NCBI GenBank assembly: GCA_902634885.1 | Contig: CACPLR010000004.1 | Span: 1 to 64,000 of the forward strand | DNA length: 64,000 nucleotides | Source: an uncultured Pelagibacteraceae bacterium | GTDB taxonomy: Bacteria > Pseudomonadota > Alphaproteobacteria > Pelagibacterales > Pelagibacteraceae | Direction: 5' to 3' | Made by a program: the position numbers and the translations under genes | In this document: one piece after another, positions 1 through 64,000 of the stretch | Numbering within the stretch: position 1 is the first letter of the stretch | Layout: each line of letters begins with the position of its first letter | The notes under the pieces: generated by a model | Told to the model about the DNA's origin: nothing | The model's database searches: none | The model's input: the letters and a program-made list of their open reading frames with translations, nothing else

Positions 1-948
1 AATAAGAATACTAGATCCTTTATATGTGGCATTAAAGGTTACAAGCTATCTAAAACTGAAATAAAATTTTTACGTAAATATAAACCCTGGGGTATAATTC
101 TTTTTTCGAGAAATATAAAAACTATAAAACAAACCCAATTATTAACAAAGTCATTAAAAAATATTTTACAAAATCCTACACTCCCAATTTTAATTGATGA
201 AGAGGGTGGTAGAGTTTCACGATTAAGAAAATTTATAGATAACTCTGTATTTACAAATAATTATTTTGGAGATCTTTATAAAAAAGATAAAAAAAAATTT
301 AATTTGTATTTTGATGTCTACGTTAAACAAATTTCATATTTATTAAGACTTCTTGGTATTAATGTTAATACAGTTCCAGTTTTAGATATATTAAGAAAAA
401 ATTTACACCAAATTGTGGGTGATAGATCTTTTTCTTCAAATAAAAAAATTGTTTCAAAAATTGGTGATATTTGTATTGATAAATTTCATAAAAACAAAAT
501 TGCAACAATAACAAAGCATATACCTGGACACGGTCTAGCCAAGGCTGATAGTCATTTGAAACTGCCAATTATTGATAAAAATCAAGCTTATTTGCTTAAA
601 AATGATTTTAGTGTGTTTTCTAAAAAGAAATCAAAAATAACCATGACTGGTCATTTAATGTTTAAAAAATTGGATAGCCAATATCCAGTAACACACTCCA
701 AAAAGATAATTAGGATTATCAGAAACAAAATAAAATTTAATGAATTGATTATAACAGACGACATTTCGATGAAAGCATTAAACAACAATATTGAATATAA
801 TGTTATAAAATCATTCAGTGCAGGTTGTAATTTAGTTTTACATTGTAATGGAAAAATGAGTGAAATGCTTAAGGTAGCCAAAAATTCACCTAAAATTAAT
901 AACTTTATAATTAAAAAAACATCACAAATAACTAATATTATAAGCTAA
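1..948 (+). CDS. nagZ: beta-N-acetylhexosaminidase NagZ (5' partial)
   Basis: Family 3 glycoside hydrolase that removes terminal N-acetylglucosamine from muropeptides in the cytoplasm during cell-wall recycling. The frame is already open at base 1, so the N-terminus is missing and about 315 residues are present. Family marks are the IDEEGGRVSR run near base 200, the KHIPGHG loop at 514-534 and TDDISM at about 754, which holds the nucleophile Asp. It ends 9 bp before scpA and heads a same-strand run through tatABC. An ATG-type start inside the frame (TTG at 304) would drop the DEEGG motif, so it is not the true start. Confidence 0.9.
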   Translation, partial: NKNTRSFICGIKGYKLSKTEIKFLRKYKPWGIILFSRNIKTIKQTQLLTKSLKNILQNPTLPILIDEEGGRVSRLRKFIDNSVFTNNYFGDLYKKDKKKFNLYFDVYVKQISYLLRLLGINVNTVPVLDILRKNLHQIVGDRSFSSNKKIVSKIGDICIDKFHKNKIATITKHIPGHGLAKADSHLKLPIIDKNQAYLLKNDFSVFSKKKSKITMTGHLMFKKLDSQYPVTHSKKIIRIIRNKIKFNELIITDDISMKALNNNIEYNVIKSFSAGCNLVLHCNGKMSEMLKVAKNSPKINNFIIKKTSQITNIIS

Positions 949-957
949 ATTTATTCA

Positions 958-1692
958 ATGAATGATTCTTTAGAATTTAATGTTGAGTTAAATGCTTACA
1001 ATGGTTCCCTAGAAGTATTGTTAGATCTAGCCAAATCTCAAAAAGTTGATTTAGAACAAATATCTATTACTAAACTTGCTGATCAATTTCATGAGTTCAT
1101 TACCAACTCAAAGAATCTTAATCTTGAAATTGCTTCTGAATATTTATTGATGGCAACTTGGCTTACATATTTAAAATCAAAGTTACTTTTACCTGAAAGT
1201 GAAGAGGAAGAATTTAAAGCTTTAGAAGTTGCTGAAAAATTAAAATTACAATTAAAAAAACTGGAGTTAATAAGACTTCTGTCTTCACAGATGTTAAGTA
1301 GAAAAAGACTTGGAAGAGATGTTTTTATGCGTGGTTCAAAAAGTGGAATTAAACCTATTTACAACTCTAAATATACTTTAACATTATTTGAGGTTTTAAA
1401 AACTTATGCAAATATAGTTATGACCAAAGATTTTCAAAGAATGAATATTCCAAGGCTACCAGTTCTTACAACAGAAGAGGGCATTAAAAGAATAAAAGAA
1501 TTTTTTGGTAAATTATCAGATTGGAAAGATATGTCTGAATTAATCCCAAATAATTTTAAATCAACAAAAAATTTAAAACGAACTGGAAAAGCAGGAATTT
1601 TTGCTGGCTGTTTAGAGTTAGCTAAAGAGGGTAATATTTCTATAAAGCAAAAAGACTTATTTGATAATATCTACATTAAAGAGAAAATATGA
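958..1692 (+). CDS. scpA: segregation and condensation protein A
   Basis: Kleisin subunit of the bacterial condensin Smc-ScpAB, which organises the chromosome for segregation. The 244-residue protein opens with the family pattern (FNVELNAYNGSLEVLLDLAKSQKVDL, of which NGSLEVLLDL is the hallmark) and carries the YLLMATWLTYLKSKLLLP helix near residue 65. The size is normal for ScpA. The gene follows nagZ, and its TGA overlaps the scpB ATG by 4 nt, so the two are probably translated together. The ATG at 958 is the first good start after the nagZ stop. Confidence 0.92.
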   Translation: MNDSLEFNVELNAYNGSLEVLLDLAKSQKVDLEQISITKLADQFHEFITNSKNLNLEIASEYLLMATWLTYLKSKLLLPESEEEEFKALEVAEKLKLQLKKLELIRLLSSQMLSRKRLGRDVFMRGSKSGIKPIYNSKYTLTLFEVLKTYANIVMTKDFQRMNIPRLPVLTTEEGIKRIKEFFGKLSDWKDMSELIPNNFKSTKNLKRTGKAGIFAGCLELAKEGNISIKQKDLFDNIYIKEKI

Positions 1693-2381
1693 ATAAATTA
1701 AAAAAAGATAACGTTTTAAATTTTCCCTCAAAAATGACTGAAATAGAAAGAGAAGTTGAAGCTATTGTTTTTGCAGCTGCGGAACCGCTAAGTATAGAAA
1801 CAATAGAAACTAAAATTTCAAAAAATACTGATGTTTTAAAAATATTAAAAAAATTACAAACATTCTATACAAACAGAGGTATTAATTTAGTTTGTATTTC
1901 AAATAAATGGTCTTTTAGAACAGCACAAAATTTATCATCATTAATGTCTCAACAAAAAACTGTTGAGAAAAAGCTATCAAAAGCTGCTATAGAAACATTA
2001 GCAATCATTGTGTATCACCAACCAGTTACACGAGCGGAGATAGAGGAGATACGGGGTGTTGCCTTTGGTACCAATACTCTAGAAATACTAATGGAATTAA
2101 ATTGGGTTAAGCCACAAGGTCGAAAAGATATTCCAGGTAAACCTATCCAGTATGGAACTACAGATGACTTTTTAAGCCATTTTAATCTTCAAAAATTATC
2201 TGATCTTCCAACAGTGGATGAACTAGGGACTGCTGGACTTATTGATACATCTTCTGTTGATGCATCGATCTTTGGTACTGGAAAGTTTTATAAGGAAAAG
2301 CAAGAAGACAAAAAGGAAAACATATATTCTGATATCGATGAAATGTTAAATAGCACTCTCAAACCTGAAAGTGAGGAGTGA
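1689..2381 (+). CDS. scpB: segregation and condensation protein B
   Basis: Dimeric winged-helix partner of ScpA in the Smc condensin complex. The 230-residue protein shows the conserved LSKAAIETLAIIVYHQPVTR stretch near residue 97 followed by AEIEEIRG and a GRKDIPGKP turn, all typical of ScpB. The start overlaps the scpA stop (ATGA), and the next gene, tatA, begins 44 bp downstream. The acidic C-terminal tail (after residue 195) is not conserved in the family. Assignment is secure. Confidence 0.92.
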   Translation: MNKLKKDNVLNFPSKMTEIEREVEAIVFAAAEPLSIETIETKISKNTDVLKILKKLQTFYTNRGINLVCISNKWSFRTAQNLSSLMSQQKTVEKKLSKAAIETLAIIVYHQPVTRAEIEEIRGVAFGTNTLEILMELNWVKPQGRKDIPGKPIQYGTTDDFLSHFNLQKLSDLPTVDELGTAGLIDTSSVDASIFGTGKFYKEKQEDKKENIYSDIDEMLNSTLKPESEE

Positions 2382-2425
2382 AAAAGTTTCTTTAAAAAAA
2401 CAACTATTAAGGGTATAAATAAAGT

Positions 2426-2638
2426 ATGAGTATAGGATTTTGGCAAATAGCAATTGTAGTTATACTGGTAGTTTTACTGTTTGGGAGAGGTAAAATCTCT
2501 AGTTTGATGGGCGATGTCGCTAAAGGGATAAAAAGTTTTAAAAAAGGTATGGCAACTGACCCTACGGAAGATACACAACCGAAAAATATCACAGAAAACG
2601 AAGACTCAAATAATCAAGACTCCAATAACAAAGAGTAA
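2426..2638 (+). CDS. tatA: Sec-independent translocase TatA
   Basis: Pore-forming subunit of the twin-arginine translocase, which exports folded proteins across the inner membrane. The 70-residue protein has one N-terminal membrane helix (residues about 4-20), the [20 protein letters not shown] hinge and amphipathic helix, then a charged Asn/Asp-rich tail. First gene of tatABC; 3 bp separate it from tatB. Short TatA proteins of this size are normal. Confidence 0.92.
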
Positions 2639-2641
2639 TAC

Positions 2642-2881
2642 ATGCCACAAATTGGCTGGTTAGAAATCTTAATAATAGTTTCTATAGCAATCATTGTAGT
2701 AGGTCCTAAAGATTTTCCTTTAATGTTAAAAAAAATGGGATCTTGGATTGGATCAATTAAAAGATATGTAAGTGATGTACAAACTCAAGTATCCGAAATT
2801 ACAGACAACTCAATAGAAGATGAAAAAAATATTAAAAAATCATCTGAAAAAAATGAAAACATAAAAGATATAAATGGATAA
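2642..2881 (+). CDS. tatB: Sec-independent translocase TatB
   Basis: TatB works with TatC in the receptor complex for twin-arginine signal peptides. The 79-residue protein has the typical PQIGWLEILIIVSIAIIVVGPKD membrane helix with the conserved Glu (residue 8) and the GPKDFP hinge. It is much shorter than E. coli TatB (171 aa), which is common in small alphaproteobacterial genomes. Its stop overlaps the tatC start by 8 nt. Confidence 0.9.
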   Translation: MPQIGWLEILIIVSIAIIVVGPKDFPLMLKKMGSWIGSIKRYVSDVQTQVSEITDNSIEDEKNIKKSSEKNENIKDING

Positions 2882-3632
2882 AGAAACGGGATTCATAAGC
2901 CACTTAGTTGAACTTAGAAAAAGATTAATACATTCATTAATATTTTTATCTGTATTGTTTGTAATTTGTTATTTTTTTTCAGAGTATATTTATGGATTTT
3001 TAGTTAACCCATATGCTGAAGCAGTAAGAGATGATGGTATTGAAAGAAGATTAATATTTACTGCACTTCAGGAAACTTTTTTAACTTATTTAAAAGTATC
3101 TTTTTTTGCAGCTTTTTTTATCACTAGTCCGTTTATTTTGATACAGATTTGGAAGTTTATTGCACCTGGACTTTATACTCATGAAAAGAAAGCAATTATG
3201 CCTTATCTAATTATTACACCAATTTTATTTCTATTAGGAGGAATGCTTGTTTATTATTTAATAATGCCACTTGCGATAAAGTTTTTTTTATCATTTGAAA
3301 GTTTAGGAGCAAGTACAAATTTACCTATTCAACTTGAAGCAAAAGTTAATGAATATCTATCATTAGTAATGAAATTGATATTTGCTTTTGGTTTGAGTTT
3401 TCAACTACCTGTAGTTTTAAGTTTATTAGCAAGAATTGGAGTAATTAATTCAACTTTTTTAAAAGAGAGAAGAAAATATGTTGTAGTTATGATATTTGGA
3501 GCTGCAGCAATTTTAACTCCACCAGATCCAATTACACAAATAGGATTAGCTGTTCCACTGCTTATTTTATATGAATTATCAATTTTTTCTGTAAATATAA
3601 TTGAGAAAAAAGCAGAAGAAAAAAATGCATAA
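2874..3632 (+). CDS. tatC: Sec-independent translocase TatC
   Basis: Multi-spanning core of the Tat receptor that binds the twin-arginine signal peptide. The 252-residue protein starts with the diagnostic [11 protein letters not shown] motif (residues about 9-19), has the [12 protein letters not shown] loop and six membrane segments, with the conserved [10 protein letters not shown] stretch near residue 178. It overlaps tatB by 8 nt and serS by 8 nt. A likely client in this window is the M48 protease at 16589, which has an RR-type signal. Confidence 0.94.
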
Positions 3633-4884
3633 TTTAAAAGAAATAAGGGAAAATTTAGAACATTTTAAAACCTCACTCAGTCATAGAAATTCTGAAGTCG
3701 ATTATGATCAAATTTTAGATCTTGATAAAAAAAATCGACAGTTAATTCAAGAAAAAGAAAAATTTGAGATGGAGAAAAAAAATATTTCTAAATCAAAAGA
3801 TGAATCTTTATTTGAAAAATCTAAAAAAATATCTAAAGAAATTGAAAATTTATCAAAAAAACAAAAAATTATTAAAAACGAACTTGATAATTTACTAAGT
3901 TCAATACCTAATTTACCATTGGATGAAGTTCCTGTTGGTAAAGATGAAAATGATAATGTTGAAGTTACTAAATCTGGTGAAATCAAAGATTTTAAATTTA
4001 AACCATTAAGTCATTATGAGTTAGGTGAAAAACTAAATATGCTAGATTTTGATTTAGCTACAAAAACTACTGGCTCTAGATTTGTATTTGTTAAAGATAA
4101 ATTAGCTGCTCTTGAAAGAGCAATTTCTAATTTTATGATCGATACACATATTCAAAAAAATGGATATACAGAAATATCACCTCCTTTGATGGCAACTGAT
4201 GAAACTATGTTTGGAACTGGACAATTACCAAAATTTGAAAATGACCAATTTGAAATAAAATTTGATGATAAAAATGAAAGAAAATTTTTGATACCAACTG
4301 CTGAAGTAATATTAACAAATATGGTTAAAAACCAAATTATTGATAAAAAAAAACTTCCAATGAGGTTAGTTGCATCAACACCTTGTTTTAGAAAAGAAGC
4401 TGGCAGTTATGGAAAAGATACAAAAGGAATGATTAGACAACATCAATTTTATAAAGTTGAACTTGTAAGTATTGTCGAAAATAATCAATGTATGCAGGAA
4501 CTAGAGAGAATGACCGAATGTGCAACTAAAATATTAGATGATCTAAAATTACCTTACAGAAAAATTATTTTATGTACCGGTGACATGGGTTTTGGAGCAG
4601 AAAAAACATATGATTTAGAAGTTTGGCTTCCTTCAGAAAATAAATACAGAGAAATATCAAGCTGTTCTTCATGTGGATCTTTCCAAGCCAGACGAATGAA
4701 AGCTAGATATAAAAATAAAGATAATAATATCGAATTTGTGGGTACTCTTAATGGCAGTGGATTAGCAGTAGGTAGAACTCTGATAGCCATTCTTGAAAAT
4801 TATCAACTAGAGGACGGCTCAATTATAATTCCAGAAGTCTTGAAACCCTATATGGGAAATATTGATAAGATTTCGAACAATTAG
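3625..4884 (+). CDS. serS: serine--tRNA ligase
   Basis: Class II aminoacyl-tRNA synthetase that charges tRNA-Ser. Residues about 20-105 form the charged coiled-coil arm that reads the tRNA. Motif 2 is seen as [20 protein letters not shown] (near residue 257) and motif 3 as [18 protein letters not shown] near the C-terminus. The frame is open from a TTG at 3601, but I choose the ATG at 3625 (MHNLKEIRE), which gives 419 residues, matches the usual N-terminus and overlaps the tatC stop by 8 nt, as at other junctions here. Confidence 0.94.
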
Positions 4885-4938
4885 GAGTTGTCATTAAAAA
4901 TTAGATAGTATAAATAATCTTAAACTTTAGAGGATCAT

Positions 4939-5223
4939 ATGGACAGTGGAATTGGACAATTTATACCGTTAATTTTAATATTTGTTATTTTTTATTTCTT
5001 TTTGATTAGACCACAACAAAAGAAAGTTAAAGAACATAAGGCAATGGTTGAAAATTTAAAAAGAGGGGACAAAGTTGTAACTTCAGGTGGAATTGTTGGT
5101 ACTGTTGAAAGAATAATTGATAACGATAAAGTTGAAGTACAAATCGCCGAAAATATTAATGTCGAGGTAGTTAGAGCTACTGGAATACAAGGTTTAATAA
5201 ATACTGCAGAGCCAAAAAAATAA
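4939..5223 (+). CDS. yajC: preprotein translocase subunit YajC
   Basis: Small inner-membrane protein associated with SecDF. The 94-residue protein has one N-terminal membrane helix (residues about 6-24), then the family signature FLIRPQQKKVKEHKAMVENL and the GDKVVTSGGIVGTV beta segment. A good AGAGGA-like ribosome site lies 8 nt before the ATG. Followed 11 bp later by secD, the standard order. Confidence 0.93.
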   Translation: MDSGIGQFIPLILIFVIFYFFLIRPQQKKVKEHKAMVENLKRGDKVVTSGGIVGTVERIIDNDKVEVQIAENINVEVVRATGIQGLINTAEPKK

Positions 5224-5234
5224 CATTAACTTAA

Positions 5235-6788
5235 ATGTTATACTTTTCAAAATTAAGAATATTTAGTGTAATTATATTTACCTTAATTTTATCTTATTTT
5301 TCCCTCTCAAACTTTTTTAAGATAGATGATAATTTTTTTTCAAAAAATATAAAACTTGGATTAGATTTACAAGGTGGTTCATACTTACTACTCGAAATTG
5401 ATAATAAGCCTGTAATTACTCAAAAACTTCAAAACAAAGTTATGGAGTTAAAAAATTTTTTTAAGGATAAAAATATTATTACAAGAAATTATACAGTAGA
5501 TGATAATTCAATTATTTTTGATACCACCTCAGACAAATCTGATGAATTAAATAATATTTTAGATGATGATGAAAGTGAAATTAATCCATACTATCAACAG
5601 TACAAGTCACATGAATTTGACTTCGTAAAAGATCAAGACTCTTTCAAATTAACTCTTTCTAAATATGGACTTGTTCTATTAAAGAATGCATCTTTAGATC
5701 AAGCAATTGAAATTGTAAGAAGAAGAGTTGATGAGGTAGGAACCAATGAACCAAACATTCTAAAAAGAGGCAATGATAGAATTTTAGTAGAATTACCAGG
5801 TTTAGATGATCCTGGCAGAATAAAATCTTTGTTAGGAAAAACTGCTAATTTGACTTTTCAATTTATAACTCAAAATACTGAGGAGTCTTTTGGAACAGAA
5901 AAATTAGATTTTGAGGATGGCTCTGAGAATGCAATTGTTAGTAAGCGTATTATCTTAAGTGGTGACAACTTAGTAGATGCAAAACCATCTATGAACTCAC
6001 AAACTAATGAAACAGTTGTATCTTTTACTTTGGATAGAGTAGGTGCAAAAAAATTTGGAAAAGCTACTAGTACAGGAGTTGGAAAAAGACTAGCAATTAT
6101 ACTTGATGGTAAAATTATTAGCGCTCCATCAGTGAGAGAACCTATAATTGGTGGATCAGGTCAAATATCAGGGGATTTTACATTTCAATCAGCAACAGAT
6201 TTAGCTTTATTATTAAGATCTGGGGCTTTACCCGCACCTCTTAACATTATTGAGGAGAGAACAGTAGGACCCGATCTTGGTCAAGACTCCATTGATGCTG
6301 GGATAATGTCATTAATAATTGGTTTTATATTAGTAGTACTATTCATGATTTATAAATATAGAGTTTTCGGTGTAATTGCGAATTTAGCATTAATTTCAAA
6401 TTTATTTTTACTTGTTGGTGTATTAACGTTATTTGAAGCTACTTTAACATTACCAGGTATAGCAGGAATAATCTTGACTGTTGGAATGGCAGTTGATGCA
6501 AATGTTTTAATTTTTGAGAGAATAAAAGAAGAAATTAAATCTGAGCGAAATCCAATTATTGCTTTCGACTCTGGTTATACAAAATCAAGAACTACAATTT
6601 TAGATGCAAATATTACTACATTAATAGCAGCTGTAATATTATTTTTCATGGGATCTGGTCCAATCAAAGGATTTTCAATAACATTAGGTGTTGGAATTTT
6701 AACTACGCTATTCTCTGTATACTTCATAGCGAGACTTTTTACTGCATTTTATGTGATCAAAAATAAGGAAAAGGAGAGTTTAATTTAA
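5235..6788 (+). CDS. secD: protein translocase subunit SecD
   Basis: Proton-driven accessory subunit of SecYEG that pulls secreted proteins on the periplasmic side. The 517-residue protein has a first membrane helix, the LGLDLQGGSYLLLEID motif (residues about 38-53), the periplasmic P1 domain with the ALDQAIEIVRRRVDEVGT-like run (near 153), and a six-helix core with GIAGIILTVGMAVDANVLIFERIKEE (near 410), including the conserved Asp. The stop TAA shares its last A with the secF ATG. Confidence 0.94.
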   Translation: MLYFSKLRIFSVIIFTLILSYFSLSNFFKIDDNFFSKNIKLGLDLQGGSYLLLEIDNKPVITQKLQNKVMELKNFFKDKNIITRNYTVDDNSIIFDTTSDKSDELNNILDDDESEINPYYQQYKSHEFDFVKDQDSFKLTLSKYGLVLLKNASLDQAIEIVRRRVDEVGTNEPNILKRGNDRILVELPGLDDPGRIKSLLGKTANLTFQFITQNTEESFGTEKLDFEDGSENAIVSKRIILSGDNLVDAKPSMNSQTNETVVSFTLDRVGAKKFGKATSTGVGKRLAIILDGKIISAPSVREPIIGGSGQISGDFTFQSATDLALLLRSGALPAPLNIIEERTVGPDLGQDSIDAGIMSLIIGFILVVLFMIYKYRVFGVIANLALISNLFLLVGVLTLFEATLTLPGIAGIILTVGMAVDANVLIFERIKEEIKSERNPIIAFDSGYTKSRTTILDANITTLIAAVILFFMGSGPIKGFSITLGVGILTTLFSVYFIARLFTAFYVIKNKEKESLI

Positions 6789-7681
6789 TGAGAGAAATAT
6801 CCTTTAATAAGTTTTACAAATCATTCAATATTCTATCAATTGTTCTTATTGTTACATCGCTCATTCTATTAGCATTTAAAGGGTTGAATTTTGGTGTTGA
6901 TTTTAAAGGAGGTACATTAATTGAATTAAGAACTGATTTAAATTCTGCAAATATTAAAAAAATTAGAGACAGTTTTAATCAATTAAATCTTGGAGATGTG
7001 TCTGTTAAAAACTTTGGAAATGACACTGACTTTATTATTAAATTTGAAAAACAAAATTCAAATGATCCAAAATTTATAGATAATATTAAAACTAAACTTT
7101 CAGGCTCAATTGGAACGGTAGACTTTAGAAGAGTTGAAAATGTTGGTCCAAAGGTAAGTGCTGAACTCTTACAATCAGGCATTATAGCTATTGCTTTATC
7201 TTTAGCAGCTATGCTTTTATATATTTGGATAAGATTTGAGTGGCAATTTAGTTTGGGAGCAATTGTTGCACTTTTTCACGATGTAATAATTACACTTGGA
7301 GTTTTCTCCCTTTTTTCATTAGAAATAAACTTATCAATTGTAGCTGCAGTGCTTACCATAGTTGGTTATTCAATGAACGATACTGTTGTAATATTTGATA
7401 GAGTAAGAGAAAATTTAAGAAAATTTTCTGATATAAAAATTTTTGAACTAACAAACGTTTCAATTAACCAAACACTATCTAGAACAATTATAACCTCCGC
7501 TACTACTCTTTTAGCACTTTTATCAATTTTTATTTTTGGAGGTGAAATTCTAAAAGGATTTTCATTAGCAATGATCTTGGGTGTTATATTTGGAACTTAT
7601 TCCTCAATTTATATTGCAAACCCAATTTTAGTTGTCCTAAAAGTATCGCAACGAACTATAGTAAAAGAAGATAAAGATTAA
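6788..7681 (+). CDS. secF: protein translocase subunit SecF
   Basis: Partner of SecD in the accessory Sec complex. The 297-residue protein has the GLNFGVDFKGGTLIELR motif near residue 28, the RVENVGPKVSAELLQSG stretch near residue 117 and the membrane core with AAVLTIVGYSMNDTVVIFDRVRE near residue 186. Coupled to secD by a 1-nt overlap. It converges on the PuuD-type gene: the last four bases TTAA (7678-7681) hold the stop codons of both. Confidence 0.94.
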   Translation: MREISFNKFYKSFNILSIVLIVTSLILLAFKGLNFGVDFKGGTLIELRTDLNSANIKKIRDSFNQLNLGDVSVKNFGNDTDFIIKFEKQNSNDPKFIDNIKTKLSGSIGTVDFRRVENVGPKVSAELLQSGIIAIALSLAAMLLYIWIRFEWQFSLGAIVALFHDVIITLGVFSLFSLEINLSIVAAVLTIVGYSMNDTVVIFDRVRENLRKFSDIKIFELTNVSINQTLSRTIITSATTLLALLSIFIFGGEILKGFSLAMILGVIFGTYSSIYIANPILVVLKVSQRTIVKEDKD

Positions 7682-8280
7682 TATAAATTTTGAGCAGCTA
7701 CCATTGAAAGCAGCATAGGCAACGATAAAAGGGTATTTGTTCTAGAAAATAACATTGCGGTCTTTGCAGATTTTGCTTTAATTTCAGGTTCAGCCTCAAC
7801 TATACCTAAAGCTTTTTTTTGATTAGGCCATATAACAAACCAAACATTAAAAGCCATTATCAATCCTAGCCACATACCAATTCCTATTGCAGTATTTTTA
7901 CCACCACCTGAACCAATACCTAAAGTCATAGCTTGATGAACATATCCATTTAAATATGCAAGAATTAAACCTGAAACTACTGTAACTAAAGCCGCCCATC
8001 TAAACCAGAATAAGGCAGATGGAGCTATTACTTTTCCAATAGCAGGTTTCTGTTCATCTGGTATTTTTGGCATATTAGGTATTTGAACGAAATTGAAATA
8101 CCATAGTAATCCAATCCACATTGTTGCGACAATCACGTGAATATATCTGAATACCCAACTCCAGAATAATACATCAATGTCAAATCCACCATTTCCAAAG
8201 TATAAACCTAAAAAAAGAATAACAGATATTCCTAATGATAAATGTACTGTTTTTGATAATGATTGTAGAATTGAAGTCAT
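7678..8280 (-). CDS. PuuD-type membrane protein (urate oxidase N-terminal family, no cytochrome domain)
   Basis: A 200-residue integral membrane protein with about five hydrophobic helices. The segment FRYIHVIVATMWIGLLWYFNF (near residue 44) and the later MWLGLIMAFNVWFVIWPNQKKAL run recall the membrane domain of PuuD, a membrane-bound urate hydroxylase that in known examples also carries a C-terminal cytochrome c. No CxxCH is present here, so only the membrane part exists. I infer a heme or quinone-linked role at most; urate oxidation is not shown. It stands 32 bp downstream of uvrA on the same strand. Confidence 0.6.
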   Translation of the reverse strand: MTSILQSLSKTVHLSLGISVILFLGLYFGNGGFDIDVLFWSWVFRYIHVIVATMWIGLLWYFNFVQIPNMPKIPDEQKPAIGKVIAPSALFWFRWAALVTVVSGLILAYLNGYVHQAMTLGIGSGGGKNTAIGIGMWLGLIMAFNVWFVIWPNQKKALGIVEAEPEIKAKSAKTAMLFSRTNTLLSLPMLLSMVAAQNLY

Positions 8281-8312
8281 TTAGTCAATTATACAATATT
8301 TTTTTTTAAATA

Positions 8313-11189
8313 TTAAGCAGTTTTTTTAAATTTTGTGTTTAAAAGAGGTTTTAGGAATTTTCCTGTGTAACTACTGTCAACTTTTGCCACATCTTCAGGT
8401 TTTCCTTCAGCAATAATATTTCCTCCCTTAACACCTCCTTCTGGACCCATATCAATAATATAATCGGCAGTTTTAATTACATCTAAATTATGTTCAATAA
8501 CAACTACACTATTTCCTGTAGCAACAAATGTATGTAGAATTTCTAACAATTTCTTAATATCATGTTGATGTAAACCAGTTGTAGGTTCATCTAAGATATA
8601 CATTGTTCTTCCAGTAGATCTCTTTGATAATTCTTTTGCTAGCTTAATTCTTTGTGCTTCACCGCCTGAAAGAGTAGTTGCTTGTTGTCCAATTTTTATA
8701 TACCCAAGTCCAACTTTCTTAAGTGTTAGAAGTTTTGTTTTAATATTTGATATATTCTCAAAATACTCACAACCTTCATCAACTGTCATATTCAACACAT
8801 CAGCAATACTTTTATCTTTAAATTTAATTTCCAAAGTTTCTCTATTATATCTCGTACCCTTACAATCGTCACAAGTAATATATACGTCAGGTAAAAAATG
8901 CATCTCATATGTGATTACCCCATCACCTTCACAAGCCTCGCACCTTCCACCTTTAACGTTAAAAGAGAAACGACCTGGTTTGTAACCACGACTTTTAGAC
9001 TCTGGTAAGTTTGTGAACCAGTCTCTTATTGGCCCAAATGCACCAGTATATGTTGCAGGATTTGACCTTGGTGTTCGTCCAATTGGAGATTGATCAATAT
9101 CGATAACTTTATCAATTAACTCAATACCTTTAAAACCTCTAAAAGGTTGAGGAATTTTTCTAGACTTATTATTATTTAGTGTAAGGTTTAAAGCGTTGTA
9201 AAGGGTTTGAAGAACTAAAGTTGATTTACCACTTCCTGATACCCCTGTAACACAAGTAAAACTACCTAATGGAATTTTAAGATTAACATTATTTAAGTTA
9301 TTACCACTTGCACCATTGATTTCTAAAAATCTTCCATTTTTTGCAATTCTTCTATTTTTTGGAATTGGTATAAAGCTTTTATTTGATAAATATCTTCCAG
9401 TAATACTATCGTTATTTTTTAAAATTTCTTCATAACAACCTTGTGCAACTACTTGACCACCTTTATTCCCAGCTTCTGGCCCAAGATCAATTATATGGTC
9501 TGCGTTTTCCATTGTTTCAGTATCGTGTTCAACAACAATCACAGTGTTACCAAGATCTCTTAATCTTTTTAAAGCATCAATTAATTTAACATTGTCTTTT
9601 TGGTGCAATCCAATTGATGGTTCATCTAAAACATATAAAACTCCTGTAAGTCCTGAACCAATTTGAGATGCTAGTCTAATTCTTTGAGCTTCACCACCTG
9701 ATAGAGTTCCAGACTCTCTTGAAAGTGTTAAATAATCTAGGCCGACGTTTAATAAAAAATCTAACCTTTCATTTATTTCTTTTAATATGTGCTGTGCAAT
9801 TTTTAATTGTCTTTTATCTAGATTGTTATTTAAAGATCTAAACCATTCTTTTGCATCGTAAATTGATTTTTCTGTTACTTCGCTAATGTTAAGTTCGTTA
9901 ATTTTGACACATAAAGCCTCATCTTTTAACCGCTGGCCATTGCATCTTTCACATTTTGTATCAGATTGATATTGAGCTATTTCCTCTCTTTTCCAATCAC
10001 TATCAGTCTCTAAATATCTTCTCTCTAAATTATTAACAACACCTTCAAAAGTTTTCTTGTGAGAATATTTTTCATAACCATCATCATAAGTAAATTTTAT
10101 CTCCTCATCATCAGATCCAAAAAGGATTACATCTTTTATTTTTTTTGAAAGTTTTGACCATTTTTCATCTAGTGAAAATCCATAATGTTTTGCTAAAGAT
10201 GCTAAAGTTTGCGCGTAATACATAGATGAAGATTTTGACCAAGGTTCAATTGCTCCATCTGCAATACTTTTTTTTTCATTAGGAACTACTAATTTAGGAT
10301 CTACATTAAGTTTTACACCAATACCTTCACACTCTTCACAAGCACCGTAGGGACTATTAAATGAAAAAAGTCTAGGCTCAATTTCTTCAATGGTAAATCC
10401 ACTTTCTGGACAAGCGAATTTTGTAGAAAAAATTAGTTTTTCTACTTTTCGGTATTTTTTTGGTAATGTTTCGTTTTCATATTCAACAAACAATAAACCA
10501 TTTGCTAAATTAACTGCAGTTTCTACACTTTCAGCTAATCGATTTCCAAGTGATGAATTAATAACAATTCTATCTACTAGTATAGATATATCATGTTTAA
10601 CTTTTTTATTTAATTCTGGTACATTGTCAATTTCATAAAGCTTGTCGTCTATTTTAATTTTTCTAAAACCTCTTTTTTTATAATTTAAAATATCTTTTTT
10701 ATACTCACCCTTACGACCTCTAACGACTGGAGCATATAAGAAGATTGTAGATTTTTTTGGCAGTTCTTTAATTTTATCAACAATTTGGCTTATAGTTTGA
10801 GATGTAATTGGTTTACCAGTAAATGGTGAATAGGGCACGCCAGCTCGTGCATAAAGCACTCTCATATAATCATAAATCTCAGTTACAGTTGCAACGGTTG
10901 ATCTCGGATTTTTTGATGTATTTTTTTGCTCAATTGAAATTGCTGGACTTAATCCTTCTATCAAGTCAACATTTGGTTTTTTCATTTTATCTAAAAACTG
11001 TCTTGCATATGCAGATAAGCTTTCTACATATCTTCTTTGCCCCTCAGCATATATGGTATCGAATGCTAGAGATGATTTTCCAGAACCAGACAGACCAGTA
11101 ATAACAACAAATTTATCTTTTGGAATCTCTAGTGAGATGTTCTTTAAATTGTGCTCTTTTGCACCCTTAATAACTATCTTTTTAAGCAT
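8313..11189 (-). CDS. uvrA: excinuclease ABC subunit UvrA
   Basis: DNA-damage sensor of nucleotide excision repair. The 958-residue protein has two ABC ATPase halves: Walker [10 protein letters not shown] (residues about 32-40) with [13 protein letters not shown] after it, and GVSGSGKST near residue 645. Both signatures ([24 protein letters not shown]) and the zinc knuckles CEEC and CEAC/CDDC are present; the first knuckle reads CPES, which is usual in alphaproteobacteria. Divergent from ssb with 80 bp between the starts, where I saw no clear LexA-type box. Confidence 0.95.
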
Positions 11190-11269
11190 AATTTTTGTTG
11201 CTTTAGATTAATAAAATTAATATTCAACTTAATAAGTGATATAAATAAACATATCAGATATAAAATATT

Positions 11270-11716
11270 ATGGCAGGTAGTTTAAATAAAGTACTTTTAA
11301 TCGGTCGATTAGGCGCAGATCCAGAAGTAAAACAAATGGTAAATGGCAAAAGTGTTGCAAGATTAAGCCTAGCAACTAGCCAATCGTGGAAAGACAAAAA
11401 CACAGGAGAAAAAAAAGAGAAAACAGAATGGCATAGAGTGGTTGTATTTAACGAGGGACTAGTTAATGTCGTTCAGCAATATCTTAAAAAAGGCGCACAA
11501 GTATACGTTGAAGGACAACTTTCAACACGAAAATGGAAAGATGAACAGTCTGGCCAAGACAAGTATTCGACTGAAATTTTAATACAAGGTTATAACTCTT
11601 CTTTGACAATGTTAGGTGGTGGAAATCAAAATTCAATTCCTTCTCAAGATAATAAACAAAATTTTGAAGACAATAGCATTGCTCAAAACGAATTGGACGA
11701 TGATATTCCATTCTAG
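11270..11716 (+). CDS. ssb: single-stranded DNA-binding protein
   Basis: Tetrameric SSB that coats single-stranded DNA in replication, repair and recombination. The 148-residue protein has an OB-fold core starting [16 protein letters not shown] and [12 protein letters not shown] (near residue 47), a disordered Gln/Asn-rich linker and the canonical acidic tip DDDIPF that recruits partner proteins. Divergent from uvrA, a pairing seen in many proteobacteria; gyrA follows 5 bp later. Confidence 0.95.
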
Positions 11717-11721
11717 TTTTT

Positions 11722-14298
11722 ATGCAAAAAAACGAGGCACCTAAAGATTTAAATATCAAACCAATTTCAATGTATGATGAAATGAGTTCGTCATACTTGT
11801 CTTACGCAATGAGCGTTATAATAAGTAGAGCTCTACCTGATGTAAGAGATGGTTTAAAACCAGTACATAGAAGAATTTTGTATGCAATGCATAAAGGAGG
11901 TTTTGATTGGTCAAAACAATTTAGAAAATCTGCAAGAATAGTCGGAGATGTAATTGGTAAATATCATCCACATGGTGATCAAGCCGTATATGACGCTTTA
12001 GTTAGAATGGTTCAAGATTTTTCAATGAGCCTTCCATTAATTGATGGTCAAGGAAATTTTGGTTCCATTGATGGTGATCCACCAGCTGCTATGAGATATA
12101 CAGAAACAAGATTAGCAAAAATAGCTCAATTTTTATTAGACGATATAGAAAAAGATACAGTTTCATTCAAAAGTAATTATGATGAAACAGAACAAGAACC
12201 AGATGTCCTTCCCGCACAGTATCCAAATTTATTAGTTAATGGAGCAGGAGGAATTGCTGTTGGTATGGCAACAAGTATACCTCCTCATAATTTAGGTGAA
12301 GTTGTAGATGCTACTTTAGCTTTAATCAAAAATAAGGACATAAAATTAAGTGAATTGATGAAACATGTTCCTGGTCCAGATTTTCCAACTGGTGGTATAA
12401 TTATTGGTAAAGATATTATTAAACAAGGTTATAAATCTGGCCGAGGTTCTTTTAAAATTAGAGGCGATATTAAAATTGAGCAAGCTAAGGGGAGTAGAGA
12501 AAGATTAGTAATAACCTCCATACCTTATCAAGTAAACAAATCTGTTTTAAATGAGAGAATAGCTGAATTAGTAAGAGAAAAAAAAATTGAAGGAATTAGA
12601 GATATAAGAGATGAGTCTAATAGAGAAGGAATTAGAGTTGCAATTGATTTAAGATCAAGTGTTGAACCTGAAACAATTAAAAGACAATTATATAAATATA
12701 CATCCATCGAAAGTTCATTTGGTTTCAATACTTTAGCTATTGTAGATAACAAACCAAAAACTTGTAATTTAAAAGATTTTTTAGAAAATTTTTTAAAATT
12801 TAGAGAAGATGTAGTAATAAAAAAAACTAAATATGATCTAAAAAAAGCAGAAGATCGCGTTCATATTTTAATCGGATTATCTGTCAGTGTTGAAAATATA
12901 GATAAAGTAATAAAAATAATAAGACAATCCAAAAATCCTGAAGAGGCTAAGAATTCTCTATTAAAAACTAAGTGGAAAATAAACAAGTCAGCAAAATTGA
13001 TTAAATTAGTTGATAATAAAAATTATAAAGGAACTTATAGTTTATCTAATGAGCAAGTTGTATCTATTCTTGAGTTAAGATTACAGAAACTTACTGCTTT
13101 AGGAATAAACGAAATTGAAGTAGAAATAAAAAAATTAGCTGAATTAATAACTCAATATAAAAAAATTATTAATTCTAAAGCAGAATTACTAAAAGTTATT
13201 AGTGCTGACTTGCAACAAATCAAAGATAAATTTTCTGAACCAAGAAGAACACAAATAATTGATACTGTATTAAATTATGATATTGAAGAAACTATTCAAA
13301 AAGAGGCTGTAATCATTACAATTACGTTACAAGGATATATTAAACGTGGTGCATTAAGTAATGTAAAACAACAAAAAAGAGGTGGAAAAGGAAAAACAGG
13401 TATTAAAACTAGAGACGAAGACTCAGTAGTTCAAACCTTATCAGTCAATACACATACTTCAGTTCTATTTTTCTCTACAGAGGGATTGGCATACAAAATT
13501 AAAGCTTGGAAGATACCTGAAGGATCTGCATCATCAAAAGGTAAATCGTTATTCAACATTCTACCACTTAAAAATCACCAATCTATTAGCTCAATTATGC
13601 CTTTTCCAGATGAAAATGTTGATACAAAAGGAATGCATATTATTTTTGCTACAGCCAAAGGAAAAATTAGAAAAAATAATTTAGAGGATTTTAGTTCTAT
13701 TAATCAATCAGGTAAAATTGCTATGAAATTAGATAGTGATGACAAAATTATTGGTGTAAAAATTTGTAAAGATGATCAAGACATTATTTTAAGTACAAAG
13801 TTTGGAAAATGTATCAGATTTGAGTCTAAAAAATTAAGAGTATTTAAAGGCAGATCATCTAAAGGTATTAAAGGTATAAATTTATCTGACAAAGATGCAA
13901 TCGTATCATTATCTATAATTGATCATGATCAAAAAATTCCAAAAAAATCTTCAAAAGATGAATCATCAGAGGTAAAGGCTAAAGAAAAATTTATACTCTC
14001 AATTACAGAGAATGGTTATGGAAAAAGAACTTCCCATTATGATTTTCGAGTAACTAATAGAGGTGGAAAAGGTATAATTGGTATTGTCAACTCATCAAGA
14101 AATGGAAATGTATCATCATCTTTCCCAGTTTTTGAGGGTGATCAAATATTAATATCAACTGATAAAGGTAGAGTTATCAGAACTACCGTTAAAGAGATAA
14201 GATTAGCAGGAAGAAACACTCAAGGAGTTAGAATTATTAAACTTTCTGGAGATGAAAAAGTAGTTTCGGCTATTAAATTAGATGATAATTTAATTTAA
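11722..14298 (+). CDS. gyrA: DNA gyrase subunit A
   Basis: Breakage-reunion subunit of DNA gyrase, which introduces negative supercoils. The 858-residue protein carries the N-terminal [20 protein letters not shown] block, [12 protein letters not shown], and the catalytic tyrosine in [10 protein letters not shown] (Tyr126). The C-terminal DNA-wrapping propeller has the GyrA box [10 protein letters not shown] near residue 552, which argues for gyrase rather than topoisomerase IV. The stop shares one base with the coaD ATG. Confidence 0.95.
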
Positions 14299-14792
14299 TG
14301 AAAAATATTGCAATATATCCTGGTACTTTTGATCCTATAACCTTTGGTCATATAGATGTAATTAAAAAAGCTTTAAAATTTGTAGACAAAGTGGTTGTAG
14401 CAATTTCAGATGGAAACCAAAAAAATTTTTTATTTCAAATCGAAGAGAGAGTAGATATCGTTAAGAAAGCTTTGTTCTCTGATCTTAAATTCACCAAAAA
14501 AAATATCGATGTTATTACATTTAATTCATTAACAACAGATTTATGCAAAAAATATAAATCAAATATTATTTTAAGAGGTCTTAGAGCTGTTTCTGATTTT
14601 GAATATGAGTTTCAATTAGCTGGAATGAATAGAAAACTTTACAATAAAATAGAAACAATATTTTTAATGTCTGATGTTGAGAATCAAATTATTTCCTCAA
14701 GATTTGTAAAAGAAATCGCTCAACATAATGGAGATTTAAAAAAATTTACAACTAAGAGTACAATCAAATCTTTAAAGGAGAGATATGCTTAA
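14298..14792 (+). CDS. coaD: phosphopantetheine adenylyltransferase
   Basis: Transfers AMP from ATP to 4'-phosphopantetheine, the penultimate step of coenzyme A synthesis. The 164-residue protein has the nucleotidyltransferase motif YPGTFDPITFGHIDVI (residues 8-23, T/HxGH) and the ISSRFVKEIA motif near residue 132. Length is standard. It starts on the last base of gyrA and overlaps the cyclophilin gene by 8 nt. Confidence 0.94.
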   Translation: MKNIAIYPGTFDPITFGHIDVIKKALKFVDKVVVAISDGNQKNFLFQIEERVDIVKKALFSDLKFTKKNIDVITFNSLTTDLCKKYKSNIILRGLRAVSDFEYEFQLAGMNRKLYNKIETIFLMSDVENQIISSRFVKEIAQHNGDLKKFTTKSTIKSLKERYA

Positions 14793-15342
14793 ATATATAA
14801 ATATATTATTATTTATTTTATTAACTTTAACCTCAAAACTAAATGCAAAGGAGAATATAATGATTTTAAAATTAAAAGATGGAGATGTTAAAATAGAAAT
14901 GTTTCCAGATGTTGCCCCCAATCATGTAAAAAGAATTACTGAGTTAGCTAACAGTGGTAAATATGATAATGTAGTATTTCATAGAGTTATTGATGGCTTT
15001 ATGGCTCAAACAGGAGATGTAAAATTTGGAAATTCCTCATCATCCGATTTTAATCTGCAAAGAGCAGGAATGGGCGGATCTGACTTACCTGATTTAAAAC
15101 AAGAATTTAATGATTTGCCCCATGAACGTGGCACTGTATCTATGGCAAGATCTTCTGATCCAAACAGTGCTAATAGTCAATTTTTTATTTGTTTTGAGTC
15201 AGCCTCTTATTTAGATAGAAACTATACAGTCTTTGGTAAAGTTATTGAAGGAATGGAGTTTGTAGATAAAATTAAAAAAGGTGATGGTCCTAATGGATCA
15301 GTTTCTGAACCAGATAAAATAATTAGTTTTAAGTCTGAATAA
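14785..15342 (+). CDS. peptidyl-prolyl cis-trans isomerase, cyclophilin type
   Basis: Catalyses proline isomerisation during protein folding. The 185-residue product has a hydrophobic N-terminus with a possible signal cleavage after LNA-K (residues about 18-21) and a cyclophilin domain with VVFHRVIDGFMAQTGD (near residue 69) and ANSQFFICF (near residue 130). A second in-frame ATG at 14860 has AAAGGAG six bases upstream and would yield a cytoplasmic form beginning exactly at the enzyme domain. The first start overlaps coaD by 8 nt. Alphaproteobacteria often have separate secreted and cytoplasmic copies; here one gene might make both. Confidence 0.9.
   Translation: MLKYINILLFILLTLTSKLNAKENIMILKLKDGDVKIEMFPDVAPNHVKRITELANSGKYDNVVFHRVIDGFMAQTGDVKFGNSSSSDFNLQRAGMGGSDLPDLKQEFNDLPHERGTVSMARSSDPNSANSQFFICFESASYLDRNYTVFGKVIEGMEFVDKIKKGDGPNGSVSEPDKIISFKSE
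14847..14862 (+). promoter_or_regulatory. internal ribosome binding site and ATG in the cyclophilin gene
   Basis: AAAGGAG at 14847-14853 stands six bases before an in-frame ATG (14860), residue 26 of the longer product. It is stronger than most ribosome sites in this window and sits just after the signal-peptide region, so translation from here would make a leaderless cytoplasmic enzyme. Use of the site is inference. Confidence 0.4.
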
Positions 15343-15348
15343 AAATGA

Positions 15349-16461
15349 ATGGCATTAAAAAAATTTAATTTTAATGTTAATCATACTGAAAACCATTCAC
15401 GAGTAGGAGTTATTGAAACCCATAGAGGTGATATTAATACACCTGCTTTTATGCCTGTTGGTACACAGGCGACTGTAAAAGGCGCATTCATAAAAGATGT
15501 AGTTCAAACTGGAAGCGAAATAATTTTGGGAAACACCTATCACCTAATGTTAAGACCAGGTGTTGATAGAATTTCAAGCGTTGGAGGTTTGCATGAATTT
15601 ATGAATTGCAACCTTCCTATATTAACTGACTCTGGTGGATTTCAAGTAATGTCATTATCAAAATTTAATAAAATTGACAGAGAGAAGGGTGCTATTTTTC
15701 AATCTCATATTGATGGTAATAAGTTTATTTTAAGTCCTGAGGAGAGTATTAGAGTTCAAAAGGGCCTCAACTCAGACATAGTAATGGTAATGGATGAATG
15801 TCCAAAAAAAACTGATGACTTTGAGAAAATAAAAAAATCAATGGATTTATCTATGTATTGGGCAAAAAGATCAAAAAATGCATTTGGCGACAATCCTCAC
15901 AAAGGTTTATTTGGAATAGTTCAAGGCGGTCTGTTTAATGACTTAAGATTAAAATCACTAGAGCAACTTATAGATATTGATTTTGATGGTTATGCGATGG
16001 GTGGTTTGGCGGTTGGAGAAACCCAGAAAGAAATGTTTGATGTATTGGATGGAGTTAAAGATTATTTACCAAAAGATAAACCTAGATATCTTATGGGCGT
16101 TGGTACTCCCTCAGACATTATTGGCGCAGTTAAAAGAGGTATTGATATGTTTGATTGTGTATTACCGACACGATCTGGCAGAACTGGTTTGGCATTCACA
16201 TGGAATGGAAGAGTACAAATAAGAAATGCAAAATATCAAAACGATAATTCGCCTCTAGATTTAAATGTTTCTAAATTTGACTTAAATAAATACTCAAAAA
16301 ATTATTTGAATCACTTATTTAATACTAATGAAATGTTAGCATCTATGCTGTTAACATTAAATAATATTAACTTTTATCAGGAGTTGATGAGTGAGATAAG
16401 AAAAAATATTAAAAATGGAACTTTTGAAGAATTTCACGATAAGTATATTAACATTCTGTAA
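15349..16461 (+). CDS. tgt: queuine/preQ1 tRNA-guanine transglycosylase lacking the zinc cysteines
   Basis: Exchanges guanine-34 for the queuosine precursor in tRNAs with GUN anticodons. The 370-residue protein keeps the core: LTDSGGFQVMSLSK (near residue 90), GLFGIVQGG, YAMGGLAVGE and MFDCVLPTRSGRTG with the nucleophile Asp. The usual CxCxxC zinc site after NAKY...PLD is replaced by LNVSKFDLNKYSK: all three cysteines are gone while the later His (NYLNHLF) remains. Length and alignment are otherwise normal, so I call a real gene with an altered structural site. Confidence 0.9.
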   Translation: MALKKFNFNVNHTENHSRVGVIETHRGDINTPAFMPVGTQATVKGAFIKDVVQTGSEIILGNTYHLMLRPGVDRISSVGGLHEFMNCNLPILTDSGGFQVMSLSKFNKIDREKGAIFQSHIDGNKFILSPEESIRVQKGLNSDIVMVMDECPKKTDDFEKIKKSMDLSMYWAKRSKNAFGDNPHKGLFGIVQGGLFNDLRLKSLEQLIDIDFDGYAMGGLAVGETQKEMFDVLDGVKDYLPKDKPRYLMGVGTPSDIIGAVKRGIDMFDCVLPTRSGRTGLAFTWNGRVQIRNAKYQNDNSPLDLNVSKFDLNKYSKNYLNHLFNTNEMLASMLLTLNNINFYQELMSEIRKNIKNGTFEEFHDKYINIL

Positions 16462-16509
16462 AAATTATCCATTGATAAACGGATAAAAATCAATATAAGG
16501 ACCCCCGTT

Positions 16510-16580
<71 letters not shown>

Positions 16581-16585
<5 letters not shown>

Positions 16586-16602
16586 ATTTTAAGAAATTGG
16601 TG
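16581..16602. repeat. 9-bp inverted repeat overlapping the tRNA-Lys CCA end
   Basis: CACCAATTT (16581-16589) and AAATTGGTG (16594-16602) are perfect complements around a TAAG loop. The left arm contains the tRNA CCA end and the right arm codes for the last residues of the M48 protease. There is no T-tract on either side, so it is not a standard intrinsic terminator. Confidence 0.5.
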
Positions 16603-17410
16603 GATATTCTAAAGTTACCTCATTTATCCAAGAGGTTATATTATTTATTCTGTTGGTTGAGGAAGGATGTGTGCTCATGAATTCTGGTGGTTCTTTACCT
16701 TTATTAGCTTCTCTCATTCTTTCCCAAATTTTTACTGTCTCTCTGATGTCATAGCCAGATAATGATGCAAATATTAAACCCAAGTAATCAGCTTCACTCT
16801 CTTGTTTTCTATTAAAAGGATTCATAATTCCAATTTGTGATAACAAACCCACTGTATCCATCCCTGTTGTTCTATTTACATTAGATACAGCCCCTTTAGT
16901 TGCAATATCTAAAATTTTTGTTCCCACATTTAATAACGTTCCTCTACTTGCTCTTTCAACTGAGTGTTTTGCTACAGCATGAGCTATTTCATGACCCATT
17001 ACAGCAGCTAATCCATTATCATTTTTTGTAATATCAAGCATACCTGTGTAAACTGCAATTTTTCCACCAGGCATACACCATGCGTTTTTTACTTTTTTGT
17101 TTTCTATTAAAATATACTCCCATCTAAAATTAGCCGTTGGATCTGGTTGATTGCTTCTTACAAAATATTCAGTTATTGAATTTTCGATTTTTGCGCCAAT
17201 ATTTTTTATTTTATTTAAAGTTGTAATATCTTTGCTGAGCTTTTCTTTTTCTTTTACTTTTTCATATAATTGTTCTGCTTGAGCATTAAGTTTAGCCTCA
17301 GGTATAAGTCTTAGTTGTTTTCGATCTGTTATCGGGACATTAGAACAGGCGTGAAGACCAAAAGATGCACATCCACAGCCCATTAAATATATGAAATTTC
17401 TTCTATTCAC
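16589..17410 (-). CDS. M48 family metalloprotease, lipoprotein
   Basis: Zinc metalloprotease of the HtpX/BepA-like M48 family, probably acting on misfolded envelope proteins. The 273-residue protein has HEIAH at residues 140-144 and the third ligand in ESEADYLG (near 205). The N-terminus MNRRNFIYLMGCGCASF looks like a twin-arginine signal (RRxF) with a lipobox ending LHAC (Cys22), so it is likely a Tat-exported lipoprotein; tatABC are in this window. The start codon is GTG preceded by a TAGG-type ribosome site. It converges on tRNA-Lys, separated by 3 bp. Confidence 0.85.
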   Translation of the reverse strand: MNRRNFIYLMGCGCASFGLHACSNVPITDRKQLRLIPEAKLNAQAEQLYEKVKEKEKLSKDITTLNKIKNIGAKIENSITEYFVRSNQPDPTANFRWEYILIENKKVKNAWCMPGGKIAVYTGMLDITKNDNGLAAVMGHEIAHAVAKHSVERASRGTLLNVGTKILDIATKGAVSNVNRTTGMDTVGLLSQIGIMNPFNRKQESEADYLGLIFASLSGYDIRETVKIWERMREANKGKEPPEFMSTHPSSTNRINNITSWINEVTLEYPPIS

Positions 17411-17452
17411 TTTTACCTACAATTATATTACATGTAATTAATAAACAACTAT

Positions 17453-17530
17453 ATGATATTAAATAATAAAATTTTAGCTTTCTTATTTGTTCTTGCAGTT
17501 TCATTTGTAATTTACTCAAGTTATAATTAA
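17453..17530 (+). CDS. possible 25-residue membrane peptide
   Basis: An ATG-to-TAA frame of 25 codons encodes MILNNK followed by one hydrophobic helix (LAFLFVLAVSFVIY). It fills the gap between the divergent M48 protease and DUF502 genes and stops 3 bp before the DUF502 start. Nothing identifies it; it may simply be the leader region of the next gene. Confidence 0.2.
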   Translation: MILNNKILAFLFVLAVSFVIYSSYN

Positions 17531-17533
17531 ATT

Positions 17534-18157
17534 ATGGCGAAATTAAAAAGAAAAAGCATATCCATATTTGCTAAATTAAGAAATTATTTTATTACTGGGA
17601 TAGTGGTATTAATTCCAATTGGTATAACACTTTATTTAACAAAATTTTTTATTTCAATATCATCTAAATTAATACCTAATGAGCTAAATCCAAATACATA
17701 TTTGCCATATGCTATCCCAGGTCTAGAGATAGTTCTTGCAATTATTTTTATAACTTTAGTTGGAAGTTTATCTTTATCATTTATAGGAAAAAAAATTTTA
17801 CAATTCGTAAACGATTTATTTAAAAGAATTCCTATTCTTCGAACTATTTATTCAGCAATAGGACAGATGACGGAATCATTGGCTCCTAAAAAGGGTGATA
17901 GAAAAAGTGTAGTTTTAATTGAGTATCCTAGAAAAGGAAGCTGGGCAGTTGGATTTGCAACTAAAGACAATGAAGGTGAAATCTCAAAAAAAACAAACAA
18001 AAATCTTGTTAATGTATTTGTGCCAACAACACCAAATCCAACCAGTGGATTTTTACTAATGTTTCCAAAAGAAGAGGTTCTGTATTTAGATATGAGTTTT
18101 GAGGAAGCATCTAAGTTTATTGTATCTGCAGGGACTTCAAACCCTCAAGCTAAATAA
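17534..18157 (+). CDS. DUF502 family membrane protein
   Basis: A 207-residue protein with two N-terminal membrane helices (about 18-40 and 62-85) and a soluble domain with the family pattern RIPILRTIYSAIGQMTESL (near residue 95), VVLIEYPRKGSWAVGFAT and FVPTTPNPTSGFLLMFPKEEV. The function of DUF502 is unknown. In many alphaproteobacteria it sits next to recG and sdhE, as here. It converges on recG with an 8-nt overlap. Confidence 0.88.
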   Translation: MAKLKRKSISIFAKLRNYFITGIVVLIPIGITLYLTKFFISISSKLIPNELNPNTYLPYAIPGLEIVLAIIFITLVGSLSLSFIGKKILQFVNDLFKRIPILRTIYSAIGQMTESLAPKKGDRKSVVLIEYPRKGSWAVGFATKDNEGEISKKTNKNLVNVFVPTTPNPTSGFLLMFPKEEVLYLDMSFEEASKFIVSAGTSNPQAK

Positions 18158-20192
18158 TATCATTTAAGATTGAAGCACGGTCATAAAGTTTAAGTAATTT
18201 ATAATACTCACCAATCTGTTTATCTTCTAACTCTATTTTTTTTACCTCTTTTTCAGCTAAAATAAAAAGATCTTTATGTAAAATAGGATCAGCCAATTTA
18301 AATTTTTTTAAGCCACTCTGTTTAAAACCTAAGACATCTCCATAACCTCTTAAAATCATATCTTGTTCTGAAATTTCAAAGCCATCATTTGAGTTTTTTA
18401 AAATATTTATTCTTTTTTTTGCATTTTCACTTAAATTTGACTTAAACATTAAAATACAAGTACTTTGTTTATCACCTCTTCCAACTCTGCCTCTGAGTTG
18501 ATGTAATTGTGATAACCCATATTTATTTGCATTTTCAATAATGATTACATTAGCATTTGGGAAATCAATTCCAACCTCAATAACAGTTGTTGACACCAAC
18601 ACATCAATTCTTTTATTTAAAAAATCATCAAGCACTTTATTTTTTTCATCTTTTTCCATTGATCCATGAATTAGACCAATTTTGTTTTTAAAAAATTTTT
18701 CTAAAAATTTACTCTTTTCAACAGCTGACTGATGATCAAGTTTCTGTGATTTTTCAATAAGTGGGCAAACCCAAAATATCTGATTACCAGAGGAAATTTC
18801 TTTTTTACAAAATTTTATAATTTCATCTACTTTTGTTTCTAATTTACTATAAGTGGTTATTGCTTTTCTATTTTTTGGTTTTTCTTTAATTAAAGTAACA
18901 TCCATATCTCCATAAATTGTCATTATCATAGTACGAGGTATTGGGGTTGCAGACATAACAAGTACATCACAATTATTACCACCTTTATCGGATAATTCTT
19001 TTCTTTGTCTTACACCAAATTTATGTTGTTCATCGATAATAATTAAACCAAGATTTTTATAATCTACTTTTTTTTGAAAAAGGGCATGTGTGCCAATGAT
19101 CAATTTTATTTTATTTTGTTTTACATTTTCTAATGTACTCTTTTTTTGTTTATATTCAGTTTTTCCTGTTAATAATTCTATTGATATATCTTTTCCAAAT
19201 AAATTTGATGCAAAATTATAGTGTTGTCTAGCTAGTATTTCGGTAGGAACCATCAAAGCTACTTGAAAACCTGATTTTATAACATTCAATGCAGCAATTA
19301 ATGCAATTATTGTTTTTCCTGATCCTACATCACCTTGAAGTAACCTAAACATTCTTTTTTTCGATTTGAGGTCATTATTTATTTCTTTCATTGCCTTTAT
19401 TTGATCATTTGTAAGTATAAATTTAAATTTTTTTAAATATTTTTGATAAATATTTGGATCAAAAATCTTCTCTTTTTTTTTAATCTTCTTAAATTTTTTT
19501 CTTATTTCAGATGATATTAAAAAGTTTGAGATAATTTCATCGAAAATTAATCTTCTTAGGTAATCTGAATTCTGAAGATTTTCAATTTCCTCACTATGAA
19601 TCTTTCTAATGGATTGATCCCAACTTACATGATTGAAATAATTTAAAATTTCTGCGTTATGCCATTCTTTTAGTACGGGCATATTTTTAAATATGATCTC
19701 AATAGTTTTATTATATTTTGAGGCTGTGAGTCCTTCCGTCAGACTATAAGTATTTATATCTTTTATATTTCCATCCTCTGTCTCTGATACTAATTTTGGA
19801 TTCGTTATTTGATATTTACCCTTATAAAAACCTACTTTTCCATAAATAATTATTTCTTGATCCAGAGGAAGTATTTTTTTTATGTAACCTTCAAAACTAT
19901 TAAAGAAAACACAATCTATTTTCTTTTCAGAAGATAAACAGTTAACCCTATTAGGCAAATTTCTCATTCTAGGAAAATGATACTTTTTTGGGACTAGTTG
20001 TATTGATTGAGTTTTGCCTATTTGTAATTGATCAATGTTTACTGTTTTTGAGGTTTCTATTTTTGAAATAGGTGCGTGCCATAATAGATCAAAAATATTT
20101 AATATTTTTTTTTTTAAAAATAATTGCTTAGTTTTTTTACCTATTCCTTTAACGCTACTAATTTTTGATAAAAAATATTCATAATCCTGCAT
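18150..20192 (-). CDS. recG: ATP-dependent DNA helicase RecG
   Basis: Helicase that remodels stalled replication forks and Holliday junctions. The 680-residue protein has an N-terminal wedge domain (KISSVKGIGKKTKQLF), Walker A LLQGDVGSGKT near residue 285, a DEQH box in LGLIIIDEQHKFGVRQR, SATPIPRT, and the C-terminal QLRGRVGRG helicase motif. It is divergent from sdhE with 24 bp between start codons, so promoters must overlap the coding regions. Confidence 0.94.
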   Translation of the reverse strand: MQDYEYFLSKISSVKGIGKKTKQLFLKKKILNIFDLLWHAPISKIETSKTVNIDQLQIGKTQSIQLVPKKYHFPRMRNLPNRVNCLSSEKKIDCVFFNSFEGYIKKILPLDQEIIIYGKVGFYKGKYQITNPKLVSETEDGNIKDINTYSLTEGLTASKYNKTIEIIFKNMPVLKEWHNAEILNYFNHVSWDQSIRKIHSEEIENLQNSDYLRRLIFDEIISNFLISSEIRKKFKKIKKKEKIFDPNIYQKYLKKFKFILTNDQIKAMKEINNDLKSKKRMFRLLQGDVGSGKTIIALIAALNVIKSGFQVALMVPTEILARQHYNFASNLFGKDISIELLTGKTEYKQKKSTLENVKQNKIKLIIGTHALFQKKVDYKNLGLIIIDEQHKFGVRQRKELSDKGGNNCDVLVMSATPIPRTMIMTIYGDMDVTLIKEKPKNRKAITTYSKLETKVDEIIKFCKKEISSGNQIFWVCPLIEKSQKLDHQSAVEKSKFLEKFFKNKIGLIHGSMEKDEKNKVLDDFLNKRIDVLVSTTVIEVGIDFPNANVIIIENANKYGLSQLHQLRGRVGRGDKQSTCILMFKSNLSENAKKRINILKNSNDGFEISEQDMILRGYGDVLGFKQSGLKKFKLADPILHKDLFILAEKEVKKIELEDKQIGEYYKLLKLYDRASILNDII

Positions 20193-20216
20193 AAAGTATA
20201 TATAAATCTATATTAT

Positions 20217-20471
20217 ATGGATTCAAACAGGCAAAATCTTATTAATAAAATAAAATATAGAGCTCAGTATAGAGGCACTAAAGAAATGGACCTATTTGTT
20301 TTTAAGTTCGTAAATGAAATTGTTGAAAATTTAAATTTAGAAGAATTAGAAGATTTGAATAAATTAATTAATCTTGGTGATGAAGAATTAATTAAAATTT
20401 CTGAGTCAAAAGATAACCAAAATTTATCCAAAGTCATAATAAAATTGAGAGAATTTAAAGAAAAATATTAA
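20217..20471 (+). CDS. sdhE: succinate dehydrogenase flavinylation factor SdhE
   Basis: Small protein that helps attach FAD covalently to the succinate dehydrogenase flavoprotein (mitochondrial homolog SDHAF2). The 84-residue product has the diagnostic RAQYRGTKEMDLFVFKF stretch (residues about 14-30, RGxxEMD) and an all-helical rest. Its stop codon is directly adjacent to the CCA end of the antisense-oriented tRNA-Ser. Confidence 0.88.
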   Translation: MDSNRQNLINKIKYRAQYRGTKEMDLFVFKFVNEIVENLNLEELEDLNKLINLGDEELIKISESKDNQNLSKVIIKLREFKEKY

Positions 20472-20561
20472 TGGCGGAGAGACTGGGATTCGAACCCAGG
20501 AAAGAGTTGCCCCTTTGCCGGTTTTCAAGACCGGTGCTTTCAACCGCTCAGCCATCTCTCC
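20472..20561 (-). tRNA. tRNA-Ser (anticodon UGA)
   Basis: A 90-nt class II tRNA read on the minus strand. The acceptor arms GGAGAGA/TCTCTCC pair, the anticodon arm CCGGT-CTTGAAA-ACCGG gives TGA, a long variable arm is present, the T arm has GGTTCGAATCC, and CCA is encoded. It ends against the sdhE stop. Confidence 0.96.
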
Positions 20562-20649
20562 GTGAGCAAGGTTTTATAAGTATTAATATATATTTCAACA
20601 ATAAAATAGATAAGATATTAATCAAAATCTTTTTAATAATAATTTCATT

Positions 20650-21531
20650 ATGGATAAAAAAAGTTTTAACCAAGGTTTGTTTTTAAGTGCGGTTGGATCT
20701 TTCTGGTGGGGTTTTTTTGGTGTTCTATATTTTAAGTATATTTCTTTTGCAGGTCATATAGAAGTTGTTGTACATAGAAGTTTGTGGACTGCAGTTACAC
20801 TTTTAGTGACAACAATAATTTTTTCAAAATGGAAGATTTTTAAGAAAATTATATTTAATAAAAAACAATTAATTATTCTATTTTTATCTGGGATATTGAT
20901 ATTTTTAAATTGGGCAGTTTGGATTTATGCAGTTTCATCCAATCAAGTTATCAACGCAAGTTTTGGATATTTTATCATGCCGATATTAAGCGTTTTTTTA
21001 GGATATTTCTTTTTTAAAGAAAAATTAAATAAGAAAAGATTTGTTTCTATTTTTTTAGTTTTAGTTTCTATAGTCTATATCTTTCTGATTGACTTTAAAT
21101 CTATACCATGGGTTGGAATTTCAGTTGCTTTAAGTTGGGGTTTTTACAATTTACTCAGAAAAAAAATATCAGTGTCAACAGATATTGGTTTATTTATAGA
21201 AAGTTTATTTATTTTGCCTTTTATACTAATAGTTTTTTATTTTATTACTCAAAATAACGTTAATGACTTCTCACTAACAAATCCTATTTTGATGTTAATT
21301 CTTATGATGGCAGGCCCAATGACAGTGATTCCATTATTTTTATATGTAAGAGGCGTTGAATTGTGTGGTCTTGGACCAACGGGTATGATTTTTTATATTA
21401 CACCCACTTTACAATTTATTTTAGGGTATTTTTTGTTCAATGAGCCTTTTAATATTAATCAGTTAGTTAGTTTTATTTTAATATGGATTGCTGTATTTAT
21501 TTATCTTAGAGATTTATATGAAAATAACTAA
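20650..21531 (+). CDS. rarD: EamA family transporter RarD
   Basis: Ten-helix drug/metabolite-type permease. The 293-residue protein opens with the RarD pattern GLFLSAVGSFWWGFFGVLYFKY and keeps EVVVHRSLWT (near residue 38), NWAVWIYAVSSNQVINASFGYFI (near 87) and the C-terminal GPTGMIFYITPTLQF run. Substrate unknown; E. coli RarD was named for chloramphenicol resistance. It begins the plus-strand gene run to 30748; its stop lies inside the next gene (14-nt overlap). Confidence 0.87.
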   Translation: MDKKSFNQGLFLSAVGSFWWGFFGVLYFKYISFAGHIEVVVHRSLWTAVTLLVTTIIFSKWKIFKKIIFNKKQLIILFLSGILIFLNWAVWIYAVSSNQVINASFGYFIMPILSVFLGYFFFKEKLNKKRFVSIFLVLVSIVYIFLIDFKSIPWVGISVALSWGFYNLLRKKISVSTDIGLFIESLFILPFILIVFYFITQNNVNDFSLTNPILMLILMMAGPMTVIPLFLYVRGVELCGLGPTGMIFYITPTLQFILGYFLFNEPFNINQLVSFILIWIAVFIYLRDLYENN

Positions 21532-22516
21532 AATATTTATAATAAATATAATCTTATTTTTATTTAGCTTTAAATTTTTATCTGCCTCAGATTTTGAAAA
21601 TTGGAAAATTGACTTTAAAAAAAAGGCTCTAGATGAAGGTATTAGTATAAAAACGCTAAATAGAGTGATAGATAATTCGAGATTTCTTCCTGATGTAATT
21701 AAATATGACAGATATCAACCTGAATTTTACGAGGATACTTATACTTACATTTTAAAACGAACATCTCAAAAAAAAGTTGCAAAGGGCCGAAATCTTTATA
21801 ATTCAAATCAAAAATTAATTGAAATTGTATCTAACGAGTTTTTAGTTGATAAAAATCTTTTATTAGCATTGATGGGTATAGAAACTAATTTCGGTACATA
21901 TCTTGGAAAAATGGACATTGTTTCTTCGTTAGCTACACTAAGTTTTGATAAAAGACGTAGCAAATTTTTTACATCTGAACTAATAACTTTACTAAAATTA
22001 GTTGATGCAAATATAATTGATCCTGACACTTTATTTGGATCTTGGGCTGGAGCTTTTGGAAATTTTCAATTTATGCCATCAACAATTACTAATCACGCAA
22101 TTGATTATAACAATGATAAAAAAATTGATTTAAAAAATATTGAAGACTCATTTGCATCAGCTGCTAATTATATAAAAAATTTAGGGTGGAATAATGATAT
22201 ACCATGTTTTTATAAAATAAATCTAAAAGATGATATCCCATTAGAATTTTTAAATACCTCAGCAAAAAAACTAAATAATAAAAGAAAAGTAAAATATTTT
22301 TCAAAGTACATAGAAAATAGTGATTATTTAAAACCATTTAACAATCTTAATTCAGCAATTATTACACCTGATGTCGACATTGTTGAAAATGCAAAAAAGT
22401 TTTCACCCGCATATATAGTTTTTGATAATTATGATTTAATATTAAAATGGAACAGGTCATTAAGATTTGCATTAGCTGTTTGTACCTTAAAAGATAAATT
22501 CAACGATGAATTATAA
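21518..22516 (+). CDS. lytic murein transglycosylase, MltB family
   Basis: Cleaves the glycan strands of peptidoglycan, forming 1,6-anhydro products. The 332-residue protein has an N-terminal signal helix, the catalytic Glu in LALMGIETNFGTYLG (near residue 126) and SWAGAFGNFQFMPST (near residue 178). I choose the ATG at 21518; an upstream TTG only adds rarD-overlapping residues. It overlaps the next lipoprotein gene by 11 nt, suggesting joint work on the cell wall with the RlpA-like protein and the carboxypeptidase. Confidence 0.88.
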   Translation: MKITKIFIINIILFLFSFKFLSASDFENWKIDFKKKALDEGISIKTLNRVIDNSRFLPDVIKYDRYQPEFYEDTYTYILKRTSQKKVAKGRNLYNSNQKLIEIVSNEFLVDKNLLLALMGIETNFGTYLGKMDIVSSLATLSFDKRRSKFFTSELITLLKLVDANIIDPDTLFGSWAGAFGNFQFMPSTITNHAIDYNNDKKIDLKNIEDSFASAANYIKNLGWNNDIPCFYKINLKDDIPLEFLNTSAKKLNNKRKVKYFSKYIENSDYLKPFNNLNSAIITPDVDIVENAKKFSPAYIVFDNYDLILKWNRSLRFALAVCTLKDKFNDEL

Positions 22517-23267
22517 AATTCCTCTTATATTTCTTTTAACTTTTTTATTTGCATGCGAACAAAGGTATACTAATTTAGAATACAATAGTAATTTTGAAAA
22601 CTTTTCAAACAAAGGGTTTGCCTTAATCTATGATGAACAACTTTATAAAAATAAAATTGTCAATAAAAAAATAGATGAAAGATCGCTTATAATTTTTAAT
22701 AATAAATTAAAATATGATACTCCAGTAAAAGTAACAAATTTATTAAATGGAAAATATATTTTAGCTAAAATAGGAAAAAAATCTAGATATCCTTTTTTTT
22801 ATAATGCTGTTATTTCTAAAAGAATATCAGAAGAATTAGAAATTGATCTATCAGAGCCTTATATTGCAGTTCAAACAATAAATACCAGTGGTGCATTTGT
22901 TGCAAAGAAAGCTAAAACATTTAAAGAAGAGAAAAAAGTAGCAGATAAAGCTCCTGTAGATGGCATTACTATTGAAAATTTGGGTGATGAAACAAAAAAA
23001 ATAGAAAAAATAAATAAATTAAAATTAAAAAAGAAGGAGTTTAATTACATAATTAAATTTGCGGATTTATATTTTGAAGATTCGGCTTTAATTCTTAAAA
23101 AAAGATTAGTGGATGAGTACAATTTAAGCAATATTTCAATAGATAAGATAAATAATAATGTTTATAGGGTTTATATAGGACCCTTTAATAATATAAAGTC
23201 TATTAAAGTAGAGTTTGATAAGATAAATCTAATGGACTTTGATAACATTGATATAATCAAATTATAA
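22506..23267 (+). CDS. RlpA-like SPOR-domain lipoprotein, degenerate core
   Basis: A 253-residue lipoprotein (lipobox FLFAC, Cys17). The middle (residues about 75-125) matches the RlpA double-psi barrel layout: LKYDTPVKVTNLLNGKYILAKIGK, then ISKRISEELEID. The C-terminus (from about residue 180) looks like a SPOR domain that binds denuded glycan at division sites. The conserved catalytic Asp of RlpA in the V-R-V-N-D-R-G-P turn is replaced by IGKKSR, so transglycosylase activity is doubtful. It lies between two cell-wall enzyme genes. Confidence 0.65.
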   Translation: MNYKIPLIFLLTFLFACEQRYTNLEYNSNFENFSNKGFALIYDEQLYKNKIVNKKIDERSLIIFNNKLKYDTPVKVTNLLNGKYILAKIGKKSRYPFFYNAVISKRISEELEIDLSEPYIAVQTINTSGAFVAKKAKTFKEEKKVADKAPVDGITIENLGDETKKIEKINKLKLKKKEFNYIIKFADLYFEDSALILKKRLVDEYNLSNISIDKINNNVYRVYIGPFNNIKSIKVEFDKINLMDFDNIDIIKL

Positions 23268-23268
23268 A

Positions 23269-24426
23269 ATGCAAAATTTTTTAAAACTTATTTTAATTTT
23301 TTTTTCTTTAATTTTTCTTTCATCAAAATCAAATGCAATAATTAGCGTAAATGCTAAAACTGTAATACTACAAGATTATTTGTCTGGTGAAATTCTTTAT
23401 GAAAAGGATGCTGACCTTTCAATATATCCTGCATCTATGACAAAAATTATGACTTCAATTATTGCTTTTGATTTAATTAAAAAAGGAGAACTTACACTAG
23501 ATGAAAAATTTATAATATCTGAAAATGCTTGGAGGCTGTCCACAGCAGGATATTCGTCAATGTTTATAATGGTCGGCGATGAAGTATCAGTTGAAAATCT
23601 TTTAAGAGGTATAATAGTTGCATCAGGTAATGATGCCTGCATTGCATTGGCAGAGGGTATTGCAGGCACAGAGGAGGAATTTGCTGTATTAATGACTGAA
23701 AAGGCGCTTGAGATAGGAATGGAAAATACTAATTTTTCAAATTCATCAGGTATAAATGACCCAAATAATTACTCTACAGTTCGAGATATTTTAATAATGT
23801 CTAATTACTTAATCAAAAATTACCCAGAATATTATCATTACTATAAAGAAAAAGAATTTACATGGGATAGAACCGGTGGTGATCCTATTACTCAAGGAAA
23901 TAGAAATCCATTATTATATAAAAATATAGGAGCTGATGGAATTAAAACTGGTTATCTTGCAGTAGAAAAATATTCATTAGCCTCCTCTATAAAAAAAAAG
24001 AATAGAAGATTAATTGCTGTTGGAAGTGGCTTTAATTCAAAAAATGATAGATCTAGGCAATCCGCAAAGTTGTTGACTTGGGGATTAACAAAATTTGATA
24101 CAATTTTAATTGGCAAAAAAAACGATGTGATATCAGAGTTAGATGTATGGCAAGGTAAACAAAAAAAAGTTAAAGCATATATTTCATCAGACATCTATAA
24201 AACAATTCCTAAGGCAAAAAAAAAATATCTAAAAGTAATAGTTAATTATGAAGGACCTCTGGAGGCGCCGATAGAAAAAAATGATGTCATTGGAAAAATG
24301 AAGATTACTTATCAAGATGAGGTAGTTGGTAACTATGATTTATTTGCATCGGAAAGTGTTCAAAAACAAAATATAATTTCCCGTATCTTAAGCTCAATAA
24401 ATTTTTTAATATGGGGCGATGTATAA
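23269..24426 (+). CDS. D-alanyl-D-alanine carboxypeptidase (PBP5/6 family)
   Basis: Trims the terminal D-Ala from peptidoglycan stem peptides. The 385-residue protein has a signal peptide ending near SNA (residue 23), the serine nucleophile motif SMTK (Ser56-Lys59), SGN near residue 116 and KTG near residue 226, then the C-terminal beta domain and an amphipathic anchor of the PBP5/6 type. Its stop overlaps the tmk start by 8 nt. Confidence 0.93.
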   Translation: MQNFLKLILIFFSLIFLSSKSNAIISVNAKTVILQDYLSGEILYEKDADLSIYPASMTKIMTSIIAFDLIKKGELTLDEKFIISENAWRLSTAGYSSMFIMVGDEVSVENLLRGIIVASGNDACIALAEGIAGTEEEFAVLMTEKALEIGMENTNFSNSSGINDPNNYSTVRDILIMSNYLIKNYPEYYHYYKEKEFTWDRTGGDPITQGNRNPLLYKNIGADGIKTGYLAVEKYSLASSIKKKNRRLIAVGSGFNSKNDRSRQSAKLLTWGLTKFDTILIGKKNDVISELDVWQGKQKKVKAYISSDIYKTIPKAKKKYLKVIVNYEGPLEAPIEKNDVIGKMKITYQDEVVGNYDLFASESVQKQNIISRILSSINFLIWGDV

Positions 24427-25042
24427 AAAAAAATACCCTGTAATTATTTTTGAAGGAATTGAGGCTTCAGGAAAATCAACGAATATTAATAATTTTTCAG
24501 AATTTTTAAAAAAAAATAAATATCAATTTATAAAGATAAGAGAGCCTGGGGGTACAAAATTTTCAGAAAAATTAAGAAAAATAATGTTATCAAAGAGCAA
24601 TAAATTAGAAAAAAAAACTGATTTACTATTAATATTAGCTTCTAGATCTGAAAACATTTCAAAAATTATTAATAAAAATTACCAAAAAAAAATAATCTTA
24701 ATAGATAGATTTTCAGACTCTACAGTAGCTTATCAGCATTACGGTATGGGTTTAAATTTGAATATAATAAAAAATTTAAATTCTTATATTATTGGTAAAT
24801 TTAAACCAGATCTTACCTTCTTATGTACTGTAAATAACAAGAATATGAATAACAGATTAAAAAAAAGATCAAATAACAATAGATATGATAATTTTAAAAT
24901 CAGCTTTTATAATAAAGTTCAAAAGGGCTTTCTTAAATTATCAAAAAATAAAAAAAAATATGTTTTATTAGATTCGAATAATTCGACACCTGCTGAAAAT
25001 TTAAATAGAATTATCAAAGAATTTAAAAAAATAGCAAAATAA
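24419..25042 (+). CDS. tmk: thymidylate kinase
   Basis: Phosphorylates dTMP to dTDP. The 207-residue protein has the P-loop FEGIEASGKST (residues 11-21), REPGGTKFSEKLR and the DR-x motif in LIDRFSDSTVAYQ near residue 98, with a LID region rich in Lys/Arg. Gene order tmk-holB-metG-tatD is conserved in alphaproteobacteria. Confidence 0.93.
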   Translation: MYKKKYPVIIFEGIEASGKSTNINNFSEFLKKNKYQFIKIREPGGTKFSEKLRKIMLSKSNKLEKKTDLLLILASRSENISKIINKNYQKKIILIDRFSDSTVAYQHYGMGLNLNIIKNLNSYIIGKFKPDLTFLCTVNNKNMNNRLKKRSNNNRYDNFKISFYNKVQKGFLKLSKNKKKYVLLDSNNSTPAENLNRIIKEFKKIAK

Positions 25043-25046
25043 TTAA

Positions 25047-25955
25047 ATGTCAAATACACTAATAGGCTTAGGCGATGTATTGAATGATTTAATTAACTTA
25101 CATAATTCAAATAAACTTCCAAATAAATTATTATTAAGTGGGACACAAGGAATAGGGAAAGGCGTATTATCCAAACACCTACTAAACTATATTCTGTCTA
25201 AAGACGAGCCATTTGAATATGATCTAAAAAAACTCCAAATAAATCCTAGTAATAAATCATATAAATTATTTGAAAGTAATACACACCCCAATGTTTTTAA
25301 GATTCATAAAAAAAAAGATAAAAAAAATATTGATATAAGTCAGATAAGAGAAATGATTAAATTTCAAAATAGTTCATCATTTAATAACAAAACACGATTT
25401 GTATTAATTGAGGATGCAGATCTGCTTAATGTAAATTCTGTAAATGCATTATTAAAAACTCTAGAAGAGCCAAATAACAATTTTTCTTTTATTTTGACAC
25501 ATAATTCGAATAAAACTGTCTTAGAAACTTTAAAATCAAGATGCATAGAATTCAAAGTAAATTTAAAAAATGAATTTGTAGAAAATATTGTTAACTCATA
25601 CTTTTCTGAAAATGTATATGATCAAATTTCTTTAGATTTTAAAAATTATTATCATAATCCTGTTTTTTTAATTAATTTGTCAATTTATTTTAATGAAAAT
25701 AACTTAGATATTCAAAATTTTAGTATTGAGGATTTATTATATGAAATCACGACAAACCCATCATATTTAAAAGATGAATTTATATTATTAAATCTTAATC
25801 TTTTTATTGAATTATACTTTTATAAAAATATAAATGCCCATAAAAAAAATATTTTTAAAGCAAAAGAATATTTTCTAAAAAAATTATCAAACGTCAATAA
25901 ATATAATCTTGATATAGAGACTTTTTTTTTAGAATTTAAAGATTTATTAAAATGA
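25047..25955 (+). CDS. holB: DNA polymerase III subunit delta'
   Basis: Clamp-loader subunit that helps place the beta clamp on DNA. The 302-residue protein has a P-loop-like GTQGIGKG (residues 32-39), FVLIEDADLLNVNSVNALLKTLEEP (near residue 117) and the SRC sensor motif in TLKSRCIEFKV. No four-cysteine zinc module is visible. The stop overlaps the metG ATG by 4 nt. Confidence 0.9.
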   Translation: MSNTLIGLGDVLNDLINLHNSNKLPNKLLLSGTQGIGKGVLSKHLLNYILSKDEPFEYDLKKLQINPSNKSYKLFESNTHPNVFKIHKKKDKKNIDISQIREMIKFQNSSSFNNKTRFVLIEDADLLNVNSVNALLKTLEEPNNNFSFILTHNSNKTVLETLKSRCIEFKVNLKNEFVENIVNSYFSENVYDQISLDFKNYYHNPVFLINLSIYFNENNLDIQNFSIEDLLYEITTNPSYLKDEFILLNLNLFIELYFYKNINAHKKNIFKAKEYFLKKLSNVNKYNLDIETFFLEFKDLLK

Positions 25956-27481
25956 GTAAAAATTTCTATATAACTACACCGATTTATTACCCTTCAGCAA
26001 AACCACATATGGGACATGCTTATTCTAGTATTGTTTCTGATTTTTTTGCAAGGTTTAAAAAAAATGACGGTTATTCTGTTCAATTTTTAACCGGTACCGA
26101 TGAACATGGTTTAAAAATTCAAAGATCTGCAGAAAAAAACAATATGAAGCCAAAAGATTTCTGTGATCAAATATCTAAAACTTTTGAAAATTTGTCTGAG
26201 ACACTAAATTTATCAAACACTGATTTCATTAGAACTACCGAACAAAGACATATTAAATCTGTTCAACATTTATGGAAAATTCTTGAGGACCAAAATCAAA
26301 TTTATATGTCTAAATATGAGGGCTGGTATTCCGTTTCTGATGAAGCATTTTATCAACCTGATGAAATAGAAAGCAGAGAAAATAAACATTTTGTAATAAG
26401 TTCTGGTTCTCCAGTTGAGTGGGTAGAAGAGGAATCCTTTTTTTTTAAATTATCTGAATGGGAAAAACCATTACTAAAGTTTTATGATGAAAATCCAAAA
26501 TTTATTTTACCAGAAGGAAGAAGAAATGAAGTCATTAGTTTTGTTAAAAATGGTTTAAAAGATTTGTCAGTTAGTAGAAAAACATTTTCCTGGGGTATTA
26601 AAATTCCTTCAAATAATGACCATATTATTTATGTATGGCTAGATGCACTTACCAATTATTTAAGTGCTTTAAATTATCCAAATATTAAAGATGAATTATA
26701 TAAAAATTTTTGGCCTGCTGATGTTCATATAATTGGAAAAGATATATTAAGATTTCATGCTATTTATTGGCCAGCCTTTTTAATGGCAGCTAAATTACCT
26801 TTGCCTAAAAGAGTTTATGGTCATGGTTGGATATTATCTGGAGATGAAAAAATGTCTAAGTCAAAGGGGAACATACTCGATCCATTAGAAATTATAAATG
26901 TATATGGGTTAGATTCACTTAGATATTATCTTTTAAAAGAGGTTTCCTTTGGTAATGATGGAAATATTTCTCAAGAAAAGCTTGAAAGTTGTATAAATAG
27001 TGATTTAGCAAATAATTATGGAAATTTGTGTCAAAGAGTTTTGACTTTTTGCGAAAAAAATTGTGGTTCGAAAATCCCAACTAGTGATTTTATAAATGAT
27101 GATTTAGAGATTTTGAAAAATTTCGAAAATTTAGAATATTTGAGAGATTTAATAGACAATCAAAACATCAATGATTATATGAAATTTATTGTAGATATGC
27201 TTTTTTCATCAAATAAATATTTTAATGATCAAGAACCTTGGAAGAAAAAAAATGATATAAATAGATTGAGTACAATTGTTTATACTGCTTTAGATCTAAT
27301 TAGAAAAATTTCTATACTATTAAATCCGGTGATACCTGATACAACTTTAAAGGTTTTAAAAATATTTGACATTAATAATGACAAACTAAAATTTGAAGAT
27401 ATTAATAATCATAAATTTCTTGAAAGTGGAAAAAATATTGGAAAATTAAACATACTATTTAAAAAGATAGAAAATGATTGA
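25952..27481 (+). CDS. metG: methionine--tRNA ligase
   Basis: Class I aminoacyl-tRNA synthetase for methionine. The 509-residue protein has the HIGH-type motif PHMGHAY (residues 18-24), GTDEHGLKI, and KMSKSKGN near residue 299. No zinc knuckle is inserted in the CP domain and no C-terminal EMAP domain is present, matching the short alphaproteobacterial type. It overlaps tatD by 8 nt. Confidence 0.94.
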   Translation: MSKNFYITTPIYYPSAKPHMGHAYSSIVSDFFARFKKNDGYSVQFLTGTDEHGLKIQRSAEKNNMKPKDFCDQISKTFENLSETLNLSNTDFIRTTEQRHIKSVQHLWKILEDQNQIYMSKYEGWYSVSDEAFYQPDEIESRENKHFVISSGSPVEWVEEESFFFKLSEWEKPLLKFYDENPKFILPEGRRNEVISFVKNGLKDLSVSRKTFSWGIKIPSNNDHIIYVWLDALTNYLSALNYPNIKDELYKNFWPADVHIIGKDILRFHAIYWPAFLMAAKLPLPKRVYGHGWILSGDEKMSKSKGNILDPLEIINVYGLDSLRYYLLKEVSFGNDGNISQEKLESCINSDLANNYGNLCQRVLTFCEKNCGSKIPTSDFINDDLEILKNFENLEYLRDLIDNQNINDYMKFIVDMLFSSNKYFNDQEPWKKKNDINRLSTIVYTALDLIRKISILLNPVIPDTTLKVLKIFDINNDKLKFEDINNHKFLESGKNIGKLNILFKKIEND

Positions 27482-28244
27482 TTCACATTGTCACTTAGAT
27501 CACGAGCCTTTAATAAAAAATCTAAATGGTGTTTTAGAAAGATCTAAAAAAGTTGGAATAGATAAACTTTTAACTATTTCAACTAATATTAACAGTTATA
27601 AAAATATTTTAAATTTAATAAACCATGATCCTATGATTTATGGATCAATAGGAATTCATCCACACGAAGTTCAAACTTCAAACTTTGAGAAAAACTATAT
27701 TGTTCAAGAGTTTAAAAAATATCAAAAAATAATTGGAGTAGGGGAGTCGGGATTAGATTATTATTATGAAAATAGTCCAAAAGAAACTCAAATAAAAAGT
27801 TTTAAAATTCATATAGAGGCTTCGATTGAATGCAATTGTCCACTAATAGTTCATTCTAGAGATGCAGAAAATGAAACTTTTTCAATTTTAAATGATTATA
27901 AAAATAGCAATCCTAAAATACTTATGCATTGTTTTACTGGGTCAAAAGAGTTTGCAAAAAAACTTCTAGATCTTAATGCATATTTTTCAGCAAGTGGGAT
28001 TATTACCTTTAAAAATAGTGTTGAATTACAAGATACATTTAAGTTTTTACCAAATGATAAAATATTAATAGAAACCGATAGTCCTTTTTTAGCACCTATT
28101 CCTATGAGAGGAAAAAAAAATGAGCCAAGTTTTATTCAATATACACTTCAACACTTATCAAAACTAAAGGAGATTGATAAATCTAGCATGGATCATATTA
28201 CTACCCAGAATTTTGAAACACTATTTTTCAATAATGAAAACTAG
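27474..28244 (+). CDS. TatD family deoxyribonuclease
   Basis: Metal-dependent hydrolase of the TatD type, linked to DNA repair and tRNA decay. The 256-residue protein has the metal site IDSHCHLDHE at the start, GESGLDYYYENSPKE (near residue 91), LIVHSRDA, MHCFTGS and ETDSPFLAP (near residue 202). It overlaps the next gene by 11 nt. Confidence 0.92.
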   Translation: MIDSHCHLDHEPLIKNLNGVLERSKKVGIDKLLTISTNINSYKNILNLINHDPMIYGSIGIHPHEVQTSNFEKNYIVQEFKKYQKIIGVGESGLDYYYENSPKETQIKSFKIHIEASIECNCPLIVHSRDAENETFSILNDYKNSNPKILMHCFTGSKEFAKKLLDLNAYFSASGIITFKNSVELQDTFKFLPNDKILIETDSPFLAPIPMRGKKNEPSFIQYTLQHLSKLKEIDKSSMDHITTQNFETLFFNNEN

Positions 28245-29007
28245 ATTTACAATATTAGGGTCAGGTAGTTCTCTAGGTATACCAAGAATTGATGGATATT
28301 TTGGCAAATGTAATCCAAAAGTAAAGCAAAATTTTAGATCAAGATGTTCTGCTTTAGTAACTCATGATAATTTTAATATATTAATTGATACATCTCCTGA
28401 TTTAAAAACCCAATTATTAAAAAATAAAATTAACAATATTGATAAAGTTTTTTACACACATCTACATGGTGATCAAACTCACGGTATTAATGAATTAAGG
28501 GTTTTTTTCCTAAAAAATAGAAAAAAATTAGATGTCTTTGCTGATAAAATGACTTCTGATTATTTATTAAAATCTTTTAGTTACTGTTTCAAAAATAATT
28601 ATGGTTATCCCGCAATTTTCAATCTTAACAAATTAAAAAAAAAACATACTTTCAAGGTAAAAAAATCGAAGGTTCAAATTGAGTCTTTTCCTGTCAAACA
28701 TGGAAAAATTAATAGTATATTATATAAAATTAATAACTCATGCGCTTATGCTAGTGATGTAAGCAAAATCAGTGAAAAAGACTACTCAAGACTTAAAAAA
28801 TTAAATTACTTTATAGTCGATTGTTTAAGATACGATCCACATCCATCCCATTTTAATTTAGATCAAGTTTTAAATTTAGTTAAAATTATCAAACCAAAAA
28901 AAACAATTTTAACTAATATGAATAATGAAATTGATTATGTTAAGATACAGAGGCATCTGCCTAAAACTGTTGTTCCTGCCTATGATGGTATGAGCTTTTT
29001 AATATAA
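28234..29007 (+). CDS. MBL-fold metallohydrolase, PhnP-like
   Basis: A 257-residue beta-lactamase-fold phosphodiesterase, similar in layout to PhnP (phosphoribosyl cyclic phosphodiesterase). The N-terminus TRFTILGSGSSLGIPR is typical, with VKHGKI and YASDVSK further on. The metal motif reads THLHGDQTHG, with Gln where most MBL enzymes have the second His of HxHxDH. I choose the ATG at 28234 over the TTG-type start at 28174, since the domain begins right there. The cognate substrate is unknown. Confidence 0.8.
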   Translation: MKTRFTILGSGSSLGIPRIDGYFGKCNPKVKQNFRSRCSALVTHDNFNILIDTSPDLKTQLLKNKINNIDKVFYTHLHGDQTHGINELRVFFLKNRKKLDVFADKMTSDYLLKSFSYCFKNNYGYPAIFNLNKLKKKHTFKVKKSKVQIESFPVKHGKINSILYKINNSCAYASDVSKISEKDYSRLKKLNYFIVDCLRYDPHPSHFNLDQVLNLVKIIKPKKTILTNMNNEIDYVKIQRHLPKTVVPAYDGMSFLI

Positions 29008-29912
29008 TGGAAATATACTTAAAACTTTTTGAAGTAGTATTTCCCGTCTTCTTTATTGTAGGTATTGGCTACTATTTAGGTAAAAAAGATAAGAAATTTG
29101 ATACTACTTTTATTACAAATTTTGCATCTAACATAGGTACACCTGCAATGGTAATATACGCTATTACCTCAACTGGAATAAATTTTCAGATTTTTAAAGA
29201 TTATTTTTTCTATTATCTTCTTGCAATTTTAGGTTTTATTATACTCGGAATTATCATCTTATTTATGCTGAATACTAAAGATATAATAAGAGAACTTCCA
29301 CCTCTAATTCTACCTAACACTGGTAATATGGGTATACCTATATGTTTATTTGCCTATGGTGCACAAGGACTTGGGGTTGCAGCTGCAATATCATCTTTAA
29401 TTGTATTACTTCATTTTACACTTGGAATTTTTTTAGCTGATAGAAAATTTAACTTTACAGTGTTGATTAAAAGTCCACCATTTTATGCAATTGTTATATC
29501 AGTTCTATTTTTGTATTTTGAAATTAATATGCCACAAGTAGTAATTAATTTGACTGAGTTATTAACATTTGCAACTATCTTTTTAATTCTTATGTCCTTA
29601 GGAATTGCTTTAACGAAACTAAAAGTTTTTTCTTTAAAAAATGCAATATTTGCATCAATAGGAAGAGTTATTTTAGGTCCATTAATAGGCTTTTTAATTA
29701 TTATTTATTTTGATTTATTCGGTTTTGCAGCAGGAGTACTTTTAATTCAAGCATCAATGCCTAGTGCTGTTTTAAATTATCTTATAGCGGCTATTTATTC
29801 TCCAAAAACTATTACGGATAGTGTTGCAAGTACAATAGTTGTCTCAACAATAATGTCATTTATAACTTTACCTATTGTTATTTTTATATCGTTAAAATAC
29901 TTTCCTCTATGA
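29007..29912 (+). CDS. AEC family transporter
   Basis: A 301-residue ten-helix permease of the auxin efflux carrier family. It shows the conserved NTGNMGIPICLFAYG motif near residue 104 and VFPVFFIVGIGYYLGKK at the N-terminus, with a duplicated five-helix layout. Substrates of bacterial members are mostly small carboxylates such as malonate or malate, but none can be assigned. It starts on the last base of the MBL gene and overlaps the next transporter by 4 nt. Confidence 0.82.
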   Translation: MEIYLKLFEVVFPVFFIVGIGYYLGKKDKKFDTTFITNFASNIGTPAMVIYAITSTGINFQIFKDYFFYYLLAILGFIILGIIILFMLNTKDIIRELPPLILPNTGNMGIPICLFAYGAQGLGVAAAISSLIVLLHFTLGIFLADRKFNFTVLIKSPPFYAIVISVLFLYFEINMPQVVINLTELLTFATIFLILMSLGIALTKLKVFSLKNAIFASIGRVILGPLIGFLIIIYFDLFGFAAGVLLIQASMPSAVLNYLIAAIYSPKTITDSVASTIVVSTIMSFITLPIVIFISLKYFPL

Positions 29913-30748
29913 GGGGTGCAATAATAAACCTTTCAGCTTGGTTAATTCTGCCGTTTATGGATGCCATTGCAAAATATCTTTCTTATTCTTTACCTGTATT
30001 GCAAGTAACGTGGTTTAGATTTTTTTTTAGTACTCTAATCACTTTGTTATTTATTTTTATATTTTCAAGAAATTCTTTAGTCTCTTCTAAAAATTTAAAG
30101 TCTCAAATTATAAGAGGATTACTACTATTAACTTCAAGCGTATTATTTTTTTATTCAATATCGATAATCTCTTTAGCTAAAGCATTAACAATAGCTTTTA
30201 TTTGTCCATTAATGGTTACTGCTTTATCACCTTTTTTTTTAAAGGAGAGGGTGGGGTCAAGAAGATGGACAGCCGTTATAATAGGTTTTATGGGGGTTTT
30301 GATTGTAATTAGACCAGGAATTGTAGAATTTAATTGGGCTAGTTTTGCAGCACTAGGTACTGGTTTTTGTTACGCTTTATATTTAATAGTAACTAGAAAA
30401 TTAAAAAACACAGATAATGGATTATTAACATTGCTAATCACGAGCTTTGTTGGAACCCTAGTTTTAAGTTTATATTTACCCTTTATTTGGGTTAAACCAA
30501 CTTTTTCGGAGTATTTATTCGCTATAAATATGGGTTTAATAGCTGCCTTAGCTCATGGTATGATTATCATTTCCTACAATTATTCAGATGCTAGCAAGCT
30601 GGCTCCTTTGGGTTACTTTGAGATTATTACTAATATTTTAATTGGTTATATTTGGTTCTCTGATATTCCTGACAAGTACACTATTATTGGACTTTTAATT
30701 ATTATTTTATCAGGTGTTTATGTGTTTAGAAAAGAACAATCTATATAA
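29909..30748 (+). CDS. EamA/DMT family transporter
   Basis: A 279-residue permease with ten predicted helices in two EamA halves. Marks are LPFMDAIAKYLSYSLPVLQVTWFR at the start and IALAKALTIAF...LTALSPFFLKERVGSRRWTAVIIGFMGV-type stretch near residue 95. Similar proteins include S-adenosylmethionine and riboflavin-type exporters, but the substrate is not deducible. Last gene of the run from 20650; the island with few genes begins after it. Confidence 0.83.
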   Translation: MRGAIINLSAWLILPFMDAIAKYLSYSLPVLQVTWFRFFFSTLITLLFIFIFSRNSLVSSKNLKSQIIRGLLLLTSSVLFFYSISIISLAKALTIAFICPLMVTALSPFFLKERVGSRRWTAVIIGFMGVLIVIRPGIVEFNWASFAALGTGFCYALYLIVTRKLKNTDNGLLTLLITSFVGTLVLSLYLPFIWVKPTFSEYLFAINMGLIAALAHGMIIISYNYSDASKLAPLGYFEIITNILIGYIWFSDIPDKYTIIGLLIIILSGVYVFRKEQSI

Positions 30749-31238
30749 ATGCAAAGTATACTTTAATATAAACTAAAATATTAATATATACATATAAACT
30801 ATTGTAATTATTATTAATTTTATATTACTTAAAGTAAAATATAATATAGAAATATATCTTATCTATCACCTAAACAATGAAATTTTAATTTATATTTAGA
30901 CATTTCATACTACTCAATCGCAAAAAATAATTAAAATTGTTAAATAATACAGATAAATTGATCAAAGTAATCTAATAATCTTTTAAATTAATGGTATTTA
31001 TTTGAGAAAGGTGAGAGGACAACAAAATAAAAGTTAAAAATTTCCTAAATATTAAATAAAAAAAATCGATAAAACTGGGAATTTCTATCAGTAATGCATT
31101 TATCGAATATAGCATTTAATGAGCCATAGAGGGGTCAATTTCAAAGATTTATTGATATATAGTGCAACTTATAGGAGTAATATAAATATAACAACTATAT
31201 ATGGGTAAAAATTAAAAAAACGTTGATTTTTCTTACTT
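30749..31238. other. 490-bp stretch with no gene
   Basis: I see no coding frame above a dozen codons and no RNA gene here. Most of it is plain A+T; the only clear symmetric element is a 12-bp palindrome AAAGTATACTTT at 30753-30764 just after the DMT stop. In a chromosome whose genes mostly overlap, an empty stretch of this size marks the edge of the accessory region. Confidence 0.6.
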
Positions 31239-31514
31239 TTAAACGAAAATTCCCTCTTTTTTTAAGAGTTTTTTCTTGGTTTTAATGCCTCCAGGACCCG
31301 AATATCCACCTAGGGACCCGTCAGATCTGATAACTCTATGGCAAGGTATTTTAGGTGCATTTGGGTTTTTTCCAACCGCATTTGCTACAGCTCGAGCAGC
31401 TTTTGGCATATTTATGGCTTTTGCAATCTCTAAATAGGATCTAACTTGACCTTTAGGAATGGTTTTGAGGTGATTCCACACTTTTAACTGAAATTTGGTA
31501 CCTTTTAAGATCAT
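31239..31514 (-). CDS. MGMT-type alkyltransferase, C-terminal domain only
   Basis: A 91-residue stand-alone version of the active domain of O6-alkylguanine-DNA alkyltransferase. It has FQLKVWNHLKTIPKGQVRSY, the RAVANAVGKNPNAPKIPCHRVI core with the acceptor Cys, and SDGSLGGYSG. With the Cys present, repair activity is plausible; such short forms usually lack the N-terminal ribonuclease-like half. The frame stays open upstream to a GTG at 31607, but those 31 codons lie inside a folded RNA element and resemble no protein, so I choose the ATG at 31514. Confidence 0.8.
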   Translation of the reverse strand: MILKGTKFQLKVWNHLKTIPKGQVRSYLEIAKAINMPKAARAVANAVGKNPNAPKIPCHRVIRSDGSLGGYSGPGGIKTKKKLLKKEGIFV

Positions 31515-31516
31515 TT

Positions 31517-31740
31517 TAAAAGAAAACCCTGTTACCTTGTACCTTTTCAGGCACAAAGAACAGTAGTTTTGGCACGTCGTTGTATGCGCTACCGCCATGC
31601 CTTTCACTTCGCTATTTTAGCGCTACTCAGCGAAGTTTTCTGCCCTCTAGGCTTGAATCTCTCGATTTTTCCCTAGATGGTCAGTTAAGAGTTGCCTCTT
31701 AATTCATATTTAATCTATCATATGACCACTTTAGAGGATA
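31517..31740 (-). ncRNA. candidate structured RNA upstream of the alkyltransferase gene
   Basis: This stretch is about 48% G+C over 31561-31680, far above its surroundings, and folds well as minus-strand RNA. Helices: TTAAGAG-GCAA-CTCTTAA (31685-31702) inside an outer GGTCA/TGACC pair (31679-31683 with 31723-31727); TCTAGG/CCTAGA (31646-31651 with 31672-31677) enclosing AATC-GAGA-GATT; an 8-bp stem ACTTCGCT/AGCGAAGT (31606-31613 with 31629-31636); GGCATG/CGTGCC (31571-31576 with 31596-31601); and a long GAAA-capped hairpin (31523-31570). Three loops are GNRA tetraloops on this strand, and helix wobbles are G-U here but would be A-C on the other strand. Two loops can also pair (GCGCTA with TAGCGC). 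I do not recognise the family; the ends are approximate. Confidence 0.65.
31518..31570 (-). terminator. terminator-like hairpin directly before the alkyltransferase start
   Basis: On the minus strand CTGTT and AACAG (5 bp) continue through a one-base bulge into a 10-bp helix (two G-U pairs) capped by GAAA. It is followed by GGTTTTCTTTT, ending 3 bases before the ATG at 31514. Flanking AAAAC/GTTTT can extend the stem. The form fits an intrinsic terminator, either ending the RNA above or acting as an attenuator of the alkyltransferase gene. Confidence 0.55.
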
Positions 31741-31794
31741 TCACTTTATTGTTGAATTTAATGGTTTTTTAACACCTGTGAATAGCGTTAATAA

Positions 31795-32013
31795 CTAACT
31801 TGGCTTCACAATTATTAATATAAAATATGAAACATAAAACAGAACAGTCATGATACCTAAGAAATAAACCTCTATAGATTTGCCATTTTTCTTAAACACT
31901 AAATAAGTAAGCAATGTTAATCCAAAAGAAATAATCAAAAAATATATTGGCTCAATTGAGCCATCCATAGACACCATAGTCATAGATTTTAAACTATTGA
32001 CATTTAAAATCAC
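31795..32013 (-). CDS. small two-helix membrane protein, unknown
   Basis: A 72-residue frame with two hydrophobic helices (about residues 23-40 and 49-68) separated by a short FKKNGKS loop. I recognise no family. The listed start is GTG at 32013; an ATG at 31983 (MTMVSMDGS) would shorten it by ten residues and keep both helices, and no clear ribosome site decides between them. It is divergent from the recombinase gene, with the 35-bp dyad between them, and is followed on its own strand by the folded RNA. It may belong to the same cassette as the recombinase. Confidence 0.5.
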   Translation of the reverse strand: MILNVNSLKSMTMVSMDGSIEPIYFLIISFGLTLLTYLVFKKNGKSIEVYFLGIMTVLFYVSYFILIIVKPS

Positions 32014-32025
32014 TTAATATATTAC
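31997..32025 (+). promoter_or_regulatory. candidate promoter of the recombinase gene
   Basis: A consensus TTGACA (31997-32002) is followed, 17 bp on, by TATTAC (32020-32025). Transcription would begin near 32032, inside the dyad at 32021-32055, so a protein bound to the dyad would block this promoter. Confidence 0.42.
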
Positions 32026-32055
32026 TAGTGATAATTAATTGTTATCAATAGTAAT
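32021..32055. repeat. 35-bp dyad before the recombinase gene (candidate core site or operator)
   Basis: Arms ATTACTAGTGATAA (32021-32034) and TTATCAATAGTAAT (32042-32055) match at 13 of 14 positions as an inverted repeat around the 7-bp centre TTAATTG. The inner ATAA-N7-TTAT layout is like tyrosine-recombinase core sites such as dif. It ends 3 bp before the recombinase ATG and overlaps its candidate promoter. Confidence 0.6.
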
Positions 32056-32058
32056 TGT

Positions 32059-33012
32059 ATGACTGAATTAACTACAGACCTAAAATTGCTTCATGAGGCA
32101 ACTTTAAATAACCTTAAAAGCTCTAGAGCAAATAACACTTTGAGAGCATATAAATCAGACTTCAAAGATTTTGCAGCTTTTTGTGCAAAACATGTTTTGA
32201 ATTCATTGCCATCAGATCCAAAAATTGTATCTTTATATTTAACCCATCTTTCTAAAAATTCAAAAATTAGCACCTTAAGAAGAAGATTAGTGTCGATTAG
32301 TATGGTGCATAAACTTAAAGGACATTATTTAGATACAAAACATCCGATAATTATTGAAAATTTAATGGGAATAAGAAGGGTAAAAGGAAGCATTCAAAAA
32401 GGAAAAAAACCTTTATTAATTAATAATTTAAAATCGATAATTAACGTAATAGATGAGCAAAAAATTGAAAACATAAAAAAATTTAGAGATAAGTCAATTA
32501 TACTAGTGGGCTTTGGAGGTGGTTTTAGACGAACTGAGCTTATTTCAATTGATTATGAAGATCTAGAATTTGTACCTGAGGGTGTTAAAATCACTATCAG
32601 AAGATCAAAAACTGATCAATTTGGTGAGGGAATGATCAAAGGACTACCCTACTTTACCAATGAAGCCTATTGTCCTGTAGTCAATCTTAAAAATTGGTTA
32701 GAAATTTCTAAAATTAAGTCTGGACCTATATTTAGAAGATTTTCCAAAGGCTTATCTCTAACAGAAAAAAGATTAACCGACCAATCAGTAGTTTTATTAA
32801 TGAAAGAGTATTTAAATTTAGCAGGCATTGAGAATAAAAATTTTGCAGGTCACAGTTTAAGATCTGGTTTTGCAACCGTTGCTGCAGAAGCTGGTGCGGA
32901 TGAACGTAGTATTATGGCAATGACTGGTCACAAAACAACACAAATGGTTAGAAGATACATTAGAGAAGCAAATATATTTAAGAATAATGCTTTAAATAAA
33001 ATTAAAATTTAG
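32059..33012 (+). CDS. tyrosine-type site-specific recombinase/integrase
   Basis: Cuts and rejoins DNA at inverted core sites through a covalent tyrosine link. The 317-residue protein has an N-terminal SAM-like core-binding domain (residues about 15-95, SSRANNTLRAYKSDFKDFAAFC) and a catalytic domain with Arg in GGGFRRTELISI (near 157), Lys in RRSKTDQ, HSLRSGF (HxxR, near 267), GHK in MTGHKTTQ and the nucleophile Tyr in MVRRYIRE (near 302). The set is complete, so it should be active. It does not look like XerC/XerD at the N-terminus. It lies between the folded RNA and the glycosyltransferases; its stop overlaps that of the fucosyltransferase. Confidence 0.88.
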   Translation: MTELTTDLKLLHEATLNNLKSSRANNTLRAYKSDFKDFAAFCAKHVLNSLPSDPKIVSLYLTHLSKNSKISTLRRRLVSISMVHKLKGHYLDTKHPIIIENLMGIRRVKGSIQKGKKPLLINNLKSIINVIDEQKIENIKKFRDKSIILVGFGGGFRRTELISIDYEDLEFVPEGVKITIRRSKTDQFGEGMIKGLPYFTNEAYCPVVNLKNWLEISKIKSGPIFRRFSKGLSLTEKRLTDQSVVLLMKEYLNLAGIENKNFAGHSLRSGFATVAAEAGADERSIMAMTGHKTTQMVRRYIREANIFKNNALNKIKI

Positions 33013-33941
33013 ATTGATATCCAATCTTTAGGCCAAAAATTTTCATTATTTGATGGATTTAAATTAGAAGGCCTAGTACAAATTTTATCCAAATTCTTAT
33101 TTAACCATGCCCCCCACCAGTGAAATGTGGAAGGTCCTACAATAAAATGTTTAGCATATTGAAAAAGATCAAAATCGTTTATTACGTTTTCATTAATTAA
33201 ATGATATTTTTTTATAATTAATCTATTTGATAATTTATCAAAATTTTTGTAGTCGTTAGTCCAAATAAAATATTGTGGATTTTGAACTTTTTTTTCAATA
33301 AAGTTTATTGATCTGTTAATATAATCAATAATTTGATTGGTAAAAAAGTCTGATTTTTCTTTGTTTTTTACTGTATCCGTTAGACCAATTTGATCCGAAA
33401 ACCTATTTCTTCTTATATGAATGGAAATTGAATTATTATTACTTAATTGTTCGACAATAGAGTTTTTGTGATTAATTAATTCTTTTTTAGTTTTAAAAAA
33501 ATTTGATAAATCCTTCTTAAATTCGTTAAAATATTCATAATTTTCAAAGTTTCCTTGAACATAAATGTTATCAGAAAAATTTATTTCTGATAGATTGGTA
33601 TAATTTTGAACTATTTTTAAATTATTTTGTTTTATCGATTTTTCTTTAAAAAAAACTTGCTTATTTGAAAATTTATCAATTAGGATTAATAATTTTTTTT
33701 TTATTTTTTTATGTAATTTGTCGTAAATATATTCTTTCGGAGCATAATTTTGATCAATATTGAACGAGTCTAACATATATTTTTGATGTTTTCTCAAAGT
33801 GTTTTTTTTAAATGAGTAACCGCTTTGATTATCTATAAAAAGCTCATAATTTAGTTTTTTTGCCATTGAATAGGCGTGTGCATACATAAATAACTGATTT
33901 CCCAAACCTTCTGCTATTTCTACAATAATTTTTTTTGTCAT
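33009..33941 (-). CDS. glycosyltransferase family 11 (alpha-1,2-fucosyltransferase type)
   Basis: Likely adds fucose to a surface glycan. The 310-residue protein has the family start IAEGLGNQLFMYAHAYSMAKKLNY, ISIHIRRNRFSD (near residue 174, the HxRR motif of GT11) and GPSTFHWWGAWLNK near residue 271. The HIRRGDY of most members reads HIRRNRF. It is the last of the minus-strand glycosyltransferase genes and is distinctly A+T-rich. Confidence 0.82.
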   Translation of the reverse strand: MTKKIIVEIAEGLGNQLFMYAHAYSMAKKLNYELFIDNQSGYSFKKNTLRKHQKYMLDSFNIDQNYAPKEYIYDKLHKKIKKKLLILIDKFSNKQVFFKEKSIKQNNLKIVQNYTNLSEINFSDNIYVQGNFENYEYFNEFKKDLSNFFKTKKELINHKNSIVEQLSNNNSISIHIRRNRFSDQIGLTDTVKNKEKSDFFTNQIIDYINRSINFIEKKVQNPQYFIWTNDYKNFDKLSNRLIIKKYHLINENVINDFDLFQYAKHFIVGPSTFHWWGAWLNKNLDKICTRPSNLNPSNNENFWPKDWISI

Positions 33942-33965
33942 TTAAAACATTTTTTTAAATAGAAT

Positions 33966-34226
33966 TTAATTATGTTCTGATTGTAATCTGTATAATAAAA
34001 AATTTTTATTTGTATTGCCAAGATTAAAGTATTTTACATCATTAATAATACAATAATTTTTATTATTATTATAAACATCAATTTTATTACCTAATTTGGA
34101 TAATCCATTAGATAAATAAATAATAGCAATTTCACCACTCCTAATACGTTTTGAATTCAAATCATATTTTTGCATACAGGATTGTAGAATTATCCAAGGA
34201 ACAAATTTTAGTTTAAATATATTCAA
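33966..34226 (-). pseudogene. N-terminal fragment of a GT4-like glycosyltransferase
   Basis: An 86-residue frame without a proper start (TTG at 34226; no ATG before the upstream stop at 34248). IRSGEIAIIYLSNGLSKLGNKIDVYNN resembles the N-terminal GG-x-E-x-x-x-x-x-L-x-x-x-L-x-x-x-G-H-x-V pattern of family 4 enzymes, but the donor-binding C-terminal half is absent: the frame stops at 33966, 25 bp before the fucosyltransferase start. I read it as a remnant left by rearrangement. A short functional protein cannot be excluded. Confidence 0.5.
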
Positions 34227-34236
34227 AAATAATACT

Positions 34237-35232
34237 CTAAAAAAAATTTAGTTTTAAAATATCCTTTGTTACCTGTTTTATATCATTTCTAAAAACAGTT
34301 TTGATATTAGTCATATGCCCAATCCAAAAATTAGAAGTAATTACTCTGTCTTTTTGAATAAGAGCAATAGTTTTTTTGTTTAAAGAATGTGACACATGAC
34401 TAATTGCACCTTCACAACAAATTAAAATTTCAGAATTATTTACTATGTTTTCGAGGTCTCTAAAAGAACTTTGTTCAATAAATTTTACAGTTTTTTTTTC
34501 AATTTTATTTTGAGGATCTTTAATATTTTTAAAATATTTATTTTTAAATTCATTCATAATTTTAACTTTTGTAACGCCTTGTGTAATGACTATGTTGCAT
34601 TTAAATTTTTTAATTAATGCTTTTAAAAATATGTAAATGGACTCGGTTTTAAGATTCATGTAATCAAAATCATGAAAATAATAATTTTCAAACCATTTTT
34701 CATCTAAATGAAGATGTACATAAGGTTTTTGTAATTTAAATTTATTTTTAATAAATTTATAATTTTTATAATAATTAATTAATTTTGGAGATTTAATATC
34801 CAGGTAATTTAATAGTATTTGAAAATTTTTATATTGAGTATTTGTCTCTGTATTTTTTATATATTTATTATAAAATAAACCAATTAAATACTTTGGATAA
34901 AAATCTTTCAAGAAACAAATTTTAATTTTTGAATTAATAAAAATACCACTTAGAAAGGACCTTCGTTTTCCATCAAGAACAATTAAGTAATCATAATTTT
35001 TATTTTTAATTTGAAGGAAAAGATTAAAAAAATCTAAAATTTTATTTTTTGTTTTATCAAAGATAAAAATATTATTTATGTATTTGAAATTTTTAATATA
35101 TTTTGAATTGTATGTAGAAGCCACGATATCAACTTGATTTTTTCTTGATACATCTGATATAGAATTAGTTACTAACTGAGATGTTATAAAATCCCCTATT
35201 CTATCAGTTCTAAAAATTAAAAATTTAGCCAT
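34237..35232 (-). CDS. glycosyltransferase family 9-like protein (heptosyltransferase type)
   Basis: A 331-residue protein with the family 9 opening MAKFLIFRTDRIGDFITSQLV (the RxDRIGD motif) and a C-terminal half with EILICCEGAISHVSHSLNKKTIALI, equivalent to the D/E-x-G-x-x-H nucleotide-sugar site. Family 9 enzymes add heptose or related sugars to lipopolysaccharide core. I use the ATG at 35232, which overlaps the upstream stop by 8 nt and starts the motif directly; an upstream TTG frame exists. Part of the minus-strand glycan cluster. Confidence 0.75.
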   Translation of the reverse strand: MAKFLIFRTDRIGDFITSQLVTNSISDVSRKNQVDIVASTYNSKYIKNFKYINNIFIFDKTKNKILDFFNLFLQIKNKNYDYLIVLDGKRRSFLSGIFINSKIKICFLKDFYPKYLIGLFYNKYIKNTETNTQYKNFQILLNYLDIKSPKLINYYKNYKFIKNKFKLQKPYVHLHLDEKWFENYYFHDFDYMNLKTESIYIFLKALIKKFKCNIVITQGVTKVKIMNEFKNKYFKNIKDPQNKIEKKTVKFIEQSSFRDLENIVNNSEILICCEGAISHVSHSLNKKTIALIQKDRVITSNFWIGHMTNIKTVFRNDIKQVTKDILKLNFF

Positions 35233-36265
35233 CGTGCCAAATTTGCTTATTTTTAATTTTTTCACCTAGGGTTTTTTTAACCATATACTCAGCTATTAAT
35301 TTGTTATTAAAAATTTTGTGCGCTTTTTTATGACCATTTTGTGCAATTTTTTTTCGTAATTTATTATTTTTTTTATAAAATAAAATTTTCGAGTTAAGAT
35401 CACCAGCGCTACTGTAAAAAACCATCTCATCTTTGTTAAAAAAATCTTGATAGTGATAATCCTTATGTTCAAAAGTAAGAATACCATTACCTAGTAAAGT
35501 GGCCATTCTTTCACTTGAATAGTATTTGATTGGCTTACCTCTTGTAATATTTATGCCCATATTGCATTTACTTATTTCCTCAAAGTATTTAGATCCCCAT
35601 ACAGGATTTTTTTTATATCCAAAAAAGTTATTTTTAGTTTTGTTTGTAATTTTTTTTATAAATTCAACTCTTTCATCATAATGATTTTTTTTTAGTACAC
35701 CTCTATGTACACCATGACTAATAGCTAAAAAAACATCATATTCATTATCTTTCATGTAATTTTTATATACATCAATAGAGGGATCAACAGCATTTGGTAT
35801 AAAATAACAATTCTTGTCTAAAAAAGACAATTTACTTGGTGATGTTGTTATAAAATTAGCATCTGTGAATTGATATTTTAAATGAAATCTCTCTTTGTTT
35901 TTTTTATAGTCAGGTCCATGTTTAACTATTGGGTCAATAAACCACTGTGCAATTATAATATTTTTAAAGCTTTCTTTAATTTTTAACAAATCCAAATAAT
36001 TTAATCTATCGACATGACCAAAAAAAATTATATCTGGTTTAAAATTTTTTATATTTTCAATTATTTTATTAAAAAGATATTTTCTTGATCCAATATCAAA
36101 TATACTTTTTTTTTCTTTTTGTATATCCCTATCACTTATATGTAAGACAGAATAATTATTTAGTATAAAACCGTTGTTAATTTTTTTTGTGGTAGAATAG
36201 TATAATCTTCCATTATGTCTAAAATGAAGATCTGAAATATGTAATATTTTAGGTGGTATTTTCAT
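35225..36265 (-). CDS. CgeB-like glycosyltransferase
   Basis: A 346-residue protein that resembles the CgeB/DUF3880 group of GT-B glycosyltransferases: ILHISDLHF at the start, KPDIIFFGHVDRLNY (near residue 80), IAQWFIDPIVKHGPDY, YFIPNAVDP and a C-terminal ISKCNMGINITRGKPIKYYSSERMATLLGNG run with the acceptor/donor Glu. Substrates are unknown. It overlaps the GIY-YIG gene by 17 nt and the family 9 gene by 8 nt, so the three are probably one transcript. Confidence 0.7.
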   Translation of the reverse strand: MKIPPKILHISDLHFRHNGRLYYSTTKKINNGFILNNYSVLHISDRDIQKEKKSIFDIGSRKYLFNKIIENIKNFKPDIIFFGHVDRLNYLDLLKIKESFKNIIIAQWFIDPIVKHGPDYKKNKERFHLKYQFTDANFITTSPSKLSFLDKNCYFIPNAVDPSIDVYKNYMKDNEYDVFLAISHGVHRGVLKKNHYDERVEFIKKITNKTKNNFFGYKKNPVWGSKYFEEISKCNMGINITRGKPIKYYSSERMATLLGNGILTFEHKDYHYQDFFNKDEMVFYSSAGDLNSKILFYKKNNKLRKKIAQNGHKKAHKIFNNKLIAEYMVKKTLGEKIKNKQIWHDG

Positions 36266-36521
36266 ATTTTAATAAATATTTTTCTTTAATTATTTTTCTT
36301 TTTTTATAATTTTTTTTTAACTTATATTCTTCTTTTAATGCCGTTAATTTGTTATGATAGCTTTTCGAATAAATTATCCTCCATTTTCTTCCTTTTGTAA
36401 ATTTTGCACCCTTTGAACTATTGTGTTTTTTTAATCTTTTAACCAAATTATTTGTGTAACCCACGTAAGAAATATAGGTATTACTTGATTTTGTTAATAA
36501 CAAATAGACATAATGATTCAC
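36249..36521 (-). CDS. GIY-YIG nuclease family protein
   Basis: A 90-residue single-domain protein with YVYLLLTKSSNTYISYVGYTNNLVKRLKKHN and KGAKFTKGRKWRIIY, the layout of the small UPF0213/YhbQ-type GIY-YIG proteins. The GIY strand is read as YVY and YIG as YVG, as is usual. The start is GTG (36521); no in-frame ATG lies near. It stands between tRNA-Glu and the glycosyltransferases at the island edge. Its cellular target is unknown. Confidence 0.8.
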   Translation of the reverse strand: MNHYVYLLLTKSSNTYISYVGYTNNLVKRLKKHNSSKGAKFTKGRKWRIIYSKSYHNKLTALKEEYKLKKNYKKRKIIKEKYLLKYENTT

Positions 36522-36559
36522 TATTTAATAATATAGCAATGTTTGATTATATTAAATAA

Positions 36560-36634
36560 TGGCGGTCCCTAGGGGAATCGAACCCCTCTTTCATGGATGA
36601 AAACCATGTGTCCTAACCGATAGACGAAGGGACC
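36560..36634 (-). tRNA. tRNA-Glu (anticodon UUC)
   Basis: A 75-nt cloverleaf on the minus strand with encoded CCA. Acceptor arms GGTCCCT/AGGGACC pair, the anticodon arm CATGG-TTTTCAT-CCATG gives TTC, and the T arm has GGTTCGATTCC. It closes the accessory region on the right; I found no copy of its 3' end near the recombinase. Confidence 0.96.
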
Positions 36635-36676
36635 AGAAAGGAGGTCTTTTAGTTTAAAATATTTACATAATCAAGG

Positions 36677-37624
36677 CTATATTATTTCCTCTTTTTTACT
36701 AATTACCTCAAAAGTATTGCTATTTTTATGTGTAACTAGTGTCTCAGAAAAATACTCTTTTCCTGTGATTTCAATACCTTTAACTAAATCTCCATCTGTA
36801 ATGCCTGTGGCAGAAAAAATTGAATCACCAGATATAATTTCATTTAACTCATACTTTTTGTCTAAATCTTTTATACCCATTTGTTTGGCTCTTTTAATAT
36901 CATCACTTTCTTTAAAAATGAATCGTCCTTGAAAAAAACAATTACTAGCATCAAGTGCAGATGCAGCCAACACTCCTTCTGGCCCACCACCTATTCCAAT
37001 AAACATATCTACACCAAATTTATTATCTGTAACATATAAAGCGCCAGAAACATCTCCATCTGTAATTAATTTTTTATTAACTTTTAAATTATCTAAAGTA
37101 TCTATTATTTTACTATGTCTCTCACGACTCAATAAGCATACAGTTAAATCACTCAATTTTTTATTCGACGCATCAGCTAAATTTTTCAAATTTTTTTCTA
37201 AGGTAAAATCTAAATCTACAGTTCCTCTCTCTATATTTCTACCAACAGCTATTTTTTCCATATATGTCTCTGGAGCGTGAAAAAGATTATTTTTTTCTGC
37301 TATTGCTAGAACAGATATTCCTCCAGGAAGATTTTTTGCGACAAAATTAGTACCCTCAACTGGATCAACAGCGATATCAATTTCTGCTCCGTCTTTTGTC
37401 CCCAACTTTTCACCTATATATAGCATAGGTGCTTCATCTAGTTCACCCTCGCCTATTACAACACGTCCATTAATATTAAGATCATTTAATTCAGCTCTCA
37501 TAATATCAACAGCAGCTTTATCAGCTCCTATTTTATCATTTAAACCTTTGAACTTTGATGCAGCTAAAGCAGCTTTAGATGTAATTCTTCTCATTTTTTC
37601 TTTTAGTGATTTATCTAAAGCCAT
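36677..37624 (-). CDS. glpX: class II fructose-1,6-bisphosphatase
   Basis: Hydrolyses fructose-1,6-bisphosphate in gluconeogenesis. The 315-residue GlpX-type protein has AAVDIMRAELNDLNINGRVVIGEGELDEAPMLYIGE, where GEGELDEAPML is the metal site (near residue 58), and DIAVDPVEGTNFVAKNLPGG (near residue 84). IGGGPEGVLAASA is also typical. Its ATG lies on the last base of the SbmA-like gene. Confidence 0.93.
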   Translation of the reverse strand: MALDKSLKEKMRRITSKAALAASKFKGLNDKIGADKAAVDIMRAELNDLNINGRVVIGEGELDEAPMLYIGEKLGTKDGAEIDIAVDPVEGTNFVAKNLPGGISVLAIAEKNNLFHAPETYMEKIAVGRNIERGTVDLDFTLEKNLKNLADASNKKLSDLTVCLLSRERHSKIIDTLDNLKVNKKLITDGDVSGALYVTDNKFGVDMFIGIGGGPEGVLAASALDASNCFFQGRFIFKESDDIKRAKQMGIKDLDKKYELNEIISGDSIFSATGITDGDLVKGIEITGKEYFSETLVTHKNSNTFEVISKKEEII

Positions 37625-38616
37625 TAGGATTTTATTAAAATCTTCTCACTTGTCTCTATTTTTTTTTCAAATTCTCTTAGTCTTTTATAAACACTTGCAA
37701 GTTCAATAATTGTTGGCCAAGCTTTCAGGATATATTGCATTGATCCCTCCACTCTTCCAAAGGCTCTTATTATTTGCTGCATCACTCCTAGAGTTACTAC
37801 ACCAGCCACAATTGCAGGAGCTAAAAAAACATACGCTGATAAAACGTTTGCTTGTAAATATGCTATTCTCCCAATATTAAAATACAAATATCTAATATAA
37901 CTTAAAAAATGAATGTTTCTTACATCATCAAATAATTCTTCAATCGTTTTTGGTCTTACTGATCCATCATCTTCTGCAATAACAAGTATTTTTCTATATG
38001 CCGCCTCCTTTTTTTGAAGATCATATTCAACTCCAACTAATCTTAAGATCAAACCAAGTAAAATTAGAAAAATTGTTCCTCCAACAGACCAAATGAATGC
38101 ACCTACAATTAAACCATAGTCCCAGTCTCCAAAAAAAAATATTGGTATGCCTATACTTAAGCCAAACAATATAGGTGTGAATTGAACCAACACCATTATT
38201 GCCTCAATAAGACTTGTACCTAAAGACTCCATAATTCTTGTGAACTTAATAGTATCCTCTTGAACACGTTGGGACGCACCTTCTATCAATCGTGCTTTTT
38301 CATATACACTGTGATACCATTCAACCATAGCCGTTCTCCATCTGAATAAATAGTGAGCTGTAAAGAAACTTATTATTACACCAAGAGATACAGCCATTGC
38401 CGCTAATTTTATAAATGACAATAGACTCATCCAATACTCGCTTATTGTAATTGAATTTGGAGCAGCCAAAGCTTTTTGTATCATGTCGTAAAATTCACCG
38501 AACCACTCATTTATTTTAACATCAAGTTTTACTTGAACCCAAAGTGAGGATAAAATAATTGCTGAACCTATCCATGACCAAATAAACCAATTTTTCTGTG
38601 TAAAGAATCTAAACAT
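37624..38616 (-). CDS. sbmA: SbmA/BacA-like peptide transporter
   Basis: Proton-driven inner-membrane importer of peptides and peptide antibiotics. The 330-residue protein shows the family block FRWRTAMVEWYHSVYEKARLIEGASQRVQEDTIKF (the RVQEDT motif near residue 118) and about seven membrane segments. It is shorter than E. coli SbmA (406 aa), mostly at the ends. There is no ABC ATPase domain. It lies between the NDUFS4-like gene and glpX on the minus strand. Confidence 0.85.
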   Translation of the reverse strand: MFRFFTQKNWFIWSWIGSAIILSSLWVQVKLDVKINEWFGEFYDMIQKALAAPNSITISEYWMSLLSFIKLAAMAVSLGVIISFFTAHYLFRWRTAMVEWYHSVYEKARLIEGASQRVQEDTIKFTRIMESLGTSLIEAIMVLVQFTPILFGLSIGIPIFFFGDWDYGLIVGAFIWSVGGTIFLILLGLILRLVGVEYDLQKKEAAYRKILVIAEDDGSVRPKTIEELFDDVRNIHFLSYIRYLYFNIGRIAYLQANVLSAYVFLAPAIVAGVVTLGVMQQIIRAFGRVEGSMQYILKAWPTIIELASVYKRLREFEKKIETSEKILIKS

Positions 38617-38620
38617 TTAA

Positions 38621-38902
38621 TTATTTAGTAAAATTATCAGCATAGGATTTTTTTATTATTTTTCTTAACTTTGGTTCTATAAGCTCGAAGTTAATCTTAT
38701 TTTTTTTAGCATACTCGATTGCTTGTTCTTTTGAGGAAAATTCTAACTTTAGTTCTGAGCTTGTATCAGTTGAACTCTCCCACCCCATTAATGGATTTAT
38801 ACCCGGTTTCTCTGTTATAAATTCAATTATCCATTTATCAAATTTTTTTATTCCTGATTGCATGGCAGTTTTTGAGGGTTTATAAATTTTAGCTTTTTTC
38901 AT
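38621..38902 (-). CDS. NDUFS4-like complex I subunit
   Basis: Accessory subunit of NADH:ubiquinone oxidoreductase, found in alphaproteobacteria and mitochondria (the 18-kDa NDUFS4). The 93-residue protein has AKIYKPSKTAMQSGIKKFDKWIIEF, INPLMGWESSTDTSSELKLEFSSKEQAIEYAKK and the C-terminal KSYADNF signature. The core nuo genes are not in this window. It ends 5 bp after a tRNA-Pro in the same orientation. Confidence 0.9.
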   Translation of the reverse strand: MKKAKIYKPSKTAMQSGIKKFDKWIIEFITEKPGINPLMGWESSTDTSSELKLEFSSKEQAIEYAKKNKINFELIEPKLRKIIKKSYADNFTK

Positions 38903-38907
38903 AAAGA

Positions 38908-38984
<77 letters not shown>

Positions 38985-39078
38985 AATGCAGTACTAATAC
39001 AGTAGAATAATTAAATTTCAAAGTATAAAGAGTTCAAAAATAAAAGAATTTTAATATAAATCTGATATATAGGAAAAT

Positions 39079-39612
39079 ATGATAATCACATGTCCTTGTA
39101 ACAAGAAAAAATTCAAAATTGAAGCAAATTTAATTCCTGCCACTGGAAGAGAACTTAAATGTGGGTCATGCGGACATGTATGGTTTTATAATTATGAAAG
39201 CAAAGACGAAATATCAAATAAAATTGAGATAAATAATAAGCTAGAAACTCAAAGTATAAAATCCGAAGATAAAAATTTAAATTTATCACCAGAGTTAAAA
39301 GATGTATTAATTAAAAATGAAGATAATGCAATTCTAAAAAAAGTTAAAACTAGTGTAGAATTAGTAGAAAACAGTAATAATTTTCCAAAAAATATAAACA
39401 AAAAAAAACAGCGAAATAAAAAAAGTGAAAAACCTATAAGTTTTATAAATAAAATTATTATTTCCTTGATAACTTTAATAGCTATAATAATTTTAATAGA
39501 TACATTCAGAAATGAAATTATTAACTTTCTTCCTGAATTAAATCCTGCTTTTAATAGCTTTTATGAAATTATAGCTGACATAAACTCATTTATTAAAGAT
39601 TTAATTAGATAA
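39079..39612 (+). CDS. MJ0042-type zinc-ribbon membrane protein
   Basis: A 177-residue protein with an N-terminal zinc ribbon (CPCNKKKF, then CGSCGHVWF at residues 28-36), a long charged linker and one membrane helix (about 128-147). The family occurs widely in alphaproteobacteria, usually of unknown function. The first knuckle is CPC rather than CPxC. The stop overlaps the nhaA start (TAATG). Confidence 0.7.
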   Translation: MIITCPCNKKKFKIEANLIPATGRELKCGSCGHVWFYNYESKDEISNKIEINNKLETQSIKSEDKNLNLSPELKDVLIKNEDNAILKKVKTSVELVENSNNFPKNINKKKQRNKKSEKPISFINKIIISLITLIAIIILIDTFRNEIINFLPELNPAFNSFYEIIADINSFIKDLIR

Positions 39613-40787
39613 TGATAAATAATATAACTAAACCATTTAGATGGTTTTTTAAATTAGAGGCAGCGAGCGGCTTAGTATTATTATTTAGTGCTATAATTGC
39701 TTTAGTAATAAGTAACTCAGAATTATCAAACCTATATTTTAACACTTTAGAAAAGTATTTGTTTATAGGTGTAAATAACTTTGGCATTAAGTTATCAGTT
39801 TTACATTGGATAAATGATGCTTTGATGGCAATATTTTTCTTTTTTGTAACTTTAGAAATAAAAAGAGAATTTCTACAAGGCGAGCTGTCAAACATTAAGC
39901 AAGCTATGCTACCTATAATTGGGGCTGTAGGCGGAATGTTGGTACCTGCACTTTTTTACATATTTATAAATTATGGAAATTCGGAAACAATTGTTGGCTG
40001 GGCAATACCATCTGCTACAGATATTGCATTCTCACTTGGTGTTTTATCTTTACTAGGCTCAAGGGTGCCAATATCTCTAAAAGTTTTTTTAACAGCTCTT
40101 GCAATAATAGATGATTTAGGCGCAATTGTAATTATTGCATTATTCTACTCGGGAGATTTAAGCATAAAATATTTATCTTTGATGCTTATAGCATTCATAC
40201 TATTGCTAATTTTAAATAAATTTAATGTTAAAAAATTCTTACCATACTTAATTGTAGGTTTATTTCTGTGGGAGTTTACTCATCAATCTGGAATCCATGC
40301 TACTATAGCCGGTGTGTTGTTAGCTTGCACAATACCTCATAGAAAAAAAGAGAAAGATTTTTCACTTTTGATTAAATTAGAGCATGCGATTAGCCCATAT
40401 GTTGCATTTGGTATTATGCCACTTTTTGCGTTTGCAAATGCTGGAGTATCACTTGAAGGTTTAACATTTGCTTCGCTTTTAAATAAAGTACCTCTTGGTA
40501 TCTTATTAGGTTTATTTGTAGGAAAACAATTAGGTGTTTTTGTATTTTCTTACATCTCTATTAAACTTAAATTTGCACAAATGCCCACTAATTCTAATTG
40601 GATTAATTTCTATGCAGTTGGAGTATTAACAGGTATTGGTTTTACTATGAGTTTATTTGTCGGGAATCTAGCTTTTGTAGATAGTATGCAATATATGGAT
40701 GGTGTAAAAATTGGGGTCTTGTCAGGTTCATTGCTTTCGACTGTTTTTGGATATTTGTTATTACTTATATTTTCAAAAAATAAATGA
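39612..40787 (+). CDS. nhaA: Na+/H+ antiporter NhaA
   Basis: Exports sodium in exchange for protons. The 391-residue protein has twelve predicted helices, the PSATDIAFSLGVLSLLG segment with the conserved Asp of helix 4, and AIIDDLGAIVIIALFYS with the Asp pair of helix 5 (near residue 168). VLTGIGFTMSLFVGNLAF near the end is also typical. Sodium handling suits a marine cell. Confidence 0.94.
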   Translation: MINNITKPFRWFFKLEAASGLVLLFSAIIALVISNSELSNLYFNTLEKYLFIGVNNFGIKLSVLHWINDALMAIFFFFVTLEIKREFLQGELSNIKQAMLPIIGAVGGMLVPALFYIFINYGNSETIVGWAIPSATDIAFSLGVLSLLGSRVPISLKVFLTALAIIDDLGAIVIIALFYSGDLSIKYLSLMLIAFILLLILNKFNVKKFLPYLIVGLFLWEFTHQSGIHATIAGVLLACTIPHRKKEKDFSLLIKLEHAISPYVAFGIMPLFAFANAGVSLEGLTFASLLNKVPLGILLGLFVGKQLGVFVFSYISIKLKFAQMPTNSNWINFYAVGVLTGIGFTMSLFVGNLAFVDSMQYMDGVKIGVLSGSLLSTVFGYLLLLIFSKNK

Positions 40788-41347
40788 AAAAAAAAATAAA
40801 TTTAAAGCTAATTTTTATAATAATATTAATAAGTATGTTTAATTTAAAAAGTGTATTTGCAAAATATGATAAAGTATTTTTTGACTTTAAATTAAAGTCG
40901 ATTTCAGGTGATGAAATAAATTTATCTGATTATAAAGGTAAAACTGTTCTTCTAGTAAATGTAGCTAGCAGATGTGGTTTTACAAAACAATATGATGATT
41001 TACAAAAAATTTGGGATACTTATAAAAATAAAGATTTTGTAGTTATAGGAATGCCTTCAAATCAATTTGGTTCACAAGAACCAGGCACAAATGAAGAAAT
41101 TAAAGAATTTTGTGAAGTTAATTTTAATATAACTTTTCCAATGACTGCAAAAGCTGACGTCAAAGGAGATAATGCGCATGAAATTTATAAATGGGCATTT
41201 AAAAATCATGGAAAATCAACTATTCCAAAATGGAATTTTCATAAAATACTTATAAATTCAAATGGTAAAATTGAAGATACATTTATGTCGTTTACAAGAC
41301 CGACATCAAAAAAAATAATAAATAGTATTGAGAATTTACTAAATTAA
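40784..41347 (+). CDS. glutathione peroxidase family protein, secreted
   Basis: Thiol peroxidase of the glutathione peroxidase fold. The 187-residue protein has an N-terminal signal peptide (cleavage near VFA-K, residue 26), the peroxidatic Cys in VASRCGFTKQYDDL, Gln in MPSNQFGSQEPG and Trp in PKWNFHK. The active residue is Cys, not selenocysteine. It likely works in the periplasm with a thioredoxin-like reductant. Stop codons of this gene and hom share TTAA at 41344-41347. Confidence 0.9.
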   Translation: MKKKINLKLIFIIILISMFNLKSVFAKYDKVFFDFKLKSISGDEINLSDYKGKTVLLVNVASRCGFTKQYDDLQKIWDTYKNKDFVVIGMPSNQFGSQEPGTNEEIKEFCEVNFNITFPMTAKADVKGDNAHEIYKWAFKNHGKSTIPKWNFHKILINSNGKIEDTFMSFTRPTSKKIINSIENLLN

Positions 41348-42630
41348 AAAAGCCTTATTAAATTAGGTTCTTTAATTATATTTGAACCACTCTTTAACAT
41401 TTTTATACATTTTTTTGAATTTATCTCTTTACATTTATGAGTGATAATTATGATTGAAGCAGTTTTTCTTTTATTATCTGGAATTTGTATTAGTCTTTGA
41501 ATAGAAATATTATTTTTAGCTAATATATTTGTAATGGATGAAAGTACACCTGGTTTATCTTTTACTTCAACTCTTAAATATAAAGAATTTTCATATGAAT
41601 TATAATTATAACTAATTGATAAATTCCTTTTTTTATTTGATATACCAAATGGAAACTTAATATTACCTCTTAAAATTGATAATAAATCAGACATTAATGC
41701 TGATGTGGTTGGCCCAGGTCCTGCCCCTTCACCTTGCATCACACTTTCACCAACAGGTTTACCCTCTAAAATAACAGCATTCATTACATCGGTTACATTT
41801 CCAATATAAGAATCTCTTGAAACTAAACATGGGTGTACGCGTTCAAAAATTTTATTATTAATTATCTCTGTAATACCTAACAGTTTAATTCTTAAATTTA
41901 ATTTTTCAACAATATCAAAATCAGTTGCTTCAATTTTTTCAATTCCTTCCATCAAACTCTGTGATTTTGAAATTTTACAGTTGAAAGCTAAAGCAGATAA
42001 GATTTTAACTTTTGCCAATGCATCGTAACCATTAAGGTCAAGTTTTGGATTTCCAGGTTCAGCATAACCTAATTTTTGAGCATTTTTTAAAACATTTTTA
42101 AAATTATCTTTTGTTTTCTCCATTTGAGAAAGTATGTAATTACATGTACCATTTAATATTCCATAAACTTTTGTAATTTTATTTGTTGCTAATCCTTCTT
42201 TAATAGTTCTTACAATCGGTATACCACCAGCAACTGCAGCCTCAAATTCGAGATTAACTTTATTTTTTTCAGCTAAAAAAGATAAATAATCACCATGTTT
42301 GGAAATTAGTGCTTTATTAGGAGTTATGACATGAATTTTATTTTTCAGAGCATTTTCTACAACTTTTTTTGATAATCCATCAGCAAAACCTATTGCTTCT
42401 ATTAAAACATCAACTTTTTTATGTTTTATTATATCTAAAGGATTTTTATAAAATATTTTTTTATTTATTTTGAACTTTCGTTTCTTATTTTTATTTTTAG
42501 CAGATATAGCAACTATTTGTATTTTTTTTCCTGTTTTAATCTCTATATCTTTTTTTTTTGCTATAAGTTCATTGTATAAATAATTACCTATTTGCCCTAA
42601 ACCAACAATTGCAATATTAATTTGCCTCAT
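41344..42630 (-). CDS. hom: homoserine dehydrogenase
   Basis: Reduces aspartate semialdehyde to homoserine, the branch point to threonine and methionine. The 428-residue protein has the NAD-binding start IAIVGLGQIGNYLYN, TPNKALISKHGDYL, EAAVAGGIPIVRTIKEGLATNKI and GILNGTCNYIL (near residue 185), and a C-terminal ACT domain (about 350-425, VEVKDKPGVLSSITNILAKNNISIQ) for feedback control. Homoserine made here would feed the MetY-type enzymes after acylation. Confidence 0.94.
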   Translation of the reverse strand: MRQINIAIVGLGQIGNYLYNELIAKKKDIEIKTGKKIQIVAISAKNKNKKRKFKINKKIFYKNPLDIIKHKKVDVLIEAIGFADGLSKKVVENALKNKIHVITPNKALISKHGDYLSFLAEKNKVNLEFEAAVAGGIPIVRTIKEGLATNKITKVYGILNGTCNYILSQMEKTKDNFKNVLKNAQKLGYAEPGNPKLDLNGYDALAKVKILSALAFNCKISKSQSLMEGIEKIEATDFDIVEKLNLRIKLLGITEIINNKIFERVHPCLVSRDSYIGNVTDVMNAVILEGKPVGESVMQGEGAGPGPTTSALMSDLLSILRGNIKFPFGISNKKRNLSISYNYNSYENSLYLRVEVKDKPGVLSSITNILAKNNISIQRLIQIPDNKRKTASIIIITHKCKEINSKKCIKMLKSGSNIIKEPNLIRLF

Positions 42631-42634
42631 ATCT

Positions 42635-42847
42635 TTATTCCATTAATTTTGGATATTCACTTTTTTTACCATAAATAATTACATTATTTTTAAATTGATC
42701 AAATGTTAAATTTTCATCAAAACTTAATGAAGATAGCACTGTGTCAGTTGATATCTCTTTTTTATTCTCCCAAATACCTGTTTTTGTATCAATAGAACAG
42801 TTAGTAACAAAAATTAAAATAATAATTAATTTTAATAGTTTAAACAT
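42635..42847 (-). CDS. small putative lipoprotein
   Basis: A 70-residue protein with a signal helix and lipobox FVTNC (Cys17), followed by SIDTKTGIWENKKE and an acidic/polar tail ending KKSEYPKLME. I do not recognise a family. It overlaps the argC stop by 8 nt and ends 4 bp before hom, so it is translated within that operon. Its length suggests a complete small envelope protein rather than a remnant, but this is not certain. Confidence 0.5.
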   Translation of the reverse strand: MFKLLKLIIILIFVTNCSIDTKTGIWENKKEISTDTVLSSLSFDENLTFDQFKNNVIIYGKKSEYPKLME

Positions 42848-43865
42848 TTAAAGCCTCATCTTCTTTAAATCCATAATAAATGTTCATACTTTGCACAGCC
42901 TGACCTCCACCCCCTTTTATAAGATTATCTATTGCAGATAATATTATTAATTTATTTTTATTCTTACTATTACAAATAGATATCAAACAATTATTAGTAT
43001 TTATAACCTCATTTGTGCTTAACAAAGAATTAATTTTTTTAATTTTGACAAATTTGCTTTTTTTATAAAATTTACTTAAGAACCGGTGTATTTTTTTTGC
43101 ATCTATATTTTTTTTTAAATCAACATTAATAGTTGTAATAATTCCTCTAAACATAGGTGATAGATGAGGAGTAAAGTCAAAATAATTTTTTTTTTTTGTA
43201 TATAAATCTAATTCTTGTTGAATTTCTGAGTTGTGTCTATGATTTGAAATTCCATAAGCGCTAAGGGACTCATAAAGATTTTTATTTTTATATTTTTTAT
43301 GAACATTACGTCCAGCTCCTGAATAACCAGATTTAGAATCTATCACTATGTTTCTATTCGAAATAAAATTTTTTTGAATTAAAGGTGCCAAAGGCAATAA
43401 AATGGAAGTAGGATAACATCCAGGTGAGGATATTACTTTTTGATTTTTGTATTGATTTTTTTTTAATTCTGGCAACGAATAAATTGAATTTTTAATTAAC
43501 TTTTGGGCACTATGTTTAATTTTATACCATTTTAAATATTCATTTTTATTTTTTAATCTAAAATCTGCTGATAAATCAACGAGTAAGTTTTTGTCTAATA
43601 AAAATTTAGACAGTTTTTGAGCTTCACCATTTGGCAGTGCTGAAAAAATAACATCAACCTCTTTCAAAAATTTTCTTTGAAATTTTCTTATGATTGGTAA
43701 TTTTTTTTTAGATAAAGATTTATCATAAAATGAAATATTTTTACCTACAGAACTATTTCCACATAAGTATTTGATATGAATTTTTTTATGTCTCGCTAAA
43801 ATTTTAATTAACTCAATTCCAATATATCCAGTAGATCCGCATACCAAAACATTTAGCTTAGACAT
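42840..43865 (-). CDS. argC: N-acetyl-gamma-glutamyl-phosphate reductase
   Basis: NADPH-dependent reductase in arginine synthesis. The 341-residue protein has NVLVCGSTGYIGIELIKIL at the start, the catalytic Cys in VISSPGCYPTS (near residue 146), and the SGYSGAGR and GISNHRHNSEI motifs. It follows rplM-rpsI, a common alphaproteobacterial arrangement. Confidence 0.93.
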   Translation of the reverse strand: MSKLNVLVCGSTGYIGIELIKILARHKKIHIKYLCGNSSVGKNISFYDKSLSKKKLPIIRKFQRKFLKEVDVIFSALPNGEAQKLSKFLLDKNLLVDLSADFRLKNKNEYLKWYKIKHSAQKLIKNSIYSLPELKKNQYKNQKVISSPGCYPTSILLPLAPLIQKNFISNRNIVIDSKSGYSGAGRNVHKKYKNKNLYESLSAYGISNHRHNSEIQQELDLYTKKKNYFDFTPHLSPMFRGIITTINVDLKKNIDAKKIHRFLSKFYKKSKFVKIKKINSLLSTNEVINTNNCLISICNSKNKNKLIILSAIDNLIKGGGGQAVQSMNIYYGFKEDEALNV

Positions 43866-43898
43866 AAAATAATATAACAGTTGTAATGTAAAAAGATA

Positions 43899-44327
43899 TT
43901 ATCTTTTAGAAAATTGAAAACTTCTTCGAGCTTTTGCTCTGCCAGGTTTTTTTCTTTCCACTGATCTAGAGTCTCTTGTCGTAAGTTTTTCTTTTCTTAA
44001 TGTAGGCTTAAGATTTTCATCAAATTGAAGAAGTGCTCTTGATATACCATGAACTAATGCTCCTGCCTGACCAGTATGACCACCACCAACAACTTTTGAT
44101 TTAACATCGTATTCTGTAGATTGATTGATTATATCGAACGGTCTCATTATTTGCATCTTATGAGATGAGCTTGTGAAATAATCATCTAACGTTTTTCCAT
44201 TTACATAAATCTTGCCGGTACCTTTTTTTAACCAAACTTTTGCGATGGAGGTTTTTCTTCTTCCTGTTGCATATTTACTATCTTTGAAGTCTAAATTAAT
44301 TTTTGGTGATTGATTAGTATTTTCCAT
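43899..44327 (-). CDS. rpsI: 30S ribosomal protein S9
   Basis: Small-subunit protein whose C-terminal tail reaches the P site. The 142-residue protein has YATGRRKTSIAKVWLKKGTGKIYVNGK, GGGHTGQAGALVHGISRALL and the invariant KKPGRAKARRSFQFSKR end. Starts 1 bp after the rplM stop. Confidence 0.96.
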   Translation of the reverse strand: MENTNQSPKINLDFKDSKYATGRRKTSIAKVWLKKGTGKIYVNGKTLDDYFTSSSHKMQIMRPFDIINQSTEYDVKSKVVGGGHTGQAGALVHGISRALLQFDENLKPTLRKEKLTTRDSRSVERKKPGRAKARRSFQFSKR

Positions 44328-44328
44328 T

Positions 44329-44787
44329 TTAATTTCTGACTAAATTTTTACTATTTAATTTTGATAACTCAATTTTTTCAGGATTTTGAGCTTCATGAGG
44401 ATGATTTGATCCTGTATAAATTTTTAATTTACCTAATTGTTTTTTTGCTAGGGCTCCACCTGGTAACATTCTTTTCACAGCTAATTTTAAAACTTCACCA
44501 GGTTTTGTAACGTGTAATCTTTCTGGAGTAGTTTCTTTGATACCACCAGGATGACCAGTGTGTCTAAAGTATTTTTTATTTTGAAATTTATTACCAGTAA
44601 ATTTTATTAAATCTACGTTTTTTACTACAACAAAGTCACCATGGTCCATATGTGGTGTGAAATTAGTTTTGTTTTTACCTCTAATAATCTTTGACACTAC
44701 GGTAGCAATTCTTCCAACAATCGCATCTGTCGCATCTATCTCAAACCATTTTGATTTAATATCAGCTTTTTTAACAAATTTTGTCAT
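44329..44787 (-). CDS. rplM: 50S ribosomal protein L13
   Basis: Early-assembly large-subunit protein. The 152-residue protein has KWFEIDATDAIVGRIATVVSKIIRGKNK, VKNVDLIKFTGNK, and KRMLPGGALAKKQLGKLKIYTGSNHPHEAQNPE. It leads the rplM-rpsI-argC run, divergent from the MetY-type gene. A good promoter lies just upstream. Confidence 0.96.
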   Translation of the reverse strand: MTKFVKKADIKSKWFEIDATDAIVGRIATVVSKIIRGKNKTNFTPHMDHGDFVVVKNVDLIKFTGNKFQNKKYFRHTGHPGGIKETTPERLHVTKPGEVLKLAVKRMLPGGALAKKQLGKLKIYTGSNHPHEAQNPEKIELSKLNSKNLVRN

Positions 44788-44798
44788 GATGTGCGGGA

Positions 44799-44827
44799 TT
44801 AATACTTACAAAAACGTTTATTGTCAA
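44799..44827 (-). promoter_or_regulatory. candidate rplM promoter with GC-rich discriminator
   Basis: On the minus strand TTGACA (44822-44827) is followed after 17 bp by TATTAA (44799-44804), then TCCCGCAC and the rplM ATG at 44787. The expected start of transcription is only about 4-6 bases before the ATG, so the mRNA would be nearly leaderless. A G+C-rich stretch after the -10 box is typical of stringently controlled ribosomal promoters. Confidence 0.5.
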
Positions 44828-44852
44828 TTTATTAGAAGACAAAAAAGTCTAT

Positions 44853-44858
44853 TATAAT
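44853..44858 (+). promoter_or_regulatory. candidate -10 box of the first MetY-type gene
   Basis: TATAAT at 44853-44858 is a consensus -10 box in the divergent gap, but no good -35 box stands 16-18 bp upstream. The mRNA would have a leader of about 50 nt with AGGAG seven bases before the ATG at 44918. Confidence 0.3.
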
Positions 44859-44917
44859 TGATATTTTATGCTAGTTTCCGACTTTCAATGTCTAATTTAA
44901 AAATTATAGGAGAATAA

Positions 44918-46249
44918 ATGAGTGATAAAAAAAAAGGTGCTGAACCCAAAACATATAAATTTGATACTTTAAGCTTACATGCAGGATATCAACCACATAA
45001 AAATGCTGGTTCAAGACAGGTGCCAATTTATCAAACTACCTCATATTTATTTGATGATGTAGATCATGCTGCTGCTCTTTTTAACTTAGAAAGAGGCGGA
45101 CACATATATAGTAGAATTTCAAATCCAACAGTTGCAGTTCTTGAGGAAAGAGTTGCTGCACTAGAAGGTGGTACTGCTGCGTTAGCAACCTCATCTGGCA
45201 TGAGTGCAATATTTTTAACAATAATGACTTTATGTCAAGCTGGAGACCATTTAGTAGTATCATCTCAATTGTATGGAGGGACTGTAAATTTATTTAGACT
45301 TACTCTTCCTAAATTTGGTATCAAATGTACTTTTGTAAAACCAAGAGATACAGAAGGATTTAAAAAAGCTATTCAGGAAAATACCAAGGGTATATTTGGC
45401 GAATTAGTTGGTAATCCTGGAAACGAACTAATGAATATGCCTGAGATTGCTAAAATTGCTCATGAGGCTGGAATACCTTTAATGGTTGATGCTACCTATC
45501 AAACACCTTACTTATGTAAGCCAATAGAACATGGAGCTGATATAGTTGTTCATTCATTAACTAAATGGATGGCTGGGCATGGATCATCAATGGCAGGTAT
45601 CTTAGTCGAAGGTGGTAACTTTGATTGGATGCAAAACGATAAATTTCCAACGATGACAACTCCATACGAGGGATATCACGGACTTTCATTTGCGGAAGAG
45701 TTTGGACCTACAGCGTTTACGATGAAAGCTAGAGCTGAAGGTATGAGAGATTTTGGACCTTGTCTAAGTCCCCAAAATGCCTGGAATGTTTTACAAGGAA
45801 TTGAAACTTTATCTGTAAGAATGCAAAAGCATTGTTCTAATGCAGAAAAAATGGTTGAATATTTATCTAGTCACGAAAGCGTAGCATGGGTTTCTCATCC
45901 GAGTGTTCCTGATCATCCAGATCATGAATTAGCAAAAAAATTATTACCTAATGGAAGAGGATCAATGATAGCATTTGGTATTAAAGGAGGAAAAGAAGCT
46001 GGAGAAGCATTTATTAACAATGTAAAACTCGCTTCACATTTAGCAAACGTAGGTGATACAAGAACATTAGTAATTCATCCTGCTTCCGCAACACATTCAC
46101 AAATGGATGAGGCGACTTTGAAATTTGCTGGACTATCGCATGACATGATTAGACTATCTGTTGGTATTGAAGATATAGATGATATAAAAAATGACTTTGA
46201 GGCAGGATTTAGAGCTGCAAGAAAACCAAGATTAGTCTCAAATCAATGA
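44918..46249 (+). CDS. O-acetylhomoserine sulfhydrylase-like PLP enzyme
   Basis: Cys/Met-metabolism PLP enzyme, most like MetY, which joins O-acetylhomoserine to sulfide or methanethiol. The 443-residue protein has HAGYQP, the YSRISNPT phosphate-binding motif, YGGTVNLF with the ring-stacking Tyr, and the PLP lysine in VVHSLTKWMAGHG (near residue 210). The PLP Asp motif reads VDATYQTP instead of the usual VDNTFATP. It is the first gene of a three-gene block with an alpha/beta hydrolase and a methyltransferase-like protein, and a second MetY-type gene follows. Exact substrates cannot be told. Confidence 0.85.
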   Translation: MSDKKKGAEPKTYKFDTLSLHAGYQPHKNAGSRQVPIYQTTSYLFDDVDHAAALFNLERGGHIYSRISNPTVAVLEERVAALEGGTAALATSSGMSAIFLTIMTLCQAGDHLVVSSQLYGGTVNLFRLTLPKFGIKCTFVKPRDTEGFKKAIQENTKGIFGELVGNPGNELMNMPEIAKIAHEAGIPLMVDATYQTPYLCKPIEHGADIVVHSLTKWMAGHGSSMAGILVEGGNFDWMQNDKFPTMTTPYEGYHGLSFAEEFGPTAFTMKARAEGMRDFGPCLSPQNAWNVLQGIETLSVRMQKHCSNAEKMVEYLSSHESVAWVSHPSVPDHPDHELAKKLLPNGRGSMIAFGIKGGKEAGEAFINNVKLASHLANVGDTRTLVIHPASATHSQMDEATLKFAGLSHDMIRLSVGIEDIDDIKNDFEAGFRAARKPRLVSNQ

Positions 46250-47067
46250 AATTTGAGGTAAATGGCTCTGAGGTTTTTGCATCTACTGGTGGAAGACCTT
46301 TTGACAAAAATAAACCTCTAATAATTTTTGTGCATGGTAGTGGTTTAACTCACATGACATGGGTTTTGCAAACAAGGTATTTTGCTTTTCATGGATACAG
46401 CGTTTTAGCACTAGATATGCCAGGCCATGGCTTATCTGGTGGAGAAAGTTTAAAATCAATTGAGGAGATGGCAGATTGGGTGAGCCACGTGGTAGATGCA
46501 GTCGGTTACAAAGAGGCATCTTTAGTAGGTCATTCACAAGGATGTTTAGTGACTATGGAGTGTGCTTCAAGATACCCTGAAAAGATTAAAACATTAAGTT
46601 TAATGGGTGGCGCTGGAGCTATACCAATGAATCCAGAGTTATTATTGCTTGCAGAAAACAATAACCCAAAAGCGGTGGACTTAATGATGGATTGGGCTCA
46701 TGGTCCAGCTGGACACTTTGGAGGCCATCCTGTTCCTGGATTATACCATATAAATACAGGAGGGATGTTAGCAAAATCCAGAACTATTAAAGATACTCTA
46801 GGAGTAGATTTTAGAGCATGTGATAATTATAAAAATGGTTTCGAAGCTGCAAAAAAAATAAAGATACCTACTCTATCTATTCTTGCAACAGGAGACAAAA
46901 TGTGCCCTGTTAAAGAGGGAAAAAAATTAGCTGATTTAATAGATAATAGTAGAGTCGAAATTATTGATAATTGTGGTCATATGATGCTTCTTGAAGAGGC
47001 AGACAGAGTATTAAAGGTGCTAAAACAATTTATATTAGAATATTATCCTGCAAAAAAATTAAATTAA
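46246..47067 (+). CDS. alpha/beta hydrolase
   Basis: A 273-residue alpha/beta hydrolase with an oxyanion-hole HGSG near residue 32, the nucleophile elbow GHSQG (near residue 91), Asp in ILATGDKMCP and the catalytic His in NCGHMMLLE near residue 248. It is too short for a standard homoserine acetyltransferase (MetX, about 370 aa) though of the same fold. The start overlaps the MetY-type stop (ATGA) and the stop overlaps the next start, so the three are translated together. The substrate is unknown. Confidence 0.82.
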   Translation: MKFEVNGSEVFASTGGRPFDKNKPLIIFVHGSGLTHMTWVLQTRYFAFHGYSVLALDMPGHGLSGGESLKSIEEMADWVSHVVDAVGYKEASLVGHSQGCLVTMECASRYPEKIKTLSLMGGAGAIPMNPELLLLAENNNPKAVDLMMDWAHGPAGHFGGHPVPGLYHINTGGMLAKSRTIKDTLGVDFRACDNYKNGFEAAKKIKIPTLSILATGDKMCPVKEGKKLADLIDNSRVEIIDNCGHMMLLEEADRVLKVLKQFILEYYPAKKLN

Positions 47068-48176
47068 TGAAAAAAAATTTTAGGTTCTTTGATAATAGGC
47101 AAAAATATTTGCTATTTGTAACAACGACTAATGAAAAAAATAAAATTTCAGACGCACTCAAACCAATTGTTCAGAATCTAAAACCAAAATTTCCTGCTCT
47201 AAAAATATTTGATGCAGGCATGGGAGACGGATCGTTGTTAATGAATGTTATGAGACAATGTCATCAAAAAATGCCAAATGTACCTCTTTTAGTAAATACA
47301 AAAGAAATTAGTATGGAAGATGTGAGATTAGGTCTTGAGAAACTTCCAGATAGATTTGTTGAACATAAAAATACAGTTTTTGTAATTTCAAATTTAAATT
47401 ATGTCGAGTCAACATCACTTAAATCAAATGATGTTAAAAAACAAAAAAAAATGAACTGGAAAGTTGTAAAGCTAAAAGGTAACTCGTCTTTAGATTTTAA
47501 TATACAATTAAGAAAACTTAACCAGGAATTTTTGAGTAAAAAATGGCAAATTGAAAGAAATCCTAAAACAGGAAACCCTACGTATAAAGAGCCTTCTGTG
47601 ATTGTAATTTATAGAAAAGATCAAGAATTCTCATTGAAAAATGTTATTCCAAAGAAAAATGATGGAAAAACCTATTATGATTTCATTATTGCCTCTCAAC
47701 CTTATAGATCCAGAATTTCAGCTGAAAAAAAAGTAAAATATGTAATCGATCCAATGATAAAATCTTTAGATAAAAACGGAAAATTAGTTGTTGTACATGC
47801 ATGTGGTGGAGATCCTGGAAACCAAATAGTAAAAAAAATATGGCCTAAAGAAAAACCATTTCCATCTCTCCACGATTCTATTGTAAAACATATTAAAAAT
47901 AATACGAATAAAGAATTTTTAAGAGATCTAAAATTTCACAAAAAACAAAAAATTAAATATATTTTGAGAGCTTTACCAAATGAAATATCAGGAGGAATTG
48001 CAACTTCGCTTATATTTTCTGCTTGGAATGCTGCAGTTTATGTTAATCAAATATCAGATGAGCAAATTATGAGAGCAGAAAGGCAAAAAAATTATCAAAA
48101 AATAGTTCAACAAGTTGTGAATAAATATCAGGGAATATATTTTAATAACGAGTTATTTGTTATTGAGAAAAAATAA
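47067..48176 (+). CDS. methyltransferase-like protein of unknown function
   Basis: A 369-residue protein. LKIFDAGMGDGSLLMNVMRQ (residues about 49-68) resembles motif I of S-adenosylmethionine methyltransferases, and DFIIASQPYRSRIS with KNGKLVVVHACGGDPGNQIV looks like motifs IV-V and a following strand. I do not recognise the family. Its ATG overlaps the hydrolase stop, and a terminator follows at 48203. The context suggests a link to sulfur amino-acid or methyl metabolism, which is inference. Confidence 0.55.
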   Translation: MKKNFRFFDNRQKYLLFVTTTNEKNKISDALKPIVQNLKPKFPALKIFDAGMGDGSLLMNVMRQCHQKMPNVPLLVNTKEISMEDVRLGLEKLPDRFVEHKNTVFVISNLNYVESTSLKSNDVKKQKKMNWKVVKLKGNSSLDFNIQLRKLNQEFLSKKWQIERNPKTGNPTYKEPSVIVIYRKDQEFSLKNVIPKKNDGKTYYDFIIASQPYRSRISAEKKVKYVIDPMIKSLDKNGKLVVVHACGGDPGNQIVKKIWPKEKPFPSLHDSIVKHIKNNTNKEFLRDLKFHKKQKIKYILRALPNEISGGIATSLIFSAWNAAVYVNQISDEQIMRAERQKNYQKIVQQVVNKYQGIYFNNELFVIEKK

Positions 48177-48202
48177 ATATCACAATTTTCTATTATAAAT
48201 TG

Positions 48203-48231
48203 AATCTAAACGTTAGGATTTTTCTATTTTT
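48203..48231 (+). terminator. intrinsic terminator after the three-gene block
   Basis: AATCTAA (48203-48209) pairs with TTAGGATT (48213-48220) with one bulged base, and TTTCTATTTTT follows. This ends the operon starting at 44918 and separates it from the second MetY-type gene. Confidence 0.45.
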
Positions 48232-48282
48232 GATAAATACAATAGTTTTATAAAAGTCTTTTCATAAAAGTTAAATTTTATC

Positions 48283-48311
48283 TTGATTGTAAATTATCAT
48301 TACAGTTAAAT
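48283..48311 (+). promoter_or_regulatory. candidate promoter with an inverted repeat in its spacer
   Basis: TTGATT (48283-48288) and TTAAAT (48306-48311) are 17 bp apart. Between them TGTAA (48288-48292) and TTACA (48300-48304) form a 5-bp inverted repeat with a 7-bp gap, a likely operator. Two direct copies of ATAAAAGT (48250-48257 and 48264-48271) lie upstream. AAGGGGG at 48321-48327 is a strong ribosome site for the gene at 48333. Confidence 0.33.
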
Positions 48312-48332
48312 AGCAAAATTAAGGGGGAAAAT

Positions 48333-49658
48333 ATGACAAAATCAAAAAATCCAGAAACAATTGCTCTTCATGGTGGAGATTATAGAAGTGATCCAGCTAC
48401 AACTTCAGTAGCAGTTCCTGTTTACAGAACCACTTCATATCAATTTAATAATACAGATCATGCAGCAAATTTATTTGCGTTAAAAGAATTTGGTAACATT
48501 TATACAAGAATAATGAATCCAACAAACGATGTTCTTGAAAAAAGAGTTGCAGCATTAGAAGGAGGTTTAGCTTCAGTAACTGTGGGATCAGGTCAGGCAG
48601 CTTCAACATTTGCAATAATGAATGTTTGCCAATCAGGAGATAATTTCATTAGTTCAACTGATCTATATGGAGGAACTGTTAATTTATTTACTCATACTCT
48701 TAAAAAATTGGGTATTGAGTGTAGATACGCTGATCCTTCAGATCCAAAAAATTTTGAAAAACTTGTAGATGATAAAACTAGATGTTTTTATGCTGAAACA
48801 TTACCAAATCCTTATTTAAGAGTTTTTCCGATCAAAGAAGTTTCAGATATTGGAAGAAAACATAACATACCATTAATTATGGATAACACAGCAGCTCCAG
48901 TAATTTGTAAACCTTTAGAACATGGTGCTGCTGTAGTAGTTCACTCACTTACTAAATTTATAGGTGGACATGGAACAGTTATTGGTGGTGCTTTAGTTGA
49001 CGGAGGCAATTTTGACTGGACTGCTGATCCAAAAAGACAACCATTATTTAATGAGCCTGATGCAAGTTACGGTGGAGCAAAATGGGGCGAAGTTGTGCCT
49101 CAATTAACAGGTGCAAACGTATCATTTGCAGTTAGGGCAAGGGTATGTTTGCTTAGAGATTTAGGTGCACCTCTAGCTCCTGATAATGCCTGGGGTATTA
49201 TTCAAGGACTTGAAACTGCACCTTTAAGAATGAAACAACATTGTTCAAATGCTCAAAAGGTTGTTGATTTTTTAAAAAAACATAAAAGTGTTGAAAGAGT
49301 TATTTACCCTACTCTTCATAAAGGTGAAATTGCTGAGAGATCCAAGAAGTACTTAAAAGGAGGCAATGGAGCATTAGTTGGTATTGAAGTAAAAGGTGGA
49401 GTTGAGTCTGGTAAAAAATTCATCGAAGCGCTTAAAATGTTTTATCATGTAGCAAATATTGGTGATGCAAGAAGTTTAGCAATTCATCCCGCAACAACTA
49501 CACATAGCCAACTAACAGAAGAAGAATTGCTAGCTGCTGGTGTTACACCAGGATATGTAAGACTTTCAATAGGTATTGAACATCCTGATGATATTATCGC
49601 TGATTTGGATCAAGCATTAGGCGCTTCAGGAAAACCTAGTTTGAAGGCTGTAAGTTAG
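48333..49658 (+). CDS. O-acetylhomoserine sulfhydrylase (MetY type)
   Basis: Second Cys/Met-metabolism PLP enzyme, 441 residues, clearly homologous to the product of 44918. It has IYTRIMNPTNDVLE, YGGTVNLF, MDNTAAP and the PLP lysine in VVHSLTKFIGGHG (near residue 208), plus HPATTTHSQL near the end. This copy matches normal MetY more closely than the first. Direct sulfhydrylation would let a cell use reduced sulfur such as sulfide or methanethiol. It has its own promoter region and converges on ctaA with a 23-nt overlap. Confidence 0.88.
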   Translation: MTKSKNPETIALHGGDYRSDPATTSVAVPVYRTTSYQFNNTDHAANLFALKEFGNIYTRIMNPTNDVLEKRVAALEGGLASVTVGSGQAASTFAIMNVCQSGDNFISSTDLYGGTVNLFTHTLKKLGIECRYADPSDPKNFEKLVDDKTRCFYAETLPNPYLRVFPIKEVSDIGRKHNIPLIMDNTAAPVICKPLEHGAAVVVHSLTKFIGGHGTVIGGALVDGGNFDWTADPKRQPLFNEPDASYGGAKWGEVVPQLTGANVSFAVRARVCLLRDLGAPLAPDNAWGIIQGLETAPLRMKQHCSNAQKVVDFLKKHKSVERVIYPTLHKGEIAERSKKYLKGGNGALVGIEVKGGVESGKKFIEALKMFYHVANIGDARSLAIHPATTTHSQLTEEELLAAGVTPGYVRLSIGIEHPDDIIADLDQALGASGKPSLKAVS

Positions 49659-50670
49659 ATTTTGTATTTATAAAATAAAAATATATACAAGCACTTACTA
49701 AAAAAATTGAACTTATTTGGTGTACAGATGCAATATATATCTGTGCACCATATATAACTGTTACAATTCCTAAAAAAATCTGAAAAACAAGTAAAATACC
49801 TAAAACATTTACCGATTTATATAAACCAAACATCTTTGCTTTGTAAATTTTATAAACAATAAACAAATAAAAAATTACTATTATGTAAGCTAAGTTTCTG
49901 TGAATAAATTGGACTAATGATGGATCGTTAAATGCAGAAAATTTAAATAAATTAATTATATTATTATCATCTGGAAAATATGAATTACCCATTAAAGGCC
50001 AAGAATTATAAATTTTACCTGCGTCCATCCCCGATACAAATGCACCAATTATTATCTGAGAAAAAATTAAAATAACAAATAAAAAAGGAATTATAGGATT
50101 TAGCTTATTTAATGAGCTTTTAATTTTAATTAATTTCAAATAATTCCATAAAATTAATGATAAAATTAAAAAAGCAATCAATAAGTGGACAGACAACCTG
50201 TAATGACTTACGTCCACTCTATCTACTAATCCACTGCTTACCATATACCACCCAATAAAGCCCTGAAAACATATTAATAAGAATATCAAATAATAATGAA
50301 GTAGATTTATTAATTTGATTTTAAAAGAGAAATATATCAAAGGAAGCAAAAAACATAACCCAATTAATCTTCCAAAAAATCTGTGAAACCATTCCCACCA
50401 AAATATTACCTTGAACTCATTAAGAGTCATACTGAAGTTCTGTAGTTGAAATTCAGGAATTTGTTTATAAGCTTCAAAATATTCAATCCAAGCACTCTCA
50501 CTTACTGGAGGGAAGAAACCTTTAAAAAACTCCCATTCGGTTATAGATAAACCTGAATCAGTTAATCTAGTTAGGCCACCAATCATTATCATTATAGAAA
50601 CTAAAAAAAACATCACTAATAACCATTGAGCAATATAGGGTCTGTATTTATTATTAATTTCTATGTACAT
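49636..50670 (-). CDS. ctaA: heme A synthase CtaA (COX15 type)
   Basis: Converts heme O to heme A for the aa3-type cytochrome oxidase. The 344-residue membrane protein has GGLTRLTDSGLSITEWEFFKGFFPP (near residue 32), heme-ligand histidines in WFHRFFGRLIG and SHYRLSVHLL, then FIHRNLAYI and ASVHQISSIF. About eight membrane helices are seen, as in type II (proteobacterial/mitochondrial) enzymes. Confidence 0.93.
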   Translation of the reverse strand: MYIEINNKYRPYIAQWLLVMFFLVSIMIMIGGLTRLTDSGLSITEWEFFKGFFPPVSESAWIEYFEAYKQIPEFQLQNFSMTLNEFKVIFWWEWFHRFFGRLIGLCFLLPLIYFSFKIKLINLLHYYLIFLLICFQGFIGWYMVSSGLVDRVDVSHYRLSVHLLIAFLILSLILWNYLKLIKIKSSLNKLNPIIPFLFVILIFSQIIIGAFVSGMDAGKIYNSWPLMGNSYFPDDNNIINLFKFSAFNDPSLVQFIHRNLAYIIVIFYLFIVYKIYKAKMFGLYKSVNVLGILLVFQIFLGIVTVIYGAQIYIASVHQISSIFLVSACIYFYFINTKSNLQPSN

Positions 50671-50713
50671 ACTTATTTAAATATAATATTTATATAGAAT
50701 TCCAATTGATCAA

Positions 50714-51004
50714 ATGTCGCCAGAAAATCAAAAAAAATTACTTGCCCTTAGAAAAAGGTTAGATTCCTTAGATAATAAATTATTAAGTTTAATAAGTACA
50801 AGAAGCAAAATAGTCAAAGATGTCCTTAAGCTTAAAAATCACAAAAGTGAAATAGTTGATAAAAAAAGAATTTCAAAAATCCTCAATAATATAAAAAAAA
50901 AATCATTAAAAAAAAAAATCGATCCTAAAATAACAAATCGGATTTGGAAAAATATGATATTTGCATATATAGATTATGAGAGAAGAAATTTTAAAAAAAA
51001 ATAA
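50714..51004 (+). CDS. chorismate mutase (AroQ class)
   Basis: Stand-alone, all-helical chorismate mutase for phenylalanine and tyrosine synthesis. The 96-residue protein has LRKRLDSLDNKLLSLISTRSKIVKDVLKLK and DKKRISKIL, aligning with the Arg/Lys set (Arg in STRS, Lys after it, Arg in DKKR) of the E. coli PheA mutase domain. The Glu after the second Arg is Ile here. It converges on rpmG, whose stop follows directly. Confidence 0.85.
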   Translation: MSPENQKKLLALRKRLDSLDNKLLSLISTRSKIVKDVLKLKNHKSEIVDKKRISKILNNIKKKSLKKKIDPKITNRIWKNMIFAYIDYERRNFKKK

Positions 51005-51196
51005 TTATTTACTATGTGGTGGAAGTTTTTTTTCAATAAAAACTTCATGTTTCCTAGTAGCTGGATTATACTTCTTAGCTTTTAATTTAATCTTAGCTTT
51101 TTCACCACCGGCTGGTTTTTTTACATAATAAAAAAAAGGACTATCGGGTTTTGCTTCCGGAACAAGCCTAACCTTTACGTGTGTTTTTTTTGGCAT
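51005..51196 (-). CDS. rpmG: 50S ribosomal protein L33
   Basis: A 63-residue L33 homolog: KKTHVKVRLVPEA, FFYYVKKP and KKYNPATRKHEVFIEKKLP. No CxxC pairs are present, so this is the zinc-free form. It has an insertion after the FFYYVKKP strand compared with E. coli (55 aa). Ends next to the chorismate mutase stop. Confidence 0.88.
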   Translation of the reverse strand: MPKKTHVKVRLVPEAKPDSPFFYYVKKPAGGEKAKIKLKAKKYNPATRKHEVFIEKKLPPHSK

Positions 51197-51197
51197 T

Positions 51198-51566
51198 CTA
51201 TTTTTTTATTTCTTTTATCAGTTTAGAAATTTTGTTTAGTTTAGTTTTTAAAATATTTTTTGTGTTTATAGATATATTAACTGTTTCGTCAAGATCTGTT
51301 TCATCATTATCTAGTTGCTTTTTAACTCCTTCAATGGTCATACCCTTTTCTTTTAATAAAAATTTTATATTTTTAATTATTTCTATAGTTTTAACATCAT
51401 AGTATCTTCTGTTGCCTGCTAAAATTCTTGGTTTAATTTGTTTAAATTCTTTTTCCCAATATCTTAGTGTGTGTGTTGATAATGATCCATTTTTTGAATT
51501 AACTAAATTCAGAATTTCAGCTACTTCACTAATTGTTTTATATGCATCAAAGGTTTTTTTAGTCAT
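51198..51566 (-). CDS. MerR family transcriptional regulator
   Basis: A 122-residue regulator with an N-terminal winged helix: YKTISEVAEILNL, THTLRYWEKEF (the RYWE motif), ILAGNRRYYDVKTIEIIKNIKFLLKEKGMTI, then a short coiled coil. No metal-binding cysteines. Directly downstream of ihfA with an 8-nt overlap, as in many alphaproteobacteria; its targets are unknown. Confidence 0.87.
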   Translation of the reverse strand: MTKKTFDAYKTISEVAEILNLVNSKNGSLSTHTLRYWEKEFKQIKPRILAGNRRYYDVKTIEIIKNIKFLLKEKGMTIEGVKKQLDNDETDLDETVNISINTKNILKTKLNKISKLIKEIKK

Positions 51567-51849
51567 TATTTATATAATTTTTTAATTCTTTTGAAGGTTT
51601 GAATAAAACAACTTTTCGTGATGAAATTATTTTAACTTCTTTTGTCTTTGGATTTCTCCCAATACGTTCATTTTTATTTCTTAATGAAAACGTACCAAAT
51701 TTTGCAATCTTTACTTTTTTGTTAGAAATAAGATTTTTTAATATTATTTGAAAAACATCCTCAAGTAAATTTTCTGAAATTTTTTTTGAAAACCCAATTT
51801 GCATGTAAATTGAATTAACAATTTGTTTTTTTGTTAGGTTGATTCTCAT
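51559..51849 (-). CDS. ihfA: integration host factor alpha subunit
   Basis: DNA-bending HU/IHF-family protein of 96 residues. It has the helical body LTKKQIVNSIYMQIGFSKKISENLLEDVF, VKIAKFGTFSLRNKNERIGRNPKTKEV with the conserved beta-arm Pro (RNPKT) and KPSKELK. IHF usually helps tyrosine recombinases fold att sites, so it may matter for the recombinase at 32059. An HU assignment is possible, but the plsX context supports IHF alpha. Confidence 0.83.
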   Translation of the reverse strand: MRINLTKKQIVNSIYMQIGFSKKISENLLEDVFQIILKNLISNKKVKIAKFGTFSLRNKNERIGRNPKTKEVKIISSRKVVLFKPSKELKNYINND

Positions 51850-51852
51850 TGA

Positions 51853-52860
51853 TTAATTTATATTTTCTTTAATTTTATCAATCAATCTTCCTTTTATAAC
51901 TTTTTCACCAACTTTAAGAGAATTTGCAAATCCAATTGCATCTGTTGATCCATGGCTTTTTATTACTGGCTTATTCAATCCAAGTAATATAGCGCCATTA
52001 TATAATCTGGGATCTAGTTTATTTTTGAATTTTTTTAAATTTTTTATATTTAATAAAGATGAAAATTTTCCTATGAAATTTGATGTCATAGATTTTTTAA
52101 GTTCAGATGTTATAAAATTCGCTGTGCCTTCTGCTGTTTTCAAGGCAATATTACCAGTAAAACCATCTGTTACTATTACATTTACATCTCCATCCATAAT
52201 ATGATTTCCTTCAATATAGCCACAAAATTCAAATAAATTATTTTTTTTATCATTAAGGGCTTGGTATGTGTTTTTAATAATTGTATTTCCTTTTATTTCT
52301 TCAGAGCCAATATTAAGTAACGCCACTTTGGAGATTTCATTTTCAAATAATGATTTATGTAAAGCTGAACCCATTACACTAAAATCAATTAAATTTTTTT
52401 CATTACATTCTATGTTTGCTCCTAAATCAAGAACCACATTCATTCCATTTTGATTTGGCCACAGAGCTGATAACGCGGGTTTGTCAATGTTTGTTATCAT
52501 TTCAAGATTAAGTTTTGCTATAACAAAAAGTGCTCCAGTGTTACCAGCTGAAACTACACAATTGGACTCTCCTTTTTTTAAACTTTCCATTGCGAGCCAA
52601 AGACTTGTATCTTTCCCTTTTTTAGCTGCGCCTAAAGCTGTATCTGTATCCTCTATAATTTTCTCTGTGTGAATTATTTTGTATTTATCCGAGTTTATTT
52701 TGTATTTTTTAATAAGTGGGTTTATTAATTTTTCATTTCCAAATATTAAATAAAATGAATTGGCTGAGTTTTTAAGGTGATGAGAAATACCTTCTATGGT
52801 TTTATCAGGTGAATTTTCACCACCCATTGCGTCGATAGCAATGGTAATATGATCTGTCAT
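51853..52860 (-). CDS. plsX: phosphate acyltransferase PlsX
   Basis: Makes acyl-phosphate from acyl-ACP for phospholipid synthesis. The 335-residue protein has AIDAMGGENSPDKTIEG at the start, VSAGNTGALFVIAKL (near residue 104), LDLGANIECNEKNL and VTDGFTGNIALKTAEG. It stands only 3 bp upstream of ihfA: the fabH gene that normally sits between them is absent. Confidence 0.94.
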   Translation of the reverse strand: MTDHITIAIDAMGGENSPDKTIEGISHHLKNSANSFYLIFGNEKLINPLIKKYKINSDKYKIIHTEKIIEDTDTALGAAKKGKDTSLWLAMESLKKGESNCVVSAGNTGALFVIAKLNLEMITNIDKPALSALWPNQNGMNVVLDLGANIECNEKNLIDFSVMGSALHKSLFENEISKVALLNIGSEEIKGNTIIKNTYQALNDKKNNLFEFCGYIEGNHIMDGDVNVIVTDGFTGNIALKTAEGTANFITSELKKSMTSNFIGKFSSLLNIKNLKKFKNKLDPRLYNGAILLGLNKPVIKSHGSTDAIGFANSLKVGEKVIKGRLIDKIKENIN

Positions 52861-52866
52861 AAAAAA

Positions 52867-53046
52867 CTATTCTTTAGGATCTAAAACTTGTCTTCCTTTA
52901 TAAAATCCAGTTTTTAAGTCTAAGTGGTGAGATAATCTGTACTCACCGGATTTTTTATCTTCAATTATATTCTTAGATGAAACTTTTATATGAGATCTTC
53001 TCATACCAGCTCTAGATTTTGTTGTTTTACGTTTTGGTACAGCCAT
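52867..53046 (-). CDS. rpmF: 50S ribosomal protein L32
   Basis: A 59-residue protein reading [19 protein letters not shown] at the start, then [20 protein letters not shown]. This is the standard L32 start (AVPKRK-TSKSR). No CxxC pairs are present. It lies 6 bp upstream of plsX, the usual pairing, which allows coordinated lipid and ribosome synthesis. Confidence 0.93.
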
Positions 53047-53048
53047 AT

Positions 53049-53522
53049 TTAAAAATTATGGTTTATTATATCTTTTGTAAAGTTATTTAAAGTATTATTT
53101 GAAAGGTATTCGTTATATTTTTTATAATAATTCGCGTAAAACTTAATATTTTTATCTAAATTGAATATTTTTCTAAAAAAATTTGCAATATTTTCATCTA
53201 TTGACATATCGGTGACTTCAATTTTATCAAGGATAGCATAAAACATATTAACGTATTCTTTCATTTTCTTATTAACAGAAACATCTCCATAACCAATTTC
53301 TCTAATAGAAAGTTCAATTTGTCTTACAAAAAAATCGAATAGTTCCTGTGATTTTTTTTTATTAATTTCTGATTTAAATTTTTTTAAAAATAATGCAAAG
53401 TGAAACATGAGAAACAATAGACGATCAGAAAATTCATCATTTCTCTCAAGGTTTAAGTAAAGATATTTATTTCTAGTTAATTTTATTAAATTGTTGTAAA
53501 TATTTAAATATTCTGAATTCAT
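53049..53522 (-). CDS. cytochrome bc1 assembly chaperone (CBP3/UQCC1 family)
   Basis: A 157-residue protein of the ubiquinol-cytochrome c chaperone family, which helps assemble cytochrome b of complex III. The core [22 protein letters not shown] (near residue 31), [39 protein letters not shown] matches the family consensus (REMGVGD-V-KK-K). Divergent from bamE: both start codons are contained in CATATG at 53520-53525. Confidence 0.85.
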
Positions 53523-53984
53523 ATGCGTAATTTATTATTTATCATACTATTTTTTATCACTGCTTGTTCACCGAATAAAGTATCAAAAAACCATGGTTTT
53601 ATATCTCTAGAAAATAAATTAAAGAATATAACAATTAATAAATCAAATAAAAATGACATAATAGAAAATATTGGTCACCCATCCTTTGTCAGTGAATTTA
53701 ATACAAATAAATGGTTTTATATTGAGAGAAAAAAAACAAATCAATCACTGTTAAAATTTGGTTTAAAAAAAATTAGTAAGAATAATATATTAGTAATTGA
53801 ATTTAATAAAAAAGGTTTAGTAGAAAACAAAAAATTGTTTAAAATGAATGATATGAATGAACTTAAATATGTCAAAAAAATTACTAATAAAGAGTTTGAA
53901 CAGGATAATACGATATACAATATATTCTCAAGTTTACGGGAAAAAGTTAACGCACCAGCAAGAAACAGAAAGAACAAGGATTAA
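53523..53984 (+). CDS. bamE: outer-membrane assembly lipoprotein BamE
   Basis: Small lipoprotein of the BAM complex, which inserts beta-barrel proteins. The 153-residue protein has a signal peptide with lipobox ITAC (Cys15), a [29 protein letters not shown] stretch typical of SmpA/BamE (I-x-x-x-L/I-G-x-P, then W-x-Y) and a C-terminal extension. There is no space for its own ribosome site upstream outside the divergent gene. Stops of bamE and hppA share TTAA. Confidence 0.85.
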
Positions 53985-56092
53985 TGTCCACCAGCTATTA
54001 CAGCTAGAAGAAGTAAAGCAACAATATTTGTAATTTTAATCATAGGGTTTACGGCGGGACCCGCAGTATCTTTGTAAGGGTCTCCAACAGTGTCCCCTGT
54101 TACCGCAGCTTTATGAGCTTCTGAACCTTTTCCTCCAAATTTACCATCCTCTATATATTTCTTGGCGTTGTCCCAAGCTCCACCTCCTGCTGTCATAGAT
54201 ACAGCAACAAATAATCCAGTTATAATTACTCCAAGCAACATTGCTCCAACTGAGGATAGTGCAGCGACTTGACCACCTATTGGTAAAATTATTATGTATA
54301 AAACAATTGGAGATAAAACTGGTAACAATGAAGGTATCACCATTTCTTTAATTGCTGCTTTAGTTAATAAATCAACAAGTTTACCGTAATCTGGTTTTGC
54401 TTTACGTTTCATTATTCCAGGGATTTTTTTAAACTGTCTTCTAACTTCAACTACAACTGCACCGCCTGCTCTACCAACCGCTTGCATTCCCATTGAACCA
54501 AATAAGTATGGAAGCATTCCTCCAATTAATAAACCAACAACTACAAATGGATTTGATAAATCAAAAGAGACCACTATTCCTTCTAGTTTAGAGCCAGCTT
54601 CTTTTGAAAAATATTTAATATCTTCAGTATATGCTGCAAATAAAACCAAAGCACCTAAACCAGCTGATCCTATAGCATAACCTTTAGTAACTGCTTTTGT
54701 TGTGTTTCCTACTGCATCTAATGCATCTGTTGTTTTTCTAACATTTTTTGGAAGATTAGACATTTCTGCTATTCCGCCAGCGTTGTCTGTTACAGGTCCA
54801 TAAGCATCAAGTGCAACGACCATACCTGCAAGCGCAAGCATTGTTGTAACAGCAATTGCAATCCCAAATAAACCAGCAATGGCATTTGTTAATAATATAC
54901 CCGCAACAATAATTAGTGCTGGTATAGCAGTTGCTTCCATTGATATAGCTAATCCCTGTATTACATTGGTTCCATGTCCAGTGGTTGAAGATGCGGCCAC
55001 TGTTTTAACAGGACGATAATCTGTACCTGTGTAATATTCAGTAATCCATATAAGTAATCCCGTTATAATTAAACCAACAACACCACAATAATATAAGCTC
55101 ATTCCGGTAAATGTAGTATCTCCAAAACTATAACTAGCGTCTAAACCAATTACATAATCTGTAACAGGATATAATATTACTAAAGATAAAATTGCTGTTG
55201 CAATAAAACCTTTGTACAGAGCGTTCATAACATTTTTGGAATTTCCTAACTTAACAAAAAAAGTTCCAATAATTGAGGTAATTATACATGCCCCACCAAT
55301 CGTTAGAGGGTATATCATCATGCTAATATCTGATTGAAAAAAAATAGATGACAAAACCATTGTAGCTACAATTGTAACAGCATAAGTTTCAAATAAATCA
55401 GCCGCCATACCGGCGCAATCACCAACATTATCACCGACGTTATCCGCAATCACTGCTGGATTTCTTGGATCATCTTCAGGAATACCAGCTTCAACTTTAC
55501 CAACTAAATCAGCCCCTACGTCAGCACCTTTTGTAAAAATTCCACCACCTAATCTTGCAAAAATAGAAATTAATGAAGCACCAAATCCTAAAGCAACTAA
55601 AGCATTAACGATTTCTCTTTCATCAACACCGGACTTTAGAAGTATGTAATAATAAACTGCAATCGATAATAAAGCTAAGCCAGCGACCAACATTCCAGTT
55701 ATTGCTCCTGACTTAAACGCAACTGACAAACCTTCTGCTAAACCTTTTCTTGAGGCCTCTGCTGTTCTTACGTTAGCTTGTACTGATACCAACATACCAA
55801 CATATCCTGCTATCCCAGATAAGGCTGCACCAATTAAATAACCTATTCCTACCAATATTGAAAAAGCAAAACTAATTATTACTAAAACAACTACTCCAAC
55901 TATGGCTATAGTTTTATATTGTCTATTTAAATATGCTTTCGCCCCAATTTGTATAGCTGAGGCAATTTCTTGCATTTTGGGATTACCTGCACTTGATTTT
56001 AATATATTTGAACCAGTTACAAATCCATAGACTATAGAGAGTAAACCAGCAAAAATTGTATAAAGCAATATCGTTTCGATAGTTGAAGTCAT
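53981..56092 (-). CDS. hppA: proton-translocating pyrophosphatase (K+-independent type)
   Basis: Membrane pyrophosphatase that pumps protons at the expense of pyrophosphate. The 703-residue, about 16-helix protein has [11 protein letters not shown] (near residue 190), [23 protein letters not shown], and [17 protein letters not shown] near the C-terminus. The deciding position reads Lys in [20 protein letters not shown]; the K+-dependent class has Ala there, so this one should work without potassium. It gives energy saving in a nutrient-poor cell. Confidence 0.95.
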
Positions 56093-56169
56093 AATTTCCT
56101 TAAAATTCTTTTGGTTTGTTTTTTAAAATGCGGACATTACAAAAAAAAAGCTAAAAGGCAATATTTAAC

Positions 56170-57129
56170 TTATTTAAACTTGTGCAAATAACCTTTATTT
56201 TTAATACTTTTTAGATAATTTCCATTAGAATTTAAAATTTGATTGGGCTTATTCGTAATACTACCAATTTTTGTAATTTTAGTATTGATTCTTTTGGATA
56301 ATTTTTTTACTTGCTCGAATTTTTTTAACGGAGATGTAAAAAGTACTTGGTAATCATCACCATTTGAAACAAATTTTTCCTTTTGTAAATTATTTAACTT
56401 TATTAATCTTTGAAGATTTTTAGATATAGGAATATCGTTCATAGATAAAGTATATCCTAAATTTTGATTATTAATCATTCTTTCGAGATCTAAGATAAGA
56501 CCATCAGATATATCAATTGATGAAGTGGCTATAGACGGCATATATTTGTATATTTTGTGAGCGATATCTGGAACATAATATTTTTTTACAAAATAATTTT
56601 CTAAACTTTTACTAGATTTAATATCCTTATTTAAAATTTTTAATCCAGCATAAGCATCACCTAAGTTACCGGTAACAAAAATTCCATCACCAACATTCGA
56701 ATTATTTCTTTTTACAATTTTTGTTGCAAAACCAATTACAGTAACAGTAAATGATGAAGTACAGGAATATGTTGTGTCACCACCACTAAGTAATAATTTA
56801 TATTTTTTTAATTCTTCTTTTAAAGATTTAACAATTAATAAAAAATTAGAGTGATTAGATAACCTATTATTTATAGAAGCTGATAAAAAAATATATCTAG
56901 GTTTTACACCTTTGCAAATTAAATCGGATATAGAGGAACGAATAATTTTTTTTATGATTAAATCTGGTTTTTTAGTATTTTTAAAGTGAATTTTTTCATT
57001 ATATGTATCTGTGGATACGACTAGACGTTTCTTTTTATCAAAAAAAACATCATCATTTAATTTAAGAGAACTAGAGTTATTAGCTGCTAGATATTTTAAA
57101 TATTTTGATACTACTTTATCATCATCCAT
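56170..57129 (-). CDS. thiL: thiamine-monophosphate kinase
   Basis: Phosphorylates thiamine monophosphate to the active diphosphate. The 319-residue protein has LNDDVFFDKKKRLVVSTDTYNEKIHF (usual GDD reads NDD), LLSGGDTTYS (near residue 110) and IDISDGLILDLERM (near residue 205). I use the ATG at 57129, which overlaps the nusB stop by 8 nt; the longer frame from 57162 adds 11 unlike residues. The last gene of the long minus-strand run; hppA follows after 77 bp. Confidence 0.88.
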   Translation of the reverse strand: MDDDKVVSKYLKYLAANNSSSLKLNDDVFFDKKKRLVVSTDTYNEKIHFKNTKKPDLIIKKIIRSSISDLICKGVKPRYIFLSASINNRLSNHSNFLLIVKSLKEELKKYKLLLSGGDTTYSCTSSFTVTVIGFATKIVKRNNSNVGDGIFVTGNLGDAYAGLKILNKDIKSSKSLENYFVKKYYVPDIAHKIYKYMPSIATSSIDISDGLILDLERMINNQNLGYTLSMNDIPISKNLQRLIKLNNLQKEKFVSNGDDYQVLFTSPLKKFEQVKKLSKRINTKITKIGSITNKPNQILNSNGNYLKSIKNKGYLHKFK

Positions 57130-57526
57130 TAGGTGTTCGCACTTTTTTAGAAATCTTGTCAAGCAAAGCGTTAAGATATTTTGTTTGAGAAATATCTATA
57201 AAAAAATTTGAAGCGTTTAAGTATTCCTTTATAATAATTTTAGTTGAAGTTCTTGGCTTATATAAAAATTCAAAAATTGCACTTTTTATTATTACTAGGA
57301 ATACTTTATCTAATCTAATCATATTAAGATCAGTGTTTAAATGATTATTAATCTCATCTGTTATTACTTCATCTCTTTCTAATGTTCCATTTACAACGTC
57401 TTTAATAAATTTTTTAAATCTGTGTTTTGGAAAGGCTAATTTTTCTTCTTTATTAAAAAATTGACCATACAATTTTTGAATAATTATTACCCTTGGATTA
57501 TTTTTAGGGCTATAAATTACTGACAT
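57122..57526 (-). CDS. nusB: transcription antitermination factor NusB
   Basis: RNA-binding antitermination factor that joins the rRNA transcription complex. The 134-residue all-helical protein has RVIIIQKLYGQFFN, LDKVFLVIIKSAIFEFLYKPRTSTKIIIKEYLNASNFF, and ALLDKISKKVR, matching the NusB C-terminal pattern (I-L-R-x-A-x-x-E-L, V-I-N-E-x-V-x-x-A-K-x-F). Position after ribH is canonical. Confidence 0.85.
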   Translation of the reverse strand: MSVIYSPKNNPRVIIIQKLYGQFFNKEEKLAFPKHRFKKFIKDVVNGTLERDEVITDEINNHLNTDLNMIRLDKVFLVIIKSAIFEFLYKPRTSTKIIIKEYLNASNFFIDISQTKYLNALLDKISKKVRTPNG

Positions 57527-57919
57527 TTATTTATTAGTTAAAACAACTTTTACAGCTTCAGAAGCTTCAAGTCCCTTTTTTCCTCTTGCAATAGCTTGCT
57601 TTTTATTTAAGCAAGTAATAATACCGTTTCCAATTGGTTTTTTTGAACCAATGGATAATGTCATTATCGCATTTGTTGCAGATTGAGAAATAAAATCAAA
57701 GTGTGGTGTTTGTCCTTTAATTACACAACCTAAAGCAATGAAACCATTGTATTTATTTATATTTCTTGAAATAGTTACTGGTATTTCAAATACTCCTGGC
57801 ACTTTAAGAATTTTAATAGAATAATATTTTTTGTTCAAATTTTTTAGAGCACTTTTTAGCAAATTATTTGAAATATCTTTGTAATAATCTGCAATAATAA
57901 CTAAAATTTTTTTTTTCAT
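57527..57919 (-). CDS. ribH: 6,7-dimethyl-8-ribityllumazine synthase
   Basis: Penultimate step of riboflavin synthesis. The 130-residue protein has VPGVFEIPVTISRN (near residue 40), FIALGCVIKGQTPHFDFIS with the catalytic His, and PIGNGIITCLNKKQAIAR. Slightly shorter than E. coli RibH (156 aa). It overlaps the ribB stop by 4 nt. Confidence 0.93.
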   Translation of the reverse strand: MKKKILVIIADYYKDISNNLLKSALKNLNKKYYSIKILKVPGVFEIPVTISRNINKYNGFIALGCVIKGQTPHFDFISQSATNAIMTLSIGSKKPIGNGIITCLNKKQAIARGKKGLEASEAVKVVLTNK

Positions 57920-59019
57920 TTTATTATTTCTTGTTTTTGTATTCTAATTCCATATCCTTCCAAACCAACAACCTTTTTTGTTGATCTTGTTACTAAAATC
58001 ATATTTTTTATTTTAAGACTCTTAATTATTTGGGCACCTATACCGTAATTTTTGATAAGTTTATCAAATCCCTTTTTATAAAATTCCTTAGATTTATATT
58101 GTTTGAGAGTTTGTGAAACAGATTTTAGATTTGGATCTCTTATAAAAACCAACACACAATTATTATATTTTTTAAAGTAAGATAGTGTTTTATTAAATGA
58201 ATTTGGTAATTTTTGATTAATTAAATAGTTTTGTACTACATTGGATGAAATAACCCTAACTCTTGGTGTAGTATTTGAATTAATTTTTCCTTTTACTAAC
58301 GCAAAATGTTCTGAACCATCTAAAACATTTTCAAATATTTTTATTAAAAATTTTTGATTTTGCACAACAATATTTGATGTATTTTTCAATTTAATTAACT
58401 TTTCTTTTTTTAATCTAAAAGAAATCAATTCATCTATCTTTGCAATTGCAAGGTCGTGTTTTTTTGCAAATTTAAATAAATCTTCACCTTTTGCCATAGT
58501 ACCATCTTCATTCATAATTTCACATATAACTGCAGCTGGAAGTTTATTAGAGAGTTTAGCTATATCTACAGATGCCTCAGTATGACCTGCTCTTACAAGG
58601 ACTCCGCCTTCTCTTGCAATAATTGGGAATACATGCCCGGGAGAAACTATCTCCTTTTTATTAGGATTTCTTTTAGTAGCAACTTTTATAGTTTTGGCAC
58701 GATCTTTTGCTGAAATACCTGTCGTAATTCCTTTTTTTGCTTCAATAGAAACTGTAAAAGCTGTTTTATTTCTAGATTGATTAACAGGAGCCATATAACT
58801 AAGTCCCAATTTTTTTGCATGTGCATTATTTAATGTTAAGCAGATTAATCCTCTTCCATATTTGGCCATGAAATTTATTTTTTTGTAATTAACATCTGAA
58901 GCAGAAAAAACTAAATCTCCCTCATTCTCTCTATTTTCATCATCAACCAAAATATACATTCCTCCTCTTTTTGAGATAGAAATAATTGTTTCAATGTTAC
59001 TAAATTTATTTTTTTTCAT
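57916..59019 (-). CDS. ribB: 3,4-dihydroxy-2-butanone-4-phosphate synthase with degenerate GTP cyclohydrolase II domain
   Basis: The N-terminal half (residues about 10-205) is a normal RibB: VDDENRENEGDLVFSA, STGISAKDRAKTI-like segment, GHVFPIIAREGGVLVRAGHTEA. The C-terminal half follows the RibA fold to the end (KNYGIGAQIIKSLKIKNMIL, LEGYGIRI) but lacks the HSECLTGD, RCDCG and QEGRGIG motifs: no zinc cysteines and no catalytic loop. So it should make the butanone phosphate only, and GTP cyclohydrolase II must come from elsewhere. It overlaps ribE by 14 nt. Confidence 0.9.
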   Translation of the reverse strand: MKKNKFSNIETIISISKRGGMYILVDDENRENEGDLVFSASDVNYKKINFMAKYGRGLICLTLNNAHAKKLGLSYMAPVNQSRNKTAFTVSIEAKKGITTGISAKDRAKTIKVATKRNPNKKEIVSPGHVFPIIAREGGVLVRAGHTEASVDIAKLSNKLPAAVICEIMNEDGTMAKGEDLFKFAKKHDLAIAKIDELISFRLKKEKLIKLKNTSNIVVQNQKFLIKIFENVLDGSEHFALVKGKINSNTTPRVRVISSNVVQNYLINQKLPNSFNKTLSYFKKYNNCVLVFIRDPNLKSVSQTLKQYKSKEFYKKGFDKLIKNYGIGAQIIKSLKIKNMILVTRSTKKVVGLEGYGIRIQKQEIIK

Positions 59020-59599
59020 TTAGAAATTTTTTTACATATTTTGATAGAATATCTATCTCAATATTAACTAAATCGTTTCTTTTTAAATAATATAAATTAG
59101 TTAATTTCAAAGTGTGAGGAATAACCCAAATTTCAAATGAATTTTTTTTAATTTTTGCAATAGTTAAAGAAACACCATTGATTAATATAGAGGCTTTTTC
59201 GACTAAAAATTTCTTAAATTTGCTCTCAATTTTAAACTCATAAATTTTTGATTTATCAATTTTTTTAATCGAAATTATTTTTGAGACTGTATCGACGTGT
59301 CCTTGACATATATGACCAGATATATTTTGTTTATATTTTAGTGGAAGTTCTAAATTTATAATTGATCCTAATTTGATATTTTTAAACTTAGATTTCATAA
59401 TAGTTTCATTAGAAAGATAAAATTCCAAAGTTTTATATTTGTATGAAATTAGTGTGAGACAAACTCCATCACAAGCAATAGATATACCGAGGTTTTTATT
59501 ATTTACTTTAATTGATGATTTAATAAATATATTAATACCTTTATTTCTTTTAACAATTTTAGATACTTTTCCTTGATTAAATATTATTCCATTAAACAT
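59006..59599 (-). CDS. ribE: riboflavin synthase alpha chain
   Basis: Dismutates two lumazine molecules to riboflavin. The 197-residue protein is a tandem of two barrels: MFNGII start, ACDGVCLTLIS (near residue 42), SGHICQGHVDTVSKI (near residue 94), NGVSLTIAKI and VIPHTLKLTNL (near residue 160), then NIEIDILSKYVKKFL. All signature motifs are in place. Lies 1 bp after the ribD stop. Confidence 0.92.
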   Translation of the reverse strand: MFNGIIFNQGKVSKIVKRNKGINIFIKSSIKVNNKNLGISIACDGVCLTLISYKYKTLEFYLSNETIMKSKFKNIKLGSIINLELPLKYKQNISGHICQGHVDTVSKIISIKKIDKSKIYEFKIESKFKKFLVEKASILINGVSLTIAKIKKNSFEIWVIPHTLKLTNLYYLKRNDLVNIEIDILSKYVKKFLNEKK

Positions 59600-59600
59600 A

Positions 59601-60695
59601 TTAATTAAAATGAGTAAGTTTATCTTTATCTATAAAAGTATTAATTTTATTTTTTTTATAATTTTTATTTAAAATTTTTAAAAGTTTTTTTACATAAATC
59701 GTATCTTTAATTTTGATGCTTTTATTTGACTTAAAAAGATAAAATTCGTTCACTAGACCCTTGTTAATAAAATTTTCTAAAAGTGTTGGACCACATTCAA
59801 TTAATATCCGGTGTAGATTTTTTTTATGAAGAATACTAAGAACAGATTTCAAGTCAAATTTTTTATCTAAATTTCTATTGTTAAATATTTCCGTATTAGT
59901 ATCTCTTAATTTTTTAATTTTGGTTTTATTATTGCTTTTGGAGAATATTATTTTTTTTAATTTTTTATTTTTGAATATTTCTGAAGATAATTTTACTTTT
60001 AAATCTTTATCAATAATCACAATAATTGGTGAACATTTTTCTAAACCATATAATCTGCAAGTTAATTTGGGATTGTCATTATTAATAGTAACATAAGATG
60101 TTAGCAATGCCTGACTCCTATATCTTAGGATATGTGTGATATCTTTTGAATAGATATTAGATATAGGGGTTTTGTCTTTGTAAATTCTATTATTTTGTGA
60201 AATAGCTAGTTTTCCAATGACATAAGGGAGATTATTTTTTCTTATAAAGTCATAGTCAGAATATAATTTTTTTGTTCTATTTTTTATAAAATCTTTTATT
60301 ACATTTATTCTATGTTTTTTTAATATATTCTTAGCAGTATTTTTTGTTCTTTTATCTTCGTCTGTATGTGAAAAGAAAACTTTTTTAAATTTTTTTTTAA
60401 TTAAAGCATTTGTACAAGGTGGTGTTTTTCCATAATGGGTACATGGTTCTAGTGACACATACATAGATGAATTATTAAAATCTTTTGATTTTTTTTTATT
60501 AATTGCGTTTATTTCTGCATGAGGTCTTCCGTTTGAACCAGTTGCACCATATGAAATTATTTTATTATTTTTAGTAATAACACAACCGACAGAAGGATTT
60601 GTACCTGTAAAGTATTTTTGATTTTCAGCAAGACTAATTGCAAGCTGCATCAATTTTTTATCGGATAATTGAAAGTTATCTTTTTTTGTAGACAT
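59601..60695 (-). CDS. ribD: bifunctional pyrimidine deaminase/reductase RibD
   Basis: Deaminates and reduces the early pyrimidine intermediates of riboflavin synthesis. The 364-residue protein has a deaminase domain with [16 protein letters not shown] and [19 protein letters not shown] (zinc His and two Cys), and a reductase domain from about residue 150 with [22 protein letters not shown] and [12 protein letters not shown]. The ATG at 60695 is preferred over the TTG codon before it. It overlaps nrdR by 20 nt. Confidence 0.93.
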
Positions 60696-61134
60696 CAATT
60701 TTATCTACAAATTGAACAAAATCTTTTTCTTCTCTAAAATTTCTATAAACAGATGCAAATCTTACATAAGCAACTGGATCTAAATCTTTTAATCCTTCCA
60801 TGACCATAGTACCAATAGTATTTGAGGATATTTCACTCTGACCAAGTTCTTCAAGTGATCTGGATATTTTAGAAATAAATTTTTCAGCTGTTTCAGTATC
60901 TATAGGTCTCTTACTCAATGCTAAATAAATAGATTTTGAGAGTTTTTCTCTATCAAATGGAGACTTTCTTCCATTTTTTTTGACTACAGTTAATTCTCTA
61001 AATTGAATTCTTTCGAAAGTAGTGAACCGTTGACCACATACACATAGTCTACGTCTTCTTATGGCTGTACCATCTTCTGTTGGTCGTGAATCAACTACAG
61101 AGGTGTCCCCTCTTTTACTACATGGACATATCAT
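60676..61134 (-). CDS. nrdR: transcriptional repressor NrdR
   Basis: ATP/dATP-sensing repressor of ribonucleotide reductase genes. The 152-residue protein has [35 protein letters not shown] and an ATP-cone domain with [17 protein letters not shown]. The zinc ribbon is unusual: MICPC at the start and LCVCG later, so both cysteine pairs are C-x-C instead of C-x-x-C. The ATP cone is normal. It sits between glyA and ribD, the usual alphaproteobacterial order. Confidence 0.9.
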
Positions 61135-61141
61135 GTTTTAA

Positions 61142-62452
61142 TTATCCTAAATGTTTATATATAGGAAAATTCGAACATAAATCTACAACTTCTTTTCTAA
61201 CCTCTTCTTCAATTTTTGAATTATCATTTGGATTTTCTGATAAACCTTTAATAACTTTTGTTATTAATTCACCAACTAATTTAAATTCATTTAATCCAAA
61301 TCCTCTTGTTGTTGCTGCTTGTGAACCTAACCTTATACCAGATGTAACCATTGGGCTTTCCGTATCAAAAGGTATTCCATTTTTGTTACAAGTAATATTT
61401 GCTCGAGATAAACTTTCAGCTGCAAGATTGCCTTTCACATTAAATGATCTAAGATCAACTAACATTAAGTGTGTATCAGTGCCACCTGAGTAAATTTTAA
61501 AACCGTTATTCTTTAAAGTTTCAGCTAAAATTTTAGCATTTGCTAAAACCTCTTTTATATAATCTTGGAACTCTGGTTTTAAAGCCTCTTTAAATCCTAC
61601 AGCTTTAGCAGCAATAATATGCATTAGTGGACCACCCTGGTAACCTGGAAAAACTGCAGTATTAAATTTTTTTGCGAGATCATCATGATTGGTTAAAATT
61701 ATACCTCCCCTTGCACTTCTGAAAACTTTGTGTGTAGTTGATGTTACAACATGAGCATGGTCAACTGGATTTGGATAACCTTTTCCAGCAACCAGACCTG
61801 AAAAATGTGCCATATCAACCATAAAATAAGCACCAATTTTATCAGCTATTTCTCTAAATCTTTTAAAGTCAATTAATCGTGAATAAGCACTTCCACCAGC
61901 AATAATTAATTTAGGTTTATGCTCTAAAGCTAATTTCTCAACATTATCATAATCAATCAACTCTGATTGTTTATCAACATCGTATCCAATTGCATTGAAC
62001 CATTTTCCCGACATAGATATTTTTAATCCATGTGTAATATGTCCACCAGAATTTAAACTCATTCCCATAAACGTATCGCCTGGTTTTAGTAAAGCTAAAA
62101 ATACAGCACCATTAGCTTGAGCTCCAGAGTGAGGTTGTGCATTTGCAAATTTACAATTGAAAAGTTTTTTTAATCTTTCTATTGCCAATTCCTCAGCTAC
62201 ATCTACATGCTCACAACCATTATAGTATCTTTTTCCTGGATAACCTTCAGCATATTTGTTTGTTAAAACAGAACCTTGTGCTTCAAGTACAGCCTGTGAA
62301 ACTATATTCTCGGATGCAATTAATTCAATATGATTTTGTTGTCTTAACAATTCATCATTAATTGCTTTATAAATATCTGGATCGCTTTGTTTTAAACTTT
62401 TTTCAAAAAAATCTTGGTATTGATTATTTATATATTTACTTTCACTAGACAT
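61142..62452 (-). CDS. glyA: serine hydroxymethyltransferase
   Basis: Interconverts serine and glycine with tetrahydrofolate as the one-carbon carrier. The 436-residue PLP enzyme has [38 protein letters not shown] (near residue 44), [12 protein letters not shown] and the PLP lysine in [15 protein letters not shown] (near residue 243). No glycine riboswitch could be present: only 1 bp separates it from rpiB upstream. Confidence 0.95.
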
Positions 62453-62453
62453 A

Positions 62454-62879
62454 TTAAATCCTTTTCACTCTTTTTAAGTGTCTTCCCCCTTCAAAATCAG
62501 TTTTTAAAAAGGTGTTAACACATTTCATCGCTAAACTTTTATTAGTTAGTCTTTCACCTAATGTAATAACATTTGCATCATTATGCAATCTTGATAATTT
62601 CGCATTTTTAATGGAATAACATAATGCAGCTCTAATCTTCTTATGTCTATTTGCAGCCATAGACATTCCTAATCCTGAACCACAAATCAAAATACCAACA
62701 TTAGATTTTTTTTTTGACACCATTTTGCTCAACTTATGTGCATATATCGGATAATTTACTGAAACAGATTTATTGTTAGTGCCTAAATCCATAATATCGA
62801 ATTTCGTTTTAAGTTTTTCAAAAATGAAGTTTTTAAGTGAATAACCTGCATGATCTGAAGCAATATAAATTTTTTTCAA
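62454..62879 (-). CDS. rpiB: ribose-5-phosphate isomerase B
   Basis: Interconverts ribose-5- and ribulose-5-phosphate. The 141-residue protein has [14 protein letters not shown] at the start, [26 protein letters not shown] (near residue 61; catalytic Cys) and [15 protein letters not shown]. The start is TTG (62879), one base after the upstream stop; no ATG is in frame nearby. rpiB next to glyA is common in alphaproteobacteria. Confidence 0.92.
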
Positions 62880-62880
62880 A

Positions 62881-63504
62881 CTAATTAAATTTGTAATCTA
62901 AAACGCATGCAACTAGGTGTACTCTATTTTCTTCACCCCCATTAAATGCATTATGATACTTTGTATTGTTAGTAATCCAAACAGAACCATCTGCGGGCAT
63001 GTGCTGAGCAACTTTATCAACGACCATAATTGCACCAGGATTAGTATATATTGGTATATGCAGTCTTGGTTCTGGGTCTCTATGCCAACTTAAAGTTGAT
63101 CTTGGTTCTTTTAACAATAATCTAATTCTTCCAAGTTTATATCTTTTACTTAATACATCGAAGACTTCTTTAAAATAAGTATGTTCAAAATCTTTTACAA
63201 ATTCAGTATATTTTTCCTCCTCTATTGCAACATCACGGCTAACTTCTTTTCCAGTTGAATCCGGCTTTGTCCAGTATACACCTCTAACTTTATTTCCCTT
63301 TATTGAGTCTGGGTCACCTGGTATTTGGTTTAATGAAATACCAGCAAAGTGAGGAATTCCTAAACTTGTGTCAAAGCCTTTCATGTTCAAAACCTCATCA
63401 CAAGCAGCTTGTAGTTTTTCAATGTCAAAACTTAGGTCTTGTAAGTGAAAATCACTATTAGAATTACTTTTTTTTACTTCTTTAAGATAAGATACGTTGC
63501 TCAT
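62881..63504 (-). CDS. aspartyl/asparaginyl beta-hydroxylase-type 2OG-oxygenase
   Basis: A 207-residue iron(II)/2-oxoglutarate oxygenase of the aspartyl/asparaginyl hydroxylase group. The metal site is seen as HRD in LSWHRDPEPRLHIPI (near residue 143), and the distal His with the 2OG-binding Arg as YHNAFNGGEENRVHLV (near residue 182). The substrate is unknown; such proteins hydroxylate amino-acid side chains or small acids. It is the first gene of the minus-strand run that leads into rpiB and glyA, divergent from hemB. Confidence 0.8.
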   Translation of the reverse strand: MSNVSYLKEVKKSNSNSDFHLQDLSFDIEKLQAACDEVLNMKGFDTSLGIPHFAGISLNQIPGDPDSIKGNKVRGVYWTKPDSTGKEVSRDVAIEEEKYTEFVKDFEHTYFKEVFDVLSKRYKLGRIRLLLKEPRSTLSWHRDPEPRLHIPIYTNPGAIMVVDKVAQHMPADGSVWITNNTKYHNAFNGGEENRVHLVACVLDYKFN

Positions 63505-63563
63505 GCGCTAAATAAATACTTTATTATTTTATATATAACATATAACTTTTGTCGCATCATACA

Positions 63564-63569
63564 TATAAT
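63564..63569 (+). promoter_or_regulatory. candidate -10 box of hemB
   Basis: TATAAT at 63564-63569 is a consensus -10 box only 5 bp before the hemB ATG, which would give a leaderless mRNA. No good -35 box stands at the right distance. Confidence 0.3.
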
Positions 63570-63574
63570 TAATA

Positions 63575-64000
63575 ATGATTATCACAGGAAAATATCCAAA
63601 TTTAAGGATGAGAAGATCAAGAAAAAATAGTTGGTCACGTAGGCTTGTACAGGAAAATAGTCTTTCTTATAACGATCTGATTCTTCCAATTTTTTTAACA
63701 GATGGCTCTAACAAAAAAATTCCTATTAAATCTATGCCTAACATTTATAGATATTCAATAGATAAACTCTCTAAGATATTAGACAAATCAATTAAGAAGA
63801 AAATTCCTATGATTGCACTTTTTCCTCAAACAAAAAGTAAATTAAAAGACCCTTTAGGTTCAGAGGCTTTAAATGAAAATAATTTAGTATGTAAGGCTAT
63901 TAGATACATTAAAAAAAGATATAAAAATGAAATTGGTATAATGTGTGATGTTGCTCTTGATCCATATACTTCTCACGGTCATGACGGATTGTTAAAAAAT
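63575..64000 (+). CDS. hemB: delta-aminolevulinic acid dehydratase (3' partial)
   Basis: Porphobilinogen synthase of heme biosynthesis, cut by the window end after 142 codons. Visible marks are RRSRKNSWSRRLVQEN, LILPIFLTDG, IALFPQTKSKLKDPLGSEALNENNLV and IMCDVALDPYTSHGHDG, which match HemB closely. The ATG at 63575 is the first start after the divergent oxygenase gene, 70 bp away. Confidence 0.93.
   Translation, partial: MIITGKYPNLRMRRSRKNSWSRRLVQENSLSYNDLILPIFLTDGSNKKIPIKSMPNIYRYSIDKLSKILDKSIKKKIPMIALFPQTKSKLKDPLGSEALNENNLVCKAIRYIKKRYKNEIGIMCDVALDPYTSHGHDGLLKN

Follow-up and report, generated by a model that had tools for sequence, protein, structure and literature searches.

What is the folded RNA encoded on the minus strand at positions 31517–31740 of the window (the whole 64,000-nt stretch of DNA analyzed here), and does it serve the gene that follows it, travel with the recombinase that precedes it, or act on its own account? 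The first-pass annotation had placed it between an orphan membrane-protein gene and an alkyltransferase gene, as we also found (Table 1), and had taken it for an unrecognized RNA, possibly a new island-borne RNA or a new leader element. It had proposed an Rfam covariance search as a check and had named a significant match to a known family as the outcome that speaks against newness. A cmscan search of the whole window against Rfam 15 gave such a match: minus-strand positions 31709–31569 are a full-length IMES-2 RNA (RF02035; 164.1 bits, E 2.6e-43, gathering score 54.7), which covered all model positions 1–141 with a secondary structure identical to that of the family, and which was the sole non-tRNA match in the window. 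The RNA at 31517–31740 is a member of an already known family, and its membership held by every feature tested, from the score over the whole model to the preservation of the helices by compensatory change in 116 homologs. A permissive Rfam scan of 31480–31860 yielded three extra matches, each under its own gathering score, and no known riboswitch class above gathering score. Neither tmRNA, RNase P RNA, nor SRP RNA was matched in Rfam (for tmRNA, nor by ARAGORN), and the Rfam scan gave no match to 6S RNA (RF00013) at the IMES-2 locus.

SAR11 bacteria are marine and count among the most abundant bacteria of the ocean. The IMES-2 RNA motif was reportedly described by Weinberg and colleagues, in Nature in 2009, from marine environmental sequences, and it has been in Rfam for years; we know of no function for it. 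Among the matches listed, at least 116 of 118 genome-contig stretches carried Pelagibacteraceae or Pelagibacterales in their titles, and the remaining two had no IMES-2 match. In the available text of the literature searched, no report on IMES-2 was found and the whole word occurred in one squid genome paper; the word IMES was absent from the available part of a structured-RNA survey of P. ubique (PMC2704228), and no IMES was named in the accessible portion of a marine transcription-start study (PMC5069720). Relative to the available literature, the present analysis would add a kissing helix, a terminator and a promoter-like region, two genomic places, and co-inheritance with MGMT and mnmA, features that do not make IMES-2 a new kind of system.

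Table 1. Features at and around the IMES-2 locus (window positions).
Feature	Position	Strand	Evidence
MGMT-type alkyltransferase gene, directly downstream	31239–31514	−	Pfam PF01035; NCBIfam ogt TIGR00589 above cut-off
IMES-2 transcription unit, ~195 nt, predicted ends	31517–31710	−	Promoter-like site, terminator, fold z −7.2
Putative intrinsic terminator: hairpin 31563–31529 and U-rich tail 31528–31517	31517–31563	−	Covariation
IMES-2 RNA core, RF02035 positions 1–141	31569–31709	−	cmscan match
Hairpin 4, large conserved loop	31571–31601	−	Two-sided changes in 3/9 pairs
Loop-4 half of proposed kissing helix, UAGCGC	31586–31591	−	Loop covariation
Hairpin 3, large conserved loop	31606–31636	−	Two-sided changes in 8/8 pairs
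Loop-3 half of proposed kissing helix, GCGCUA	31618–31623	−	Loop covariation
Hairpin 2, two-part helix, GAAA/CAAG internal loop, GAGA tetraloop	31640–31684	−	Two-sided changes in 9/15 pairs
Hairpin 1, GCAA tetraloop	31685–31702	−	Cells 100% paired; one pair with two-sided change in 35/116
Promoter-like site, GTGATA-16-TATGAT	31717–31744	−	GTGAT conservation upstream
Two adjoining putative DnaA-box-like nonamers, TTATTAACG and CTATTCACA	31777–31794	−	Nonamer search
ORF for a small membrane protein of 60 aa, located between IMES-2 and the dif-like site	31795–31977	−	Translation
dif-like palindrome beside recombinase start, TTACTAGTGATAATTAATTGTTATCAATAGTAA	32022–32054		Sequence
Tyrosine recombinase	32059–33012	+	Sole PF00589 protein found in assembly (79% complete)

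Conserved fold and proposed loop-loop pairing

The minus strand at 31517–31712 folded at −69.8 kcal/mol against a mean of −43.2 kcal/mol for shuffled sequences (z −7.2; 0 of 200 shuffles), in agreement with the strongly folded minus-strand RNA that had been annotated; the plus strand gave z −3.5, likewise with 0 of 200 shuffles. The G+C content was 41.1% at 31517–31740 and 45.4% at 31569–31709, rather than the about 48% first given, compared with 28.0% in the entire window, and only 1.3% of 224-nt windows matched the G+C richness of 31517–31740. IMES-2 was found in 178 of 181 loci. Six loci that contained an N or lay too close to a contig end were excluded from the structure set, which comprised 116 distinct cores representing 172 loci (the same contigs often recur among the loci). 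In these 116 homologs, a 60-pair structure formed standard pairs in 93.2% of 6922 cells, and shifting the partner by 1–3 columns left a pairing of only 33–43%. Changes on both sides were observed in 37 of the 60 pairs (shuffled mean 22.1) and in 526 cells (shuffled mean 122.4), values that 0 of 500 shuffles reached in either case, and RNAalifold alone drew 44 pairs with two-sided change in 27. All five helices of the annotation were present and supported by the homologs, and the covariation check that it had suggested came out in their favor. The column pair 118 × 136 (G·A) of hairpin 4 was unpaired in 116/116 homologs, and all three forward frames of the core carried a stop in every one of them. 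The covariation and the stopped frames support selection on a minus-strand RNA rather than on a protein, as had been proposed. Of the GNRA loops that the annotation had further listed, the GCAA of hairpin 1 and the GAGA of hairpin 2 were conserved among the homologs; the third, GAAA, sits in the terminator hairpin, where its closing pair was U-A in just 50 of 116 homologs.

The motif GUAGCGC is common to the loops of hairpins 3 and 4, and we propose that a sixth helix joins these two loops, a helix that is not drawn in the RF02035 structure line from cmscan. It was assessed in an alignment of 134 sequences, namely the 116 distinct cores and 18 from two sister genera; five rows have a gap at the outermost kissing position, and that position was set aside in them. 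Across the 134 rows, 98.0% of the lettered cells were paired. Two-sided change was found in 6 cells over 3 pairs, against a permuted mean of 0.35 with 0 of 2000 permutations as high, a figure which was obtained by reshuffling the loop-4 rows and which, the rows being related, is not a probability. Both loops had changed in five rows: in four of them (L158, L180, L331, and L332) the two-sided change preserves a pair, two pairs simultaneously in L332, and in the fifth (L177) one kissing pair is gained and another lost. Row L158 is also without the outermost kissing pair, at which a U-C mismatch was seen in twelve more of the 134 rows, and two rows had U-U at the innermost pair. Three of the six pairs were invariant, and the outermost was missing in 13 of 116 rows.

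Covariation is blind to whether loops 3 and 4 pair within one molecule or between molecules, and it would fit equally well an oligomeric RNA in which this helix links separate molecules into dimers or rings. Other ornate bacterial RNAs are known to oligomerize; GOLLD, ROOL, and OLE RNAs form homo-oligomers, according to the available part of a published study (PMC12286853). The 8-nt self-complementarity of loop 3 was complete in 95 of the 134 rows and incomplete in 39, so that a loop 3–loop 3 dimer is not conserved and is less likely; moreover, hairpins 3 and 4 are adjacent, and their short linker would favor intramolecular pairing. An oligomer appears decidedly unlikely to us, and we prefer the reading in which the kissing helix would hold hairpins 3 and 4 together.

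The occurrence of the same conserved motif in both large loops also recalls a trans-acting antisense small RNA that would pair with mRNAs through its conserved loops, with GUAGCGC offered twice, and some small RNAs do carry repeated seeds. However, covariation between the two loops suggests that the motif would already be engaged, and apart from these loops the unpaired runs of the core conserved to at least 95% (GCAA, GAAA, GAGA, and AAA) are 4 nt at most, which favors a protein-binding or purely structural role over antisense seeds. Antisense action is possible, though on the unlikely side; with few conserved free bases for such pairing, trans action through the fold, by protein binding, is the most likely mode. 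As a separate observation, loop 4 (31593–31584) and the D arm of a tRNA-Pro (38984–38911) have GGUAGCGCAU in common, which may be chance.

Predicted transcription signals and two genomic places

The GTGAT of the promoter-like site was unchanged in 152/152 aligned upstream regions, 9 of them from the mnmA place described below, and a sister-genus copy (L347) has GTGTT instead. The site itself is modest, with 9 of 12 matches, and 7 equivalents occurred in a 701-nt stretch against 3.6 expected. At the other end, the last of the five hairpins leads into a U run and reads as an intrinsic terminator; this hairpin lies beyond the Rfam model and showed two-sided change in 14 of 15 pairs. At the mnmA place it is swapped for other hairpins, each then followed by a U run, with the core retained. 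A simple terminator scan of the 701-nt stretch listed another hairpin and missed that of IMES-2. The transcript probably extends from about 31710 to 31517, i.e., about 195 nt, both its ends and transcription itself being predicted from these sequence signals.

Further upstream lie the two DnaA-box-like nonamers. The DnaA box consensus is TTATNCACA, and a nonamer with at most 1 mismatch to it occurred at −110 to −60 in 144 of 171 distinct upstream regions (18 exact), which are related and hence not independent counts. Mono-nucleotide shuffles gave an expectation of 6.8%, and two other intervals of the same regions contained such a nonamer in 22/171 and 3/171. In the sister genera the last part of the mnmA reading frame overlaps the putative box, whose conservation there may be partly at the protein level, a cause that is missing at the terminus place. 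DnaA control of IMES-2 is a lead suggested by these counts, not a result.

IMES-2 occupies two genomic places. Where at least 1600 nt of upstream sequence was available, the upstream neighbor was the tyrosine recombinase in 111 of 116 loci, mnmA in 5, and neither in 0; where at least 400 nt was available downstream, 160 of 169 loci had a same-strand MGMT gene as their next gene, and the other 9 were all mnmA-place loci. Homologs of the 60-aa membrane ORF were found upstream in 74 of 175 loci searched. At the mnmA place, IMES-2 lies downstream of mnmA and is followed, as a rule, by an opposite-strand membrane-protein gene. The first set held ten such loci, with mnmA itself visible in nine (L062 was assigned from its downstream side) and the membrane-protein gene missing in one (L054); by its code, only L023 (genome G066) belongs to this genus, the other nine being named contigs. 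Sixty-one of the 62 IMES-2 copies in the genomes searched of this genus lay beside the recombinase and/or MGMT (59 beside both) and one beside mnmA. In two sister genera, sampled as 18 loci out of 48 matching genomes listed for them, all 18 copies were downstream of mnmA, and the membrane-protein gene came next in 17. This comparison, which has no outgroup, suggests that the mnmA place is ancestral and the terminus place derived: the gene probably stood first beside mnmA, and in nearly all IMES-2-bearing members of the genus it would now lie at the chromosome terminus, between the dif-like site and MGMT.

The leader proposed in the annotation would be a cis-acting element or attenuator of MGMT, whose terminator ahead of the MGMT start would be opened by a signal that the RNA senses. 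The frequency with which MGMT comes next on the same strand agrees with this, as does the U run in the window, which stops a few bases ahead of the MGMT start codon. At the mnmA place, however, an opposite-strand gene comes next in 9 of the 10 first-set loci and 17 of the 18 sister-genus loci, and in L054 and L341 the next gene is on the same strand and is not MGMT; the terminator hairpin is replaced wholesale there with the core unharmed, and MGMT occurs without IMES-2 in 25 genomes. Such a leader has, in our judgment, only a slender chance, and leader function does not hold as a general role, since IMES-2, together with signals of its own, has different neighbors in its two locations. A unit of this kind, with a promoter-like region and a terminator, is most simply read as a free RNA.

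The 25 genomes, all of this genus, have the recombinase and MGMT side by side with IMES-2 missing, which suggests that IMES-2 is dispensable. Their gaps measured 172 to 801 nt, including a few flank bases, had 16 to 29% G+C, and by eye contained mostly small membrane-type ORFs and in some cases an acetyltransferase-like or other ORF. A permissive scan of 14 loci (12 of the 25 gaps and two from another family) revealed no other Rfam RNA in the vacant slot, even with E values up to 1. Further, 20 stretches at mnmA (18 from the genus, 2 from the other family; one just 125 nt long) were inspected visually over their first 620 nt, from genomes without a match and from the window's own genome, whose copy is at the terminus, and they revealed no hidden copy. 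The slot beside the dif-like site is variable (e.g., in L182, L183, L199, and L205) and holds membrane-type ORFs, an acetyltransferase-like ORF, or IMES-2.

The neighboring recombinase and inheritance of the locus

With up to 1 mismatch allowed, the core of the palindrome beside the recombinase start occurs only once in this assembly. In the window, cumulative GC skew reaches its maximum at 33880. Three single-contig genomes were sampled over 400 kb apiece, and in all of them the palindromic site was found within about 2 kb of the cumulative skew maximum: the site is at 617608 and the maximum at 615774 in G012; the maximum is at 159091 and the stretch from MGMT to the recombinase at 159164–161118 in G082; and in G207, which bears IMES-2 at 1338870, the site is at 1338533 and the maximum at 1336703. 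Six of eight relatives at least 92% complete had this PF00589 recombinase alone; G082 had a further tyrosine recombinase match in two pieces (G082:C1:11153-11587), and G039 had a different PF00589 recombinase only. Against one consensus, 120 of 162 sites scored 28 or more out of 38, and ten of the remaining 42 were examined and had the form TTCCGATAA-N7-TTATCGGAA or cut versions of it. This second form, palindromic too, pairs with a recombinase 65–66% identical to that of the window (G064, G065, and G073), and in these three matched cases it looks as if recombinase and site had changed together. The recombinase scored below the NCBIfam cut-offs for XerC, XerD, and XerS, and together with the palindrome it probably forms a single-recombinase Xer/dif terminus system. 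This probable SAR11 dif/Xer system runs contrary to a 2009 survey, whose available text states that Pelagibacter ubique has none (PMC2731167). In the open-licence literature, no later report of a SAR11 dif/Xer system was found, including the accessible parts of PMC9765430 and PMC7858055, and Pelagibacter is absent from the main text of PMC3025954. Past the recombinase, the window carries a glycosyltransferase family 11 gene (33009–33941), and the genes on that side are variable in many loci.

Among 200 relatives, 62 carried IMES-2, as did 200 of the 397 genomes of the order, a set that overlaps the 200 relatives; each bearer had one match. The bearers fall into 6 of 13 genera, which all belong to one family, and IMES-2 is not confined to the genus of the window. 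On the MGMT tree, whose gene itself adjoins IMES-2 (60 genomes with and 25 without), presence required 4 changes against 21.8 after shuffling (0 of 500 as low), whereas the recombinase tree, covering 50 genomes with and 25 without IMES-2, gave 21 changes against a shuffled mean of 21.0. In 48 genomes common to all three trees (28 bearing IMES-2 and 20 lacking it), mnmA and MGMT gave 5 and 4 changes, with 0 of 500 shuffles as low, and the recombinase 11, with 8 of 500 as low, at shuffled means of about 15.5. The mnmA sample was the best 30 of 46 positive genomes by score, and the trees have many weak forks, with 44 of 72 inner branches open in that of the recombinase. Clustering of presence is strong on the trees of MGMT and mnmA and, on that of the recombinase, weak or absent, which suggests that IMES-2 was inherited with the core genome while the recombinase side was exchanged more. 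The mnmA-place allele L053 was 98.1% identical to the terminus-place allele L042 over its 5′ half, and at most 62.5% identical to any terminus-place allele over its 3′ half. The mnmA-place alleles L040 and L053 have a mosaic look when set against the terminus-place alleles L122 and L042.

These patterns bear on the annotated island, in which the RNA would be carried and moved by the neighboring recombinase. Presence was random on the larger recombinase tree and clustered on the trees of MGMT and mnmA; genomes without IMES-2 retain the recombinase and its site; this site, close to the maximum of GC skew, fits a chromosomal dif; and all 18 copies sampled from the sister genera lie beside mnmA. 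Phage and plasmid collections contained no IMES-2 homolog, and viral contigs gave one exact 18-mer, yet no IMES-2 match. These results stand against the recombinase's place beside nearly all copies with sufficient upstream sequence, the variable genes past it, some of them glycosyltransferase-like, and the weak clustering on its tree in the 48 genomes, and they leave the island-borne RNA barely credible.

Possible function and comparison with known systems

Our preferred reading, held with evenly balanced confidence, is that IMES-2 is a stand-alone, single-copy RNA gene whose free RNA of about 195 nt would work in trans by means of its fold, with a protein as its probable binding partner. Transcription from a promoter of its own would end at the intrinsic terminator and yield this RNA, whose three-dimensional fold may bind, and perhaps sequester, the protein, and the conserved DnaA-box-like element about 70–85 nt upstream could tie its transcription to replication or the cell cycle. 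In its full form, the proposal of a DnaA-controlled, kissing-loop-locked, protein-binding RNA that links a SAR11 cell function to the replication cycle, with its gene moved, in nearly all bearers within this genus, to the terminus beside an unrecognized single-Xer/dif site, is doubtful; if it were true, copy number and replication timing at the terminus would differ from those at the ancestral mnmA place.

The protein might also be RNA polymerase, with IMES-2 as a 6S-type RNA that stands in for the canonical 6S RNA, which was not detected in these genomes. RF00013, a model that may miss distant 6S RNAs, matched 0 of 22 genus genomes (12 with and 10 without IMES-2) versus 5 of 14 control genomes. 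However, the ten IMES-2-free genomes were equally without a 6S match, so that IMES-2 is not a simple replacement, and four hairpins with a proposed kissing helix do not make the long rod with a central bubble that is 6S RNA. We regard this role as very unlikely, and the protein-binding RNA gene described above remains our preferred reading. IMES-2 can now be studied directly, with likely ends, a testable kissing helix, and a candidate control element at hand, together with natural pairs of presence and absence within one genus and a bearer genome in a single contig (G207); this anatomy makes its function testable.

Among known systems, 6S RNA (RF00013) resembles IMES-2 in being a free, structured RNA of comparable length, with protein binding as a possible mode of action; its fold differs, and IMES-2 gives no RF00013 match. 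The purine riboswitch aptamer is alike in one respect, namely adjacent hairpins joined by a loop-loop helix, as in its P2/P3 architecture; IMES-2 differs in having no enclosing P1 helix and no constant downstream gene, and it is not an Rfam match to that class. Compared with XerS, the SAR11 recombinase falls under the NCBIfam cut-off and is known here from its sequence. As in the XerS/difSL, XerH/difH, and Legionella single-recombinase systems, one recombinase is accompanied by a palindromic A+T-rich site near the skew maximum, and this site adjoins the recombinase gene, as it does in XerS and most XerH systems.
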